Position numbers and translations under genes: made by a program. Positions 1-52,528 of a DNA stretch of 52,528 nucleotides are shown here, piece after piece (positions within the stretch are counted from its first letter, which is position 1; each line of letters starts with the position of its first letter). The stretch comes from Candidatus Gastranaerophilales bacterium (GTDB lineage: Bacteria; Cyanobacteriota; Vampirovibrionia; Gastranaerophilales; Gastranaerophilaceae), in NCBI GenBank assembly GCA_944326515.1, contig CALVEI010000007.1, positions 1 through 52,528 of the forward strand. Direction: 5' to 3'. Under the pieces are notes generated by a model. It did no database searches, was not told the origin of the DNA, and saw nothing but the letters and a program-made list of their open reading frames with translations.

Positions 1-930
1 ATCGGTATTTTCATGACTAAGAGCGAATTCTTCACAAAACTTTCTAACATGGATGTTAATATGCCGTTCTTTATGTATGCTGAAGAAGCTGCTGACGGAT
101 TTAACAGACTTAACCAACAAAGAAAATGGATGGAAAGACCTGAAGGCAAAAAACCTGTTTACGATGTAGATAAAGCTAAAGCTGAAAAAATCATCAAAGC
201 AGCAGTTGCTGACGGACGTGCTCAATTAACTACATTGGAATCAATCGATGTATTAGATGCGTACGGTATCAGAGCTTGCAAATACGGTCTTGCTACTAAC
301 GAAGAAGAAGTTGTTAACTTAGGTAATTCAATCGGATACCCTGTTGTTATGAAAATGACTTCTAAAACAACTTCTCACAAAACAGATGTTGGCGGTGTAA
401 GAGTTAACATCCAATCAGAAGAACAATTAAGAGCTGAATATAAAGACTTAATTGCAAAATTAACAGAAAAAGGACTTATCGACGGTCTTGAAGGTGTAAT
501 CATTCAAGAAATGGTTAAAGGTAACCGTGAAATGGTTTGCGGTATCGCAACAGACCCACAATACGGTCCTATGATGATGTTCGGTTTGGGCGGCGTATTC
601 ATTGAAACAATGAAAGACGTTACTTTCAGAATTGCGCCATTAACAGATGTTGATGCTGATGAAATGATTAAATCAGTTAAAGCATACGAATTGTTAAAAG
701 GTGCTAGAGGTACTAAACCTGCTGATATGGCTCAAATCCAAGAAACTCTATTGAGATTGTCTCAAATGGTTAATGACTTCAAATTCATTGATGAATTGGA
801 TATCAATCCACTGCTCATCTCTGAAAAAACAGGTGAAGGCATTGCGGTTGACGGACGTATCAAAGTTAGAGTTGAAGAAGTTAAAGAATACTTCGGCTGT
901 GGTAGCGAATGCTGCTCTTGCTCTAAGTAA
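1..930 (+). CDS. ADP-forming acetyl/acyl-CoA synthetase, ATP-grasp part (5'-truncated)
   Basis: The reading frame is open to the first base (I-G-I-F before the Met at 13), so this is the 3' part of a longer gene cut by the window edge. It matches the ATP-grasp (beta) part of ADP-forming acyl-CoA synthetases, which make acetate, CoA and ATP from acetyl-CoA, ADP and phosphate in fermenting cells. Seen: GYPVVMKMTS followed by HKTDVGGV (about residues 108-130 from the Met), GVIIQEMVKGNREM, and GLGGVFIETMKDV. Upstream residues fit the linker from the CoA-binding/ligase domains, so the full protein is probably the fused form. The last 11 residues hold four cysteines (GCGSECCSCSK), which is not usual for the family. 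A hairpin terminator follows at 950. The family call is firm; acyl specificity is unknown. Confidence 0.88.
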   Translation: MGIFMTKSEFFTKLSNMDVNMPFFMYAEEAADGFNRLNQQRKWMERPEGKKPVYDVDKAKAEKIIKAAVADGRAQLTTLESIDVLDAYGIRACKYGLATNEEEVVNLGNSIGYPVVMKMTSKTTSHKTDVGGVRVNIQSEEQLRAEYKDLIAKLTEKGLIDGLEGVIIQEMVKGNREMVCGIATDPQYGPMMMFGLGGVFIETMKDVTFRIAPLTDVDADEMIKSVKAYELLKGARGTKPADMAQIQETLLRLSQMVNDFKFIDELDINPLLISEKTGEGIAVDGRIKVRVEEVKEYFGCGSECCSCSK

Positions 931-949
931 GAACAAATACAATCACTCA

Positions 950-987
950 AAAACTTCCTCGTTTTATAAACGGGGAAGTTTTTTTAT
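950..987 (+). terminator. Rho-independent terminator of the acyl-CoA synthetase gene
   Basis: Stem AAACTTCCTCGTTT pairs with AAACGGGGAAGTTT (one G-T wobble) around a 3-nt loop, followed by a T run. It lies 20 nt after the stop codon on the same strand. Confidence 0.85.
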
Positions 988-1202
988 TAGTAAAATAGTA
1001 AAAACTTTTAAATACAACGAATAACACTCAATATCCTTTAACACTTTTACATAGATAATCAATAACGTTAGTTAACCCCAAGATATTTAATAAAAAACTA
1101 AATAAAAATTCATATAAAGTTATCATCTATTTATCAGAGATTTTTCAAACTAAATAATCGAGTCAAAGCTTAATAAATTCCAGGCAAAAATATATAGCAT
1201 AA
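988..1202. other. AT-rich intergenic stretch, nothing recognised
   Basis: The gene-free stretch 931-1255 holds two terminators facing each other (950-987 and 1203-1234) and, between them, AT-rich sequence with no convincing ORF, RNA gene or repeat. Confidence 0.6.
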
Positions 1203-1234
1203 AAAAAGACCCCACATAACTGCGAGGTCTTTCT
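1203..1234 (-). terminator. Terminator of the pilin-like gene
   Basis: AAAGACCCC and GAGGTCTTT pair with one mismatch; on the minus strand the stem is followed by a run of seven T. It lies 20-odd nt after the stop codon of the minus-strand gene ending at 1256. Confidence 0.75.
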
Positions 1235-1255
1235 CAAGTAAATATCCATTATCTA

Positions 1256-1795
1256 CTATTTTTGGTACATAATTTGACCCATTGTTACGTTACCAGGCAA
1301 CGCTTTTTGTGGGTAAACAGCAATAGTAAAGATGTCAAATACACGAGTTGTAGATGTAGTTGGTCTGTTTGGACCTTTCATACCGTTAACGTCAACTTGA
1401 ACGATTGAGCAAATGTTACCAGGAGTAGCTGAGTCGTTAGCGTTACAATCTTGAGTACCTGAACCAACTGCACCAATCGGACCTGTTGTAGGGTAGAACC
1501 ACATACCATCAGCTGTATACATAGCTGTTGTATCATCCAAAGACATCACGTTCAATCTTTGAGTCAACAAGTGAAGAAATGCTGCTTGAGAATAGTCAGT
1601 AGCATCTCTACCATCTAACGCATAGTTCAAAGTAACAGCTTGGTTAATCATAGAAACAGCTTTTTTGAAAGCAGCTCTAAATTCTTGTTGAGCAGTTGAT
1701 TGCATCAATGAAGGAATTGTCATAGCAGCGATTACACCAATGATCATTAATGTAACCAAAACCTCTGCTAAAGTAAAACCTGATTTTTTGTTCAT
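1256..1795 (-). CDS. Type IV pilin / pseudopilin-like prepilin
   Basis: A 179-residue protein with a class III prepilin N-terminus: short basic leader MNKKSG, cleavage expected between G6 and F7, then FTLAEVLVTLMIIGVIAAM with the conserved Glu5 of the mature protein and a hydrophobic helix to about residue 28. Prepilin peptidase would cut and methylate it, and it would assemble in a pilus or type II secretion pseudopilus in the envelope. The C-terminal body (residues 30-179) is Ser/Thr/Asn-rich with two Cys (in QDCNAND and NICSI) that could form a disulfide. SD AAAGAGGG lies 5-12 nt before ATG. It is a single gene with its own terminator; no assembly ATPase or platform gene is near, so whether it is a major pilin or a minor one cannot be told. 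Confidence 0.85.
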   Translation of the reverse strand: MNKKSGFTLAEVLVTLMIIGVIAAMTIPSLMQSTAQQEFRAAFKKAVSMINQAVTLNYALDGRDATDYSQAAFLHLLTQRLNVMSLDDTTAMYTADGMWFYPTTGPIGAVGSGTQDCNANDSATPGNICSIVQVDVNGMKGPNRPTTSTTRVFDIFTIAVYPQKALPGNVTMGQIMYQK

Positions 1796-1973
1796 AAGAC
1801 CCTCTTTCTTTTCTTATTAATCTTAGATTTTTTACTTACTTTACACGAATCTACTATTAAGTATTAAGTACACAATACCTAATAACTATATATCATCAAG
1901 TAAAAAAAATCAACACTTAATTTATTAATACCCATTTTTATAATTTTCAAACATTTTTTGTAAATTTTTGTTT

Positions 1974-1985
1974 TATAATGTAAAC
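1974..1985 (+). promoter_or_regulatory. -10 box placing the mnmG transcript start at the ATG (leaderless)
   Basis: A perfect TATAAT at 1974-1979 is followed by only 6 nt before ATG at 1986, with no Shine-Dalgarno. Transcription would start at or next to the A of the ATG. No good -35 hexamer is visible at 16-18 nt spacing, so the call rests on the -10 box and the absence of a ribosome binding site. Confidence 0.55.
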
Positions 1986-3839
1986 ATGTTTAATTATGAT
2001 TTAATAGTTGTCGGATCAGGTCATGCCGGTTGTGAGGCAGCGCTTTCAGCTGCCAAATTAGGCCTAAAGACTTTACTCATGACGTTAAACCTCGAACACA
2101 TTGCCCTTATGCCTTGCAACCCTGCAATAGGAGGCCCTGCAAAATCCTCTTTAGTGCGCGAAATCGATGCTTTAGGAGGCGTAATGGGTATTGTCACCGA
2201 TGCGACATATATCCAAATGAAAATCTTAAATTCTTCAAAAGGCCCCGCTGTTAGGGCATTACGGGCACAATCTGACAAAAAAGAATACATGTCATTTATG
2301 AGGAATTTAATTGAAAAAAATTGTTGCATTTCTCTCAAACAAGGCATGGCTGTTGAACTCATAGTTGAAAATAACGAGGTTAAAGGTGTTGTTGATGAAT
2401 TCGGATTGGAATACCATGCACCTGCTGTAATTTTAACTACAGGAACATCTCTTGAAGGCAAATGTTATGTCGGATTACAGTCTGTAAGTGCAGGAAGAAT
2501 GGGAGAAAGAGCAGCAACAGGCTTGTCTGCTTCTCTTTTAAAGCACGGTTTACAACTCAAAAGGCTCAAAACTGGTACACCAGCAAGGGTTGATTCAAGG
2601 ACTATTGATTACTCAAAAATGACAATTCAACCTGGAGATGATGAATTACACTTCTTCTCTTTTGAACCCAACAGACCTGTAAGAAAGCAATATCCTTGTT
2701 ATCTTACAAGAACAACTGAAAAGACCCATGAAATCATAAGAAACAATTTGGACAAATCACCATTATATGCAGGATTAATACACGGTATTGGGCCAAGATA
2801 TTGTCCATCTATTGAAGATAAGGTTGTAAGATTTGCGCATAATCCTTCACATCATATATTTATTGAGCCTGAAGGAAAAGATACATATGAAATTTATGTA
2901 CAAGGTTTTTCAACAAGCTTGCCTGCTAATGTCCAAATACAGATGTTAAAGTCACTTCCTGGATTAGAAAATGTTCACATCATAAAACCTGCATATGCAG
3001 TTGAATATGACGCGGTTCCAGCATTACAACTTAATCACTCTTTAATGACAAAAAAAATCAAGGGCTTATTCTGTGCCGGCCAAATTAATGGCACAAGTGG
3101 ATACGAAGAAGCAGCAGCCCAAGGACTTGTTGCCGGTATAAATGCATACAACTATCTAAACCAAAAAGACATGCTTGAACTTTCAAGAAGCAATTCTTAC
3201 ATTGGTACTTTAATCGATGACTTGGTAACTAAAGATATTCAAGAACCATACAGAATGCTCACATCTCGTTCTGAATACAGACTACTTTTAAGACAAGATA
3301 ATGCTGATGAAAGACTTACACCGATTGGTCATAAAGTAGGTCTTATTTCTGATGAAAGATACCAAAGATTTTTGGATAAACAAAAACAAATTGAAGATGA
3401 AATGGAACGTTTAAAAACAACGAAAGTTCCACCAAGTGAAGAAGTAAACAAAAAACTTGCACAATACAATGAAAATATTGAAAGAGGAATGAAGCTTGCA
3501 GAGTTGTTAAAACGTCCTAACATTGACTATAAAGTTATAAAAGAAATTGATAACTCAACAAAAGAACTTGATTTGCCAGCTGAAATTTATGAAGAAGCAG
3601 AAATTAAAATAAAATACGACGGATATATCAAACGTCAAAATCAGCAAGTCGAAACTATGGATAAGCTAGAAAAAATCAAAATTCCTGCAGACATAAACTA
3701 CGATGAACTTCAACATATTTCAACAGAAACAAGAGAAAAACTGGCAAAAGTTCGTCCAGCAACCTTGGGCCAAGCTTCCAGAATCGGAGGGGTAAAACCT
3801 GCAGATATATCTGTTTTGATGGTTATGTTAAGCCGTTAG
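1986..3839 (+). CDS. mnmG: tRNA uridine-5-carboxymethylaminomethyl modification enzyme MnmG (GidA)
   Basis: Makes the cmnm5 modification of wobble U34 in tRNAs together with MnmE, using FAD, NADH, methylene-THF and glycine. Seen: Rossmann FAD motif VVGSGHAGCEAA at residues 8-19, the MnmG signature CNPAIGGPAKSSLVREIDA, a second GTSGYEEAAAQGLVAG signature, SRSEYRLLLRQDNADERL, and the C-terminal tRNA/MnmE-binding helical region ending VKPADISVLMVML. Length 617 aa is standard. An in-frame TTG six codons upstream (1968) is possible, but the FAD motif then sits too deep and a TATAAT box overlaps that extension, so ATG 1986 is preferred. No mnmE nearby. Confidence 0.96.
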   Translation: MFNYDLIVVGSGHAGCEAALSAAKLGLKTLLMTLNLEHIALMPCNPAIGGPAKSSLVREIDALGGVMGIVTDATYIQMKILNSSKGPAVRALRAQSDKKEYMSFMRNLIEKNCCISLKQGMAVELIVENNEVKGVVDEFGLEYHAPAVILTTGTSLEGKCYVGLQSVSAGRMGERAATGLSASLLKHGLQLKRLKTGTPARVDSRTIDYSKMTIQPGDDELHFFSFEPNRPVRKQYPCYLTRTTEKTHEIIRNNLDKSPLYAGLIHGIGPRYCPSIEDKVVRFAHNPSHHIFIEPEGKDTYEIYVQGFSTSLPANVQIQMLKSLPGLENVHIIKPAYAVEYDAVPALQLNHSLMTKKIKGLFCAGQINGTSGYEEAAAQGLVAGINAYNYLNQKDMLELSRSNSYIGTLIDDLVTKDIQEPYRMLTSRSEYRLLLRQDNADERLTPIGHKVGLISDERYQRFLDKQKQIEDEMERLKTTKVPPSEEVNKKLAQYNENIERGMKLAELLKRPNIDYKVIKEIDNSTKELDLPAEIYEEAEIKIKYDGYIKRQNQQVETMDKLEKIKIPADINYDELQHISTETREKLAKVRPATLGQASRIGGVKPADISVLMVMLSR

Positions 3840-3946
3840 CAATATTTTTGCATCATCAACTAATTCTATACCCAAACATATAGAAAATTTTAACGTTATG
3901 TTATAATCATAAAACATTGATTAGTTAATAAGAAGGGATTTAAATT

Positions 3947-4786
3947 ATGTTGGATATGAGATATTGTGAACTTAGCAAAGACGGTTTTGGTTGCTGCATG
4001 ACTGTTAAAGAAACTTTGTTTAGCGGACAATCAGAATTCCAAAAAGTAGATATTTTTGATACCGAATCTATGGGTAGAGTTCTTACTCTTGATGGTTTGA
4101 TGATGACTACTGAAAGAGATGAATTTTATTACCACGAAATGATTTCTCATATTCCTATGATGAACCATAAAAACCCTGAATCAGTTCTTGTAATAGGCGG
4201 CGGCGACGGCGGTACAATAAGAGAAGTATTAAAACACGATACTGTTAAAAAGGTTGTGCTTTGCGAAATTGACGGAATGGTTGTAGAAGCCTGCAAAAAG
4301 TACCTTCCTACTATCGGTTGCGAGTTGGATAACCCAAAAGTAGAAGTCAGAGTTGAAGATGCTATTGAGTTTATTAAAGACAAAAAAGCACAATATGATG
4401 TAATTTTAATCGATTCTACAGATCCTATGGGCCCTGGTGAAGGCTTGTTTACAGAAGAATTCTACACAAACGTTAAGGAAGCTCTTAAAGAAGGCGGTAT
4501 TATGGCAGCTCAGTCAGAATCACCATTTATCAACCAAGCAGAAATGAAAAAAATGTATCCGTTATTAAGAAAAGTATTCCCTATCGTTGATACATTTACA
4601 GGTCCTATACCTTCATACCCAGGCGGATATTGGAGCTGGTGCTTCTGTTCTGAAACTGTTAAACCTCTCAGCTACATTGATGAAGCAAGGGCGGAAAAAA
4701 TTGCAAAACAGTGCAAAATTTACAACAAAGAATATCACATGGCTCGTTTTGCATTACCTAACTTTGTTAAAGAACTTGTTAAATAA
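3947..4786 (+). CDS. speE: Spermidine synthase (polyamine aminopropyltransferase)
   Basis: Transfers the aminopropyl group from decarboxylated AdoMet to putrescine in the cytoplasm. The 279-residue protein has the family's N-terminal beta-hairpin domain (YCELSKDGFG to about 60), QSEFQKVDIFDTESMGRVL, YHEMISHIP, the AdoMet-binding VLVIGGGDGGTIREVL (about 80-95), the catalytic segment DSTDPMGPGEGLF and the polyamine-site YPGGYWSWCF. SD AGAAGGG lies about 9 nt before ATG; a TATAAT box is near 3902. The following small gene starts 13 nt after the stop, so the two are probably cotranscribed. No speD or speA is in view. Confidence 0.95.
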   Translation: MLDMRYCELSKDGFGCCMTVKETLFSGQSEFQKVDIFDTESMGRVLTLDGLMMTTERDEFYYHEMISHIPMMNHKNPESVLVIGGGDGGTIREVLKHDTVKKVVLCEIDGMVVEACKKYLPTIGCELDNPKVEVRVEDAIEFIKDKKAQYDVILIDSTDPMGPGEGLFTEEFYTNVKEALKEGGIMAAQSESPFINQAEMKKMYPLLRKVFPIVDTFTGPIPSYPGGYWSWCFCSETVKPLSYIDEARAEKIAKQCKIYNKEYHMARFALPNFVKELVK

Positions 4787-4799
4787 TAAGGATTAAGCA

Positions 4800-5354
4800 A
4801 TGAAAAAAACTTTATGTTGTTTTATTTCAGCACTTTTTCTATTAGGAAATTTGTCTGTATTTGCCACTGATACAATTGTTAAAGATGCTGTTAAAAATGA
4901 AGTTGAACCTCCGGTTTGGAGTGATTACGTCCCTAAAAAATATGAAAATCCACGTGATTTTACAAGAGGAAAATCAATAGCGGAATTATCTGTAGGAATA
5001 TTATTGACTGATTTGCTATTAACAGCACCGATTGGTATTCCAATGATTGTTCATTCTACTACCAAGCTAAAAAACAAGGGCTACTATGATAAAAAAATAA
5101 AGTTTGAAGAAGGTTTGGCTGAGGCGGAAAAAATTACTGATCCCGTTGAAAAACAAAAATATTATGAAAAGCTCATAAAAGATTGCAAACTGGATACAAA
5201 CAGAAAATATAAAAAAGATAAAAAAGCTGCTAAAAAAGCGGAAAAATTAGCAGAAAAAGCAAAAAAAGAGGAAGAAAAAAACAAAAAAACTTTTGACAAA
5301 ATTGAAGAAGATAATATTGATAAGGCTCTTCCTCAAGAAACTGTTTCTAAATAG
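4800..5354 (+). CDS. Small exported/membrane protein with Lys-rich tail, unknown function
   Basis: I do not recognise this 184-residue protein. Residues 1-22 (MKKTLCCFISALFLLGNLSV, then FATDT) look like a Sec signal peptide, possibly a lipoprotein-like one because of the paired Cys, though no clear lipobox is present. A hydrophobic helix at about 58-85 (ELSVGILLTDLLLTAP) could span or dock to the membrane. Residues 95-165 are very rich in Lys and Glu (KKAAKKAEKLAEKAKKEEE) and should form a charged helix or coiled coil. It follows speE by 13 nt and a strong terminator follows at 5373. SD TAAGGAT precedes the ATG. Confidence 0.75.
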   Translation: MKKTLCCFISALFLLGNLSVFATDTIVKDAVKNEVEPPVWSDYVPKKYENPRDFTRGKSIAELSVGILLTDLLLTAPIGIPMIVHSTTKLKNKGYYDKKIKFEEGLAEAEKITDPVEKQKYYEKLIKDCKLDTNRKYKKDKKAAKKAEKLAEKAKKEEEKNKKTFDKIEEDNIDKALPQETVSK

Positions 5355-5372
5355 TTTTAGATATACAATACA

Positions 5373-5404
5373 AAAAAGCTCCGAAGTTATTTCGGAGCTT
5401 TTTC
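5373..5404 (+). terminator. Terminator of the speE operon
   Basis: AAAAGCTCCGAA and TTCGGAGCTTTT form a perfect 12-bp stem with a short GTTAT-type loop, followed by T. The stem is flanked by A and T runs, so it can also work on the minus strand. A second weaker palindrome AAAGTATGG-ATT-CCATACTTT at 5496-5516 lies closer to the murE stop codon. Confidence 0.85.
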
Positions 5405-5539
5405 CAATCCTTTTTAACCTAGTAGGTTCCAAACATTGTTGCAAGGCCTTTACGACAGATAAAGGCACACATTTTAACTATCTCTTTGATTTTTGAAAGT
5501 ATGGATTCCATACTTTAATAATGCCCATTTTTTAAAATT

Positions 5540-7018
5540 TTAAACATTAACTTGAGCATTTGTTAAGAAAACTTTACGAGCTTCTTCTCTGTCATCAAAG
5601 TGTATTGTTTTGTCTTTTAAAATCTGATAGTCCTCATGCCCCTTACCAGCAAGAACAACAACATCATTTTCTTTAGCAATATCTTTTAGCATAGAGATTG
5701 CTGTTCTTCTGTCAGGTTCTACAAAAACCTTTTGAGTGTTAACAGTTTTTATACCTGCAAGAATATCAGAAATAATCAATTGCGGGTCTTCACTTCTCGG
5801 GTTATCTGAAGTAACAACAACTATGTCTGCAGCTTCATCTGCAATTTTACCCATTTTAGGTCTTTTTGTTGCGTCTCTGTCACCGCCACAGCCAAACATA
5901 CAGATGAGGTTGCTGTCTTTAGGTGTCAGCTCTCTTGCTGCTTTTAAAACGTTTTCTAATCCGTCAGGAGTATGAGCGTAATCGACTATAACAAGAGGTT
6001 TTTTGCTGACTATTTCAAATCTACCGTCAACACTTTTTGTTTCTTCTAAAGCTTTGATGCAAATATCTGCGTCAAAACCTAGTGCCATACCTGCAGCCAA
6101 AGCAGCCAAAGCGTTATAAACACTAAACATTCCGTTCATTTGAAGGTTCACTTTTTTAGACAAACCATTTATTGAACAATCGAATTTTGCTCCATGTATT
6201 GAAAAATCTATATTAGAAACAGTAATATCAGCATCGTTTTTAATACCGTATGTATAAACAGTAACCCCGTTTGGTACAACGCTTTTGAAACATTGTGCGT
6301 ATTCGTCATCGTTGTTAATAACAGCAAAACCACCTGCTTTTAAACCTTTGAACAACAATGCTTTTGCCTCAAAATAGTTGTTCATTGTTATGTGATAATC
6401 TAAGTGATCTTGAGTAAGGTTTGTAAATACAGCACCGTTAAAATCACAACCACCCACACGATTTTGTTCAAGCGCGTGTGAGCTTACTTCCATTGCCACA
6501 TAATCAATGTTGTTTTCACAAATCAATTCAAGTGTTTTTTGCAATTCAGGTGCTTGAGGTGTTGTATGTTTTGCATCGTGGTATGTGTCTTTACTTGATG
6601 TTTTATATCCCAAAGTTCCTATAAGAGCACATTTATGATTTGCATCTTCAACAATTTTTTGTATAAGGTGAGTAACTGTCGTTTTGCCGTTTGTACCCGT
6701 AACACCGATAAGATTAACTTTTTTAGACGGGTAATCATAAAAAGCAGCTGCAAGATCAGCTATTTGATGTCTTGTTGATTCTACGATGACTTGAGGCAAG
6801 TTTATATCGAGTTCTTTTTCACAAAAAAGAGCGCTTGCGCCTTTTTCAAAAGCCATTTTTGCATACTCGTGTCCGTCAGAATTTTCACCCTTAAGGCAAA
6901 CAAAAATATCACCTTTTTGAGTTGTTTTAGAATTATATGAAATTCCTGTAATTTCTGTTTCATTATTATTAACAATATCTTTTATTTTTATATCTTTAAT
7001 AAGTTCACTTAATTTCAT
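5540..7018 (-). CDS. murE: UDP-N-acetylmuramoyl-tripeptide synthetase (meso-DAP-adding) MurE
   Basis: Adds the third residue of the peptidoglycan stem peptide in the cytoplasm. The 492-residue protein has the three Mur-ligase domains: UMAG-binding N-terminal part with SYNSKTTQKGDIFVCL, ATP loop GVTGTNGKTT at 105-114, HTTPQAPEL, and the C-terminal domain with DGRFE and VDYAHTPDGLENVL. The DNPRSE motif at 405-410 is the mark of the meso-diaminopimelate-specific enzymes, agreeing with dapL at 11784. Its SD (AAGGAG) overlaps the ftsI stop codon and the start lies 3 nt after that stop, so translation is coupled to ftsI. Confidence 0.96.
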   Translation of the reverse strand: MKLSELIKDIKIKDIVNNNETEITGISYNSKTTQKGDIFVCLKGENSDGHEYAKMAFEKGASALFCEKELDINLPQVIVESTRHQIADLAAAFYDYPSKKVNLIGVTGTNGKTTVTHLIQKIVEDANHKCALIGTLGYKTSSKDTYHDAKHTTPQAPELQKTLELICENNIDYVAMEVSSHALEQNRVGGCDFNGAVFTNLTQDHLDYHITMNNYFEAKALLFKGLKAGGFAVINNDDEYAQCFKSVVPNGVTVYTYGIKNDADITVSNIDFSIHGAKFDCSINGLSKKVNLQMNGMFSVYNALAALAAGMALGFDADICIKALEETKSVDGRFEIVSKKPLVIVDYAHTPDGLENVLKAARELTPKDSNLICMFGCGGDRDATKRPKMGKIADEAADIVVVTSDNPRSEDPQLIISDILAGIKTVNTQKVFVEPDRRTAISMLKDIAKENDVVVLAGKGHEDYQILKDKTIHFDDREEARKVFLTNAQVNV

Positions 7019-7021
7019 GAT

Positions 7022-8758
7022 TTACTCCTTCTTATTTTTTTGAGGTGTAGTTTTGTCAGGTGCAATATTTAAAATACGAGCTGTTTGCAAAGCAACTTCT
7101 CTAAATACCGGAGCTGCTACAGTGCTGCCCCATAATGCACCTTTTGACGGAGAGTCAATTACAACATATATTTCTACTTGCGGATTGCTTGCAGGAAAAT
7201 AACCGATAATTGATGTAACCAGTTTGTTCGTATACCCTTTAGCACCGGAAATAGATTTTCTAGCAGTACCGGTTTTTGCAGCTACGTGGTAATCTTCCAA
7301 ATTAACTGGAGACTTCGAACGGCCAATACTTCCTGCTAGCAGCCTTGTTACCGCTTGGGCGGTTTCGGGTTTTATAGTTTGTATATGTTTTACTTTTTCA
7401 GCTTCTTCTTCAGGTGTGTATTTTATTACGTGAGGTGTCACTCTCACGCCGTTATTTGCTAGTGCAGATATGGCAGAAACCATTTGTATGGCTGTTACAG
7501 AAATACTGTAGCCATAACCTATTGACGCATGAGTGGATTTTTGCCAATCAGACGGATTTGGAATAAGTCCCCTTGATTCACCCGGTAAATCTATGCCTGT
7601 TTTTTCACCTATGCCAAATTTTTTCAAAACATTGTAGTGCTCGTTTCGTGTCATCATCAAAGCGGCTTTTGCGCTACCAACGTTGCTTGAGTGTTCAAAT
7701 AGGTAATACAAATCTATATTACCGGGGTAAGGACGTGTATCGTAGTCATAGTTTTTGATTACCCATTTATCAATTTCAATTTTACCTGTATCAAGAATTT
7801 TTGAATTTTCAAACAGTCTTCCGTTTTCTATTGCAGAAGCAATAGTAAGAGTTTTAAATGTTGACCCCGGTTCAAAAACGTCACTTAATGTCCAGTTTGT
7901 TAATTGGGTTAAAGTAGCTTTTTTGTAGTTGTTAGGGTTATAGCTTGGGTAAACAGCATAGCCTAATATTTCCCCGTTTTTAGGGTTCATAACTATAACC
8001 GTGCCTCTTAGTGCGCCTTTGTCTTTGATTATTCTGTTTAATTCCACTTCACAAACGTGTTGGATTGCAGAATCCAAAGTCAATGTGATAGATTTACCTT
8101 TTAACGGTGAAGTTGTTGCTGCAGGATCAGTGTCAACCTCGTAGATAATATCTCCGTCAGGTGTTTTTTCAAAATTTACGTTTTGTTCAACTTCTTCAAG
8201 TTTTTCTTTTGCTGTTAGTTCAACACCTGCTGCAACATCAGCATCAGGGTTGTAGTAACCCAAAATATGTGCAGCCATTGTGCCTTGAGGGTAAACTCTT
8301 TCGTTCTTTTTGCCAAGGCTTATTTCTCTCAAACCTAATTTTCTTATAGTTTGAGCTGTTGTTCTTGATATATCTTTTTTAAGAACAATAACTTTTTCAT
8401 CTTGAGCAAGCTTTTTAGCAAGTTGATTTTTATTTAGATTTAACACCGGAGCAAGTATTGCTGCAAGCTCATTTGGCGTGTGGTCATAATACTCTTGGTG
8501 AGCGTACACATCAAAAGATGTTTTATCAGATGCCAATTTAATCCCATTTCTGTCAAGGATTGCGCCTCTCATTACAAAGTTTTTGGCTGTTCTTTGACGT
8601 TTTGCCTGAGCTCGATAGTTTTTTACATCGATAACCATTATCAAAAACAGGTAAATTACGATAACAAAACATATAACAATGCATAAAATTTGCCATAGTA
8701 TAAGTTTTTTATCGAACTCTTTAAACTTCTCTTTATCGCTTTTATAATTCCGTCCCAT
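7022..8758 (-). CDS. ftsI: Peptidoglycan D,D-transpeptidase FtsI (class B PBP)
   Basis: Septal cross-linking transpeptidase anchored in the inner membrane. Residues 1-20 are cytoplasmic, one membrane helix spans about 20-44 (ILCIVICFVIVIYLFLIM), then a PBP dimerisation domain (about 60-200, starting RGAILDRNGIKLA) and the transpeptidase domain. Active-site motifs: S299-T-F-K302, S357-S-N359 and K495-T-G-T498. Length 578 aa is usual for FtsI. It starts the ftsI-murE unit, an order typical of dcw clusters, but ftsL, mraY and murF are absent here. The start is set by a TATAAT box 7 nt upstream; there is no Shine-Dalgarno. Confidence 0.93.
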   Translation of the reverse strand: MGRNYKSDKEKFKEFDKKLILWQILCIVICFVIVIYLFLIMVIDVKNYRAQAKRQRTAKNFVMRGAILDRNGIKLASDKTSFDVYAHQEYYDHTPNELAAILAPVLNLNKNQLAKKLAQDEKVIVLKKDISRTTAQTIRKLGLREISLGKKNERVYPQGTMAAHILGYYNPDADVAAGVELTAKEKLEEVEQNVNFEKTPDGDIIYEVDTDPAATTSPLKGKSITLTLDSAIQHVCEVELNRIIKDKGALRGTVIVMNPKNGEILGYAVYPSYNPNNYKKATLTQLTNWTLSDVFEPGSTFKTLTIASAIENGRLFENSKILDTGKIEIDKWVIKNYDYDTRPYPGNIDLYYLFEHSSNVGSAKAALMMTRNEHYNVLKKFGIGEKTGIDLPGESRGLIPNPSDWQKSTHASIGYGYSISVTAIQMVSAISALANNGVRVTPHVIKYTPEEEAEKVKHIQTIKPETAQAVTRLLAGSIGRSKSPVNLEDYHVAAKTGTARKSISGAKGYTNKLVTSIIGYFPASNPQVEIYVVIDSPSKGALWGSTVAAPVFREVALQTARILNIAPDKTTPQKNKKE

Positions 8759-8765
8759 ACAAATA

Positions 8766-8771
8766 ATTATA
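8766..8771 (-). promoter_or_regulatory. -10 box for a leaderless ftsI transcript
   Basis: TATAAT (read on the minus strand) ends 7 nt before the ftsI ATG, and the intervening TATTTGT contains no ribosome binding site. No consensus -35 hexamer is visible at the usual spacing. Confidence 0.55.
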
Positions 8772-8806
8772 CTATATACAAGAGTTTTAAGAGCGTTAAT
8801 TTATGT

Positions 8807-8839
8807 AAAAAAGACTCGATAAAAATATCGAGCCTTTTT
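8807..8839 (-). terminator. rpsO terminator
   Basis: On the minus strand AAAAAGGCTCGATA pairs with TATCGAGTCTTTTT (one A-C mismatch) and is followed by T residues. It lies 32 nt after the rpsO stop codon and before the ftsI promoter. Confidence 0.85.
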
Positions 8840-8870
8840 ATAAAATGGTTTTGTGATTTACTACAGTAAA

Positions 8871-9146
8871 TTAACCTCTGATACCTAAAGTTTTGATTAA
8901 ATCTCTGTATTTTTGTAAATCTTGTTTTTTAACATAAGCTAAAAGTCTTTTTCTTTGACCTACCATCATCAAAAGACCACGTCTGCCTTGGAAATCTTTT
9001 TTGTTAGATTTCAAGTGTTCTGTTAATTCAGTAATTTTTTGAGTTAAAAGAGCGATTTGTACTTCAGCTGAACCTGAATCTTTTGCGTCTTTACCGAATT
9101 TTTTGATGATTTCTGCTTTTTCTTCTTTTGCTAAATTTATTGCCAT
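8871..9146 (-). CDS. rpsO: 30S ribosomal protein S15
   Basis: Binds 16S rRNA helices 20-22 early in 30S assembly. The 91-residue protein carries the family pattern [35 protein letters not shown] and [12 protein letters not shown], with only two residues more than the usual 89. SD AAAGGAAC lies 7-14 nt before ATG. It is monocistronic here, with its own terminator at 8807; pnp, a common partner, is not next to it. Confidence 0.97.
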
Positions 9147-9266
9147 TTTTTGTTCCTTTATCTATTTTAGTCAGTTTAAGTTGGTGGCGTAAACTAAATA
9201 AAATATATTATTTGTTCCTAAATAATAACATTTCAAACGCTTGCGTCAAGCATGATTTGATATATT

Positions 9267-9818
9267 TTAAGATTTACTAAATATTTCCTTTTTAATAAGT
9301 TTTAATTCTTTTGTTATTGTTCCTTTTTCTCGTTCCTTCATTGCTAATAATTCTTGCATACACTTATTATTAAAATTATTATTCACTTTATTAGGTTTTT
9401 GTAAAAAAGGCAGTTCAATAGCTTTTTGAATAAAATCTGACGGTAATGGCATTATTTTTTTATTGTTTTCAGCAAATTCAATTAATCCGTTTACACATTG
9501 TGCACCATCAAAAATTTTGCCAAACGACGTACTAGCATCAACAACTTTTTTATCATTTACAAAAATATCATACGTTGCGGCTTTGCCTTTAGACATTTTA
9601 CTATTTGGGGTTTTATCTATTTTTATAATGTCATTTAATCCATCACTTAAAATTGATTTTATTGCTTTTAAAAAATGTCTTCCTTCAAAACCTTGTGATA
9701 TAGCTTCTTCAAAGCCTTGTTCAAGATATTTTGTTGGTAAAAGTTTTGATTTAAAACTAACAGAGTTTTTATTTTTTTCAAAATTTAAAGAATAATTTTG
9801 ATTATTAATAGACAACAT
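9267..9818 (-). CDS. Lineage-specific hypothetical protein with N-terminal SFKS motif
   Basis: I do not recognise the body of this 183-residue protein. No signal peptide or membrane helix is visible. Its N-terminus contains NSVSFKSKLL (residues 17-26), a motif also seen near the N-terminus of two unrelated proteins in the window (SVSFKANL in the gene at 11305-11724 and TNFKASLL in the GH13 gene at 16072). The middle part (about 70-115) resembles nothing I can name; the C-terminus (about 150-180) is a charged helix. An AAAGGA SD lies about 9 nt before ATG, and a TAGC-A-tract element with a -10-like box lies 27-59 nt upstream (see 9845-9877). No partner gene adjoins it. Confidence 0.75.
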   Translation of the reverse strand: MLSINNQNYSLNFEKNKNSVSFKSKLLPTKYLEQGFEEAISQGFEGRHFLKAIKSILSDGLNDIIKIDKTPNSKMSKGKAATYDIFVNDKKVVDASTSFGKIFDGAQCVNGLIEFAENNKKIMPLPSDFIQKAIELPFLQKPNKVNNNFNNKCMQELLAMKEREKGTITKELKLIKKEIFSKS

Positions 9819-9844
9819 AATTTTATTTTCCTTTTGGTTTCTTT

Positions 9845-9877
9845 ATGCTAGAAAAAGCAAAAAAATTTTTTTTGCTA
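9845..9877 (-). promoter_or_regulatory. TAGC-A-tract promoter element, copy 1
   Basis: On the minus strand TAGCAAAAAAAA (9877 down to 9866) is followed, 27 nt from its first base, by TAGCAT (9850-9845) in the -10 position, and the ATG of the gene at 9818 is 59 nt from the first base. The same arrangement occurs before the genes starting at 22496, 30511 and 51085. Confidence 0.55.
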
Positions 9878-9951
9878 AAAATTTTTACACGTTTTTACAA
9901 AAGTTTTTGCAGATGATATCATTATAAAAAATACTTAAGTAGGGGAAGATT

Positions 9952-10653
9952 ATGGAAAACAACAAACCGGTAGTTAAGCTGATTTCTAAACCGGAGAATA
10001 TGCTAAAAACGATTTATACTGCGTGCAGAACTTGCTACAGTGCTGATTCACCCGTAAATATTTATGATAACGCGGTTGATGAAGAAAAAATGTTAAAACT
10101 TATTGAAAGAGTTATCTCATCAGGGCATTATTCTACAATAGAACATATTCAAGTGAGCTTTGCTATCTCTAATGTTTCAAGAGCTTGTACTCACCAGTTT
10201 GTAAGACACAGACACGTTTCTTTTTCTCAAAAATCTCAACGTTATGTTAAAGAAAAAGGACAGTTTGACTACATAACACCGCCTACAATAGAAAAAAATC
10301 CTGAACTTTTGAAAAAATATGAAGATTTTATGTCAAAAGTTGCAGATTTTTATACAGAGATGACAGAAGCAGGAATCCCTGCCGAAGACGCAAGATTTGT
10401 GTTACCTAATGCGGCATCAAGCTCAATAGTCGCTTCTTTAAACCTTAGAGAGCTTATCCATATTGCGAATATAAGACTTTGCACCCGTGCTCAATACGAA
10501 ATTAGAGTTATGGTAAAAATGATGTGTGATGAGCTTTTAAAAGAAGAACCTTGGCTTTCTCCATACCTTGTGCCTAAGTGCGAAAGACTCGGATACTGTG
10601 ACGAAGACAAATGTTGCGGAAGAAAGATTAAAAAAGAAGAATTTTTAAAATAA
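9952..10653 (+). CDS. thyX: Flavin-dependent thymidylate synthase ThyX
   Basis: Makes dTMP from dUMP with methylene-THF, FAD and NADPH. The 233-residue protein carries the ThyX signature RHR-x7-S at 85-95 (RHRHVSFSQKS), preceded by SSGHYSTIEHIQVSFAI and followed by the FAD/dUMP-binding segment LPNAASSSIVASLNLREL and the RLCTRAQYEIR motif that holds the dUMP-activating Arg. SD AGGGGA lies about 6 nt before ATG. Presence of ThyX suggests that a ThyA-type enzyme is absent, which fits an anaerobe. A hairpin follows at 10662. Confidence 0.96.
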   Translation: MENNKPVVKLISKPENMLKTIYTACRTCYSADSPVNIYDNAVDEEKMLKLIERVISSGHYSTIEHIQVSFAISNVSRACTHQFVRHRHVSFSQKSQRYVKEKGQFDYITPPTIEKNPELLKKYEDFMSKVADFYTEMTEAGIPAEDARFVLPNAASSSIVASLNLRELIHIANIRLCTRAQYEIRVMVKMMCDELLKEEPWLSPYLVPKCERLGYCDEDKCCGRKIKKEEFLK

Positions 10654-10661
10654 TTTAAAGT

Positions 10662-10688
10662 AAGTCGGGTAAATTACATACCCGACTT
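10662..10688 (+). terminator. Likely thyX terminator
   Basis: Perfect 10-bp stem AAGTCGGGTA / TACCCGACTT with a 7-nt loop, 8 nt after the stop codon; the T run after it is weak (ATTGTTTTAT). Confidence 0.65.
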
Positions 10689-10877
10689 ATTGTTTTATAA
10701 CAAAAACAGCAGAGCTGAATATAAAACAGCAATGCTGTTTTGTCATTTTTGCCCAAATTACACTCACAAACTTTTAAACACAACTCAGGAATATTAAGCA
10801 ATAAAAAATAAAAAGCAAAACGGAAAATATGATAATTTTTTATTGCTATTTTTATGATAGCCTGCCCCGTAGGGTAC

Positions 10878-10904
10878 GTGTTGTTGTTGTGTGTGTGTGT
10901 GTGG
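10878..10904. repeat. TTG/TG simple repeat
   Basis: Three TTG units run into about eight TG units, flanked by CCCCGTAGGG and GGCCCGC. This is sharply different in composition from the AT-rich surroundings and lies about 80 nt upstream of the Xre gene. Confidence 0.8.
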
Positions 10905-10953
10905 CCCGCAAGAACTATATATTCAAAAATCGCTCTTTAGTCCCTGTATTTTT

Positions 10954-10971
10954 CTTATAAAATCTTATAAG
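10954..10971 (+). promoter_or_regulatory. Candidate operator/-10 region of the Xre gene
   Basis: Perfect inverted repeat CTTATAA-AATC-TTATAAG, 8 nt before the ATG at 10980. TATAAA and TATAAG inside it can act as -10 boxes, so a dimeric repressor bound here would block the promoter. Autoregulation by the Xre protein is inference. Confidence 0.45.
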
Positions 10972-10979
10972 TTTCAAAT

Positions 10980-11300
10980 ATGGACTACAAAACACTTATA
11001 AATAACGGAATAAAAAGGTTAAGAGAGTCAACTGGACTAACTCAAGAAAAATTCGCAGAAAAAATAGGCTCCTCCACTAAAGGAATAAGCAACATCGAGC
11101 GAAACAGGTATCAGCCAAAGCCTGAAACTATCGACAAAATCTGTGAAGTATTCAACATCCACCCCGTTGACTTATTGATGGAATACCCCGATGATATGGA
11201 AACCAAAGAGTTAATTTTACAAATCAACGCAGTCTTGCAAACCATGTCTAAAAAAGATTTGAAAAAAGCTTGCAAGATAATAACTGCATTGAAGGATTAA
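10980..11300 (+). CDS. Xre-family HTH transcriptional regulator
   Basis: A 106-residue protein with an N-terminal Cro/CI helix-turn-helix at about residues 8-62: IKRLRESTGLTQEKFAEKIG (turn) SSTKGISNIERNRYQPKPET, then a short C-terminal helical part (66-106) that could dimerise. It has no toxin partner or protease domain. No Shine-Dalgarno is visible before the ATG and the start lies 8 nt after a palindromic -10-like region. It converges on the next gene with a 4-nt gap. The target is unknown; the palindrome upstream makes self-control plausible. Confidence 0.85.
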   Translation: MDYKTLINNGIKRLRESTGLTQEKFAEKIGSSTKGISNIERNRYQPKPETIDKICEVFNIHPVDLLMEYPDDMETKELILQINAVLQTMSKKDLKKACKIITALKD

Positions 11301-11304
11301 TTTA

Positions 11305-11724
11305 CTATTTTTTATAAAAAGTTTTTGCAAGATCGTCTAATACTTCTGTAACAAGCTCTTTTGTTGTATCTCCAACTCGCATTACCGTTGTATAAAAGCT
11401 TTTGCCTGCCTCTTTGGTATGCATAAGAATAGGAATATAAGCAGCTGTCATACGTTCCGGCAAAAGAGATAAACCATATTTACTTTTTTCACCAGTTATT
11501 TTTTCAGCCCCTTTTGTGGCTGTATAAGTAACATTTTGAGAAGATTTTGCAATATTACTATGCTGAAAAAAGTCTGAAAGAACTATTTCTATCTTGTCCT
11601 TTTCTGAACCAAGTTTTTGTGCAAACTTTTCAAAACTTTCAACTTCTAATTTAGTAAGCTGATTGTTGTAGTTAATAATTTTCAAATTCGCTTTGAAAGA
11701 AACGGATTTGTTTTCTAATTTCAT
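11305..11724 (-). CDS. Lineage-specific hypothetical protein with N-terminal SFKA motif
   Basis: A 139-residue protein that I do not recognise. Start chosen at the second ATG because TAGGAG lies 8 nt upstream of it, but only 2 nt from the first ATG (11730). The N-terminus MKLENKSVSFKANLKI carries the FKA motif shared with the proteins at 9267 and 16072. No signal peptide or membrane helix. The body has a mixed alpha/beta look, with KIEIVLSDFFQ, a Ser/Thr-rich stretch (SSQNVTYTATKGAEKITGE), PERMTAAYIPIL and a C-terminal helix. It follows dapL, separated from it by the dapL terminator, and no clear promoter was seen, so read-through may supply some transcript. Confidence 0.75.
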   Translation of the reverse strand: MKLENKSVSFKANLKIINYNNQLTKLEVESFEKFAQKLGSEKDKIEIVLSDFFQHSNIAKSSQNVTYTATKGAEKITGEKSKYGLSLLPERMTAAYIPILMHTKEAGKSFYTTVMRVGDTTKELVTEVLDDLAKTFYKK

Positions 11725-11748
11725 ACACATATCTCCTAATTTGTAAAA

Positions 11749-11776
11749 AAGAAGCAGGCACTAAGACCTGCTTCTT
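11749..11776 (-). terminator. dapL terminator
   Basis: AAGAAGCAGG and CCTGCTTCTT form a perfect 10-bp stem; on the minus strand the stem runs into a T6 tract. It lies 8 nt after the dapL stop codon. Confidence 0.85.
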
Positions 11777-11783
11777 TATCTAA

Positions 11784-12962
11784 CTATTTTGTCATTTTAT
11801 AGCTGATACCTGCGCGTTTCATACGTCTTAAAGCTTCTTGAATTTGGTCAACAGGTTTGGTCAACGCAATACGGAAGAAACCTTCACCGCATTTGCCATA
11901 GCCGTTTCCTGGTGGAACAACAACGTGAGCTTTTTCAAGCATTACAGTAACAAATTCTTCAGAAGTAAAGCCCTCAGGAACTGGCAACCATAGGTAGAAA
12001 GTAGCTTTAGAAGGTTCAACTCTCCAGCCTAAATCTCTCAAGCCTTCTTCCATTACTTCTTTACGCTCTTTGTACATTTGATTAAGTTTTTCAATCTGTT
12101 CTTCAGGAGCATTGTATGCTTCTATAGCAGCTTCTTGAATAGCTTTAAATGTACCTGAGTCTATATTGTTTTTGATTGTACCTAATGCTTTAATAGCTTG
12201 AGCATTACCGCAAACAAAACCAACCCTCCAGCCGGTCATGTTATAAGATTTTGAATGAGAATAAAACTCAATTGCACAATCCATCGCACCTTCAACTTCA
12301 AGAACAGAAGGAGCTTTGTAACCGTCATAAGTCATTTCAGAATATGCCATATCTGAACACAACAAGATGTCATATTTTTTACAAAAATCTACAGCTTTTT
12401 TGTAAAATTCTTTATCAGCAACAGCAGCTGTAGGGTTATTCGGATAATTTAAGAACATCAATTTTGACTTTTTAGCAACTTCCTCAGGTATTGCATCAAA
12501 GTCAGGTAAGAATTTATTTTCTGCCTTTAATGGCATTGCATAAGGAGTACCACCAGCAAAGATAGTACAGTTTTTATAAACTGGATACCCAGGATCAGGA
12601 ACTAACGTATAATCACCTTCATCTACAAAAGCAAAAAACACGTGAGCAATAGCTTCTTTTGAACCAATGTTGGCAAGCATTTCTGTATCAGGGTTTAATT
12701 CAACGCCAAAACGTTTTTTCATCCAGTCACAAGAAGCTTTTCTAAATTCCGCCGTACCGTTGTATGGCGGATAATCGTGGTTTTTAGGATTATCTATAGC
12801 TTTATGCATAGCTTCTACAACAGAAGGAATTGTAGGAGTATCAGGATCACCAATACCCAATGAAATGATATCGTGACCTTTAGCTTTTGCTTCAGCAATT
12901 TTTCTATCAATTTCCGCAAACAAGTACGGAGGAATTTTATCTAACCTTTGTGATGTTCTCAT
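11784..12962 (-). CDS. dapL: LL-diaminopimelate aminotransferase
   Basis: Converts tetrahydrodipicolinate directly to LL-diaminopimelate with glutamate as amino donor, the one-step lysine/DAP route known from Cyanobacteria, plants, Chlamydiae and some anaerobes. The 392-residue PLP fold-type I enzyme shows RLDKIPPYLFAEID and SLGIGDPDTPTP-like start (SLGIGDPDTPTI), YPPYNGTAEFR, VPDPGYPVY, FLNYPNNPTAA and the PLP lysine K238 in SHSKSYNMTGWRVGF. SD TAGGAGA lies 9 nt before ATG and TATAAT boxes lie further upstream. Supplies meso-DAP for the MurE at 5540. A related aminotransferase function cannot be excluded, but N-terminal and active-site patterns fit DapL. Confidence 0.9.
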   Translation of the reverse strand: MRTSQRLDKIPPYLFAEIDRKIAEAKAKGHDIISLGIGDPDTPTIPSVVEAMHKAIDNPKNHDYPPYNGTAEFRKASCDWMKKRFGVELNPDTEMLANIGSKEAIAHVFFAFVDEGDYTLVPDPGYPVYKNCTIFAGGTPYAMPLKAENKFLPDFDAIPEEVAKKSKLMFLNYPNNPTAAVADKEFYKKAVDFCKKYDILLCSDMAYSEMTYDGYKAPSVLEVEGAMDCAIEFYSHSKSYNMTGWRVGFVCGNAQAIKALGTIKNNIDSGTFKAIQEAAIEAYNAPEEQIEKLNQMYKERKEVMEEGLRDLGWRVEPSKATFYLWLPVPEGFTSEEFVTVMLEKAHVVVPPGNGYGKCGEGFFRIALTKPVDQIQEALRRMKRAGISYKMTK

Positions 12963-13030
12963 ATCAACTCTCCTATCAAAATCAAGTCATTTGTTCAAGT
13001 AATTATATCATATAATACGAAATTAAAAAA

Positions 13031-13059
13031 TAAAGCGGTAAATAATCTTTACCGCTTTA
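13031..13059 (-). terminator. Terminator of the MFS transporter gene
   Basis: TAAAGCGGTAAA / TTTACCGCTTTA, a perfect 12-bp stem with a 5-nt loop, then a T-rich tail on the minus strand, 10 nt after the stop codon. Confidence 0.85.
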
Positions 13060-13069
13060 TCTTAAAATC

Positions 13070-14527
13070 TTATGCTGCTTTCTTTTTAAAGCACATTGGC
13101 AAACATATCATTGCACAAATAAATGCCGACAATCCCCAGAACAGTAAAGCACCGTTCCAACCGAATTTGTCAACAACCATACCAGTACCAAGACCTGAAA
13201 GCATTGCACCTACATAACCAAATGTACCAGTAAAACCAGTTACCGCAGAAGCTACTTTCTTTGAGCTTGATTCGATAGCACAAACACCACCAATTAACAT
13301 TTGAGGTCCGTATGTAAAGAATCCAGAAAAACCGATTAACAAGATATCGATTAAACCGGAACCGTTGATTTTAAAGACATCAACCATAGATTTTCCTGTC
13401 AATGCCAAAAACGCACCATCAATAAAGTTAGGACCAGTTCCGTTGAGGTATAAACCTGTCATACAAACGATTACGCCAACCAAGAAAATCACGTTAATTG
13501 GAGCTCTTGCACCTTTAAAAATTTTATCGGAAATCAAACCTGCAGAAATTGTTCCGAAGAAACCAAACAACGGTAAACAAGCAAGTTTCATAGAAGCTAA
13601 TTCAAGTGAATTGTCTTTTGCTTCTACAAGGTATTTAATAATCCAGTCTTCTGTACCAAATCTGATAACATAAACAAACACATAAGCCATAGCCAAAGCC
13701 CATACTGCTTTGTTAGTCAAAACGTTTTTGACAAGGATTTGAATATAAGTCATTCCGTCGTCATCAGCTTCAACCTTAGCAGCTTCTTTAGCTTTTTCAG
13801 GCTCTCTGTATTCTTCAACATCAGGCAAACCCATAGACTGAGGTTTATCTCTCAAACGATTGAACATCCACAAAGCTATTAAAATAGCCAAAGTTCCTGG
13901 GATATAAAAAGCAGCTTGCCAACCGAATTTTGCAATCACAAACCCTGAAAGAATAACTGCAAGGAATGTACCTGTTTGGTGAGAAGTTGACCACATAGCC
14001 CATTTTGTAGCTCTTTCAGAGTTAGAGAACCAATAAGTCAAACTCTTTGCAACCGGAGGAAACCCCATAGATTGGAACCATCCGTTACATCCCCAGAAAA
14101 ATGCCAAAACCCATAACAATATAGTTGCACTTGGCAAACCAAAGAATGTAAACTTACCCGGAGTAAATACAAAAAAGCTTAAAGCAAAACAAATATTTGC
14201 CAAACCTGCAAGTATTAAACCAGTTGGCAAGAATTTTCTAACATCGGAACGGTCTGCAATCATACCGTTAACAAATTTGCCTATTGCATAAGTTAAATAC
14301 AAAGAACTACCAATAACACCTAATTCAAGGTTTGAATATCCAAGCTCTTTACTCATTGAAGGCAATGCAGCTGCAATATTCTTTTTACAAAGATAAAACA
14401 TTGCATAACCTATAAAGCAAGAATAAAACATTCTCCATCTAAAATGAGAATAAGTTTTATCAATCTTTTCTTTGTACGTAATAGGCTCGGCATTAGCCGG
14501 CTCTTTAAAAAATTCTAATAATCCCAT
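13070..14527 (-). CDS. MFS transporter, organophosphate:phosphate antiporter family (GlpT/UhpT-like)
   Basis: An inner-membrane carrier of about 485 residues with twelve predicted membrane helices and the OPA-family signatures: FRWRMFYSCFIGYAMFYLCK in helix 1, GKFVNGMIADRSDVRKF in the loop after helix 2, GCNGWFQSMGFPPVAKSLTYW, and a long central loop (about 228-255) rich in Glu/Lys. The family exchanges sugar phosphates or glycerol-3-phosphate for phosphate. Arg in the first helix and the GWFQ motif are those of GlpT/UhpT/UhpC. Start set at ATG 14527; a GTG three codons upstream is possible. Divergent from the ArsB/NhaD-type gene at 14655. Glycerol-3-phosphate as substrate would fit the TagD-type gene at 27342, but that is speculation. 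Confidence 0.85.
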   Translation of the reverse strand: MGLLEFFKEPANAEPITYKEKIDKTYSHFRWRMFYSCFIGYAMFYLCKKNIAAALPSMSKELGYSNLELGVIGSSLYLTYAIGKFVNGMIADRSDVRKFLPTGLILAGLANICFALSFFVFTPGKFTFFGLPSATILLWVLAFFWGCNGWFQSMGFPPVAKSLTYWFSNSERATKWAMWSTSHQTGTFLAVILSGFVIAKFGWQAAFYIPGTLAILIALWMFNRLRDKPQSMGLPDVEEYREPEKAKEAAKVEADDDGMTYIQILVKNVLTNKAVWALAMAYVFVYVIRFGTEDWIIKYLVEAKDNSLELASMKLACLPLFGFFGTISAGLISDKIFKGARAPINVIFLVGVIVCMTGLYLNGTGPNFIDGAFLALTGKSMVDVFKINGSGLIDILLIGFSGFFTYGPQMLIGGVCAIESSSKKVASAVTGFTGTFGYVGAMLSGLGTGMVVDKFGWNGALLFWGLSAFICAMICLPMCFKKKAA

Positions 14528-14654
14528 ACTTACCACTCTCTATTTACTTGTGATTAAGTACAATTATCCCAAAAACACGGCATTATTACAATTAAATATG
14601 TTACAAATTATTATGATACAATAGAACAAAGTTAAGTTTGTTATGGAGTAAAAT

Positions 14655-15992
14655 ATGGAAGCTATTGCAAATTTTGTACACAATAACTCGCTAATTATAT
14701 CGAGTGCTATTCTTATAATTGCATACATATTTATAGCGTGGGAAAAAATATCAAAAGTAACAGTTGCAATGATTGGTGCAGCTATAACTCTTTTGCTCGG
14801 GCTTTTATCTCAATCAAAAGGACACGACGCAACTATTGACCCGCATTACTTTATAAATTTTGTAGATTTTAACGTTATATTTTTGCTTATAAGCATGATG
14901 ATTATCGTTAGCATCGCAAGCAAAAGCGGAATATTCACTTGGGTAGCAAATGCTCTTTTGAAAAAAACAAAAGGACACCCGACTAAAATTCTTTTAACAC
15001 TCGGTATTTTCACAGCTTTTGCGTCAGCTTTTTTAGATAATGTTACAACAGTTATCCTTGTTGTACCTATCACGTTTTTGATTGCTAAAAAACTTGATAT
15101 AAACCCTATTCCTTATTTAATTACAGAAATCCTTGCTTCTAACATAGGCGGTACTGCTACACTCATCGGTGACCCTCCAAACATTATCATCGGAAGCAAA
15201 GCAGGTTTTACTTTTATGACATTCCTTTTGGAATTAACAGACATTGTTTGTCTAATACTCGCAGTAACGCTCTTTGTATTATGGTTGTGTTTTAGAAAAG
15301 ATTTGGTAGCAACAAAAGAAAAAATGGAAGCAGTTGCTGAACTCGATAACTCTCAAACTATTACAGACAAAGCTTTGGCAATTCGTTCTTCAATAACGTT
15401 GTGTTTAGTTATACTCGGTTTCATTCTTCACGATATAATCCACATGGAGTCTTACGTTATAGCTCTTGCAGGTGCAAGCTTTTTGATGATTTTTGAAAGC
15501 CCAAAAAGAGTACTCAACGGTATTGAATGGAACACAATATTTTTCTTCATCGGATTATTTATCATAATAGGCGGTTTTGAGGCAGCAGGCGGAATCTCTA
15601 TAATGGCAAAATGGATTCTCGACGTCACAAACGGAAATGAATCAGCAGCAGCAATGCTCATTTTATGGGCATCAGGAATTTTATCTGGTATTGTTGATAA
15701 CATACCATACACAGCAACTATGGCACCTATGATTTATCAAATCCAACTTGTTGAAGGTGCAGCCTACGCCCATCCACTGTGGTGGTGTTTGTCATTAGGC
15801 GCTTGTTTAGGCGGTAACATGACAATTATCGGTGCCGCTGCAAACGTTCTAGTTTCAGAAACAGCTGCAGCTCACGGCAAACCTATTTCATTTATGAAAT
15901 ATCTTAAATACGGTGCTGGTATAACTTTCATTTCACTTGTGATGAGTTCTATTTATATCTATTTTAGGTTCTTATTACCTGCAACTCATTAA
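14655..15992 (+). CDS. ArsB/NhaD-type ion transporter (SLC13/P-protein family)
   Basis: A 445-residue inner-membrane protein with about eleven hydrophobic helices. It shows the two repeated re-entrant motifs of the ArsB/NhaD superfamily: FLDNVTTVILVVPITF followed by NIGGTATLIGDPPNIIIGS in the first half, and GIVDNIPYTATMAPMI followed by LGGNMTIIGAAANVL in the second half. Members move Na+/H+, arsenite or dicarboxylates; nothing in the sequence separates these, although lack of an ars operon argues against arsenite. SD TGGAG lies 8 nt before ATG and TACAAT is about 35 nt upstream. It is divergent from the GlpT-like gene and ends at a bidirectional terminator. Confidence 0.85.
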   Translation: MEAIANFVHNNSLIISSAILIIAYIFIAWEKISKVTVAMIGAAITLLLGLLSQSKGHDATIDPHYFINFVDFNVIFLLISMMIIVSIASKSGIFTWVANALLKKTKGHPTKILLTLGIFTAFASAFLDNVTTVILVVPITFLIAKKLDINPIPYLITEILASNIGGTATLIGDPPNIIIGSKAGFTFMTFLLELTDIVCLILAVTLFVLWLCFRKDLVATKEKMEAVAELDNSQTITDKALAIRSSITLCLVILGFILHDIIHMESYVIALAGASFLMIFESPKRVLNGIEWNTIFFFIGLFIIIGGFEAAGGISIMAKWILDVTNGNESAAAMLILWASGILSGIVDNIPYTATMAPMIYQIQLVEGAAYAHPLWWCLSLGACLGGNMTIIGAAANVLVSETAAAHGKPISFMKYLKYGAGITFISLVMSSIYIYFRFLLPATH

Positions 15993-16020
15993 TTTAAAAA
16001 TCTATTTTTATAAGAAAAAC

Positions 16021-16050
16021 AAAAAAGCTTCGAAAATTCGAAGCTTTTTT
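16021..16050. terminator. Bidirectional terminator
   Basis: AAAAAAGCTTCGAA / TTCGAAGCTTTTTT forms a perfect 14-bp stem with A and T runs on both sides, between the convergent genes ending at 15992 and 16072. Confidence 0.9.
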
Positions 16051-16071
16051 ATTATTAAAACTATCTACCAA

Positions 16072-18342
16072 TTATAAATACTGTTGTAAAACTTCTCCGC
16101 CTTGAGCTTTTATATCTTGTTCAAGGTTAGGTGTGTTAACTTCAAAAATGTGAGCTTGAGCAGGACCAAGATCAATATCTATAGCATTGTTTTCTGCTTT
16201 CCATTCACTGCCTGAACCATATTTTGGTGAAAGATCATTAAGCTGTTGAGAAGCAGACAATCCTGGAATTTCGACCTTAACATGTTGTCTTGAGTTAACA
16301 TCGTGGTTTGCAATAGTGATGAGAGTTTTTCCATCTTTACATCTTGCATATGCAATAACTTCATCAATTTTATTATTATCCACTTTTAAAGGAATATAAG
16401 AACCTTTTGTAATCAACTCACCATATTTTGGTCTTACACAGTTCATAAGATAACCAAAATGGTGACCTATTTCAGGGTGATTGCCTTTAGGTTGTCTTGA
16501 TTCGTTGAAGATATCAATACGCTGAGTGTGAACATAGTATTTAATGTTATCTTTTGTCAGCATATTGTTTTCAAAATATTCTATAATATTTTGAAAACCT
16601 GAATTCTTATCAGCAAGTGCTTCTATTTTTTGGTTTTTAGCGTCAGAATTCATTAATTCTTTTATGTTTTTATAGTCTCTTGCTGTATCCATAACATTTG
16701 TCAATATAGTGTTAAAACTGTTATTTTTTACAGCAGCACTAAGAGAAATGTTTTTGTCTATAGGTTCATGGTTTTTGTTATATGCTTCTAACAAAAATTT
16801 GATTGTTGCAGAATATCTTGAATCATTTTCTAACTCAGCAAGAGATCTGTTTTTGTCAGCTGTTTTTTCTAAATTTGAAATAACAGGAGCGTAATCCAAA
16901 GATTTCATCATATAGTCAACAGACTCTTTATAAAGAGGATTGCTTAACATCTGAGCAAAAGTTTTATCTATGTATTTTTTATCATAGTCATAAAGATATC
17001 TATCGCCTGATTCATAACCTGAAATAATATAAGGGTTAGTCATAGGTACTGTTGTTTGAACGACGTTTGTCATCATACAATAATCTGGGCCACCGTGTGA
17101 CATAGGGCTGTCATCATCATGAGTAGCAAATGAACCGATTAATGATTTACCTTTTGGTAAGATTCGTTCGCCAGTTTGGGCATCTTTTGAAATGTTAAGA
17201 CTTTCTTTCATAAAGTCTTGGAAATCTTTAGCCTTCCACATATGGAAAATGTGGTACTGACCGTAATAAGAATCAAATCCTGCTTTTAAAGCATCAAAAG
17301 GACGGTCTGCAGGCATGTTTTTCATAGGAGAAGCATCTTCGTTTGTATAACATTCTGCCAAGAATGCAAACTCAGGGTCTTTGCTTCTTGCATAAGATGT
17401 TAAATGATCCCAAAATTCAGGTGGTTTAGCTCTTCCTACATCGGCTCTTATGCCATCTATACCAAGGTCTATGCACATATCAACAAATTTTTTGTGATAA
17501 TCATATAATGCTTTGTTCAATATTTTATTATCTTCATCTTGCCATGGGCTGAACATTCTAATATCTTCCCAACCTTCAGGAGTTTTTGGGTTTCCCGCAG
17601 CATCTGTTGCTCTTAAATCAGGTCTTGCTTCGTACAAGTCAACAGACATACAGCTCGGCAAGTCAACCATAACTTTAATATCACGCTTGTGGCATTCTTT
17701 TATAGCATCTTTTGCTTCTTCATAAACATTCTTTGGATTTGTAGGATCGTCAAGTTTAGGGTCTATTGCAAGATAATCCAACGGAGCATATACAGAACCG
17801 GCACTGCCTTTAGCTGCCTTTAATCCGGGAGGGTTAATCGGCAAAAGGTGTAATGTATTGATACCATAAGTTTTTAACTCATCAAGTCTTTCTACCATAG
17901 TAGAAAAATATCCCGGTCTTTCATTACCTTGAATAAGACCGTTACCGTCAGTGTCTTTTGCTGTAAACGTTCTTGGAATCAACGCAAAAATAACAGCCTG
18001 ATTGTTTTGAAACATTGAACGAAGATTGTTCCTATAATTCAAAGGAGCTTCTGTCTGAGCAACTGCAGCAACAGGAGCTGAAGCCACAACAGATTGAGCA
18101 GCGTTAGCATATTTAGGTTTATTCATCAAAACATTCAGCAAACTTCCTGCTGCATATTTTGTATTGTATTTATCTGCAATTGGTGTTGTAACTGGAACAT
18201 AAGCAGGAACTTGAGCAGGAGTCTGTGACGTGTTAAGAGCTTGTGTCGCAGGCATTGCAGAATGTTGCTGCATCATCTGTGTTAATAATGAAGCTTTAAA
18301 ATTAGTTTTATGAGTGTTGATTGTATTCAAGCTAATGTTCAT
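16072..18342 (-). CDS. Divergent GH13 alpha-amylase-family protein
   Basis: A 756-residue protein with a Gln/Ala/Pro-rich N-terminal 100 residues, then a GH13 barrel. Seen: Ca-binding-like loop DTDGNGLIQGNE (130-141), LKTYGINTLHLLPINPP, region II GIDGIRADVGRA with nucleophile D301, region III FLAECYTNED with acid/base E330, and region IV FATHDD with H408 and D409. Region I reads MVDLPSCMS, so the usual Asn-His pair is absent. A helical insertion (about 460-600) and a C-terminal beta domain (about 670-735) follow. There is no signal peptide; the N-terminus instead has TNFKASLL. It is the last gene of a three-gene operon, 2 nt after its neighbour, with SD AAGGAG inside that neighbour. Catalysis on an alpha-glucan is likely; the exact reaction is not known. 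Confidence 0.85.
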   Translation of the reverse strand: MNISLNTINTHKTNFKASLLTQMMQQHSAMPATQALNTSQTPAQVPAYVPVTTPIADKYNTKYAAGSLLNVLMNKPKYANAAQSVVASAPVAAVAQTEAPLNYRNNLRSMFQNNQAVIFALIPRTFTAKDTDGNGLIQGNERPGYFSTMVERLDELKTYGINTLHLLPINPPGLKAAKGSAGSVYAPLDYLAIDPKLDDPTNPKNVYEEAKDAIKECHKRDIKVMVDLPSCMSVDLYEARPDLRATDAAGNPKTPEGWEDIRMFSPWQDEDNKILNKALYDYHKKFVDMCIDLGIDGIRADVGRAKPPEFWDHLTSYARSKDPEFAFLAECYTNEDASPMKNMPADRPFDALKAGFDSYYGQYHIFHMWKAKDFQDFMKESLNISKDAQTGERILPKGKSLIGSFATHDDDSPMSHGGPDYCMMTNVVQTTVPMTNPYIISGYESGDRYLYDYDKKYIDKTFAQMLSNPLYKESVDYMMKSLDYAPVISNLEKTADKNRSLAELENDSRYSATIKFLLEAYNKNHEPIDKNISLSAAVKNNSFNTILTNVMDTARDYKNIKELMNSDAKNQKIEALADKNSGFQNIIEYFENNMLTKDNIKYYVHTQRIDIFNESRQPKGNHPEIGHHFGYLMNCVRPKYGELITKGSYIPLKVDNNKIDEVIAYARCKDGKTLITIANHDVNSRQHVKVEIPGLSASQQLNDLSPKYGSGSEWKAENNAIDIDLGPAQAHIFEVNTPNLEQDIKAQGGEVLQQYL

Positions 18343-18344
18343 AA

Positions 18345-21300
18345 TTATTTATCTGCTCCTTGTGGCGTATTGATATACTCATAATTATCTTTGTTGAAAT
18401 AATTTTTCTTGCCCATAAGCGCAATTGTTAAGGCACTAACAGCAAGAGTTCCGCCTAATAATCCGTAAACAAGTTTTGACCATTTATTTCTTGCTCTTAT
18501 TTCTTGAGCGGCATTTGTAAAGAAGTCTGTAACATTCTTTCCAGACATTTGAGAAATAGCTCTGTTAGATTCCCAAAAATCTAAACGTTGAGCAACAGAC
18601 TCAATTGCTGGTTGCAATTTATAACCGGAAATTTTTTCATATTGTTTACCAAGAAACTCACCCAATGTCTTTTTGCAACTATTGAAATCTTCTGGACTCA
18701 AATAGAATCTTCTTTCTTCAAGAATATCCATCAAGAATTTATATGCTTCTTCTGAACCATTGTGTGCAAATTCGGCTACTTTTGAATAGAAAGCATTTCT
18801 TTCTGTTGTATAACCGCCAAACAATTTGTTTTCAATACGTAAGAATCTTGCTCTCATGCAAGTGTTGATTTTATCACATCTATTTGCAAAGCTTGGGTTG
18901 TCTAAAGCACTAACAGTATCTGCACCGAGTTTGCCAAATATTTTATCTGCAACTTTTTTAACTAATGCAAATGAATGTTTCATACCTTGTTTAGAACCAG
19001 GTAGTTCTGTTTCAAATTTAGTTGTCCAGTTATTAATATCATTCTTTTGTAAAATTGCATCTTTCAAGAATGATTCTAAAGATTCTTTAGCTTGAGTATA
19101 AGACATCTTATGGAAAGGATAGTAAACTTGTCCCTTCAAAGGTTGTCTCTTATCGTTTGCTATAAGCGCATTGTATGCAGCTTCGTTAGCACCAAGTATG
19201 TCTTTAACTTCGTTTTTAATATCCTTGAATAAATCAAGAACTTTAACTGGTCTTATGTAAGAATCTTGAGTATTTATAACTTTACGTCTAACTTCTGCAA
19301 TTCTTAGATTAAAATGTCTGCTTAAAACATCTTTTACATCGTGACCAAAGTTGTCAGCTGCAACTGCTTCCATAAGTTCTTTAACTTTAAGTAAAGTACC
19401 TTTTTTATTAGGTGTACCTATTAATTGAATAACAGCTTTTTCTTCTTTTGTAATAGCTGTTTCTGCATATTTAGCCATTTCTTTTAAGGCTGTTTTATAT
19501 TTTTCAGGATCTTGAACAAGCTCTGTCAATCTCTTGCTCAAAACTTTGCTTGCAGTTGTCGCATCTTGTGTTGCAATGAGAGCAATTTCACCTTTATTCA
19601 AACCTAAAGTTTGCAAATATTTTTTCGGAACACGCTGCCAATTGATAGCAGTCATTGATTCAGAAATATTTTGTATAGAAGTTCTTTCAAATTCTTTTAA
19701 TTTGTTTTGAAGTTCGTTATTTGTATAAGCAAATTTGAATATTTGACGCATTCTGTCTTTTGGTATGACATAATATCTTTTTGTATCAAAATAAGCTTTT
19801 ACCTTTGCATTGATAACTTCTTTTACCTCGTTAGTTACTTGACGCATAGCATTTCTTTGAGGCATTTTAAGTTCTTGGTAAGCACCATTTGTACCTGCAA
19901 AATTTTCTATAGCTTTTTTAGAAATAGCCTGTTCAAGACCATTTTGAGCATTGTAGCCAAGTTGGTAACCTGAGTTATGATGCAATATATCATTGACCTG
20001 ATGTTCTTTTAAACCATCAGAATACAACACCCCACTTAGCATTTCATTAAGCTGTGCATCATTAAGACCTGTATAATTCAATAAATTTTCAGGAAGTAAG
20101 TTTTTAGCTTTTTCAGGTATTCTATCAAGAACTTCTCTATAAGCTTCTGTTGTAATTTGTTTAATAGTATCTTTAAGCTCCTTGCTGACCAATACACGAG
20201 GTTCTGTCATATCCATACCTCTTGTCATTGCAGCTTTTAAAGAGTCGTGATAGCCTGTTCCAAAGAATGTAGCATCAATGTATCTTTGTAATTTTTTGAA
20301 CTGTTTAGGTGATAAAGCTTCGTTTTCTGTCATCAAAGCTTCCAATTTTTGAGAAGCAGCAGGATCAACTTTAATATTCAAAGCATCCATAACAGTATTC
20401 AAATCTTTTCTGTCATACTTCAATAATTCATCAACTTTAGCATCTAATTTTTGAAGTTTAGCAGCAGCTTTTTCGTATCTTGTTTTTTCCAAGTAATTTT
20501 GCAATGGTGTTTGCAACGCATCAGCAGCAATTGAAGAAACAACAGGAGTCATAACACCTGCGGTCATCATCCAAAGAGTTTTACCTTGAACAGCAACTTG
20601 ACCCATTTTATTCATAGTAGCTTCGTTTCTGTTCTTAATGTTTCTTGGAATACCTAAATCATCGCCTACTTTGTCAAGATAAGCATAATCGTTTGAATAT
20701 TTTTTGTAATATTCTTCTTCTGACAAAGGCCTGCCTTTAACATCTACATGCCTGTAAATATCCATCGGACGATAGCCATTGTCTTCGAAAACATATTTTT
20801 TTCTGCCTTCTGAATCAATATATTTTTGGTTTATATCAACACCATACAAAGCTTTAATCGGAGCACCTAAAATATGCGGCCATATAGCCATAGATGCAAA
20901 CCAAGTACCTAAGCCGACAAATTCCATTCCTTTGGCAAACGGAAACATTTTTGATGTAGCCAAAACAGCAGCAATACCTAAAGAACCTGCTCTAATAGAT
21001 AAATCATTAATTTTACCTACGCTGTAATCTTTACCTTCACCTTTAAAAGCAGCTTTATAAAAATATTTTGCATAGTCAGCATAAGATTTGACAGTATTAC
21101 CAACAGACTGGAAAAAGTTTTCATGTATAATTCTTGCTTTAGAAGCGTGAGCAGTAACCCCTTTTGGAGTAGTGTGAGGATCACTTAAAGGTTTTGCCGG
21201 AATATAAGAGTATTTTTGTGTTTGTGGAAAGGGATTTGTTATATCAATCACTTCTCTTTTTGCAGGTGCAGCAGCATTAACAGCAGCGGGGATATTTTGC

Positions 21301-21350
21301 TGTTTAATCTGTGGTTTATAAACAGGTATTGAAGTTAGTAAATCGCCCAT
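18345..21350 (-). CDS. Large membrane-anchored helical protein, unknown function
   Basis: A 1001-residue protein that I do not recognise. Residues 1-75 are Pro/Ala/Lys-rich and probably disordered. Hydrophobic segments lie at about 120-165 (RAGSLGIAAVLATSKMF, FVGLGTWFASMAIW), 257-280 (LWMMTAGVMTPVVSSIAADA) and near the C-terminus at 961-981 (VYGLLGGTLAVSALTIALMG). The 650 residues between the last two are helical, Lys-rich, and lack enzyme motifs. The segment after the first helices (GVDINQKY to LGIP, about 168-235) resembles the corresponding part of the upstream gene product, suggesting paralogous N-terminal modules. The ATG directly adjoins the stop codon of the upstream gene and an SD GAGGTG lies in it, so the genes are coupled. 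Confidence 0.8.
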   Translation of the reverse strand: MGDLLTSIPVYKPQIKQQNIPAAVNAAAPAKREVIDITNPFPQTQKYSYIPAKPLSDPHTTPKGVTAHASKARIIHENFFQSVGNTVKSYADYAKYFYKAAFKGEGKDYSVGKINDLSIRAGSLGIAAVLATSKMFPFAKGMEFVGLGTWFASMAIWPHILGAPIKALYGVDINQKYIDSEGRKKYVFEDNGYRPMDIYRHVDVKGRPLSEEEYYKKYSNDYAYLDKVGDDLGIPRNIKNRNEATMNKMGQVAVQGKTLWMMTAGVMTPVVSSIAADALQTPLQNYLEKTRYEKAAAKLQKLDAKVDELLKYDRKDLNTVMDALNIKVDPAASQKLEALMTENEALSPKQFKKLQRYIDATFFGTGYHDSLKAAMTRGMDMTEPRVLVSKELKDTIKQITTEAYREVLDRIPEKAKNLLPENLLNYTGLNDAQLNEMLSGVLYSDGLKEHQVNDILHHNSGYQLGYNAQNGLEQAISKKAIENFAGTNGAYQELKMPQRNAMRQVTNEVKEVINAKVKAYFDTKRYYVIPKDRMRQIFKFAYTNNELQNKLKEFERTSIQNISESMTAINWQRVPKKYLQTLGLNKGEIALIATQDATTASKVLSKRLTELVQDPEKYKTALKEMAKYAETAITKEEKAVIQLIGTPNKKGTLLKVKELMEAVAADNFGHDVKDVLSRHFNLRIAEVRRKVINTQDSYIRPVKVLDLFKDIKNEVKDILGANEAAYNALIANDKRQPLKGQVYYPFHKMSYTQAKESLESFLKDAILQKNDINNWTTKFETELPGSKQGMKHSFALVKKVADKIFGKLGADTVSALDNPSFANRCDKINTCMRARFLRIENKLFGGYTTERNAFYSKVAEFAHNGSEEAYKFLMDILEERRFYLSPEDFNSCKKTLGEFLGKQYEKISGYKLQPAIESVAQRLDFWESNRAISQMSGKNVTDFFTNAAQEIRARNKWSKLVYGLLGGTLAVSALTIALMGKKNYFNKDNYEYINTPQGADK

Positions 21351-22496
21351 CTATTTTTGCACCTCTTTAATTTTGTTGTTTCCTGTTGTTTCCAACTTAT
21401 GATCTTTGGCTGATGTTTTTGTCACAAGCAATGATATTGCTGTCAAAGTAGCAGCGGCAGTAGCAAGAATCACGGACTTACCTGCTATAGAAGACCCCTT
21501 GCTGTGACCTTTCCAAAACTCCGTAAAGCTTTTGCCAAAAGGTTTTAATATGTAGTCATAAGCTGCAACTTTAGCACTGTGCAATCTTTCTTTAAAATCT
21601 ACATTTTTACCAAATATTCCTTGAGTAATAGTCTTTTTAAAACCCTCTGCAGAAGTAGCATCCCAAGCAGGTTGGTTAGCCATACCAACACCAAGTGTTA
21701 CAAAAAACGCTGTCAGTGCATATTGCCATGCACGAGCCATGACTATTGTCTTTTTAATCAACGGCTTAATTGTAGAATCAATGTTATTGGCATCATCTTT
21801 AATACCGTATTTTTTACCGTATTCAATATAATTTTCGTTAATTTGTTCAGGCGTTTTACCTTTTTTGTTATATAGCAAGTCTGTTCTTGTAAAATCCGCA
21901 CTTTCAAATGCTGTATGGAACTCAACATTCTTCTTAAATAAACCGGATTTTCTTGATTGCGAAGGAACAAAGTGTGCGTATGGTTGTTTTAAATCAATAC
22001 CTCTTGTTAGTCTAACCGTGTTATTAATTATAGACTTAGCCAATGCAGCACCCACATAGTACAAACCAACGCCTAATGCCATATGTTTTGCAACTTTTTG
22101 AGCTGCACCAGCTGACCTAAAGTTATCTTTTTTTACACCTGCATAAAACAATGCAGCAAGTATAGGACCACCTATGTAATAAGGAAACTTTGCAGTTTGT
22201 AGAAATTCAAAAAATGTATAATCAGGAGCACCACCCAAACCTCTTGGGAAATGTACCAAAGGAATATCAAGGGTTTTTTCAATATTGATTTTAATACGTT
22301 TTCCTAACGTATTTTTCTTTACTAATTCATCCTCATGTATATCATTTTTATAATAGCTGAGACTGTGATTTACTTCTTTTTGAGGTACTACAGGCAGCTG
22401 ATTAGTATTTTGTGCAGAATTATTATTCTGAGAGCTTAGAGCTGAAGGCACGGTGCTATTAACCAAATTATTTTGAACAGTTGATACAGTAACCAT
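21351..22496 (-). CDS. Membrane protein, unknown function; first gene of the GH13 operon
   Basis: A 381-residue protein, not recognised. Residues 1-50 are Asn/Ser/Gln-rich and probably disordered; no signal peptide. Likely membrane helices: 100-116 (YYIGGPILAALFYAGV), 136-156 (MALGVGLYYVGAALAKSI), 253-273 (WQYALTAFFVTLGVGMA) and 342-361 (VILATAAATLTAISLLV). Between helices two and three the sequence GIDLKQPYAHF through KYGI parallels GVDINQKY through LGI in the next gene. SD AAGGGAAA lies about 6 nt before ATG, and a TAGC-A-tract promoter element is 62 nt upstream. Operon context with a GH13 protein suggests a role in handling or localising an alpha-glucan, which is inference. Confidence 0.8.
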   Translation of the reverse strand: MVTVSTVQNNLVNSTVPSALSSQNNNSAQNTNQLPVVPQKEVNHSLSYYKNDIHEDELVKKNTLGKRIKINIEKTLDIPLVHFPRGLGGAPDYTFFEFLQTAKFPYYIGGPILAALFYAGVKKDNFRSAGAAQKVAKHMALGVGLYYVGAALAKSIINNTVRLTRGIDLKQPYAHFVPSQSRKSGLFKKNVEFHTAFESADFTRTDLLYNKKGKTPEQINENYIEYGKKYGIKDDANNIDSTIKPLIKKTIVMARAWQYALTAFFVTLGVGMANQPAWDATSAEGFKKTITQGIFGKNVDFKERLHSAKVAAYDYILKPFGKSFTEFWKGHSKGSSIAGKSVILATAAATLTAISLLVTKTSAKDHKLETTGNNKIKEVQK

Positions 22497-22525
22497 AATT
22501 TCCCTTGAATCGCATGTAAGTCCTG

Positions 22526-22558
22526 TTTATACAAGACTCCTAAAAATATTTTTTGCTA
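22526..22558 (-). promoter_or_regulatory. TAGC-A-tract promoter element, copy 2
   Basis: On the minus strand TAGCAAAAAA (22558 down to 22549) is followed by TATAAA starting 27 nt from its first base (22531-22526); the ATG at 22496 is 62 nt from the first base. The remaining upstream stretch to 22695 is AT-rich and contains one TTCCCCAATT motif near 22578. Confidence 0.55.
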
Positions 22559-22695
22559 GTAATTTTAAAGGATTTTTTCCCCAATTCCTACAATCTAGTC
22601 TATCACGGTATTTCAAAGAAAAAAATTCTTTTTACATTTTGTAATATTTATAGGTATAGCACTTATTACCGTTTTTTTGATTACACACTTTGTTA

Positions 22696-25440
22696 TCACT
22701 CAATTACCATATCTTTGTAATAAATAGATTTGGACCAATTATCAATGTTAAAAATATTATCTTTAACATGTTTAAATGTAGAATTTTCATTTAGTGGTCT
22801 ATTTTTTCGATAAAATTGCGAAGGATTCCAATCATCATGATCTTGCAAAATATATACACCTTTTTGCTTTTCATTAGAAGATAAAATTTTTCTTGTAAAA
22901 GGATTCCTCGGGTTACAAATTATACCATCTGTAGCAATTAGAGGAACATCAGCATTTGTCATAAAACTGTTATCAAATTTAATATTTCCTTTTGCATTAA
23001 AATCTTTCACAAACAAAACTGAATTAAAATTCATTATTGTCTCATTAATTTCTGAATCAAAATAAGGGTTATTCACACCCATCCCACCATGATCAGAAAC
23101 AATTATTATTCTTGTATTATCATATACATTATTTTTCTTAAGATATTCAAGGTAATCACCTATTAAAAGCCAAGCAGCAGCATTGACGTGATAATGCATT
23201 AAAGAATTTGTATCAACATCAATCGGTTTACCAGGATTAGGCTTATCAGTCAATTTGTATGAAGGATAAGACAAAAATGTTGCGGAATGAGTAAGCTCAT
23301 TATTAATAACAATAAAAGATGATTTTTTAGAAGAAAAATCAGTTAACCTTGGTAAGTAAAACAATTCTGCATAACTTTCAACCAAAAAAGCAGACGTTCT
23401 AGACTCACCAGCTAGATTATTAACATCAAGATATCGGCCATCATCATAAATAAATTTCTTTAAAAATAATGGGGCAACCTTCATGAAACTAAAATAGAGC
23501 ATATTTCTTGACAATATTATTGCTGTTTTCTTATCCGCATTAAGGTATTTAGACTTATAAAATTTGCCGAGTTTACCTTTTACGTTTTCATATTTAATCC
23601 CATTATTAGTAAATAACTTATATGGTGTTATATCTTGATAATTCCCCCAAGGAGCGTCTGTTACCGTAACATTCCAACCTGCATCCTTAAATATAGTTGG
23701 GAGTAATAATAAAGCTTGATTATGCTTTTCAACCATAGATTCTTTATCCCGTTTATCAAGATTCAAAGGAGTATATTCATATCCTCCCATCAAAGCAGGA
23801 TAACCCATTATTGTATGGCCGTAATAAGATACGGTATTTGGATAATAAACAAAGCCTGTATATATTTTTTTAAGTTCAGGTTTTTCTTCAAAAATCAAAG
23901 GCAAATAAGAACTAATTGCCCGATCTATCATTATTATTAAAACATTTTTTTCTTTTTTACTAAAACTATATAAGTTATCTGCCAATAATTTGCTATTTTC
24001 TTCAGCTGTGGCAAATTTATTTTCTAATAACTTACCACTTTTTATAGTAACATTATAGCTACTATAAGTATTATATATTTTAACAAAATTTACTATACCG
24101 ATTCCTAAAAAAGCAATCAACAAAAATATCATTATTTTGCTAAGAATAACAATCTTTTTTTTAACAAAAAATAAACAGGTAATCGCAAAACAAACTACAA
24201 GAAAAATATTATTTAATAATATCTCTATAGTACTATACTCTATTTTCCACATAACATCGTATGACAATGTATTTGACATTGCCCCAGAAAAACAAGGAAC
24301 AAAAAGCCAACTAAATAAAGATAAAAAAGTTATTCCAACCAAAACTAACGGCAATATTTTTTTTAATTTTTCTGAAGAAAAATAATATAAAACACTACCC
24401 CAAAAAATAAAAAAGCCAAATGATTGTACAAGACTTATAAAAATAAAAGGAAAAGGAGATGAATAAGGATCAATAAAAGAAAAATCTATTGGCGATGAAG
24501 CAATTAAATTAGAAGGAATAACTAAACCAGTTAAAAGCCACAAAACAACACACGCAAGAAAATATAAATTCTTAGATTCTGCCTGCCATAACCAACATAA
24601 ATCCAATTTTATATGCTCTTTGTTAACTTTAAAAAACCAATAAATAAACCCAATAAAGCCCAAAAACGACAATAATAATATATTTAATTTAGGAAGATTT
24701 ATCTTCATTATGTAATGTAAAAGCCCGATGAAAATACTAATCAAAATAGTATTTAAAAACAATTTTGGAGATTTACACTTAAGCCCAATGTTTTTAATAA
24801 GAGAGAATAAATTATTACACGTCCAGTACAAAACCAAGCCTGCAGGCGAGTTATATAATATAACAAGAAAAACTAAAGCAAATATCCAAATTTGTATTCT
24901 ATCTCGCAAAGTTTGATCTTTTGCATAAATTTCCCCTGCTACAAGATTTATTACAGTCATAATTATAGGTAGAGCATTTATAGATAATCCATAAAACGAC
25001 AAAAGCCCATCAGGTTTTGACAAATCTGAAATCATCCACAAATCTAAACCGTTTAATAACTTCAAATGACTAAAAAAGAAATATGCTGCAGTAAAAAACG
25101 GTATTTGCAACAACAGACTCAAACTGGTTCTCAAAGACATGATAGGATGATAATTATTCTGGCGATAATATGTCGCCAAAAGCATGTGTTTTTCATCACC
25201 TTTAAAATTCTTTTTTATGCAATCAACACGTTTTTTTAATTTAGCTTGTATTTCTCTTTCTTCTTTTTGCAGCTTTTCAGCATTTATATAAAGAGGTAAA
25301 CAAATTAAATTTATTATAAAACTAATAACAAATATGGTAATGGCGATATTACAGCCAAAAAAGTAGTGAAAAAACCTAAATATTACTTCCAAACCCATAT
25401 AGAGAGGGTAAACAACTATCTGAAATAAAAGGTCTAGCAT
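22696..25440 (-). CDS. YidC/Oxa1-like membrane domain fused to an alkaline-phosphatase/sulfatase-superfamily domain
   Basis: A 914-residue inner-membrane protein with two parts. Residues 1-220 look like a YidC/Oxa1 insertase: CNIAITIFVISF helix, cytoplasmic charged hairpin (about 55-95), LSLLLQIPFFTAAYFFFSHL (107-126) and the family mark YNSPAGLVLYWTCNNLFSL (196-214). The groove Arg of YidC aligns with N44 (FIINLICLPLY). Residues 225-460 add about six more helices. Residues 495-900 form an alkaline-phosphatase-superfamily domain like sulfatases, LtaS and phosphoethanolamine transferases: LIIMID506, GHT543IMGYPALMGG (probable nucleophile) and VSDHGG (781-786). It overlaps the upstream TagB/F-like gene by 7 nt. 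A role in moving or hydrolysing glycerol-phosphate groups on the outer face is inferred from neighbours; it is not the housekeeping YidC. Confidence 0.85.
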   Translation of the reverse strand: MLDLLFQIVVYPLYMGLEVIFRFFHYFFGCNIAITIFVISFIINLICLPLYINAEKLQKEEREIQAKLKKRVDCIKKNFKGDEKHMLLATYYRQNNYHPIMSLRTSLSLLLQIPFFTAAYFFFSHLKLLNGLDLWMISDLSKPDGLLSFYGLSINALPIIMTVINLVAGEIYAKDQTLRDRIQIWIFALVFLVILYNSPAGLVLYWTCNNLFSLIKNIGLKCKSPKLFLNTILISIFIGLLHYIMKINLPKLNILLLSFLGFIGFIYWFFKVNKEHIKLDLCWLWQAESKNLYFLACVVLWLLTGLVIPSNLIASSPIDFSFIDPYSSPFPFIFISLVQSFGFFIFWGSVLYYFSSEKLKKILPLVLVGITFLSLFSWLFVPCFSGAMSNTLSYDVMWKIEYSTIEILLNNIFLVVCFAITCLFFVKKKIVILSKIMIFLLIAFLGIGIVNFVKIYNTYSSYNVTIKSGKLLENKFATAEENSKLLADNLYSFSKKEKNVLIIMIDRAISSYLPLIFEEKPELKKIYTGFVYYPNTVSYYGHTIMGYPALMGGYEYTPLNLDKRDKESMVEKHNQALLLLPTIFKDAGWNVTVTDAPWGNYQDITPYKLFTNNGIKYENVKGKLGKFYKSKYLNADKKTAIILSRNMLYFSFMKVAPLFLKKFIYDDGRYLDVNNLAGESRTSAFLVESYAELFYLPRLTDFSSKKSSFIVINNELTHSATFLSYPSYKLTDKPNPGKPIDVDTNSLMHYHVNAAAWLLIGDYLEYLKKNNVYDNTRIIIVSDHGGMGVNNPYFDSEINETIMNFNSVLFVKDFNAKGNIKFDNSFMTNADVPLIATDGIICNPRNPFTRKILSSNEKQKGVYILQDHDDWNPSQFYRKNRPLNENSTFKHVKDNIFNIDNWSKSIYYKDMVIE

Positions 25441-26729
25441 TTAGAAAGCTCCTTTTGTTTTTCAATTAAATAATCTGCTACATTCTTTGCACTTTGTCCT
25501 TGTTTTTGCCAAGCAATACTTTTGGCTCTTTGTATGGCAGATAAAATTTCTTCGTTTTGAGACATGTTTTTTATTATGGAAATAATATCTTTAAAATTAT
25601 CTTTTGTCAGTTCCGTGCCTATTTCTTTAATTGCTTTATAACGCCAAGGCTCTTCATCCAAATCACTCATATCATAAATTTCTTTATTCATTTCCTGATT
25701 TACGTATATGAAAGGTCTTTCAAATAAAAATGCGTAATCAAAAATTATTCCAGAAAAATCGCTGATTAAAATATCTGCCTTAGACAAAATTTCAAAATTA
25801 TCCACGTCGAAATTCCAACTTACATTTTTATTGTTTTCATATCTTTTTTGAAGACTCTCAATTATATCTGTTTCAACAATACTCGACTGAGGATGAGGAC
25901 GTATAACAATATTCCAAGAAGAATCTGCCAAAATATCTAGTAACTCTGCACCATATTTTTTTAAAATAGCATTTTCTCCCCAACTTGGGGCAACAAGAAT
26001 ATTAAAATCACCATTTTTGTTAGGAAGTGATTCTAATCGTTGACTTAACAAATCCATATAAGTACAACCTGTTACAACAAGGTCTTTTGGCGGTAAATTT
26101 CTTTTTCTTTCTATCTCTCTTATCATAGGAATCTGAAACTCTGCATCACACAATACTGCATCGTAATAATCCAAAGAGAACAATCGATAAACTAAAGAAG
26201 ATGTAACAGCATGAAATATATGACAATAATATTTTGTATATTTTGAACGTTTTAGTTGAAACACATCAAGCCCTGGTGTAGTCATAAGACAAACATCAGC
26301 TTTCAAAAAAGCTAACTTTAAATAAGCTTCAAAATTCTTGCCAATATATTCACCTTTCACATATTCATAATGACATTTAAAAAAAGGATCATCTTGCGAT
26401 GACGTATAAAAAACTAAAGGAATTTGTCTTTTTTCAAATTCGTCTAAAACCGGTTTAAATACATTAAAATATTGACGACCTTCCGAGTAAATAACGAAAG
26501 GTATCGTATTTTTGCACAAATCTTTTTGCGAGAAAAAAAGAGTCTTTAACTTTATAACTAAAGAATTGAAAAGAAAAAATAAAGTTGCACTAATACCAAC
26601 AACAACAGAAAAGAGCATACTGCCAGTTCCTGGGTCTATATAGGCCAAAGCAGGATATTGCCACACAAATAAAACAAAAACTATATAAAAACATTTTTTA
26701 AAAAAATTAAACTGACGCAACAATTGCAT
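25434..26729 (-). CDS. CDP-glycerol:glycerophosphate glycerophosphotransferase family (TagB/TagF-like)
   Basis: A 431-residue GT-B-type enzyme of the Glyphos_transf family, which uses CDP-glycerol (or CDP-ribitol) to add polyol phosphate to a lipid-linked acceptor at the inner membrane. A hydrophobic N-terminus (about 13-60) contains the peculiar YIDPGTGSML motif between two helices. The catalytic region has HIFHAVTSS (170-178, the conserved HG-like helix position), VAPSWGENAIL (246-256), RPHPQS (277-282) and LISDFSGIIFDYAF (321-334), the typical C-terminal donor-binding signature. It overlaps the methyltransferase gene by 23 nt upstream and the YidC-fusion gene by 7 nt downstream, so all four genes are translationally linked. 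Confidence 0.87.
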   Translation of the reverse strand: MQLLRQFNFFKKCFYIVFVLFVWQYPALAYIDPGTGSMLFSVVVGISATLFFLFNSLVIKLKTLFFSQKDLCKNTIPFVIYSEGRQYFNVFKPVLDEFEKRQIPLVFYTSSQDDPFFKCHYEYVKGEYIGKNFEAYLKLAFLKADVCLMTTPGLDVFQLKRSKYTKYYCHIFHAVTSSLVYRLFSLDYYDAVLCDAEFQIPMIREIERKRNLPPKDLVVTGCTYMDLLSQRLESLPNKNGDFNILVAPSWGENAILKKYGAELLDILADSSWNIVIRPHPQSSIVETDIIESLQKRYENNKNVSWNFDVDNFEILSKADILISDFSGIIFDYAFLFERPFIYVNQEMNKEIYDMSDLDEEPWRYKAIKEIGTELTKDNFKDIISIIKNMSQNEEILSAIQRAKSIAWQKQGQSAKNVADYLIEKQKELSKC

Positions 26730-27342
26730 AAAAATGTGTATTCTCCCATCTGTTACATTCTTTAGGATAAATATCTATACAATCGACAGTTTTGAAGCCA
26801 ATATTTTTCAACAAAGTTATTTCAGAATCAATATACCTGTATTGAGAATAATAATTGCACTTTAATTCCTCAGAATATCCCTCTACCGTAACATCTTCAT
26901 TTACTCCAAATTGATGTTTAATTATCAATTTTCCTTTATTGTTCAAAAATTCTTTATATTTTCTATATAAAAATACAGACTCTTCACGATTAAAATAATG
27001 AGTAACTCCAAACATAAGAATCAAATCATATTTTGAATCAGGTACAAAATCAACTATGTCAGAATTTATGACCGCAACATTAGATGCCTTTACTATAAAA
27101 TCAGAAAACTGGCTAAATTTCTCAACCGCAGTAACATGTCCAACTCTATCATAATATTTGTTCAATGTTATCCCAGTACCAGCAGCAAGATCTAAGATGG
27201 TTGTATTTTTATCAGCATATTTGAGAATAAAATCTTTATCATAATCAGAAAAATCATTTATATCTGAAACTTTTGAGGCTTTTATAGTCGGATTAGACTC
27301 TGCTTTATTTTTCCAATAAGTAAGGCTCTGCTTGTTATCCAT
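26707..27342 (-). CDS. Class I SAM-dependent methyltransferase
   Basis: A 211-residue soluble enzyme. SAM-binding motif I ILDLAAGTG lies at 49-57, an acidic loop follows (VTAVEKFSQF, 74-83), then INSDIVDF (motif II region) and YDLILMFGVTHYF (motif post-I/IV region). No target-specific domain is visible, so the substrate is unknown. Its ATG shares one base with the stop codon of the cytidylyltransferase gene (TAATG), and it overlaps the next gene by 23 nt. From the context the acceptor could be a glycerol-phosphate or lipid-linked intermediate of the same pathway; this is inference. Confidence 0.85.
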   Translation of the reverse strand: MDNKQSLTYWKNKAESNPTIKASKVSDINDFSDYDKDFILKYADKNTTILDLAAGTGITLNKYYDRVGHVTAVEKFSQFSDFIVKASNVAVINSDIVDFVPDSKYDLILMFGVTHYFNREESVFLYRKYKEFLNNKGKLIIKHQFGVNEDVTVEGYSEELKCNYYSQYRYIDSEITLLKNIGFKTVDCIDIYPKECNRWENTHFYAIVASV

Positions 27343-27779
27343 TATGCTCTTTGCCTCATATCTGAAATTTTTTGAATTATCTTGGAAGAACTAACCTCAT
27401 TTGTGTAAGGAAGATAAACAACTTTTACACCCAATTCTTTTAATTGTTTTTCCCAAACCTCATATCGTGCATCGCCATACCAGTCAGAACCAACAAAAAG
27501 AATATCAAATTTATATTTGTTATATAATTCAACTTTTTCTAAAGTATCTTCAGGAACAACTACATCACAATATTTACAGGCTTTTAAAATCTCCATTCTG
27601 TCATTTAAAGCATATATTGGTTCTCTCTTATTATTTAACATATACTCGTCAGAACACACCCCAACAATGAGAGTGTCGCAAAGTGCCCTTGCATTTCTCA
27701 ACAAATTTATATGTCCTATATGAAACAAATCAAAACAACCTAAAGTAAACCCTACAACTCTATCTATCTTATTTGACAT
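27342..27779 (-). CDS. Glycerol-3-phosphate cytidylyltransferase-like protein (TagD family)
   Basis: A 145-residue nucleotidyltransferase. It shows GCFDLFHIGH at 14-23 (the HxGH of the cytidylyltransferase superfamily), RMEILKACKYCDVVVPED, FVGSDWYGDARYE, and the C-terminal VVYLPYTNEVSSSKI, which parallels the S-T-T-K-I segment of TagD. TagD makes CDP-glycerol from CTP and glycerol-3-phosphate for teichoic acid. The longest frame begins at 27848, but the conserved domain starts just after the ATG at 27779, which has GGAAAG upstream. It heads a four-gene overlapping operon with a TagB/TagF-like enzyme. Another polyol or amino-alcohol phosphate as substrate is possible. Confidence 0.85.
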   Translation of the reverse strand: MSNKIDRVVGFTLGCFDLFHIGHINLLRNARALCDTLIVGVCSDEYMLNNKREPIYALNDRMEILKACKYCDVVVPEDTLEKVELYNKYKFDILFVGSDWYGDARYEVWEKQLKELGVKVVYLPYTNEVSSSKIIQKISDMRQRA

Positions 27780-27826
27780 AAATATTACTTTCCAAATTAA
27801 AAATAAAAACTTTGCCTTTAAAAAAA

Positions 27827-27855
27827 TTATAATAAAAACCTGAAACAAATAACAA
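27827..27855 (-). promoter_or_regulatory. Promoter of the TagD/TagF-like operon
   Basis: On the minus strand TTGTTA (27855-27850), 17 nt, then TATAAT (27832-27827). This leaves a leader of about 40 nt before the ATG at 27779 and excludes the longer frame start at 27848 from being transcribed in full. Confidence 0.6.
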
Positions 27856-28014
27856 CTTATTAACTTTTTGAAAAAATCTTACAATAGATAACTGTTAACA
27901 ACAAATTTTGACTTTTGCCCAAAATTTATTAAAAGATAATCATACAAACAGATGTGGTAATCATTAGGGCAATACTTAATAATTAGTTAGTAGAATAGTA
28001 AATTAGCGATCCCC

Positions 28015-28518
28015 ATGCCTTTTCGTTACAGACTCCAAAAAATTCTGGATTTCAGAATAAGAAAAAAAGAAGAACAGCTCCAAAATGTCCGCAACGCTCA
28101 GGCAATAGTGCTAAAAATCGAAGGACTTATTGAAAGGAATAACAAAGAAATAGCTTCAACAAGACAAAATATGCGACAAGCAGACTTTATGATGTACGAA
28201 TCATACGATACATATCTAAAACACCTTTATGTAAAAGGAGAAAGTCTTGAAGCGGATAGACAAAAAGCACAAGAGGCTCTCGACATAGAAAAAGACAAAC
28301 TAAGAGAACTTGAAAAAGCTGTAAAAGTACTTGAAAAACACAAAGAACACTGCAAAGAAGCCTATATCGAAGAAGAAAAAAAAGCAGAACTAAAACAACT
28401 TTCAGAAGTCGCAATCCAAAAATACTTTGCAAAAACAAAAGAAAAACAAGAAGAAGAACAAGAAGAACTTCTTAAAGAATTAATGAAAAACCCTCTATAC
28501 AATGAAGAAGGAACATAA
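28015..28518 (+). CDS. fliJ: Flagellar export chaperone FliJ
   Basis: A 167-residue, almost wholly alpha-helical protein that starts MPFRYRLQKILDFRIRKKEE, the FliJ N-terminal pattern (F-x-F/Y-x-L-x-x-x-L/I-x-x-R). FliJ forms a coiled-coil stalk in the FliI ATPase ring and helps FlhA use the proton motive force. Coiled-coil heptads run through residues 15-155. No Shine-Dalgarno is apparent before the ATG. It heads a three-gene unit with the FliK-like gene (5 nt gap) and a hook/rod gene (3 nt gap), about 5 kb away from fliI. Confidence 0.85.
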   Translation: MPFRYRLQKILDFRIRKKEEQLQNVRNAQAIVLKIEGLIERNNKEIASTRQNMRQADFMMYESYDTYLKHLYVKGESLEADRQKAQEALDIEKDKLRELEKAVKVLEKHKEHCKEAYIEEEKKAELKQLSEVAIQKYFAKTKEKQEEEQEELLKELMKNPLYNEEGT

Positions 28519-28523
28519 TAAAA

Positions 28524-29300
28524 ATGAATGTTACAACAAGTAATACAACAACAGCAACAAAAACAGAAACCATCCAAACCAGAGATAATGATAACGAGAT
28601 AAAATCATCATCTTCATCAAAGGATGAAAAAGTTTCTTCTTCATCAAAAACAGAAGAAAAAAAAGACGAAAAAACAGATGAAAAGAAAAACGACTTTAAA
28701 ACCGTTTTAGAAGAACAAAAAAATACAGATAAAATCCCTGCCGACCAAATGCAGCAGCAAAACAATCAAAACTTGAACATGATAAATGAACAATATGTAA
28801 ACAAGTTTGGATTTGATACCGCATCAGACCTCAAAAATATAAAATCAATGTATAACTACGATACATTTAAAATTTCTAAAGACGATGCAAAGTTTTTTGC
28901 TGACCTTGTAGAAAATAAACAATTTGCTATCCAACAAAACGGCGACAAAACTAATGTCATAAAATTTGCCGATGAAATAGGTCCAACATACAAAACCCAA
29001 GAAACCTCAAAGGTTTTAACAGATTTAATAAACAAGGCCTATAACGAACAAAAACCTGTCAGAATAAGTTTTGACAACAATGTTTCAGTCATATTAAAAA
29101 TCGACACAAAAGGAAAAGTTTCTGCAGAATTTATCCCCGGAGATAAAGCAGTAGAAATGTATCTAAGAAATAATATCGACTATTTAAAACAAAGATTTGA
29201 TGACCAAAACCTTCCTTATAATGACTTGTTCTACAGGCAATCAAATAACGGACAAAAAAATAAAGACAGACAAAATCAACAACAAGATAAAGGAGAGTAA
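28524..29300 (+). CDS. FliK-like flagellar hook-length control protein
   Basis: A 258-residue protein. The N-terminal 65 residues are Ser/Thr/Lys/Asp-rich low complexity. Residues 170-235 (RISFDNNVSVILKI, GKVSAEFIPGDKAVEMYLRN, NIDYLKQRFDDQNLPYNDLF) have the pattern of the FliK C-terminal domain, in which an L-x-L-x-P-like strand, a V-x-A/V-x-F strand and a helix with L-x-x-x-L-x-x-G/N-L follow one another. FliK is exported and switches substrate specificity when the hook is complete. At 258 aa it is short for FliK (often over 350). Its place between fliJ and a hook/rod gene supports the call. Confidence 0.65.
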   Translation: MNVTTSNTTTATKTETIQTRDNDNEIKSSSSSKDEKVSSSSKTEEKKDEKTDEKKNDFKTVLEEQKNTDKIPADQMQQQNNQNLNMINEQYVNKFGFDTASDLKNIKSMYNYDTFKISKDDAKFFADLVENKQFAIQQNGDKTNVIKFADEIGPTYKTQETSKVLTDLINKAYNEQKPVRISFDNNVSVILKIDTKGKVSAEFIPGDKAVEMYLRNNIDYLKQRFDDQNLPYNDLFYRQSNNGQKNKDRQNQQQDKGE

Positions 29301-29303
29301 TAA

Positions 29304-30140
29304 ATGAATGATTCATTCGTAAACGCTCTAAATACACAAAAATCTACAACCGACTGGATGGATGCGATTTCCGAAAACTTAACAAACATCTATACCCCAG
29401 GTTATAGAGAAACCCAAGCAACCTTTAAAACATTTTTAAACTCTGCCATTATCGACGGATTTAACAAAAATGTGGGCCAAGGTAAATCAACTCCGGGTAC
29501 ATCTAACGAAAACGTTTTCCTTGAAGGTGAAGGATACTTTACATTACGTCGTTCAGACGGACAAATTGTATATTCAAGACTTGGTGAGTTCACCTTTGAT
29601 AAGGAAGGTGTATATAAAAACCCAAGCGGATACACTGTGCAAGGCTATATTCTGAACGATAAGGGTGAAATTATGCAAGGCACAAAACCTATTGATGCTG
29701 ATATCTACGCAGAAACTGGCATCAAAGGCGGTGCAGTAAACTTGCCTACAACAAACATCAAATTGTGGATTGACCCTAATAACGGAAAATACCTAGGAAA
29801 ATATGATGAATTTGAATTCAAAGGCGACGGAATCCTATACGGTAAATCTGACGGAGGTAAAAACGTAGTACCTCTTTATAAACTTGCAATTATGAACTTC
29901 CACAACCCTGAAGGTTTATACGAAGTGAAACAAGGCGAATTCATCGAAACAGCGGAATCAGGAAGACCTGTCATAGGTAGAGGCGAAGTCAGAGGCGGCT
30001 TGTTAGAAATGTCCAACTGTGACTTTAAAGCCAATATCACATACTACCAACAGGCAAAAATGCAGCTGGATGTAGCCAACAAACTTATTTCTACAAACAA
30101 ATCACTGCTTCAAGAAGTTTTGCAGTTGATTAGTTCATAA
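29304..30140 (+). CDS. Flagellar hook/rod protein (FlgE/FlgF/FlgG family)
   Basis: A 278-residue axial protein. The N-terminal helix (residues 1-40, with MDAISENLTNIYTPGYRET in the place of the family's N-N-x-A-N-x-x-T-x-G-Y-K motif), the central EGEGYFTLRRSDGQIVYSR followed by GEFTFDKEGVYKNPSGYTVQ, and the C-terminal helix GGLLEMSNCDFKANITYYQQ to LLQEVLQLISS fit the family. Length matches FlgF/FlgG rod proteins better than FlgE. It ends the fliJ unit; SD AGGAGAG lies 7 nt before ATG. It would be exported by the flagellar type III apparatus and build the rod or hook. Which member it is cannot be settled. Confidence 0.85.
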   Translation: MNDSFVNALNTQKSTTDWMDAISENLTNIYTPGYRETQATFKTFLNSAIIDGFNKNVGQGKSTPGTSNENVFLEGEGYFTLRRSDGQIVYSRLGEFTFDKEGVYKNPSGYTVQGYILNDKGEIMQGTKPIDADIYAETGIKGGAVNLPTTNIKLWIDPNNGKYLGKYDEFEFKGDGILYGKSDGGKNVVPLYKLAIMNFHNPEGLYEVKQGEFIETAESGRPVIGRGEVRGGLLEMSNCDFKANITYYQQAKMQLDVANKLISTNKSLLQEVLQLISS

Positions 30141-30178
30141 CAGCTGTATTAATACACAAAAAATCCTAATTTATTAAC

Positions 30179-30210
30179 GCCTTTGCCGGTTGAGACTGCA
30201 GGGGCTTTTT
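30179..30210 (+). terminator. Terminator of the fliJ-fliK-flg unit
   Basis: GCCTTTGC pairs with GCAGGGGC (two G-T wobbles) over an 11-nt loop and runs into T5. It lies 38 nt after the stop codon and touches the 3' end of the convergent gene at 30209. Confidence 0.75.
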
Positions 30211-30511
30211 ATTTGCCAAAGATTTTTTCACAAACAGTATTAAATACAAGGTTAGGAAAACTTACCTTCTTTCCTTTACTAGTTAAAACTGTTGAACCAT
30301 CTTCAGCTTTGACATATACATCATATCTATTTTTTGCCGCATCTATAACTTTGTATGGGATACCTTTAGCGTCACATTTAACTGTTTTCGATGAAATATT
30401 TTGCCCTGCAATATCAAAGCGCAAAATATGTGTAATATTACCGTTTTTTGCACTTTTGTACGTTCTTAAAACTGAACCATCAGCACGGGTTATTGAATTA
30501 ATTAATGTCAT
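30209..30511 (-). CDS. Small hypothetical protein
   Basis: A 100-residue protein, not recognised. No signal peptide or membrane helix. It looks like a small beta-rich fold: SVLRTYKSAK, ITHILRFDIAG, SKTVKCDAKG, YKVIDAAKNRYDVYVKAED and STVLTSKGKKVSF alternate short strands and turns. SD AAAGG lies 9 nt before ATG, and a TAGC-A-tract element with a -10-like box lies 58 nt upstream, which supports a real, independently transcribed gene. Its 3' end overlaps the terminator of the convergent flagellar unit. Confidence 0.7.
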   Translation of the reverse strand: MTLINSITRADGSVLRTYKSAKNGNITHILRFDIAGQNISSKTVKCDAKGIPYKVIDAAKNRYDVYVKAEDGSTVLTSKGKKVSFPNLVFNTVCEKIFGK

Positions 30512-30537
30512 AATGGTAACCTTTCACTTTCGTAAAA

Positions 30538-30569
30538 AAAGTAAAACTTAAACAAATTTTTTTTTGCTA
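30538..30569 (-). promoter_or_regulatory. TAGC-A-tract promoter element, copy 3
   Basis: On the minus strand TAGCAAAAAAAAA (30569 down to 30557) is followed by TACTTT (30543-30538) starting 26 nt from its first base; the ATG at 30511 is 58 nt from the first base. The element begins 2 nt after the stop codon of the small gene at 30571. Confidence 0.55.
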
Positions 30570-30570
30570 G

Positions 30571-30732
30571 CTAATTTTGTTCATAAGAAACTGACAAAAT
30601 ATATTTTTCAGTCGTAACCTCGACAATTGCCCATCTTAGAGGGACTACATTTAACTTAACAAGCTCATCTTCTATGTATGAGCTTGTTAGGTTTTCTATT
30701 TTATTTATTTCAAACTGATCGGTTAATATCAT
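30571..30732 (-). CDS. 53-residue small protein directly downstream of glmS
   Basis: Too short for a default gene caller. The frame begins 2 nt after the glmS stop codon and reads MILTDQFEINKIENLTSS, then YIEDELVKLNVVPLRWAI, then VEVTTEKYILSVSYEQN and stop. Composition and pattern (amphipathic helix of about 20 residues, then beta-strand-like RWAIVEVTTEKYILSVSY) look like a folded small protein, not random sequence. No signal peptide or membrane helix. Spacing implies translational coupling to glmS. It carries a 12-bp hairpin inside its coding sequence (30657-30689). Function unknown; a role tied to GlmS is only positional inference. Confidence 0.6.
   Translation of the reverse strand: MILTDQFEINKIENLTSSYIEDELVKLNVVPLRWAIVEVTTEKYILSVSYEQN
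30657..30689. other. 12-bp inverted repeat inside the small gene after glmS
   Basis: TAACAAGCTCAT and ATGAGCTTGTTA pair perfectly across a 9-nt loop. It lies in the middle of a coding frame. On the minus strand no T run follows, so it is not an ordinary terminator for the glmS transcript; on the plus strand a T-rich stretch follows. Confidence 0.8.
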
Positions 30733-30734
30733 AA

Positions 30735-32582
30735 CTACTCAACAGTTACAGATTTTGCAAGGTTTCTTGGTTGGTCAACATCCTTACCCAAGAACTCTGC
30801 AATATAATATGCCAACAACTGTAAAGGTACAGATGTTATTACAGGTGATAAATACTCATCAACTGCAGGAACTTTTAAAATATATTCAAACACATCATCA
30901 AGATGCGGATCTTCTGCAGATGTAAGTGCAATCATTCTTGCATTTCTTGCTTTAGCTTCTTCAGCATTAGAAAGAACTTTTTCATAAACTACACTACCAG
31001 GCATAAGTATTGCCAGTACAGGCATAGTTTCATCTAACATTGCAATAGGCCCGTGTTTTAATTCACCTGCAGGATAACCTGTAGCATTAATGTAACTTAT
31101 TTCTTTAAGTTTTAATGCACCTTCTAACGCTGTAGGATAATTAATACCTCTTGCGATGTAAATAAAGTTTTTATATGAAGCAAAAGCTCTTGCACATTTG
31201 ATAATGCTTTCTTCGTGAGAAAGAACAGTTTCAATTTTTTGAGGCAACATCATCATTTCGTGCTTAAGTTGCTGAATTTTTTCAGAATCAAAAGACTCTT
31301 TAATCTCAGCAACGTAAAGTGCAAACAAGTATAATGCAATCAACTGAGCATTAAACGATTTTGTAGCTGCAACACTAACTTCTATACCTGCACTAACAGG
31401 AATCAAACTATGTGCTTCTCTCGCCATGATAGAGTCAGGTCTGTTTGTGATAATCAAAACATGTGACCCAACAGCTTTTGCCTGTCTGATTGCTGTAATA
31501 GTATCAGAAGTTTCACCTGATTGAGAAATACCAATAACAAGAGTATTTGCATCAGTAACAGTTTTTCTGTAGATATATTCACTTGAAGCCTCAACATCAA
31601 CAGGGATATTAGTAAATGCCTCTAAAATATACTTAGCAACCATTGCAGCGTGCAAAGAAGTACCACAAGCTATAATTTCTATTCTCTTTAAATTTTTAAT
31701 TTCTTCTTTAGTAAGTTTAACCTCATCCAAAACAATATGTTTTGTGATGTCAGGCAACTTACCAGATAAAACATTTCTAATTACATCAGGCTGTTCATGG
31801 ATTTCTTTAAGCATAAAGTGCTTGTAGCCCATTTTGCTCATTGCAACAGGTTCCCAAGGTAAGATTTCTTCTTTTTTTGCAACCTGCTTGCCTTCAATAT
31901 CAGTAATTAAAACACTTGTAGGTGTCAAAACAGCAAATTGATCATCATCAAGATAAATTACTCGCTTTGTATATTCAATAATCGCAGGGGAATCAGATGC
32001 AAGATAATTTTCGCCTTGTCCCATAGCAACAATCAATGGAGCATTTTTTCTTGTTCCAACAATCATATTAGGGTCATCTTGGTGCATAACACACAAAGCA
32101 TAAGCGCCTTTTAATCTTTTTGCCGCAGCTCTTACAGCTTTTGGCAAGTCATTTAACTTTCCGTATTCTTGTGCAATCAAGTGAGCAACTGTTTCTGTAT
32201 CTGTTTCTGATTTAAACTCACAACCTTTTTCAATCAATTCTGCTTTAAGCTCTTTATAATTTTCAACAATACCATTATGTACGATAGCAAGCTTTCCACA
32301 ATTGCAAGTATGAGGGTGAGCATTAACGGTATTCGGCAAACCATGAGTAGCCCATCTGATATGCCCAATACCTGCAGTTGTATTTGTAATTTCTTTTCTA
32401 TGTTCTTCAAGCAAATCTTTAAGATTTTGCAACTTGCCTTCTGCTTTATACACAAGAATATTACCGTTAGTATTTATTGCAACACCGGCAGAATCATATC
32501 CTCTGTACTCAAGTTTGCTTAACCCATTTGTTAAAATATCGATAATAGACTTTGGTCCAACATATCCAACAATTCCGCACAT
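30735..32582 (-). CDS. glmS: Glutamine--fructose-6-phosphate aminotransferase (isomerising)
   Basis: Makes glucosamine-6-phosphate for peptidoglycan and LPS. The 615-residue protein starts MCGIVGYVG with the catalytic Cys2 after Met removal; the glutaminase domain shows LEYRGYDSAGVA, GHIRWATHG, HNGIVENY and SETDTETVAHLI. Two SIS domains follow (about 290-430 and 460-600), with IACGTSLHAA, SQSGETSDTI, ATKSFNAQL and the C-terminal DQPRNLAKSVTVE. All key positions are present. No glmS ribozyme-like context was recognised. A GAGG lies 12 nt before ATG. The 53-residue gene follows 2 nt after its stop. Confidence 0.97.
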   Translation of the reverse strand: MCGIVGYVGPKSIIDILTNGLSKLEYRGYDSAGVAINTNGNILVYKAEGKLQNLKDLLEEHRKEITNTTAGIGHIRWATHGLPNTVNAHPHTCNCGKLAIVHNGIVENYKELKAELIEKGCEFKSETDTETVAHLIAQEYGKLNDLPKAVRAAAKRLKGAYALCVMHQDDPNMIVGTRKNAPLIVAMGQGENYLASDSPAIIEYTKRVIYLDDDQFAVLTPTSVLITDIEGKQVAKKEEILPWEPVAMSKMGYKHFMLKEIHEQPDVIRNVLSGKLPDITKHIVLDEVKLTKEEIKNLKRIEIIACGTSLHAAMVAKYILEAFTNIPVDVEASSEYIYRKTVTDANTLVIGISQSGETSDTITAIRQAKAVGSHVLIITNRPDSIMAREAHSLIPVSAGIEVSVAATKSFNAQLIALYLFALYVAEIKESFDSEKIQQLKHEMMMLPQKIETVLSHEESIIKCARAFASYKNFIYIARGINYPTALEGALKLKEISYINATGYPAGELKHGPIAMLDETMPVLAILMPGSVVYEKVLSNAEEAKARNARMIALTSAEDPHLDDVFEYILKVPAVDEYLSPVITSVPLQLLAYYIAEFLGKDVDQPRNLAKSVTVE

Positions 32583-32632
32583 AATCTATAAAATCCTCAA
32601 TTATCTCATCTGAATTATTTTAAAATTCTATT

Positions 32633-32656
32633 TCAAAAAACCCTTTTTGAAAAGGG
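32633..32656 (-). terminator. Terminator after the zinc-ribbon-like gene
   Basis: CCCTTTT / AAAAGGG hairpin with a very small loop, followed on the minus strand by T6. It lies 30 nt after the stop codon of the gene ending at 32687 and before glmS. Confidence 0.65.
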
Positions 32657-32686
32657 CATTGAAATTAATATTTTATAAAGATTTTA

Positions 32687-32872
32687 CTATCCTGCATAAA
32701 AGAATCTTGAATCGACTCCACCCTGACCTATCTTAAGTCTAACTGGCTTAAGACACTTAGGACATCTGCCGACATAAGCAGTACCTTCTTTATTTTTATA
32801 CACCCTGCCATAAACATTACAGCAAGTAAACATTATTCCTACAAAATTTTTTGTAGAAGGATTATCGTACAT
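32687..32872 (-). CDS. Small zinc-ribbon-like protein
   Basis: A 61-residue protein with two cysteine pairs, FTCCNVYG (16-20 region) and GRCPKC (35-40 region), that could bind one metal ion in a zinc ribbon. Between them lies VYKNKEGTAYVG and after them PVRLKIGQGG and a C-terminal RFFYAG. It has no signal peptide. I believe similar short proteins occur in Cyanobacteria-related and Planctomycete genomes, but this was not checked. A GGGTG 8 nt before ATG may act as SD. It lies 39 nt after another Cys-rich small gene on the same strand. Confidence 0.75.
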   Translation of the reverse strand: MYDNPSTKNFVGIMFTCCNVYGRVYKNKEGTAYVGRCPKCLKPVRLKIGQGGVDSRFFYAG

Positions 32873-32911
32873 AAAATTACACCCGTAAAATTTACGATAA
32901 TATCATATCAC

Positions 32912-33130
32912 TTATTCTGATAAAACCTGAGGAATATCAACATCAGGTTTGCCCAATACCCTAACAAGCTCCAAAACAGATGCCTTCATCTGACACTTTT
33001 GAGATGTTCCGTTGAAAAAGTCTGTATAAAAACATCCTTCGCAAACACACCCCCTTTTATAACATTCCAAAGCCGTATTAGTCCATCTTCTTACAGCTAT
33101 AGATCTTCCCATATCTCTACTTCTTAACAC
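32912..33130 (-). CDS. Small Cys-rich protein
   Basis: A 72-residue protein with a cluster of four cysteines in YKRGCVCEGCFY plus Cys in LECYKRG and SQKCQMKAS, so five or six cysteines in about 25 residues; a metal or Fe-S site is plausible. The rest is an Arg-rich start (RSIAVRRWTNTALE) and a helix (SVLELVRVLGKP). A GTG start at 33130 is preferred because GGGAGGA lies 8 nt upstream; an ATG six codons later (33112) has only weak ribosome-binding sequence. It is probably cotranscribed with the zinc-ribbon-like gene. Function unknown. Confidence 0.72.
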   Translation of the reverse strand: MLRSRDMGRSIAVRRWTNTALECYKRGCVCEGCFYTDFFNGTSQKCQMKASVLELVRVLGKPDVDIPQVLSE

Positions 33131-33592
33131 TTAACGTTCCTCCCGATTTGTCCCTGTAAATTCCCAAACAGGACCATTCCCCATATCTAAAAATTATTTA
33201 CCTGCCAAACTCAACTATTAGCAAGCAAATCGAGTATCTTTTATTTATTATAAAGACAAAAACCCTTTTTACAAGCCAATCATGCCGAATTGTTACGTTT
33301 TATTGCAACACCCGTATTTATTGAAACGCTTGACTTTGTAACCCTTTTAACGACTCTTTGACAATCTGCAACATGGTTTCAGAGTTTCTATAGCATGCAA
33401 ACCATGTCTATGTACATGTTTTCATGCAACTAAACACTTATTAAGAATTGTAAATCTTTGCCAGCAAATTTCCCAGATTAACGTAATTTAACATATTTGA
33501 ATCAGGTCAAAAAATAGTCTATATTTTTAATATAGGTGAATAGTAAGTATTTTTTGTAAGAAAAAAATTTATAAAAAGACAAAGGGGATAAA
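33131..33592. other. 462-nt intergenic region before fliF
   Basis: Divergent upstream region of the Cys-rich gene (minus) and fliF (plus). It contains a hairpin GTCC(C)TGT / ACAGGAC at 33150-33174, a 9-bp inverted repeat ACATGGTTT (33371-33379) / AAACCATGT (33399-33407), and a palindrome CTATATT-TTT-AATATAG at 33519-33535 about 58 nt before fliF. No sigma-28-type box (GCCGATAA) and no ORF was seen. An RNA or regulator-binding role is possible. Confidence 0.55.
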
Positions 33593-35179
33593 TTGGAAAA
33601 CAATTATTTTAAGCTGTTTATAGACGACTTAACAAAATTATGGAACGGCTTAGATATAGGGCAAAAATTTGGAATAGTTGTATTAAGCGCAATAACACTT
33701 GTAATTTCAGGATTCTTTATCATGAAGTCAATGGAGCCTAATTGGGCTGTGCTTTACTCTGATTTATCACCACAAGATGCAGCAGCAGTATCAGAAAGCC
33801 TTAAAAAAAGCGGCTATGCATATAAATTGTCACAGGATAAAAAATCAGTTCTTGTTCCACATGAATTACAAGACGAACTTAGAATATTTGTTGCAGAAAA
33901 TGACCTTATACAAGACTCATCACCGGGGTTTGAACTCCTTGATGATATGCAACTTGGATCAACTGACTTTAAAAACAAATTAACAAAACAAAGAATATAC
34001 CAAGGTGAGTTGACTCGTTCTATTGAGAGAATGAGTGGGGTAAGAAAAGCAAGAGTACAAATTGCTGACCCCGAACGTTCAGTATTTCAAGAAAAAGACG
34101 AAGTACCTACAGCTTCAGTCATGTTGATACTTGAACCGGGTTACAAACTCAAAACCTCACAAATAAAAGCTATAAAAAATCTTGTTGCATACGCTATTCC
34201 AAGATTGACTCCAGAAAAAGTCTTTTTAACAGACCAATCAGGCAATAATCTTTCTGACGACATAGAAAAAAATTCAAACGACATAGAAAGCTACAAAACT
34301 AACTTTGAAAATCAAACAGCTAAAAAAATTCAAAGTGTTTTGGACAAAATCGTAGGTCCTGATAACGCTTCAGTGCAAGTTAGCGCAGATATAGATTTTA
34401 ACTCTACTCGTTCAACTATTGAAAGCTATATGCCTGTTGGCGACACTCAACAAGGTGTACTTACTTCAACTCAAACAGAAACAGAAAACTACGACAATCC
34501 ATTCCCTAATACAACAGGAGCAATGACAGGCTCTAACAATCCGCCTGCAACAAATCCTCAAAATAATGCTCAACCTAAAAACTTAAACTATCAAAAGCAA
34601 AAAACAGCTTCTACATATAGCGTTTCTAAAGAAATAAAACAAATAGTTTATGCCCCTGGTTCAGTAAAAAGAATGACAATAGCTGTTGCGGTTAACAAGA
34701 TTTTGACAAGTGAAGAAAAAACAGAACTTGAAAAACTTATTGCATCAGCAAGCGGTGCAGATATAAACAGAGGTGATGTAATTAACGTAACAAGTCTTGA
34801 ATTCTCTGCAAACGATGCTAACAAAGCAGCTGCTACTGAAGAAGCTAAGACAATTCAAAAAGAAAAAACACAAGAAATTGTTATCAACAAACTTGTACCA
34901 ATGTTTGTTATACTTATTCTCGGTTTGGTTGCTCTGTTTGTATTCCGCTCATTATTTGGCAAATCAGACGAAACCGTTGATGACTTTGATAACAGCTATC
35001 AAGAGCAACAACAAGCTATTACTGATAATTTAATCGATAAATTTGAAGTAGAAGCATTGCCTCAAATAGAAGCGAGATTGAATCCAGAATTGGATAAACT
35101 TAAAACAGATCTCACTGACACAATTATGTCAGACCCTTCTGAGGCAGCAAAATTACTTATTTCATACATTAAGGACTAA
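33593..35179 (+). CDS. fliF: Flagellar MS-ring protein FliF
   Basis: Forms the MS ring in the inner membrane and carries FliG. The 528-residue protein has membrane helices at about 27-46 (IVVLSAITLVISGFFIM) and 441-460 (LVPMFVILILGLVALFVF), the ring-building motifs ALYSDLSPQDA-like segment (VLYSDLSPQDAAAV), SPGFELLD, QRIYQGELTRSIERMSGVRKARV and a disordered Asn/Pro-rich loop (about 295-335), then the C-terminal FliG-binding tail. The start is TTG, fixed by AAAGGGG 5 nt upstream and by family alignment. First gene of fliF-fliG-fliH-fliI, with fliG 7 nt behind. No fliE is seen before it. Confidence 0.94.
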   Translation: MENNYFKLFIDDLTKLWNGLDIGQKFGIVVLSAITLVISGFFIMKSMEPNWAVLYSDLSPQDAAAVSESLKKSGYAYKLSQDKKSVLVPHELQDELRIFVAENDLIQDSSPGFELLDDMQLGSTDFKNKLTKQRIYQGELTRSIERMSGVRKARVQIADPERSVFQEKDEVPTASVMLILEPGYKLKTSQIKAIKNLVAYAIPRLTPEKVFLTDQSGNNLSDDIEKNSNDIESYKTNFENQTAKKIQSVLDKIVGPDNASVQVSADIDFNSTRSTIESYMPVGDTQQGVLTSTQTETENYDNPFPNTTGAMTGSNNPPATNPQNNAQPKNLNYQKQKTASTYSVSKEIKQIVYAPGSVKRMTIAVAVNKILTSEEKTELEKLIASASGADINRGDVINVTSLEFSANDANKAAATEEAKTIQKEKTQEIVINKLVPMFVILILGLVALFVFRSLFGKSDETVDDFDNSYQEQQQAITDNLIDKFEVEALPQIEARLNPELDKLKTDLTDTIMSDPSEAAKLLISYIKD

Positions 35180-35186
35180 TTAAAAA

Positions 35187-36212
35187 ATGGTAAGCGAATT
35201 AACATATGAAACAATGACCCAAAGACAAAAAGTCGCCGCATTATTGATTGCGCTTGGTCCTAACACGGCTTCAGAGGTCTTAAAACATATAAAAGATGAC
35301 GATGTACTTGAACAGATAACTTTTGATATCGCAAGCTTGAATAAAGTACCGACGGAAATTTTAAACCAAGTACTTGAGGAGTTTCACTCACTTTTTTTAG
35401 CAAGTGACTACCTTTCTTCAGGCGGTACGCAGTATGCCAGAACAATCTTAGAAAAAGCTTACGGCGCAGACCAAGCACAAAACATGCTTGGCAGATTGGT
35501 TAACTTGCTCACAACAAACCCTTTTCAGTTTTTTAATGATGCAGATCCGTCTCAACTAGCAACATCCTTTCAAAACGAAAACCCGCAACTTATTGCACTG
35601 ATTTTGGCATATTTAAAACCTGAAAGCTCTGCAAAAGTTTTAAACAGCTTGCCTCCTGATGTGCAAGCACAGGTAGCGTTTAAAATCGCTGATATGAGTT
35701 CTACAAACCCTGAAATTATTTCAGAAATAGAAAAAATTGTAGAAAGCAAATTTTCTTCAGTTGTTGCTCAAGACTTCTCCAAAGCTGGCGGTGTAGGTGC
35801 ATTAGCTAATATCTTGAACCGTTCCGACCGTGCTACAGAAAAGAACGTACTTGAATACCTCGAAGTTAAAAACCTTGAACTTGCAGAAGGTGTTAGAGAA
35901 CTTATGTTCGTATTCGAAGATATTATTCAACTCAAGGATAATGCTATTCAAAGAATTATCAGAGAAATTGACACAAGAGACCTTGCTATTTCTCTTAAAG
36001 GTGTTCGTGAAGAATTAAAAGAAAAAATCTATAGTAACATGTCAGAACGTGCTCAAGCCATGTTAAAAGAAGAACTTGAGTACATGGGCCCTGTAAGAGC
36101 AAAAGAAGTTCAAGAAAAACAAACCAAAATTGTTGGTATTATCCGTACGCTGGAATCAGCCGGTGAAATCATAATCACAAGAGATACAGCAGAGGACGAA
36201 TACATTGAGTAG
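35187..36212 (+). CDS. fliG: Flagellar motor switch protein FliG
   Basis: Rotor protein that links FliF to FliM and interacts with the stator. The 341-residue protein shows MTQRQKVAALLIALGPNTAS at the start, the middle domain with ENPQLIALILAYLKPESSAKVL (EHPQ-like motif), GGVGALANILNRSDRATEKN, and the C-terminal torque helix region MFVFEDIIQLKDNAIQRIIR with the conserved charged residues. Length is standard. It overlaps fliH by 8 nt. Confidence 0.96.
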   Translation: MVSELTYETMTQRQKVAALLIALGPNTASEVLKHIKDDDVLEQITFDIASLNKVPTEILNQVLEEFHSLFLASDYLSSGGTQYARTILEKAYGADQAQNMLGRLVNLLTTNPFQFFNDADPSQLATSFQNENPQLIALILAYLKPESSAKVLNSLPPDVQAQVAFKIADMSSTNPEIISEIEKIVESKFSSVVAQDFSKAGGVGALANILNRSDRATEKNVLEYLEVKNLELAEGVRELMFVFEDIIQLKDNAIQRIIREIDTRDLAISLKGVREELKEKIYSNMSERAQAMLKEELEYMGPVRAKEVQEKQTKIVGIIRTLESAGEIIITRDTAEDEYIE

Positions 36213-37002
36213 AATTAAAAGTGAAAACGTAAACTTTGGCAATTCTTATGTGCTTGGCGCAGAAGAAAAAAAAGTGATGAGTAAAGAAATCGTCGATGCC
36301 GGATTAATCGCCGATTCTATTGTGATGAAAGCAAAAAAACAAGCACAAGAAATACTTGCACAAGCAAACAAGCAAAGTTCTGAAATGATTTTGCAAGCTC
36401 AAACAGAAGCACAAAATTCTAAAGATGAAATCACAGCAGAAGCACGCAGACAAGGTTACGATGAAGGTTACGCGGAAGGACAAGAAAAAATAACATCAGA
36501 ACTTCAAGAAATAATTGAAAATGTAAATAACTTTGCAAAATGCGAGTTTGAAACAAAACATAGGATAATAAAATCTTTGCACACAGATATCCTCGATTTG
36601 GTCGTAAATATATCTGAAAAAATATGTAAACAACAGCTTTTGCTGGACAACAAAACTCTATTGTCTGTTATAGAAAACGCGATACTACAACTTAAAGAAA
36701 AAGAAAATGTCACAATCATCGTGAACCCGCAAATGGCTGCAAAGATTTACGAAATATCTGACGATATTAAAGAAAAAATTCACACTTTGGAATCTATAAA
36801 AATAGTAGAAGATAACTCCGTATCATCTGACGGAACAATTGTAGAATCAGTAGGTTCAAGAATTGACGCAAGAGTCAGTGCACAAATAGAACAAATATCT
36901 CGTAGACTCTTTGACGAACTTAATTCAACAAACGAGCGAGAACTCGCAAAAGAAATTGATAACATCGACGATAACTTAAATGATAAACCTGAACAGATAT
37001 AA
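36205..37002 (+). CDS. fliH: Flagellar assembly protein FliH
   Basis: A 265-residue FliH, the stator-like regulator of the FliI ATPase. The N-terminal part is a Lys/Gln-rich coiled coil (about 35-100, KKQAQEILAQANKQSS) ending in the YDEGYAEGQEKI segment typical of FliH, and the C-terminal domain (about 110-240) matches the HrpE/YscL/FliH fold with VSSDGTIVESVGSRIDARV. Starts with TTG inside the fliG 3' end (8-nt overlap; GAGG about 9 nt upstream) and overlaps fliI by 23 nt, so translation is coupled through the operon. Confidence 0.85.
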   Translation: MSRIKSENVNFGNSYVLGAEEKKVMSKEIVDAGLIADSIVMKAKKQAQEILAQANKQSSEMILQAQTEAQNSKDEITAEARRQGYDEGYAEGQEKITSELQEIIENVNNFAKCEFETKHRIIKSLHTDILDLVVNISEKICKQQLLLDNKTLLSVIENAILQLKEKENVTIIVNPQMAAKIYEISDDIKEKIHTLESIKIVEDNSVSSDGTIVESVGSRIDARVSAQIEQISRRLFDELNSTNERELAKEIDNIDDNLNDKPEQI

Positions 37003-38299
37003 AAATTTAATTAATCAAACAAATACATTGCAAGAAGTCGGAAAAGTAATACAAATTATCGGCTTGATTATTGAAGCTGACGGCCCTAAAGCAAGTATTG
37101 GCGACCTTTGTTATATCTACAACAAATTGGATGCACCACCTATATGGGCAGAAGTTGTAGGTTTTAAAACAGAAAAAATATTACTTATGCCGCTTGGTTC
37201 TATGGACGGGCTCATGCCAGGAGCAGTCGTAATTAACACTGGCGACTCAATGAAAATAAAAGTAGGCCCACAACTTTTAGGTAGAGTATTAGATGGCCTT
37301 GGCAGACCTATTGACAATCTCGGTGATATTAATTCTCAATCCTTATATTCAACACACACCGATATTATAAACCCACTTGCAAGACAATTAATAAGAACAC
37401 CTCTTTCACTAGGCATAAGATCAATAGACGGATTTATTACAGCTGGAAGAGGCCAAAGATTAGGTATATTTGCGGGTTCAGGTGTAGGTAAAAGTACAAC
37501 TCTTGCAATGATGGCAAAAAATACAAATGCAGACCTAAACGTCATTGCATTAATAGGTGAACGTGGCCGTGAAGTAAGAGAATTTATAGAATCTACTCTC
37601 GGACCTGAAGGAATGAAACGTTCTGTCGTAATCGTTGCAACATCTGAACAGCCTTCTTTAGTTAAGATAAAAGCAGGGTTTGTTGCAACAGCTATTGCAG
37701 AATATTTTAGAGACCAAGGCAACGATGTATTGTTTATGCTTGATAGTGTCACACGTATTGCAATGGCACAAAGAGAAGTAGGACTTGCCGTAGGTGAACC
37801 GCCTGCAACAAGAGGATATACGCCTTCTGTGTTTGCTCTTATGCCAAAACTTCTTGAAAGAGCAGGAAGCAATGAATACGGCACAATAACAGGCCTATAC
37901 ACCGTACTTGTAGAGGGTGATGATTTTAACGAACCTATTTCAGACACGGCAAGAAGTATCCTTGACGGTCACATCATGCTCTCACGTGAACTTGCACACA
38001 AAAACCATTATCCTGCAGTAGATGTACTGCAAAGCGTCAGCCGTGTAATGAAAGAAGTTACAACAAAAGAACATATTGAAGCATCAGGAAAAATTAGAAC
38101 CCTGCTTGCCAGCTATAAGAAAAACGAAGATTTGATTAACATCGGAGCATACGTATCCGGAGCAGACCCTGTTACTGACCAAGCAATAAAATTTATGCCA
38201 AAAATTAATGAATTTTTGCAACAAAAAGTAGACGACAAAACTGTTTACGAAGAAACACTAAATAAATTAATTGCACTAAGTAACCAAATAAAACTGTAA
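36980..38299 (+). CDS. fliI: Flagellar type III export ATPase FliI
   Basis: Hexameric ATPase that delivers export substrates to FlhA. The 439-residue protein has Walker A GSGVGKST at 166-173, ALIGERGREVREF, Walker B VLFMLDSVTRIAMAQREVGL, the family block GEPPATRGYTPSVFA, and GSITGLYTVLVEGDD-like sequence (GTITGLYTVLVEGDD). It starts inside the fliH 3' end. Its last helix is short. After it lies a terminator that serves the opposite strand, so the fliF operon end is not clear. Confidence 0.96.
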   Translation: MINLNRYKNLINQTNTLQEVGKVIQIIGLIIEADGPKASIGDLCYIYNKLDAPPIWAEVVGFKTEKILLMPLGSMDGLMPGAVVINTGDSMKIKVGPQLLGRVLDGLGRPIDNLGDINSQSLYSTHTDIINPLARQLIRTPLSLGIRSIDGFITAGRGQRLGIFAGSGVGKSTTLAMMAKNTNADLNVIALIGERGREVREFIESTLGPEGMKRSVVIVATSEQPSLVKIKAGFVATAIAEYFRDQGNDVLFMLDSVTRIAMAQREVGLAVGEPPATRGYTPSVFALMPKLLERAGSNEYGTITGLYTVLVEGDDFNEPISDTARSILDGHIMLSRELAHKNHYPAVDVLQSVSRVMKEVTTKEHIEASGKIRTLLASYKKNEDLINIGAYVSGADPVTDQAIKFMPKINEFLQQKVDDKTVYEETLNKLIALSNQIKL

Positions 38300-38304
38300 T
38301 TTTT

Positions 38305-38337
38305 GCAAAAAAAAAGCTGTTGAATTAGGGTCCAACA
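38305..38337 (-). terminator. Terminator of the receiver-like gene
   Basis: GCTGTTG and CAACAGC pair over a 10-nt loop; on the minus strand the stem runs into T9. It lies 32 nt after the stop codon of the gene ending at 38369 and within 40 nt of the fliI stop. Confidence 0.8.
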
Positions 38338-38368
38338 GCACAGTCTAAACAGGGATGATAAAATAAAA

Positions 38369-38761
38369 CTATTGTGCACTCGTGTTTGAATAATCAGAAT
38401 AAACACCGGTGCGGCTGCATAATACATCAGCCAATTCTTCATAAGAATCGATGAATATTAAAGACTTGTCACTCATCATTCTTAGAGTTCTTTGTTCAGG
38501 ATTAGATCCTGTTATTAAAATTTTAATGGGGAAATATTCGCTAAATCTTTCTATCAAAGATGCTACAACAAAATTGTACATCTCTGCGTCTATTATCACA
38601 TAAGAGATTCCTGCTATTTCAAGATATCTCTCAGCAGAATCAGCATCAGTTACAGAAAAAATATTCTTTTCTGAAATTCCTGCTTCAATACATTTTTCAG
38701 TAATCTCAGCAGCAAGATTCAAATCTTCTTGTATTATAAGTACATTTGTCTTGTTAATCAT
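38369..38761 (-). CDS. Degenerate response-regulator receiver-like protein
   Basis: A 130-residue single-domain protein with a CheY-like alternation: NVLIIQEDLNLAAEITEKC, YVIIDAEMYNF with an Asp in the phospho-acceptor position, IKILITGSNPEQ and a last helix SYEELADVL. The usual acidic pair after strand 1 is replaced by Gln-Glu-Asp and the conserved Lys of strand 5 is not evident, so it may be a pseudo-receiver. Start chosen at ATG 38761, where the domain begins and AGAGAGA precedes; an ATG at 38809 would add 16 residues with no SD. It is transcribed away from the flavoprotein gene at 38921, with a perfect palindrome between them. Confidence 0.65.
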   Translation of the reverse strand: MINKTNVLIIQEDLNLAAEITEKCIEAGISEKNIFSVTDADSAERYLEIAGISYVIIDAEMYNFVVASLIERFSEYFPIKILITGSNPEQRTLRMMSDKSLIFIDSYEELADVLCSRTGVYSDYSNTSAQ

Positions 38762-38813
38762 ATTCTCTCTGCATCCTCTTACAATTGAGTTATCGAACTT
38801 TATTCTCATTTCT

Positions 38814-38831
38814 TTACAACTTTAGTTGTAA
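38814..38831. promoter_or_regulatory. 18-bp palindrome between divergent genes
   Basis: TTACAACT-TT-AGTTGTAA, perfect 8-bp arms. It lies between the receiver-like gene and the flavoprotein gene, 55 nt upstream of the flavoprotein's -35 box. It has the size of a dimeric regulator operator; the binder is not known. Confidence 0.5.
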
Positions 38832-38885
38832 TATCCATCAAATGATGTAGTAAAAAATAATCACTGCACTAGCCACTATGTCCGA

Positions 38886-38914
38886 TTGAGATAAGAGAAA
38901 ACACCACATAAAAT
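38886..38914 (+). promoter_or_regulatory. Sigma-70-type promoter giving a leaderless transcript
   Basis: TTGAGA (38886-38891), 17 nt, TAAAAT (38909-38914), then 6 nt to ATG at 38921. There is no Shine-Dalgarno in AAGTCT. This is the best-supported leaderless start in the window because both hexamers and the spacer fit. Confidence 0.65.
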
Positions 38915-38920
38915 AAGTCT

Positions 38921-40285
38921 ATGAAACAAAAAATTGTAATCATAGGCGGAGTTGCCGCAGGGCCTAAAATAACAGCTAAACTTTTAAGGACAAAAGACTT
39001 TGATTGTCAGATAGATCTATACACGGAAGAAAACCTGATATCATATTCATCTTGCGGACTACCATATTATATAGAAGGACTTATCCCCGACTCTAACAGA
39101 CTAATCGTAAGACGTCCCGAACAGTTCGAAGAACAAGGTGCAAATATACACCTCAACAAAAGGTGCACTAAAATCCTGCCGGAAGAACACAAAATTATTA
39201 TTCAAGATACCATAACCGGAGAAACTCAAGAAGTTGAATACGACAAACTTGCCATCACAACAGGTGCAAGACCGATAATTCCATCAATAAAAGGAATTAA
39301 CTTAAAAAATATTTTTAGCATAAGAACACTTCAAGACGGAATAAATATTCGACAAAAAATGCTTGAATCTAAAAAAGCTGTTATCTTAGGGGGCGGTTAC
39401 ATAGGCATAGAACTTCTTGAAGCTTTTCATGCCAACAATATCTTTACCACCATGATAGAAAGAGAAGACCACATACTTTCTCTTCTTGATCCTGAAATAA
39501 GTGACCTTGTTAAAGAAGAAATTCTGGCTATTGCCAAAGACAATGTAGATATAATTACTTCTGACGCAATAACAGCATTTGAAGGGACAGATAAAGTCGA
39601 AAAAGTTATTACTAAAAGCGGAAAAGTCATAGAAACTGACATGGTAATCATAGCAGCAGGCATAAGACCAAATACCGAAATTGCAGCAGAAGCAGGCATA
39701 GAACTTGGTGTCAGCAACGCAATTAGGGTAAACAACAGAATGCAAACCTGCACAAAAGATATCTACGCAGCAGGTGATTGCACAGAAAATTTTCATCTTG
39801 TTTCAAAAAACTATGCTTGGATTCCACTAGGCTCAACAGCAAATAAAGAAGGACGCTGCGCAGCAATTAACATGGCAGGTCAATACGATGCCTTCCCAGG
39901 AGTTTTAGGCTCTGCTGTAACCAGATTTAGAAATCTTACAATCTCTCTTACAGGTTTAACAGAAACTGAAGCAAAAAAATTTGGTTTTGATGTAATCTGT
40001 GCAACAATGACAAAAAAAGACAAAGCAGGCTACATGCCTGATGCAGCTAATATTACAATAAAACTCGTAGTAGATAAAAGATTCAAAAAAATTCTTGGGG
40101 CTCAAGCCTTTGGCGGCGGTAACGCGGACAAGAGAGTCAACACTGTGGCTTCTGCAATACAAGCGGAACAAACCCTAGATGAATTTTTGCATCTTGATAT
40201 GACTTACGCACCTCCGTTTTCTACTGCTGTTGACCCTTTAATATCAGCTGCACTTATCATAAATAACAAGATATACAAAAACTAA
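38921..40285 (+). CDS. CoA-disulfide reductase / NADH oxidase-like flavoprotein
   Basis: A 454-residue pyridine-nucleotide-disulfide oxidoreductase of the class with one redox Cys. FAD motif IIGGVAAGPK (7-16), redox Cys45 in SYSSCGLPYYI, NAD(P)H Rossmann motif VILGGGYIGIELLEAF, second FAD block IYAAGDCTEN, and the C-terminal dimerisation domain with AVTRFRNLTISLTGLT and LHLDMTYAPPFSTAVDP. Family members reduce CoA disulfide or use O2 or persulfide; in an anaerobe an oxygen- or thiol-detoxifying role is plausible. It is a single gene with its own promoter and terminator. Confidence 0.88.
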   Translation: MKQKIVIIGGVAAGPKITAKLLRTKDFDCQIDLYTEENLISYSSCGLPYYIEGLIPDSNRLIVRRPEQFEEQGANIHLNKRCTKILPEEHKIIIQDTITGETQEVEYDKLAITTGARPIIPSIKGINLKNIFSIRTLQDGINIRQKMLESKKAVILGGGYIGIELLEAFHANNIFTTMIEREDHILSLLDPEISDLVKEEILAIAKDNVDIITSDAITAFEGTDKVEKVITKSGKVIETDMVIIAAGIRPNTEIAAEAGIELGVSNAIRVNNRMQTCTKDIYAAGDCTENFHLVSKNYAWIPLGSTANKEGRCAAINMAGQYDAFPGVLGSAVTRFRNLTISLTGLTETEAKKFGFDVICATMTKKDKAGYMPDAANITIKLVVDKRFKKILGAQAFGGGNADKRVNTVASAIQAEQTLDEFLHLDMTYAPPFSTAVDPLISAALIINNKIYKN

Positions 40286-40313
40286 AAACTGACGCGTTAA
40301 CGTCAGTTTTTTT
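40285..40313 (+). terminator. Terminator of the flavoprotein gene
   Basis: AAAACTGACG / CGTCAGTTTT, perfect 10-bp stem with a 6-nt loop, then T. It overlaps the end of the stop codon. Confidence 0.88.
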
Positions 40314-40317
40314 CAAA

Positions 40318-40475
40318 TTCCCCAAATCTAGTATTGCCTAATTTTAATCTTTATTTTTTCCGCTATCAGTCTAGTTTCGCTTTTTTAAGTTGTTTTGTTT
40401 TTCCCCAATTAGTCCGTTTGCCGTTGTTTTAATCTATCCCCAAATCTAGTTGCCTGTTTTGCTTTATTCCCTATC
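40318..40475. repeat. Degenerate, loosely spaced repeats with TTCCCCAAAT core
   Basis: TCCCCAAATCTAGT occurs exactly twice (40319-40332 and 40437-40450), each followed by TTGCCT within 2 nt. Weaker copies start near 40359 (CGCTATCAGTCTAGTT), 40401 (TTCCCCAATTAGTCCG) and 40470 (CCCTATCTTAGTC). Spacing is about 31-43 nt. The stretch lies between the convergent flavoprotein and ribbon-helix-helix genes. TTCCCCAATT also occurs in the intergenic region at about 22578. Confidence 0.5.
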
Positions 40476-40664
40476 TTAGTCAAGCAAAGCTTCTAAGATA
40501 TTAGCATTTTTTGTAGCCAGTGAATTTTCTCTTACTTTTTGTTTATGAATATATGTTCTGAGTGCTTCACGGATAAGTTCGCTTCTTGTACGATTTTCTG
40601 TTTCTGCTACTCCATCAATTTTGTTTAAAAATTCTTCGGGCATTGAAATCAAAACTCTTGCCAT
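40476..40664 (-). CDS. Ribbon-helix-helix (CopG/MetJ-type) DNA-binding protein
   Basis: A 62-residue protein with a short N-terminal strand (MARVLISMPEEFL), then helices KIDGVAETENRTRSELIREA and LRTYIHKQK: the ribbon-helix-helix pattern in which the strand of a dimer reads DNA. Start set at ATG 40664 because GGAGG lies 8 nt upstream; the frame extends five codons further without support. Antitoxins often have this fold, but no toxin ORF adjoins on either side, so it is better called a regulator. Degenerate repeats follow its 3' end. Confidence 0.85.
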   Translation of the reverse strand: MARVLISMPEEFLNKIDGVAETENRTRSELIREALRTYIHKQKVRENSLATKNANILEALLD

Positions 40665-40856
40665 ATTTATTTCCTCCAATATGTAATTTCTGTAATCTCT
40701 TATGTGGTTTGGGTTTTGGATGTTTAATCCTTACTCTTATATAAAGTATTTTTGAAATAAATAATTGCTAAAAATTATCTACAAAATATATACTAAATCC
40801 ACAAACCTCACATATGGCAAGGTTTTGCAACTTAACAAAACTTAACAATTGTATAT

Positions 40857-42218
40857 TTAATCTTTTTTTAAAATCTTTTGCATTTCTAATAAAGCTGTAT
40901 ATGTAGGCATAATCAAAAGCTGTTCACCTTTATCAATACTATCAACTGCAGAAAAAACGGCTTTTTTAATATCATCAATGACTTCTATTTTAGACTCATC
41001 AAATCCAGCATACTTCATTCTAACAGCCATATCATAGGCTCTTATACCGCTTATAATAATATCATTCGGATAATCCTTTAATAGTTCAAAATCAGCATCC
41101 CACAACCATGAGACATCTCTACCATCAGCATAATTGTCATTAATAATAATCAAAAGTTTTGCACAGGTATTTTGATTGACGGTTCTCAAAACTTCAGATG
41201 CACCTGTAGGATTTTTTATCAACTGAACAAGAATGTTTCTCTCATTATATTTAAATTTTTCCGCTCTTCCAAAAACAGATTTGTAAGAATGTAAAGCCTG
41301 TTGAATCAAATAAGGCGCAATACCAATCTCTAAAGCAATACTGATAGCAGCAAGAGCATTATAAGCATTGTATAAACCAACAAGAGGAACTCTAAAATAA
41401 AGCTCTTTGCCTTGAACATATTTACTTGTACTAACCGATATTTCAGAAAAATCGTCATATATTATAACTTTGCCCTTATAATCAGGCTCATGTCTTTTTC
41501 TTTCACAGTTTTCGCAATAGTATTTGCCAATATGAGCATAGTATCTTTTTTCGTATGACAAATCTGTTCCACAAGAACAAGTAACTGCCTCAGCAGGTGC
41601 CAAAGAGTCAACAACTGCTGTTTTATAGACTATTTCATCAAATCCATAAAAAATTCTATTGTTTTCAGAACCCAAATCGTACAACATAGGATCATCGGCA
41701 TTAACAACAAGATTCAATTTAGGATTTTTATTTATAGCTTCTTGTATTTTTTTCGCAGTGGTATCAAGCTCACCATACCTGTCCAGTTGGTCTCTAAAAA
41801 GATTTGTAACTAAAAGATAATCAGCATTTATGTAATCATATAACTTTGTTAAGTATGCTTCATCAGATTCCAACACAGCATAATCAAATCTGGAAAAAGG
41901 TTTATAACTCACAGCAAGAGAACTTGCAATGCCTGACAACATGTTAGCACCTTTTTCATTGTGTAATACAGAATTTTTTGCAACTTTTAAAATATGTGCA
42001 AGTAAACCTGCTGTAGTTGTTTTCCCATTTGTACCAGTTACGGTAATAATGTTTTTTTCACAGTATTTAGACAAAAAAGATAAAAAGTTTTTTGATATTT
42101 TTAAAGCGACAAGCCCGGGCATTGAAGTCCCTGAACTTTTCATCAAATGTAATCCCCTGTTTACGTTTTTTGCAGCAAATAAAGCGCTGTAAAAACTTAT
42201 CTTCTCCATCATTTCCAT
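40857..42218 (-). CDS. murT: Lipid II isoglutaminyl synthase subunit MurT (Mur-ligase-like)
   Basis: With the glutaminase GatD it amidates D-Glu of the stem peptide in lipid II. The 453-residue protein has ATP loop VTGTNGKTT (60-68), LESDEAYLTKLY, VTNLFRDQLDRYGE, and the MurT-specific inserted zinc ribbon with Cys214, Cys216, Cys235 and Cys238 (TCSCG and YCENC), followed by GRAEKF and NDNYADGRDVSWLWD of the C-terminal domain. gatD, usually next to murT, is not adjacent and not in the window. The gene starts 7 nt after TATAAT with no SD and is divergent from folC through a symmetric promoter. No clear terminator was seen after it. Confidence 0.88.
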   Translation of the reverse strand: MEMMEKISFYSALFAAKNVNRGLHLMKSSGTSMPGLVALKISKNFLSFLSKYCEKNIITVTGTNGKTTTAGLLAHILKVAKNSVLHNEKGANMLSGIASSLAVSYKPFSRFDYAVLESDEAYLTKLYDYINADYLLVTNLFRDQLDRYGELDTTAKKIQEAINKNPKLNLVVNADDPMLYDLGSENNRIFYGFDEIVYKTAVVDSLAPAEAVTCSCGTDLSYEKRYYAHIGKYYCENCERKRHEPDYKGKVIIYDDFSEISVSTSKYVQGKELYFRVPLVGLYNAYNALAAISIALEIGIAPYLIQQALHSYKSVFGRAEKFKYNERNILVQLIKNPTGASEVLRTVNQNTCAKLLIIINDNYADGRDVSWLWDADFELLKDYPNDIIISGIRAYDMAVRMKYAGFDESKIEVIDDIKKAVFSAVDSIDKGEQLLIMPTYTALLEMQKILKKD

Positions 42219-42254
42219 ATATTTGATTATATCGTAAAATATAAAGTATGGAAA
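42212..42254. promoter_or_regulatory. Mirror-symmetric divergent promoter of murT and folC
   Basis: Plus strand: TTTCCA (42212-42217), 17 nt, TAAAAT (42235-42240), 7 nt, folC ATG (42248). Minus strand: TTTCCA (42254-42249), 17 nt, TATAAT (42231-42226), 7 nt, murT ATG (42218). All elements are symmetric about 42233. Each -35 box overlaps the start of the opposite gene, because TTTCCATA is the complement of TATGGAAA. No ribosome binding site exists for either gene. Confidence 0.65.
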
Positions 42255-43519
42255 ATGAAAACTATCAAAAAGCTATTAACTTGATTACATCACAAGAAAA
42301 ATTTCACATTTGCCTTGGTTTAGAGAGAATTTTGCAAGTTTTAGCTTTACTTGGTAATCCACAGGAAAAACTTAACATTATTCACGTTGCCGGCACTAAC
42401 GGTAAAGGCTCAACTTGTGCAATTTTGTCTAAAATTCTTACCTGTGCGGGTTATAAAACGGGTCTTTACACAAGCCCACACATACTTGAATATACAGAAA
42501 GAATCAAAATCAACCAAAGAAATATTTCAAAAACCGATTTTTCAGACTTGATAACAGAAATATCTGTTCTTGCAAAAATAAACGGAATTTATCTAACAGA
42601 ATTTGAATTATTAACCGCTGCAGCATACAAACATTTTGCAGACAAAGAAACTGATATCTGCATAATAGAAACAGGACTTGGCGGAAGATTAGATGCGACT
42701 TCAGCAATAAGTAAAAATTTACTTTCTATCATAACATCAATAAGTCTCGACCACGTTGACAGACTAGGCGATACAATAGAAAAAATAGCATACGAAAAAG
42801 CAGGAATTATAAAAAAAGGCTATCCTGTTTTAATTAGCCAAAACAACTGCGGTTTTGACGCAGTAAAACAAATTGCAAATCAAAAAAACAGCACGCTTAT
42901 AACACCTAAAAAAAGCGTTGAACTAATTTTTGAAAACAATAAAAATTACGCCAAATATGATAGCAATAAATACGAATTTAACCTGCTTGGATTGTGGCAA
43001 AAGGAAAACTTAGAACTTGTATTTGCAGCTGTTAACTATTTAAAAAGTCAAGGCTACGAAATCTCTCAACAAGCAATAACTAAAGCCCTAAAAAAAGTAA
43101 GCTGGGTATGCAGAATGCAATACATTCCTAAATTCAATCTTTTAATAGACGGAACACACAACCCCGACGGGGCAAGGGTTTTACAACAAAGCTTGGATTA
43201 TTATTTTCCAAATACAAAAAGGGTTTGGGTGTACGGCTCTTTAACAACAAAAGATTATCAAAAAGTTATGCAAACACTTTTTAAACCGGATGATGAAATT
43301 TATTTTTACAACTTTGATTATCCAAACAGTGTTCCGTACGAAAAACTTAAAGAAAACGCGCCTTATGCACTGCCATTAAACATGAGAGAGCTTGAATATC
43401 TGATTACAGAGAACAAAGAATCTCTTATCATAATTTCCGGTTCATTTTATATGATTGGACAAATATTAAATTCAAGTAATCTTTTTCAAAATATCGCCGA
43501 GTTGGTTAATATCTATTAA
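42248..43519 (+). CDS. folC: Folylpolyglutamate synthase / dihydrofolate synthase
   Basis: Adds glutamate to folates and may also make dihydrofolate from dihydropteroate. The 423-residue Mur-ligase-superfamily enzyme has the ATP loop HVAGTNGKGST (about 46-56), YTSPHILEYTERIKIN, TGLGGRLDATSAI, SISLDHVDRLGDTIEKIAYEKAGI, and the C-terminal LLIDGTHNPDGA. All FolC marks are present. It starts 7 nt after a -10 box without a Shine-Dalgarno. No terminator is visible; the response-regulator gene starts 70 nt later with its own SD. Confidence 0.95.
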   Translation: MENENYQKAINLITSQEKFHICLGLERILQVLALLGNPQEKLNIIHVAGTNGKGSTCAILSKILTCAGYKTGLYTSPHILEYTERIKINQRNISKTDFSDLITEISVLAKINGIYLTEFELLTAAAYKHFADKETDICIIETGLGGRLDATSAISKNLLSIITSISLDHVDRLGDTIEKIAYEKAGIIKKGYPVLISQNNCGFDAVKQIANQKNSTLITPKKSVELIFENNKNYAKYDSNKYEFNLLGLWQKENLELVFAAVNYLKSQGYEISQQAITKALKKVSWVCRMQYIPKFNLLIDGTHNPDGARVLQQSLDYYFPNTKRVWVYGSLTTKDYQKVMQTLFKPDDEIYFYNFDYPNSVPYEKLKENAPYALPLNMRELEYLITENKESLIIISGSFYMIGQILNSSNLFQNIAELVNIY

Positions 43520-43589
43520 ATTTTTAACCGTTAATAATGTCATGAACTTAAAAATGTATTACCCCATTTGAGAAAGGAAAAGGTCTGAC

Positions 43590-44276
43590 ATGTTAACAGC
43601 GTACGAACAAGATACCCAGCAAATTAATGTAGTTATTGTCGAAGATTACAAATTAACAAGAGTAGGACTCCGCTCAACAATCAATGAGTTTGAAAATATC
43701 AAAGTTGTAGGAGAAGCAGAAGACGCAATCAAAGGGCTTGAAATAATCCAAAAACTCAAACCACAAGTAGTGTTAATGGACTTAGGCCTTCCAGAAATGA
43801 ATGGTATAGAAGCAACCCAAAAAGTTAAAGAGTTATCACCCGAGTCTAAAGTTATCATCCTTACATCTCACGATAGAGAAGAAGAGGTTTTAGCAGCATT
43901 GGGGTCAGGAGCTTCTGCATACTGTTTAAAAGATATCGACCCCAAAACACTTTCTTCGGTCATCAGAAATGTAGCTAAAGGTGCTTGCTGGCTAGATTCT
44001 GCTGTTGCACAGGTTGCATTAAATCTCTTCCCAAAACCTGAAAGCACTCTTTTACAAAATTGCAACGAAATTTCAGATGCACGTGCACAGCTTACAGAAA
44101 GAGAATTTGAAGTTTTAAGATTATTAGTTAAAGGCAAAAGCAACACAGAAATTGCAAAAGAATTAATAGTTTCTGTACACACAGCAAAAGCTCACGTATG
44201 CAGTATTTTACAAAAACTATGCGTAGATGACAGAGTTCAAGCTGCAGTAAAAGCAATTAAAGAAAATATTATCTAA
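43590..44276 (+). CDS. NarL/LuxR-family response regulator
   Basis: A 228-residue two-domain regulator. Receiver domain (about 12-130) with acidic residues VEDYK, phospho-acceptor D64 in VLMDLGLPEMNG, ILTSHDRE and YCLKDIDP with the conserved Lys. LuxR-type HTH at about 163-225: LTEREFEVLRLLVKGKSNTE, then IAKELIVSVHTAKAHVCSIL. No histidine kinase is next to it on the same strand, but a kinase operon converges on it (46312). SD AAAGGAAAAGG lies about 10 nt before ATG. A bidirectional terminator separates it from that operon. Confidence 0.92.
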   Translation: MLTAYEQDTQQINVVIVEDYKLTRVGLRSTINEFENIKVVGEAEDAIKGLEIIQKLKPQVVLMDLGLPEMNGIEATQKVKELSPESKVIILTSHDREEEVLAALGSGASAYCLKDIDPKTLSSVIRNVAKGACWLDSAVAQVALNLFPKPESTLLQNCNEISDARAQLTEREFEVLRLLVKGKSNTEIAKELIVSVHTAKAHVCSILQKLCVDDRVQAAVKAIKENII

Positions 44277-44322
44277 TTTATTTCATCCGTGTTTATAAGG
44301 AGTATCACAAACACTAGCCAAA

Positions 44323-44355
44323 TAAAAAGCCTGTCTATATAAGACAGGCTTTTTA
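44323..44355. terminator. Bidirectional terminator between the two signalling units
   Basis: TAAAAAGCCTGTCT / AGACAGGCTTTTTA, a perfect 14-bp stem with a 5-nt loop, A and T runs on both sides, between convergent genes ending at 44276 and 44358. Confidence 0.92.
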
Positions 44356-44357
44356 TA

Positions 44358-44966
44358 TTAACCTTTTTCACAATATTCGACAAGCTCATTTTGCCAATCA
44401 TCAACTTTTTCTATATAGAAATCTGCACCTTTTTTCATACACATTTGTCTGTGTTCTTTTTTAGATGATGCAGTCATAACACCTATGATAGTTGAACTTT
44501 CTGCCATCTTAGACATCTTAACCAATTCATCCAACAGCAAAAAGCCTTCTCTATCAGTTGGAATAAACAAATCCATAACAACCATTTTGTACTGTCTTTT
44601 TTTAAACTTGTTTATAGCGTCATAAATCTCTTTTGCAACAGTAACATCATACCCAAGATTGCGGAACATAACACCAAGCTGATAAGTAATTACACCTAAA
44701 TCATCAACTATCAAAACTGCCGTTTTATTACTTTCTTCTATATCGGCAACATCAACCTTAGTGTTATATACTTTAGATTTTTGTTCAACTTCTTTTTCTT
44801 CGGTATTTGGTTGAGTTTGCCCCATTTTACGTTTAATATCAAGAATTAAATCTTTGAGCAAATCAACATTAATATTCTTTTCTCCGGGCGGAATCTTTCC
44901 CACCAGCCCATACAAAGCTTCTAAAAACTCTGTATCAACTTCTATTGTTCTTCTGTTTTCTGTCAT
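44358..44966 (-). CDS. Response regulator with C-terminal receiver domain
   Basis: A 202-residue protein. Residues 1-75 form a helical N-terminal part without a known domain, including a Glu/Lys-rich linker. The receiver domain (about 82-200) shows VLIVDDLGV, phospho-acceptor D132 in VVMDLFIPTDREG, VMTASSKKE and FYIEKVDDW with the conserved Lys. It has no output domain, so it may act by protein contact. It is the last gene of the flhA-to-receiver operon; SD GAAAGAG lies about 3-9 nt before ATG. Confidence 0.88.
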   Translation of the reverse strand: MTENRRTIEVDTEFLEALYGLVGKIPPGEKNINVDLLKDLILDIKRKMGQTQPNTEEKEVEQKSKVYNTKVDVADIEESNKTAVLIVDDLGVITYQLGVMFRNLGYDVTVAKEIYDAINKFKKRQYKMVVMDLFIPTDREGFLLLDELVKMSKMAESSTIIGVMTASSKKEHRQMCMKKGADFYIEKVDDWQNELVEYCEKG

Positions 44967-45016
44967 ACTCTTTCATTTCATATTTTATTAACTATTATCA
45001 ATATAATATGATTTTT

Positions 45017-45205
45017 TTAGAAAAATTGCCACCATTTTTTTTTATTTGTTCGTTTTTTAAAGGTTAAAAGAGTATTTTTTAAAATATTAACAATTTGCAT
45101 ATCACTTAATGAAAAATGATTCTGTAAATCATCAAAATATCTTAAAACATATTTTTCAGCAGATTTATAATTATTATCTTTTCGATTAAGAAGATTTTCA
45201 GCCAT
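45017..45205 (-). CDS. Small hypothetical protein in the signalling operon
   Basis: A 62-residue protein, not recognised. It is charged and helical (YKSAEKYVLRYFDDLQNHF, SLSDMQIVNILKNTLLTF) and ends in a strongly basic-aromatic tail KKKWWQFF that could touch membrane or nucleic acid. AAAGGAG lies 6 nt before ATG, a strong ribosome binding site, and the gene sits 70 nt after the HD-GYP gene and 50 nt before the receiver gene on the same strand, which supports its being real. Confidence 0.72.
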   Translation of the reverse strand: MAENLLNRKDNNYKSAEKYVLRYFDDLQNHFSLSDMQIVNILKNTLLTFKKRTNKKKWWQFF

Positions 45206-45275
45206 CTTAGCTCCTTTACTTTATGATATAAGGAAGCTCACTAAAAAACATTATCAAAAAGAGTAATAAAAAGAA

Positions 45276-46289
45276 TTAGTTATTAGTATTTATAGTTGTA
45301 TCATCCTTAACAATATGAACAATATTGTCAAAAGCATCTTCAAACGCTTTTACAACAACGGGATCAAACTGCGTACCAGAGGCTTGTTTAATTCTATCCA
45401 AAGCCTCATTAAGTTCAACTTTATTACGATAAATTCTGTTAGAAATAATACTGTCAAAAGCGTCAGCTATCGCTATTATTCTAGACCCCATAGGGATTTC
45501 TTCACCTTTAATTCCGTTAGGATAACCCGTACCGTCAAATTTTTCGTGGTGATATTTGATAATTTCGACAACATCTTTAAGTTGTTTGATATCTTCAAGA
45601 ATTTTTACGCTATAGGTAATGTGTTCTTTAATTTCATCGTATTCTTCCTGAGACAGGGTATCTATCTTGTACAGAATTTCATCAGAAACACCTATCATAC
45701 CAATATCGTGCAACATGCCTGCAAGTTCAATTTTACCGACATCTATCGCGCTCAAACCTAATTGTTTTGCAATTTGAATAGAATAATATGTAATTCTTCT
45801 GCTTCTACCTGAAGTATAAGAGTCTTTAGCATCGAGTGCTTCCATAATCGCTTTAATTGTACCTGAAAACAGTTCTTTTAAATCTTTAATCAACTGATCG
45901 TTATCATACTTAAGCTGATAATATTCTAAAGCAGCAGAAACTATCAATTGCAATTCTTCAGGATTATACGGTTTTTTGATATAACGATAAATTTTTGCAT
46001 AGTTAATCGCATCTATAAGAATATTTGCATCAGAATAAGCTGTGAGCAATATCCTCATAACACTGGGATGTTCGAGCTGAACTCTTTTTAAAAATTCAAC
46101 ACCGTCCATCTCTGGCATTTTATGGTCTGAAATAACAAGTTCGTATTCTTTTTCATTAAGCATTTCTAATGCCTTTAAAGGTGAAGTTGTTTTTTCAAGA
46201 TAATAAGGCCCCCTAAGCGTTCTGTACAATAACGCCAAGTTGTCTTCTTCATCATCTACTAACAATATTCTGTATTTATCATTATCCAT
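45276..46289 (-). CDS. Response regulator with HD-GYP phosphodiesterase domain (RpfG-like)
   Basis: Receiver (1-120) with LLVDDEEDN and phospho-acceptor D55 in VISDHKMPEMDG, then an HD-GYP domain (about 145-320), which hydrolyses cyclic di-GMP. Seen: H194-D195 in LHDIGMIG, HHEKFDGTGYPNG (247-259), ADAFDSIISNR and FDPVVVKAF. The usual HDIGK reads HDIGM, so the Lys is lost (Met198); the metal ligands and GYP motif remain. It lies 22 nt after the histidine kinase gene, its likely partner. Activity on c-di-GMP is probable but not certain given the Lys change. Confidence 0.88.
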   Translation of the reverse strand: MDNDKYRILLVDDEEDNLALLYRTLRGPYYLEKTTSPLKALEMLNEKEYELVISDHKMPEMDGVEFLKRVQLEHPSVMRILLTAYSDANILIDAINYAKIYRYIKKPYNPEELQLIVSAALEYYQLKYDNDQLIKDLKELFSGTIKAIMEALDAKDSYTSGRSRRITYYSIQIAKQLGLSAIDVGKIELAGMLHDIGMIGVSDEILYKIDTLSQEEYDEIKEHITYSVKILEDIKQLKDVVEIIKYHHEKFDGTGYPNGIKGEEIPMGSRIIAIADAFDSIISNRIYRNKVELNEALDRIKQASGTQFDPVVVKAFEDAFDNIVHIVKDDTTINTNN

Positions 46290-46311
46290 TTTTTAACTAT
46301 TCCATCCGCTA

Positions 46312-47907
46312 TCAGTTTGCCATCTTTAAAGGAAGAGTAATTGTAAATTTAGAACCTTTCCCTTCCTCAGACACAAGGTCAATATTGCCCTTGTGGTTTT
46401 TTATAACTTTATAACTTATTGCCATGCCAAGCCCTGTACCCTGCCCGACTTCTTTTGTAGTAAAGAACGGATCAAAGACCTTTTTACGAGTATTTTCGCT
46501 CATACCACAGCCGTTATCTTCGAATTCTATTATAGCATTTTTACCATCAGATTTTAATCTTATCCACACATCACCTTTTTCTTGAATAGCAAACGCAGCA
46601 TTATCAAGAATGTTCATAAACACTTGGTTCAACTGTCCGCCATATGCTTCTACATGAGGCATATCTTCCTGATATTCTTTATGAACGGTGATTTTATTCT
46701 TAAATTTGTTATGCAAAATATTTAAAGTTGTATCAATTTCTTTTGGTAAATCAACATTATTGATAACAGCTTCTTCTAAACGGGAGAAGTTTTTCAAATC
46801 AAGTACAATATTTTTTGTTCTTTCAGTACCTTCCTGACAACTTCTAATCAACTCCGGCAAATCTTCTTTCAAAAACTCCAAATCGATTTCTTCTTTAAGT
46901 TCCTTGATTTTTTGTTTATGTTCCTCTGACAAATCAGTATCAAACTCTGTATACGCATCAATAACAGACATCATATCTGCAGTATAATTTTTTAAATGGA
47001 TTAAATTACCGTAAATAAAGTTTACCGGGTTATTAATTTCGTGGGTTATACCTGCAACCAATTCACCCAGTGATTTCATTTTTTCAGAGTGAACCATCAT
47101 TGCCTGAGTGCTTTTTAACTCAGAATAAGCAGCTTCTAACTCTTTTGTTCTGTCTTTAACTTGTTGTTCCAATGATTGGTATAGTTTTTCTAAAGACTCT
47201 GCCATCTCGTTATATGAACGAATAAGTCTGTTTATCTCAAGGTAATTTGTTTCCTCAAGACGATGAGAGAAATTCCCTTTTGCAAAATCTCCCAAACTTT
47301 TTATAAGTATATTAATAGGCTTAATCAATATACCTGCAATTAAATTAGATAAAAAGAACCCTAAAAAGATAAAGATAAACACCATTGCAAGCATGTTATC
47401 TCTTAACATATCGAGGTATATTTTAGTTATAGGTTCATTATAAAACCCAAGCTCTATAATTTTGCCGTCTTTTGCAACCGATTGTTTGTAAATTGTTTCA
47501 CCAAGAGGTTTTTCTTTTCTTTTTATTGATTTATCCGAAATGTTATTTTCTTTAAAAAGTTCTTTCAATTTTTCACTCGGATGAGTTTTGAACAATTCTG
47601 TACCGCTTGATGAATCTTTAACAACAACCATAGCTACAATATTACTATTAACCATATCTTGAGCTGATATTTCAAATCTTTTCATATTACCATCAGGAGT
47701 TATTAATGCACCTAATGTTTGAAATAATGTTATAGAAATTGAATCATTCAACTCTTTTGACTGCTTTGTTATTTGAGTAGCCAAATTATTAACAGTAGCT
47801 ATCGAATACCATGCAATACAAAATACAGTAATCGCAATCAACATTGTAGTGAATGCCGCAAACTGTGTACTTAATTTTGTTCTAAACTTTTTCATAGAGT
47901 TATTCAT
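46312..47907 (-). CDS. Sensor histidine kinase with HAMP domain
   Basis: A 531-residue inner-membrane kinase: helix 1 at about 16-38, periplasmic sensor region 40-168 without a named fold, helix 2 at about 171-195, HAMP (about 190-245), coiled coil (245-280), HisKA with phospho-acceptor H289 in [15 protein letters not shown], and HATPase with [17 protein letters not shown] and GTGLGMAIS. The NPVNF box and long linker resemble kinases partnered with RpfG-type regulators. It lies 22 nt before the HD-GYP gene. Confidence 0.92.
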
Positions 47908-47923
47908 ATATTCAACCTGTTTT

Positions 47924-48169
47924 CTATTTTATAAATTTTTTAAGTTTTCGTTTTTTTCTTGTAGAATCAAATATTTTGCCTATATAATACCCCAAAACTC
48001 CTGTCAAAACTGCAGCAGGAACTATAATAGACAAAGCATATAAAAGCACATCCAAAGTAATTTCCGAAGACTTTACAAAAATAATAATCGAACACAAAAA
48101 AGTAGTTAGGCTTGCTAACATTCCGCTAAATCTTTTTGCGTAATTTATACCTTTAGGTGCCATACTCAT
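47924..48169 (-). CDS. Small membrane protein with two helices
   Basis: An 81-residue protein with membrane helices at about 17-36 (MLASLTTFLCSIIIFVKS) and 42-65 (LLYALSIIVPAAVLTGVLGY), then a basic tail TRKKRKLKKFIK. This small two-helix membrane protein is not recognised. It sits 9 nt after the PilZ gene and 16 nt before the histidine kinase gene. Two starts (48169 or 48163) are possible; the ribosome binding site is weak. Confidence 0.75.
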   Translation of the reverse strand: MSMAPKGINYAKRFSGMLASLTTFLCSIIIFVKSSEITLDVLLYALSIIVPAAVLTGVLGYYIGKIFDSTRKKRKLKKFIK

Positions 48170-48178
48170 CGTCTTAAT

Positions 48179-48787
48179 TTATTTGTTTGTACCTTCAACA
48201 TTCTTTTTAAAACAAAACTGAACAATCGCAATTTTATCGATATTTTTTAAAGCAACAAATTTACCTGAAACAATATTTTTAGGCGTTTTACCCTTCTCGG
48301 CCATAACTCTTATCGGTTTAAAATAACAAGTTATGGGCACTGTATTTTCCAAAGTAAATTCGATTTTATAATCTTCAGCTGTATTCAACGCTTCAGTAGT
48401 GACAAATTTCATACCACCGGCACAAATATCAATGCATTTACATACAGAAGATTTTTCTCCAACTGTAAGAGTAAATTCTTTATCAAAATCAACCCTTGTG
48501 TATTCTCTACGTTGGAGAAGTTCATATTTTTCTTTGTTATATTCCAATTCTAGAGAATTATTTTCTGTATCAACACTAAGCACAACAGGTTTAAAATATA
48601 GCATACCGTCTTCAACAACTGCAAAAGCTTCTATAACATCACCTTTTTTATAATATTTCAAATCAGTTTCTGCTGAAGGAATTGTTATATTAGCATCGGA
48701 TAGTTTTTCTATAGTTGAGTTAAATGCTCCCTTTATATCTTGAGGAATTATATATATAATTTGTTTTTTCTTTAATAACTTTTTCAT
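48179..48787 (-). CDS. PilZ-domain c-di-GMP-binding protein (YcgR-like)
   Basis: A 202-residue protein with an N-terminal flagellar-brake-type beta domain (about 35-90, KKGDVIEAFAVVEDGMLYF) and a C-terminal PilZ domain. The c-di-GMP motif QRREYTR (92-98) has the RxxxR arginines, and the second motif reads DICAGG (120-125), with Cys in place of the usual Ser. YcgR-type proteins slow the flagellum when c-di-GMP rises. It follows flhA by 31 nt in the same transcription unit and precedes the kinase and HD-GYP genes. Confidence 0.88.
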   Translation of the reverse strand: MKKLLKKKQIIYIIPQDIKGAFNSTIEKLSDANITIPSAETDLKYYKKGDVIEAFAVVEDGMLYFKPVVLSVDTENNSLELEYNKEKYELLQRREYTRVDFDKEFTLTVGEKSSVCKCIDICAGGMKFVTTEALNTAEDYKIEFTLENTVPITCYFKPIRVMAEKGKTPKNIVSGKFVALKNIDKIAIVQFCFKKNVEGTNK

Positions 48788-48818
48788 AACTTATTACTAT
48801 CCTTATTTAAAAAATTTC

Positions 48819-50933
48819 TTAAACCCTTGAAGGTGTCACCCTTATTACGCCTATTGATTTTGCTTTAACGTTGTTGCTTATTTCATTATACGACATAACG
48901 GCAATTTGTGGATACGTTCTTTCTATTAATCTTCTAAACGGAAGCCTTATCGGAGAAGAACATAAAAGCACAGGTTGGTTGCCTGAAGAAGAAATAGCTT
49001 TTTCTAATTCATAGTTCAAATTATCAAGCATTTTTCTTGTAAATTCAGGATCCAAAGTCAAACTTGTACCATCAGGGCCAACACCTTGAGCAATAGCATT
49101 TTCAACCTCTGGAGCAAGAGTAACAGCCAAAAGTTCACCTGTATCAGCAAGGTTTTGCTTACAAATACTTCTTGAAAGTGCTTGTCTTACTTGTTCTGTC
49201 AGATAATCAGCATTTTTGCTTACACGTGATTGCAAACTTAAAACTTCTAAAATAGTTTTTAAATCCCTTACAGAGACTCTTTCTTTTAACAAGTTATAAA
49301 CAATCTGTTGAACCTCAGCTACAGAAAGATCTTTCATCAAATCAGCAACGTAATCTTCAGAAACTTCTTTTTTAAGATTATCAATAAGCTGTTGTATATC
49401 CGCACGAGAAACAATTTCTGCGGCATTTTTCTTAATAACTTCTGTCAAATGCGTAGAAATAACAGCAGAAGGGCTAACAACCGTATAACCTGCGTTCTCT
49501 GCAATTTCTTTGTCTTTTTCATCAAGCCACAAAGCAGGCAATCCAAATGCCGGCTCTATTGCACTAATACCATTCAAACCTAAATCACTACCCGAACCAC
49601 CTGCGTTCATAGCAAGACTTCTGTCAGGGTAAACCTCACCTGATTCAACAGGCACACCCTTCAACTTAATCTGATAATTGTTAGGCGGTAATTGTAAATT
49701 ATCCCTAACCCTTATTGAAGGAAGTACAATCCCCAAATCCAAAGCTGTTTGACGCCTTATCTGCGCGATACGTTCAAGCAAATCTCCGCCCTGTTCGACA
49801 TCAAGCAATGGAACAAGTCTGTAGCCTATTTCCATCTCTATAGTTTCTACATTCAAAAGTTCCATAACACTTTCACGTGTAGCTTTTTTCTTCTTTTTAT
49901 TAACTTTTCCGCCTTTGCCATCTTGTTTTTGTGCTTCTTCTTTAGCTTTTTCTTCTTCAAGCTTTTGAGCAACAAGAGCTTTATTTTTACTGTAAGCAAG
50001 CCAACCTAAACCAATAGCTACACAAATAAATGGAATTGTAGGCATACCTGGAACCATACCAAGTAAAAACAAAAGAACAGAAACAATAGCCAAAACTATC
50101 GGATTAGAAAACATTTCTTTTTTAATGTCATCACTTAAGGAATCATCCTGACCGCTTGCACGAGATACAATCAAACCTGTTGAGAAAGATATTAACAAAG
50201 CCGGGAGCTGTGATACCAAACCATCACCAACAGTAAGAATAGTGAAAGTATTCAAGGCAGTCATAATATCCATTTTCATCTGCCAAAGACCAATAACAAT
50301 ACCAGCAAAAATGTTAACAACCGTGATAATAATACCTGCTGTTGCATCACCTTTTACAAACTTCGACGCACCGTCCATGGTACCGTAGAAATCAGCTTCT
50401 CGTTCAAGTTTTCTTCTTCTTTGTTTTGCTTGATCCTCGTTAATCAAACCCGAGTTTAAATCAGCATCGATAGAAAGCTGTTTACCGGGCATACTGTCTA
50501 ACGTGAACCTTGCCGATACTTCTGCAACCCTTGTAGCACCGCCTGTGATTACCATAAAGTTAATAACTACAAGCAGAATAAAGATAATAAAACCGACAAT
50601 GTAGTTGCCGCCGACAACAAATTGCCCGAATGAATTAATAACTTCACCTGCTGCACCGTGTAAAAGAATAAGCCTTGTAGAGCTAACGTTAAGACCTAAT
50701 CTAAAAATTGTCGCCACAAGAAGTATTATCGGGAAAGAGGAATACTCCAAAGGCTCTTTTATAAAAAGGCATACAAGTAAAATTATTACGGAAAGAGATA
50801 TATTTAACGTTAAAAGAATATCCAACAGCATTGGCGGCAAAGGTATAATCATCATAGCGACAATTATGACAATACCTATTGCCATTATAATATCGTTATT
50901 TTTTAGTAAACTGCTTAACGCACCTAAATTCAT
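48819..50933 (-). CDS. flhA: Flagellar export gate protein FlhA
   Basis: Nonameric gate of the flagellar type III exporter. The 704-residue protein has about eight membrane helices in residues 15-320, the FHIPEP-type cytoplasmic signature RVAEVSARFTLDSMPGKQLS with IDADLNSGLINEDQAKQRR, GDGLVSQLPALLISFSTGLI, a Lys/Glu-rich linker (about 335-370) and the cytoplasmic domain with ISTHLTEVIKKNAAEIVSR. First gene of a seven-gene operon; no Shine-Dalgarno is visible near the ATG. flhB, fliP, fliQ and fliR are not in the window. Confidence 0.96.
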   Translation of the reverse strand: MNLGALSSLLKNNDIIMAIGIVIIVAMMIIPLPPMLLDILLTLNISLSVIILLVCLFIKEPLEYSSFPIILLVATIFRLGLNVSSTRLILLHGAAGEVINSFGQFVVGGNYIVGFIIFILLVVINFMVITGGATRVAEVSARFTLDSMPGKQLSIDADLNSGLINEDQAKQRRRKLEREADFYGTMDGASKFVKGDATAGIIITVVNIFAGIVIGLWQMKMDIMTALNTFTILTVGDGLVSQLPALLISFSTGLIVSRASGQDDSLSDDIKKEMFSNPIVLAIVSVLLFLLGMVPGMPTIPFICVAIGLGWLAYSKNKALVAQKLEEEKAKEEAQKQDGKGGKVNKKKKKATRESVMELLNVETIEMEIGYRLVPLLDVEQGGDLLERIAQIRRQTALDLGIVLPSIRVRDNLQLPPNNYQIKLKGVPVESGEVYPDRSLAMNAGGSGSDLGLNGISAIEPAFGLPALWLDEKDKEIAENAGYTVVSPSAVISTHLTEVIKKNAAEIVSRADIQQLIDNLKKEVSEDYVADLMKDLSVAEVQQIVYNLLKERVSVRDLKTILEVLSLQSRVSKNADYLTEQVRQALSRSICKQNLADTGELLAVTLAPEVENAIAQGVGPDGTSLTLDPEFTRKMLDNLNYELEKAISSSGNQPVLLCSSPIRLPFRRLIERTYPQIAVMSYNEISNNVKAKSIGVIRVTPSRV

Positions 50934-51027
50934 GCTTTGTTTTATTTACACTCTTTCCCAATTAAATCATAGCTTATATCAGCTTTTTTATCGAATTCTT
51001 TACCAAACTTAAATATTTTCAGGCAAA

Positions 51028-51059
51028 TAGCAAAAAAATCTCATTTTATGGTTTATAAT
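51028..51059 (+). promoter_or_regulatory. TAGC-A-tract promoter element, copy 4
   Basis: TAGCAAAAAAAT (51028-51039), then TATAAT (51054-51059) starting 26 nt from the first base; the ATG at 51085 is 57 nt from the first base. No TTGACA-like -35 box is present. Confidence 0.55.
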
Positions 51060-51084
51060 AACATCAAATTTGAAAGGGAATTTT

Positions 51085-51369
51085 ATGGTTTCAGGCGCAA
51101 GTTTATTATCAACAATCCCAACTAATACTCAAAATTGGCAAACCCAAAGCAAAACACCTGTTATTGCCAGCGTTAGAGTGGGCGATATTGTAGGCGAAGA
51201 ACAAAAACAAGACAACCGTTCTTTTATCACAAAATATATAGACAAACTCAAAGAAAATATGATTCAAAAAAGAATTAAAAAACTGGAAAGTATTCCGCCT
51301 GAAAAAAGAACACCTGCTCAACAGGCCGAATATGATGCCAATAAACAGTCAATGAATTATATGATATAA
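51085..51369 (+). CDS. Small hypothetical protein
   Basis: A 94-residue protein, not recognised. Residues 1-35 are Ser/Thr/Gln-rich with SLLSTIPTNTQNWQTQS, 35-50 are charged, and 50-90 form an amphipathic Lys-rich helix (KYIDKLKENMIQKRIKKLES, then IPPEKRTPAQQAEYDANKQ). No signal peptide. Start set at ATG 51085 with GAAAGGGA 7 nt upstream; an in-frame TTG at 51070 is not supported. The MBL-fold gene follows 29 nt later with its own TATAAT and SD. Confidence 0.72.
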   Translation: MVSGASLLSTIPTNTQNWQTQSKTPVIASVRVGDIVGEEQKQDNRSFITKYIDKLKENMIQKRIKKLESIPPEKRTPAQQAEYDANKQSMNYMI

Positions 51370-51398
51370 TTCACATTAATACACAACGGGGATTAATA

Positions 51399-52034
51399 AT
51401 GATTATAAAAACTTTTCCATTGGGTTTGGTTGGTGCAAATTCTTATCTTTTAATTGATAAAGAATCTAAGGAAGCCATTCTTATAGACCTTGGCGGGGAT
51501 TTTACGCAAATTAAAAACGAGCTTGAAAAAAACAATGCAACACTGAAATTTATCCTAAACACTCACGGACATTTCGACCACATAATGGGTGAAAGAGATG
51601 CTCAAAATATTGTGGATGTTCCTGTTTTTATCCACGAAAACGACAAAAATATGGTAGAAAATTTACCAAAACAGCTTGAACGTTTCGGATTTCTTCAAAA
51701 CGCAGAATCACCCAAAAATATAAAAACTTTTACTGAAAACGATACTTTTAAACTCGGTGATAAAGAAATAAAAGTAATCCATACTCCAGGGCATACCCCC
51801 GGTAGTGTATGCTTTTTAATAGATAAAAACTTGTTTTCAGGTGACACCTTGTTTTATACGTCTGTCGGCAGAACGGATTTTGAAGGCGGAAGCTTTAAAG
51901 AACTGAGCAACTCCATTAAAGAAAAGTTGTTTAAACTTGATGATGACATAACAGTTTACCCGGGTCATGACACAAAAACATCAATAGGTTACGAAAAAAA
52001 ATATAACTGCTATTTCGGCTCTGATAATTTTTAA
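51399..52034 (+). CDS. MBL-fold metallo-hydrolase (glyoxalase II-like)
   Basis: A 211-residue metallo-beta-lactamase-fold enzyme with the metal motif THGHFDH at 55-61, further ligands in IHTPGHTPGS, FSGDTLF and the C-terminal YPGHD. This small-size subgroup (about 210 aa) includes hydroxyacylglutathione hydrolase-like proteins; many are of unknown thioester specificity. No signal peptide. SD CGGGGA lies 7-12 nt before ATG. A hairpin follows at 52077. Confidence 0.88.
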   Translation: MIIKTFPLGLVGANSYLLIDKESKEAILIDLGGDFTQIKNELEKNNATLKFILNTHGHFDHIMGERDAQNIVDVPVFIHENDKNMVENLPKQLERFGFLQNAESPKNIKTFTENDTFKLGDKEIKVIHTPGHTPGSVCFLIDKNLFSGDTLFYTSVGRTDFEGGSFKELSNSIKEKLFKLDDDITVYPGHDTKTSIGYEKKYNCYFGSDNF

Positions 52035-52076
52035 TCGTTTTACACAACAATAGCCTATAAAAAATTGTGATAACTA

Positions 52077-52105
52077 AAAGCAGTCATAATGGCTGCTTTT
52101 TATTA
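52077..52105. terminator. Terminator between convergent genes
   Basis: AAAAGCAGTC / GGCTGCTTTT (one G-T wobble) with a 5-nt loop and T5 on the plus strand, between the MBL gene and the autotransporter-like gene; A residues on the other side allow some function on the minus strand. Confidence 0.75.
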
Positions 52106-52528
52106 CTTGCCGACAGTCCAACGGAGTCCACCAGTGAGTGATATACCGTTACGTCCGCCGTTGTGTATCATCGCTTGTCCGAAAGCTAGGAATCTGTCTT
52201 TAAAGCGTTTTTGTACACCTGCTCCGTATTGAATGTACGGGTCAATACTCATCTCTGGTAATCTTACATCATTTGCTGTTACCTTACTGTCATCTAGCAA
52301 GTTCCATATCATTGCTACACTTAAATATGGTTGCCATCCGTTTTTAGTGTTTCCGATTAACTTGATTCCTGGGGCAAGTTGGATTGCGTTAAGTGGGTCG
52401 CTTTTTATTCTTACACCTGCTCCGTTTGTGTAATCAAATGTATTTACAAAGGTATATGATATTAAGAAGTTTGGTTGTAATATTATTCTTCCATCTTTAA
52501 ATTCAAAGTTGTATCCTGTTTTGTTTCC
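52103..52528 (-). CDS. C-terminus of an autotransporter-type outer-membrane beta-barrel protein (5'-truncated)
   Basis: The frame is open to the window edge and gives 141 residues. They show alternating amphipathic strands of an autotransporter barrel: GYNFEFKDGRIILQPNFLIS, DYTNGAGVRIK, IQLAPGIKLIG, GWQPYLSVAMIWNLLDDS, SIDPYIQYGAGVQKRF and NGISLTGGLRWTVGK. The PY-x-x-V/A-x-x-W/Y and GRNG-x-x-L-x-G-L-R-W patterns match the autotransporter domain. The chain ends in Lys after WTVG, not in the usual aromatic residue. Such a barrel implies an outer membrane. The passenger domain lies beyond the window. Confidence 0.85.
   Translation of the reverse strand, partial: GNKTGYNFEFKDGRIILQPNFLISYTFVNTFDYTNGAGVRIKSDPLNAIQLAPGIKLIGNTKNGWQPYLSVAMIWNLLDDSKVTANDVRLPEMSIDPYIQYGAGVQKRFKDRFLAFGQAMIHNGGRNGISLTGGLRWTVGK

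Follow-up and report, generated by a model that had tools for sequence, protein, structure and literature searches.

Two paralogous membrane proteins and a GH13 enzyme form a conserved gene trio that may seat alpha-glucan metabolism at the membrane

The window analysed here, a stretch of 52,528 nucleotides from the genome of a cyanobacterium-related gut bacterium of the Candidatus Gastranaerophilales, carries three closely spaced genes on its minus strand, which encode two membrane proteins (P381 and P1001) and a GH13 enzyme. The open reading frames lie where an initial annotation, made from the sequence alone, had placed three coupled genes, with gaps of 0 nt between P381 and P1001 and 2 nt between P1001 and the GH13 gene. 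The locus comprises the following features:

22497..22560, minus strand: leader conserved in the genus, putative promoter region
22558-22549, minus strand: TAGCAAAAAA, the TAGC-A-tract element in the leader
22531-22526, minus strand: TATAAA in the leader
22506-22502, minus strand: AAGGG in the leader
22496-21351, minus strand: gene 1, P381, membrane protein of 381 aa (ORF list)
21350-18345, minus strand: gene 2, P1001, membrane protein of 1001 aa (ORF list)
18342-16072, minus strand: gene 3, GH13 enzyme of 756 aa (ORF list)
16053-16018, minus strand: terminator-like hairpin of 16 pairs, 3' of gene 3

Within the conserved leader of about 60 nt, TAGCAAAA is found 5' of gene 1 in 21 of 22 loci of the same genus; in the 22nd (L126), the assigned ORF start is too far upstream for the element to be judged. 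The initial annotation had read the TAGC-A-tract element as a promoter type. Genome-wide, TAGC(N)AAA occurs upstream of 20 of 294 genes in a near relative (9.9 in shuffles), but upstream of 7 of 264 genes in a distant family (7.8 in shuffles). The element is real and its leader is kept within the genus. In the distant family it stands at the shuffle level, which speaks against a promoter class general to the order.

P381 and P1001 each have four hydrophobic segments. Predicted models of both are mostly helical (mean pLDDT 74 for P381 and 85 for P1001), with values below 50 for residues 1-48 of P381 and 1-66 of P1001, consistent with the disordered N-termini that had been proposed for them. When the two families were compared as profiles, they aligned over 193 columns (hhalign probability 97.8, E 1e-12). 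In addition, the P381 profile matches the P1001 of another genome (G021) at 7e-5, and the P1001 profile reaches P381 proteins from other orders, with E values as low as 1e-10. Because of this alignment and the cross-matches of both families, P381 and P1001 are, by profile comparison, paralogues that share one four-TM plan, to which P1001 adds a large insert between TM3 and TM4. In other orders this insert measures about 250-330 residues. The alignments A1, A2 and A3 hold 48 of 50 rows (P381), 48 of 50 and 47 of 50, respectively, with near-duplicate or cut rows omitted. In the window, the corresponding parts are:

P381 residues 101-119, 139-157, 256-274 and 341-359: four predicted TM helices, preceded by a disordered tail
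21654..22340, minus strand: P381 residues 53-281, segment homologous to P1001 (hhalign)
20493..21152, minus strand: P1001 residues 67-286, segment homologous to P381 (hhalign)
18471..20492, minus strand: P1001 residues 287-960, predicted helical insert between TM3 and TM4 (AlphaFold pLDDT mostly 85-97)

Neither membrane protein had been matched to a family in the initial annotation, and remote-homology and structure searches with both gave no confident match. The P381 of the window has no Pfam family, and 48 members each of P381 and P1001 share none; the Pfam matches are to single members, at E 2e-4 or weaker, and include two families that match one P381 member each. Foldseek searches of the PDB with both models returned no match with E <= 0.001, and the best VIA-align Z of 6.7 for each model lies in the range of common helical arrangements. 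Matches to BAR-type, apolipoprotein and XPR1-type helical structures were dropped, as they fall in the chance range for helical models. Against the sequences of solved structures, P381 has no match up to E 1, while those of P1001 are scattered and weak (best E 0.009), mostly helical, and in many cases to designed proteins. The sums of K and R, taken under the positive-inside rule, tie between the two sides of the membrane.

The third protein, recognised as GH13 from the start, scores weakly in Pfam (20.0 bits against the alpha-amylase family, under the cut-off of 22) but clearly by profile, with solved GH13 structures found at E 1e-25 and the Thermotoga maltodextrin glycosyltransferase, bacterial alpha-amylases and GlgE as neighbours. 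Related proteins lie on both sides of the Pfam cut-off: a member from the order (L171) reaches 28.1 bits, and three fusion proteins described below reach 27.4 (L267), 20.0 (L259) and 17.8 bits (L269). The catalytic Asp, Glu and Asp of regions II, III and IV, by which the GH13 family is recognised, are present, and we take them to be the nucleophile, acid/base and transition-state stabiliser, respectively. The parts of the enzyme are:

GH13 residues 1-100: tail, with NFKASLL
GH13 residues about 101-455: barrel
GH13 residues about 460-595: genus-specific insert, in a protein that also has a C-terminal beta domain
17440..17442, minus strand: D301 codon, putative nucleophile (Asp in all 48 readable rows from the order and all 12 from other orders)
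17353..17355, minus strand: E330 codon, putative acid/base (Glu in all 48 and all 12)
17116..17118, minus strand: D409 codon, putative transition-state stabiliser (Asp in all 49 and in 11 of the 12)

TreS, MalA, GlgX, pullulanase and the other listed NCBIfam equivalogs were rejected (the highest score was 36 bits, where the cut-offs are about 500-2100), as was a weak GlgB-named match from a defence-system library that covers the barrel only. GlgE aligns over some 190 profile positions at E 9e-15, and there is no GlgE model among the NCBIfam matches. Among the best-matching solved relatives are the Thermotoga maltodextrin glycosyltransferase (1gju), which aligns around D301 and E330, and GlgE (e.g. 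3zss); their similarity to the trio GH13 is local only, and the trio GH13 lies above no curated cut-off. Both of these GH13 maltosyltransferases are soluble enzymes. Inspection by eye of the N-termini of 50 trio GH13 proteins revealed no signal peptide or lipoprotein signal, in agreement with the cytoplasmic appearance that the initial annotation had ascribed to the window's protein.

A second GH13 of the same lineage is carried by 34 of the 36 genomes searched from the window's family, the exceptions being G002 and G033, where it was not seen. This paralogue (e.g. L283:122-1711) has 37-46% identity to the trio GH13 and the same catalytic residues, but differs in having a signal peptide (by eye, in the four copies inspected) and in that no membrane partners were seen with it. 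In an unrooted tree that took in 35 of the 67 GH13 rows, the trio enzymes of the order, those of other orders and the signal-peptide-bearing paralogue fall into three separate groups.

To what extent do the three genes travel together? Among the 80 loci that scored best for the GH13 in a collection of named genomes, most of them Candidatus Gastranaerophilales, all three genes are present at 76, in the order P381-P1001-GH13 at 75; a single complete locus (L200) has a different order, with the GH13 first, and the remaining 4 are interrupted by contig ends. Median gaps within the trio are 0 and -1 nt. Having been selected by GH13 score, these loci are silent on more distant GH13 genes without the membrane pair, of which the signal-peptide-bearing paralogue is an example. 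Trio members are present in 80, 79 and 76 of the 80 loci, against 33 of 80 for the best-kept flanking families, and the flanking genes vary between genera while the trio is kept. The trio is not a chance neighbourhood. Profile searches that start from the membrane proteins agree: P381 and P1001 are found in the same 50 of 59 relatives, and 49 of these 50 genomes have the trio-type GH13. In the 50th (G026), the contig stops inside the second gene. In G008 the GH13 gene is spread over two contigs, and in G039 P381 is on a separate contig from P1001 and GH13. Thus, the membrane proteins do not occur mostly without the GH13 gene, a pattern that the initial annotation had named as evidence against their coupling.

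The association extends beyond the order. In an even draw of 146 genomes from the class, 65 have P381 and 81 lack it; the 65 consist of 52 from the window's family and 13 from two families of other orders (f9 and f15). At 14 loci examined from these 13 genomes, P381, P1001 and GH13 are contiguous in 13, including one (L268) in which the GH13 is cut by a contig end, and the 14th (in G129) is contig-cut, with the remaining two genes on another contig of the genome. At three loci, all in genomes of other orders, the P1001 homologue and the GH13 are a single open reading frame:

L259, genome G081: fusion of 986 aa
L267, genome G059: fusion of 1030 aa
L269, genome G070: fusion of 1082 aa

Each fusion is laid out as a tail, helices 1 to 3, the helical part, helix 4 (TM4) and the GH13 domain, again with no signal peptide visible by eye, and G081 additionally carries an unfused copy (L260). 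These fusions offer the strongest evidence that the trio products form a physical unit. By the order of their parts, the GH13 sits on the side where P1001 has its C-terminus, and with four predicted helices, this terminus would lie on the same side of the membrane as the N-terminal tail.

We propose that the three genes specify a single membrane-bound alpha-glucan-processing unit. In the membrane, P381 and P1001 would form a platform, with P1001 contributing an extra large helical domain, and the GH13 would be held on this platform beside the C-terminus of P1001. Its substrate there would be alpha-1,4-glucan, either glycogen or maltodextrin, and its reaction that of a hydrolase or a 4-alpha-glucanotransferase. 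The most likely location is the cytoplasmic face, close to the glycogen enzymes. Taken whole, we consider a membrane platform holding an alpha-glucan-processing GH13, with the cytoplasmic face as its most likely site, to be fairly probable. The sequences themselves show the conserved operon, the paralogy, the three fusions and the intact catalytic residues; beyond these, a physical complex is likely in species without the fusion, gene context makes alpha-glucan the probable substrate, and the cytoplasmic side is modestly favoured. An alpha-glucan system at the membrane had been raised at the outset, and both the three fusions and the alpha-glucan genes that lie beside the trio in one family argue for it.

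In that family, f9, the neighbours of P381 in 8 of 9 genomes include a member of one family of large proteins (1278-1493 aa) and a member of one MFS family. Two of three large proteins tested score above the Pfam alpha-amylase cut-off, while the third (L269) has no Pfam match; the one MFS protein tested, which we take for a disaccharide-type transporter, is best matched in NCBIfam by a sucrose symporter subfamily, below cut-off. A GT5-like (starch-synthase-like) protein adjoins the trio in two loci (L257 and L261, from G105 and G092), and in G070, genes for a GT5-like protein, a GH77 4-alpha-glucanotransferase (MalQ) and a phosphorylase stand in a row near it. Against an alpha-glucan role, no such gene was seen beside the trio in the window's own order. 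Among 53 hand-picked genomes (26 with P381 and 27 without), GlgA scores above cut-off in 22 of the 26 that carry P381. Of those lacking P381, all 7 from the order pass the GlgA cut-off as well, and none of the 20 from other orders does; the corresponding numbers for GlgC are 22, 5 and 0, and the window's genome has both. As GlgA is present in all seven P381-less genomes of the order, glycogen does not require the trio. The joint occurrence of P381 and GlgA tracks phylogeny and is not independent, and the GlgA/GlgC profile, which has exceptions in both directions, counts as supporting evidence only. The classical GlgC-GlgA pathway, whose enzymes are soluble, is usually present in trio genomes; in 4 of the 26, GlgA and GlgC do not reach their cut-offs. 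The four that lack GlgA (G041, G046, G059 and G070) all have a GT5-like protein. This protein was found in 17 of 26 genomes with P381 and 0 of 27 without, the second number being biased by the source of the profile, which was made from 11 trio-bearing genomes only and omits the long GT5-type frames of G044, G064 and G075.

Instead of processing glucan inside, the trio could be a complex for alpha-glucan synthesis and export, in which the membrane pair moves or holds the nascent chain and the GH13 joins or trims chains outside. Such an arrangement would work much like the fungal alpha-glucan synthase Ags1, which combines GH13-like extracellular, synthase and multi-transmembrane domains (PMC5753165). 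The trio shares with Ags1 a GH13 domain joined to several membrane helices, in one polypeptide in the three fusion genomes, and a GT5-like protein lies beside or near it in the loci named above. However, the fusions hold TM helices and GH13 only, whereas Ags1 has GH13, GT5 and multiple TM segments in one chain; the GT5-like protein of trio genomes is separate and was found in only 17 of 26. Moreover, neither the trio GH13 nor the fusions have a visible signal peptide, and the signal-peptide-bearing paralogue hints that, in these bacteria, a GH13 bound for export takes the ordinary route. We regard an exporter as unlikely.

Alternatively, the GH13 may modify a lipid-linked or lipopolysaccharide-type sugar of the cell envelope, rather than alpha-glucan, much as the 'surface saccharide' option of the initial annotation had it. 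HAD, PTPS and BacA genes lie upstream near the trio in 33 of 80 loci (one member of each was tested) and SIS/CBS genes in 22 of 80 (one member tested); we take the HAD gene to be KdsC-like and the SIS/CBS gene to be KdsD-like. Yet such genes were not seen in the window's own genus, where flagellar-type genes stand upstream of the trio (18 of 80 loci), nor in other orders, where the neighbours in one family are alpha-glucan genes. The upstream genes lend the option slight backing, and we hold an envelope saccharide to be a distinctly unlikely substrate. That the three genes merely share an operon, with products that do not touch, is very unlikely given the P1001-GH13 fusions and the persistence of the trio amid changing flanking genes. 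Finally, the GH13 could be a non-catalytic structural subunit, as are the GH13-like heavy chains of animal amino-acid transporters, and its region I (DLPSC) departs from the DxxxNH usual in GH13 enzymes, but D301, E330 and D409 are conserved throughout the class in almost every readable row, and we hold this reading to be extremely unlikely.

How would a membrane-bound alpha-glucan-processing unit compare with what is known? Bacterial glycogen enzymes are usually regarded as soluble. Sus-type amylases, like the trio GH13, belong to the alpha-amylase family and are tied to a membrane, but they are outer-membrane lipoproteins with SusC/SusD, whereas the trio GH13 has no lipoprotein signal (by eye) and P381 and P1001 as its partners. 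Members of the Gastranaerophilales group can store or use glycogen, and the available text of the reports that say so (PMC5877343, PMC4040986, PMC3787301) mentions no such membrane unit. In the portions available to us, the literature on glycogen and GH13 in Gastranaerophilales, Melainabacteria and Vampirovibrionia, on membrane-linked alpha-glucan enzymes and on Ags1 yielded no description of the trio, and the words transmembrane, membrane-bound, membrane-associated and anchored are absent from the accessible text of PMC11046441, a review from 2024 on the alpha-glucan enzymes of prokaryotes. Together, the trio and its fusions suggest that starch or glycogen metabolism is kept at the membrane in a manner not described before. 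The chemistry would not be new; rather, a common enzyme family would gain an unexplained membrane seat, kept across the class. A membrane pair conserved so widely, and even fused to its GH13, would bring a spatial order to alpha-glucan metabolism in bacteria. It would also be a first clue to the function of two membrane-protein families that have no known relatives and whose hosts are a large, barely cultured group of gut bacteria.

On a wider reading, which we consider quite unlikely, the trio would anchor a bacterial alpha-glucan machine that has not been described: the two paralogous scaffolds would gather the GH13 and, by way of short motifs in N-terminal tails, further glucan enzymes, and the making, remodelling or export of glucan would be concentrated at one membrane site. 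The motif in question, [VILT]xF[SGAKTQ], was picked after part of the data had been seen, and two other patterns were weaker or mixed. A reading of it as an order-wide signal was rejected, since proteome-wide enrichment is weak (residues 5-54 give 26 matches in 558 windows, compared with 17 in 553 and 18 in 485 for windows deeper in the proteins); a tripeptide scan had no SFK-type peptides at the top, and a first count and tail test were mixed. The tails of the GH13 (6 of 25, against 5.2 in shuffles) and of P1001 (1 of 26, against 2.6) show no excess. The motif does occur in the N-terminal tails of P381 (11 of 24, against 2.97 in shuffles, with 0 of 2000 as high), of the GT5-like synthase (11 of 11, against 4.78, with 0 as high) and of the large amylase-domain protein beside the trio (7 of 8, against 2.5, with 1 as high), and we treat it as a lead only.

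Between the trio, which comprises the GH13 enzyme and the membrane proteins P381 and P1001 (381 and 1001 residues), and a set of flagellar-type genes, the window carries a block of four further genes:

22696-27848: four-gene block (YidC-sulfatase protein, glycerophosphotransferase-like protein, methyltransferase and cytidylyltransferase)
28015-30140: flagellar-type genes, beyond the four-gene block as seen from the trio

In the near relative G006, the trio is immediately preceded by flagellar-type genes. Because these genes abut the trio there, the block looks to have been either inserted in the window or lost in G006. In the YidC-sulfatase protein (22696-25440, minus strand; 914 aa), the YidC/60KD_IMP domain (86 bits) precedes the sulfatase-type domain (30 bits), which is an unfamiliar pairing.

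The GH13 enzyme of the window (16072-18342) and its closest relatives carry an insert of ~130 residues (about residues 460-595), which separates the barrel from the C-terminal domain and is absent from other families. Separately, the frame of the P381 homologue in relative G039 (L106:1763-3658) is exceptionally long, at 631 aa.

In f9, a trio-bearing family from another order of the same class, proteins of 1278-1493 aa adjoin the trio at loci L257, L258, L259, L261, L262, L267, L269 and L270. Of three tested, two have an amylase domain above the cut-off and the L269 protein has no Pfam match; most of the proteins have an FSGYR- or FAGY-type tail.

Many proteins have a short motif (VSFKS, VSFKA, ISFKG, VRFSG or similar) within a polar N-terminal tail. 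The motif is conspicuous in certain families, and its proteome-wide enrichment is weak. Tails of this type occur in the window at:

9267-9818, minus strand: motif-type tail
11305-11730, minus strand: motif-type tail

They are also found at loci L241, L274 and L276, and in starch-synthase-like (GT5-like) proteins.

Follow-up and report, generated by a model that had tools for sequence, protein, structure and literature searches.

The 29-bp region between the divergent genes murT and folC in the genome of a gut bacterium of the Gastranaerophilales holds two back-to-back -10 boxes, and we consider it quite probable that the best explanation for it is a pair of overlapping, mutually exclusive promoters of the sigma-70 type that give rise to two leaderless mRNAs. 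The arrangement is real and conserved; in kind it is a condensed version of promoters and leaderless genes already known.

The murT-folC junction

The window analysed here (52,528 nucleotides) is contig C7 of a 2.23-Mb genome. It carries murT on the minus strand (40857..42218, 453 aa, lipid II isoglutaminyl synthase subunit MurT) and folC on the plus strand (42248..43519, 423 aa, folylpolyglutamate/dihydrofolate synthase), two predicted leaderless genes that diverge from ATGs separated by 29 bp and that both open with ATGGAAA. Domain searches bore out the gene identities that had been proposed from the sequence: the murT product matches Pfam MurT_C (PF08353, 121 bits, 2.5e-35) and the Mur ligase middle domain (Mur_ligase_M, PF08245), and the folC product scores 347 bits against TIGR01499, above the cut-off of 163. 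Since the best NCBIfam match to MurT (4e-95) lies under the curated equivalog cut-off, the name MurT rests on the MurT_C domain together with a GatD-like gene found at another site of the genome. This candidate gatD, the best match to NF045636 (C4:5518-6258, locus L069; 228 bits, under the curated cut-off), is located on contig C4, unlinked to murT. It is itself apparently leaderless, with NATAAT (AATAAT or CATAAT) approximately 6 nt before the ATG, TTTTTTG upstream and no Shine-Dalgarno (SD) sequence in nearly all of the 22 genomes of the genus where it was found.

On the plus strand TTTCCA (42212-42217) is followed by a 17-nt spacer, TAAAAT (42235-42240), 7 nt and the ATG of folC at 42248, and on the minus strand TTTCCA (42254-42249) is followed by a 17-nt spacer, TATAAT (42231-42226), 7 nt and the ATG of murT at 42218. 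The layout is centred on position 42233, and boxes, spacings and centre are exactly those of the original prediction on both strands. The two -10 hexamers are separate, 3 bp apart, and form together with the central TCG a 15-bp core, ATTATATCGTAAAAT (42226..42240), which is flanked by the spacers to the start codons of murT (42219..42225) and folC (42241..42247). No SD sequence is present between the -10 box and the ATG of either gene.

From this layout we infer the transcript starts, their mutual exclusion, the mode of translation and any regulation of murT and folC as follows. The 29-bp region would be a pair of back-to-back, overlapping housekeeping promoters, each initiating at, or at most one base from, the A of the ATG of its own gene (42218 for murT and 42248 for folC). 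Both mRNAs would then be leaderless, presumably translated through direct recognition of the 5' AUG by 70S ribosomes and fMet-tRNA. With predicted starts about 28-30 bp apart the two polymerase footprints should overlap almost fully; mutually exclusive occupancy would thus follow from the starts being approximately 30 bp apart, the -10 boxes 3 bp apart and the size of the footprint, and the tight overlap supports, as a deduction, the earlier suggestion that only one polymerase can probably bind at a time. Low activity is expected with weak -35 boxes, so the two promoters would probably fire independently, with interference only if one of them were strongly activated.

Conservation, the proposed -35 boxes and a probable class of leaderless genes

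Conservation in relatives had been named as a check on the prediction, and when it was run both -10 hexamers were found intact in 23 of 23 genomes of the genus. The core ATTATATCGTAAAAT is exact in 20 of them, and in the other three only its 3-bp centre differs (ACT in G005, ACG in G027 and GCG in G028). In an alignment of approximately 815 bp from 19 genus genomes with a mean pairwise identity of 0.77, the 15 bp of the core are the longest stretch without variation, the next being 5 bp; choosing these 19 genomes for an exact core accounts in part for that length, yet they make up 19 of the 23. The distance from the -10 box to the ATG is 6-7 nt for murT in all 23 genomes and 6-7 nt for folC in 18 (the spacing in G012 was read by eye), and in these canonical genomes the flanking spacers vary in sequence while their length is held. 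Both genes thus have a -10-like TANNNT approximately 12 nt before the ATG at conserved spacing, and neither has an SD sequence except folC of G021 and G028. Together the -10 conservation, the ATG spacing and the lack of SD sequences support the earlier proposal of divergent promoters serving two genes that are probably leaderless. Two downstream start candidates in murT, M3 and M4, were rejected as they are not conserved, whereas M1 holds its spacing.

The folC start lies further away in five genomes (G005, G021, G025, G027 and G028), where TAAAAT is nevertheless intact. In G021 and G028 folC has a short leader of the SD type (GAGG or GAGGGG), and the intergenic regions of G005, G025 and G027 are longer; in the expanded regions of the latter two folC has a separate TCGTAAAAT-6-ATG. 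Because TAAAAT remains intact where the folC start has moved, part of the core may serve murT alone (for example as a T-rich spacer or an extended -10) or a folC mRNA with a short leader. Relatives in which spacing, leader or separation has changed offer natural variants with which to test the constraints that overlapping promoters and leaderless starts place on one another. In both G025 (L119) and G027 (L120) the core seems to be partly duplicated between murT and folC, with separate -10 boxes and TTTTACG in both copies.

The 43-bp symmetry is conserved in part only: both -10 boxes are kept throughout, but the 7/7 spacing occurs in 9 of the 23 genomes, with 6/7 or 6/6 in nine more and uncoupled starts or leaders in the remaining five. 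Likewise, "perfectly mirror-symmetric" describes the geometry in this genome; it does not describe the sequence, where 30 of 42 positions over the 43 bp match as a dyad, so that the spacing is symmetric and the sequence is not. Within the 29-bp intergenic stretch 16 of 29 positions match, and since 12% of base shuffles reach the same identity, sequence dyad symmetry was rejected as a signal.

It had further been proposed that the opening codons of each gene supply the -35 box of the other, which would lock start codon, promoter and spacing together. This part found no support. The proposed -35 boxes lie within codons 1-3 of folC (for murT, 42249..42254, minus strand) and of murT (for folC, 42212..42217, plus strand; variants TTTTCA, TATCCA, TATTCA and CTTTCA), and TTTCCA matches TTGACA at four of six positions. 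Of the 40 genes whose leaderless -10 box is perfect, 8 have a 4/6 match against 5.7 expected from shuffles, whereas 5/6 or 6/6 matches are enriched, 7 against 0.6. Some promoters of the genome thus do depend on -35 boxes, yet little can be read from a 4/6 match, as its frequency is close to that in shuffles and solely the better matches are enriched. On the murT side TTTCCA is present as a 4/6 match at 16-17 bp in most canonical genomes, overlapping the start codons, and it is mostly lost when the folC start moves: in the five genomes concerned the best murT -35 match is AAGACC, TATCCC, CTTACA, ATTATT or ATCATT, and TATAAT-6/7-ATG persists. With folC shifted in 5 of 23 genomes and both -10 boxes remaining, neither start codon appears to be tied to the promoter of the neighbouring gene. 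The presence of TTTCCA on each opposite strand follows from both genes starting with ATGGAAA, for which there is a simpler reason, namely that the leaderless class favours ATGGA.

This class can be seen genome-wide. When TATAAT was located relative to the first ATG of 1,372 called genes, positions -12 and -13 formed a peak of 26 and 9 genes; the mean per position was 2.5 between -15 and -25 and 4.8 between -15 and -55. SD motifs predominate elsewhere. Because the peak stands above the baseline, a minority class of predicted leaderless genes appears to exist beside the dominant SD class, and by their -10 boxes and spacing murT and folC are predicted members of it. ATGGA starts occur in 12 of the 35 leaderless-class genes and in 148 of the 1337 others (about three-fold, p = 3e-4); with the class defined by TA[AT]AAT the figures are 18 of 51 and 142 of 1321 (p = 6e-6). 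A count of TATAAT-N7-ATG alone (72, against 60 in a reversed control) was discarded as uninformative, as it ignores gene starts, and replaced by these gene-level counts. Two further candidate leaderless genes were noted in the window, at 7022-8758 on the minus strand (TATAAT-7-ATG) and at 38921-40285 on the plus strand (TAAAAT-6-ATG).

The two genes resemble the "TA-led" genes described by Zheng et al. 2011 (PMC3160421), which have a TANNNT signal about 10-12 bp before the start codon and no SD sequence. That paper omits this lineage from its list of phyla with leaderless genes and describes many Cyanobacteria as having neither signal, unlike the situation here, where predicted leaderless genes form a minority class beside SD-led genes. 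Our literature search found no paper mentioning both Melainabacteria and leaderless. The murT gene of Mycobacterium tuberculosis (Rv3712) has been reported as leaderless with the -10 box TAAACT 7 bp before the start (PMC8210147), similar to the murT predicted here; in M. tuberculosis murT and gatD form one operon, whereas in this genome the two sit on different contigs, gatD having a predicted leaderless start of its own and murT having folC as its divergent neighbour.

Among 30 murT loci from other genera of the family, folC is adjacent in one, from genus g40, and three further g40 species also have folC next to murT, giving four g40 species with the divergent pair; among the loci inspected, no genus other than this one and g40 shows the adjacency. 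In the g40 species folC has TATAAT-6-ATG and murT a TATAAT about 7-9 nt upstream, so that both genes are apparently leaderless, with the -10 boxes 14 bp apart (ATTATA-ACGCAAAAGAAACA-TATAAT in G062). In another genus, g26, TATAAT lies 7-9 nt ahead of the murT ATG and folC is not adjacent, and most of the other genera carry an AGGA-type site in a murT leader. This distribution suggests that murT may have become leaderless before, or upon, meeting folC, and that the back-to-back form in this genus would be one of several spacings tried. In several family members, in-frame TAA or TAG stops were seen within the folC matches (loci L165, L170, L173, L178, L182, L188 and L190), which could be frameshifts, pseudogenes or matches overrunning the end of the gene.

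Alternative explanations

Layouts of this kind could arise by chance in an AT-rich genome, and in number they are no rarer than that. The bare layout, defined as CAT-6/7-[-10]...[-10]-6/7-ATG with a gap of 14-40, was found 22 times in a sample of approximately 1.55 of the 2.23 Mb, taken as stretches, compared to 20-29 in five first-order simulated sequences, and a first local scan for promoter-like sites overall gave no excess either (38 against 38.9 in shuffles). Functional meaning comes instead from conservation and from the position at two real gene starts: of the 22, only 2 have as their ATGs the chosen starts of both genes in a called divergent pair, and the two -10 boxes of murT-folC are kept in 23 of 23 genomes at a background identity of approximately 77%. 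Conservation already disfavours chance, the probability of which we regard as negligible. The conserved core might instead be the operator of a DNA-binding regulator controlling murT and folC, and the invariant run does take in the 3-bp centre in 20 of 23 genomes. Still, the conserved bases coincide with the two -10 boxes and the dyad of the intergenic region is weak; the exact core occurs once in the genome, matches with at most two mismatches number 35 against 28 in the reversed control, and in the genus genomes scanned the core is found once each or is absent. An operator at this junction is thus very unlikely, and a regulon operator was rejected, as the core is unique in the genome and its exact matches in four other genera are not at the murT-folC junction.

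A more serious contender is that the murT promoter alone is strictly leaderless and under selection, TAAAAT being kept mainly as an upstream element of murT (-13 to -20) and folC using variable short leaders. The core does persist in G021 and G028 despite the SD-type leader of folC, and in G025 and G027 despite the separate folC promoter copy, and in g40 the sequence upstream of the murT TATAAT is T-rich (TTTTGCG, TTTTGAG or TTTTAAG) with the folC -10 box 14 bp off. But the g40 sequences cut both ways, as the hexamer is not kept there as a -10 box, so a role for murT alone needs no TAAAAT; moreover, TAAAAT-6/7-ATG is retained for folC in 18 of 23 genomes, and the separate folC copies in G025 and G027 are again TCGTAAAAT-6-ATG. 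We therefore regard this explanation as unlikely, though well worth keeping in mind. The original prediction went further than two promoters and suggested that polymerase exclusion would couple lipid II amidation and folate polyglutamylation; in a strong form of this reading the symmetry is regulatory and the coupling deliberate. The spacing does make the two polymerase sites overlap, and bidirectional promoters in E. coli can compete when one side is activated; five such promoters, however, showed negligible competition at basal activity (PMC12825309). Since basal activity there is too low for competition, which appears only upon activation, pathway coupling is possible but not the default expectation. 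Deliberate coupling is made very unlikely by the starts or leaders being uncoupled in 5 of 23 genus members, by the restriction of murT-folC adjacency to this genus and g40, and by there being no metabolic link between the two steps evident here.

Known divergent promoters and a second pair

Overlapping promoters for two leaderless mRNAs, the explanation we prefer for the junction, would share with bacterial bidirectional promoters the divergent sigma-70 promoters with overlapping polymerase sites, the two mRNAs, the centring on the -10 boxes and the expected exclusion. Bidirectional promoters are defined by divergent starts 7-25 bp apart with a shared or reciprocally overlapping -10 (Warman et al., PMC10268837), 18 bp being the most common spacing (Warman, Forrest, Wade, Grainger; PMC12825309, PMC10268837). 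At murT/folC, by contrast, the -10 boxes are adjacent rather than shared or interleaved, both genes are predicted to be leaderless, and the predicted starts are 30 bp apart here and about 28-30 bp apart in the 18 canonical relatives. By the published definition this would not strictly be a bidirectional promoter, but it would work like one. Our literature search turned up no bidirectional leaderless pair already described. Lambda PR/PRM, tetA/tetR and ermE/eryC1 are divergent overlapping promoters, and some of these overlapping divergent promoters yield leaderless mRNAs. Overlapping divergent polymerase sites are likewise a feature that murT/folC shares with EcoRV CR/M (PMC5333194), but all four of these systems involve regulator or resistance genes with known operators, and no operator was found at murT/folC.

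It is possible, though somewhat short of probable, that the Gastranaerophilales have a small class of divergent pairs in which the whole 18-29-bp intergenic region is the polymerase-binding core for two leaderless mRNAs, and in which promoter, transcript starts and start codons co-evolve as a unit. If so, murT/folC and a ketosynthase pair from an aryl-polyene-like cluster would be the first two conserved examples of such a class and a natural setting for testing polymerase exclusion at leaderless starts. Should the transcript starts be confirmed, this would be a very compact form of two-way gene expression, dispensing with leaders and ribosome sites and with its intergenic core taken up by two -10 boxes. 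The second tight divergent pair of predicted leaderless genes came from the same scan and lies on contig C34 (L222:14907-14926), where CAT-ATTTGATATAATACTACC-ATG leaves an intergenic region of 18 bp between the genes for a ketosynthase/ApeP-dehydratase fusion and a Ketoacyl-synt_2 protein. With a common -10 region (TATAAT-6-ATG on the plus strand and TATTAT-7-ATG on the minus strand) and predicted starts 19 bp apart, it appears to fit the published bidirectional type better than murT/folC does. Five further genomes have homologous genes without this junction. The 18-bp intergenic sequence is identical in 12 of the 13 genus genomes where the junction was recovered, although the shorter of the two proteins shares only 53-62% identity with its homologues once the closest relative, G006, is set aside.
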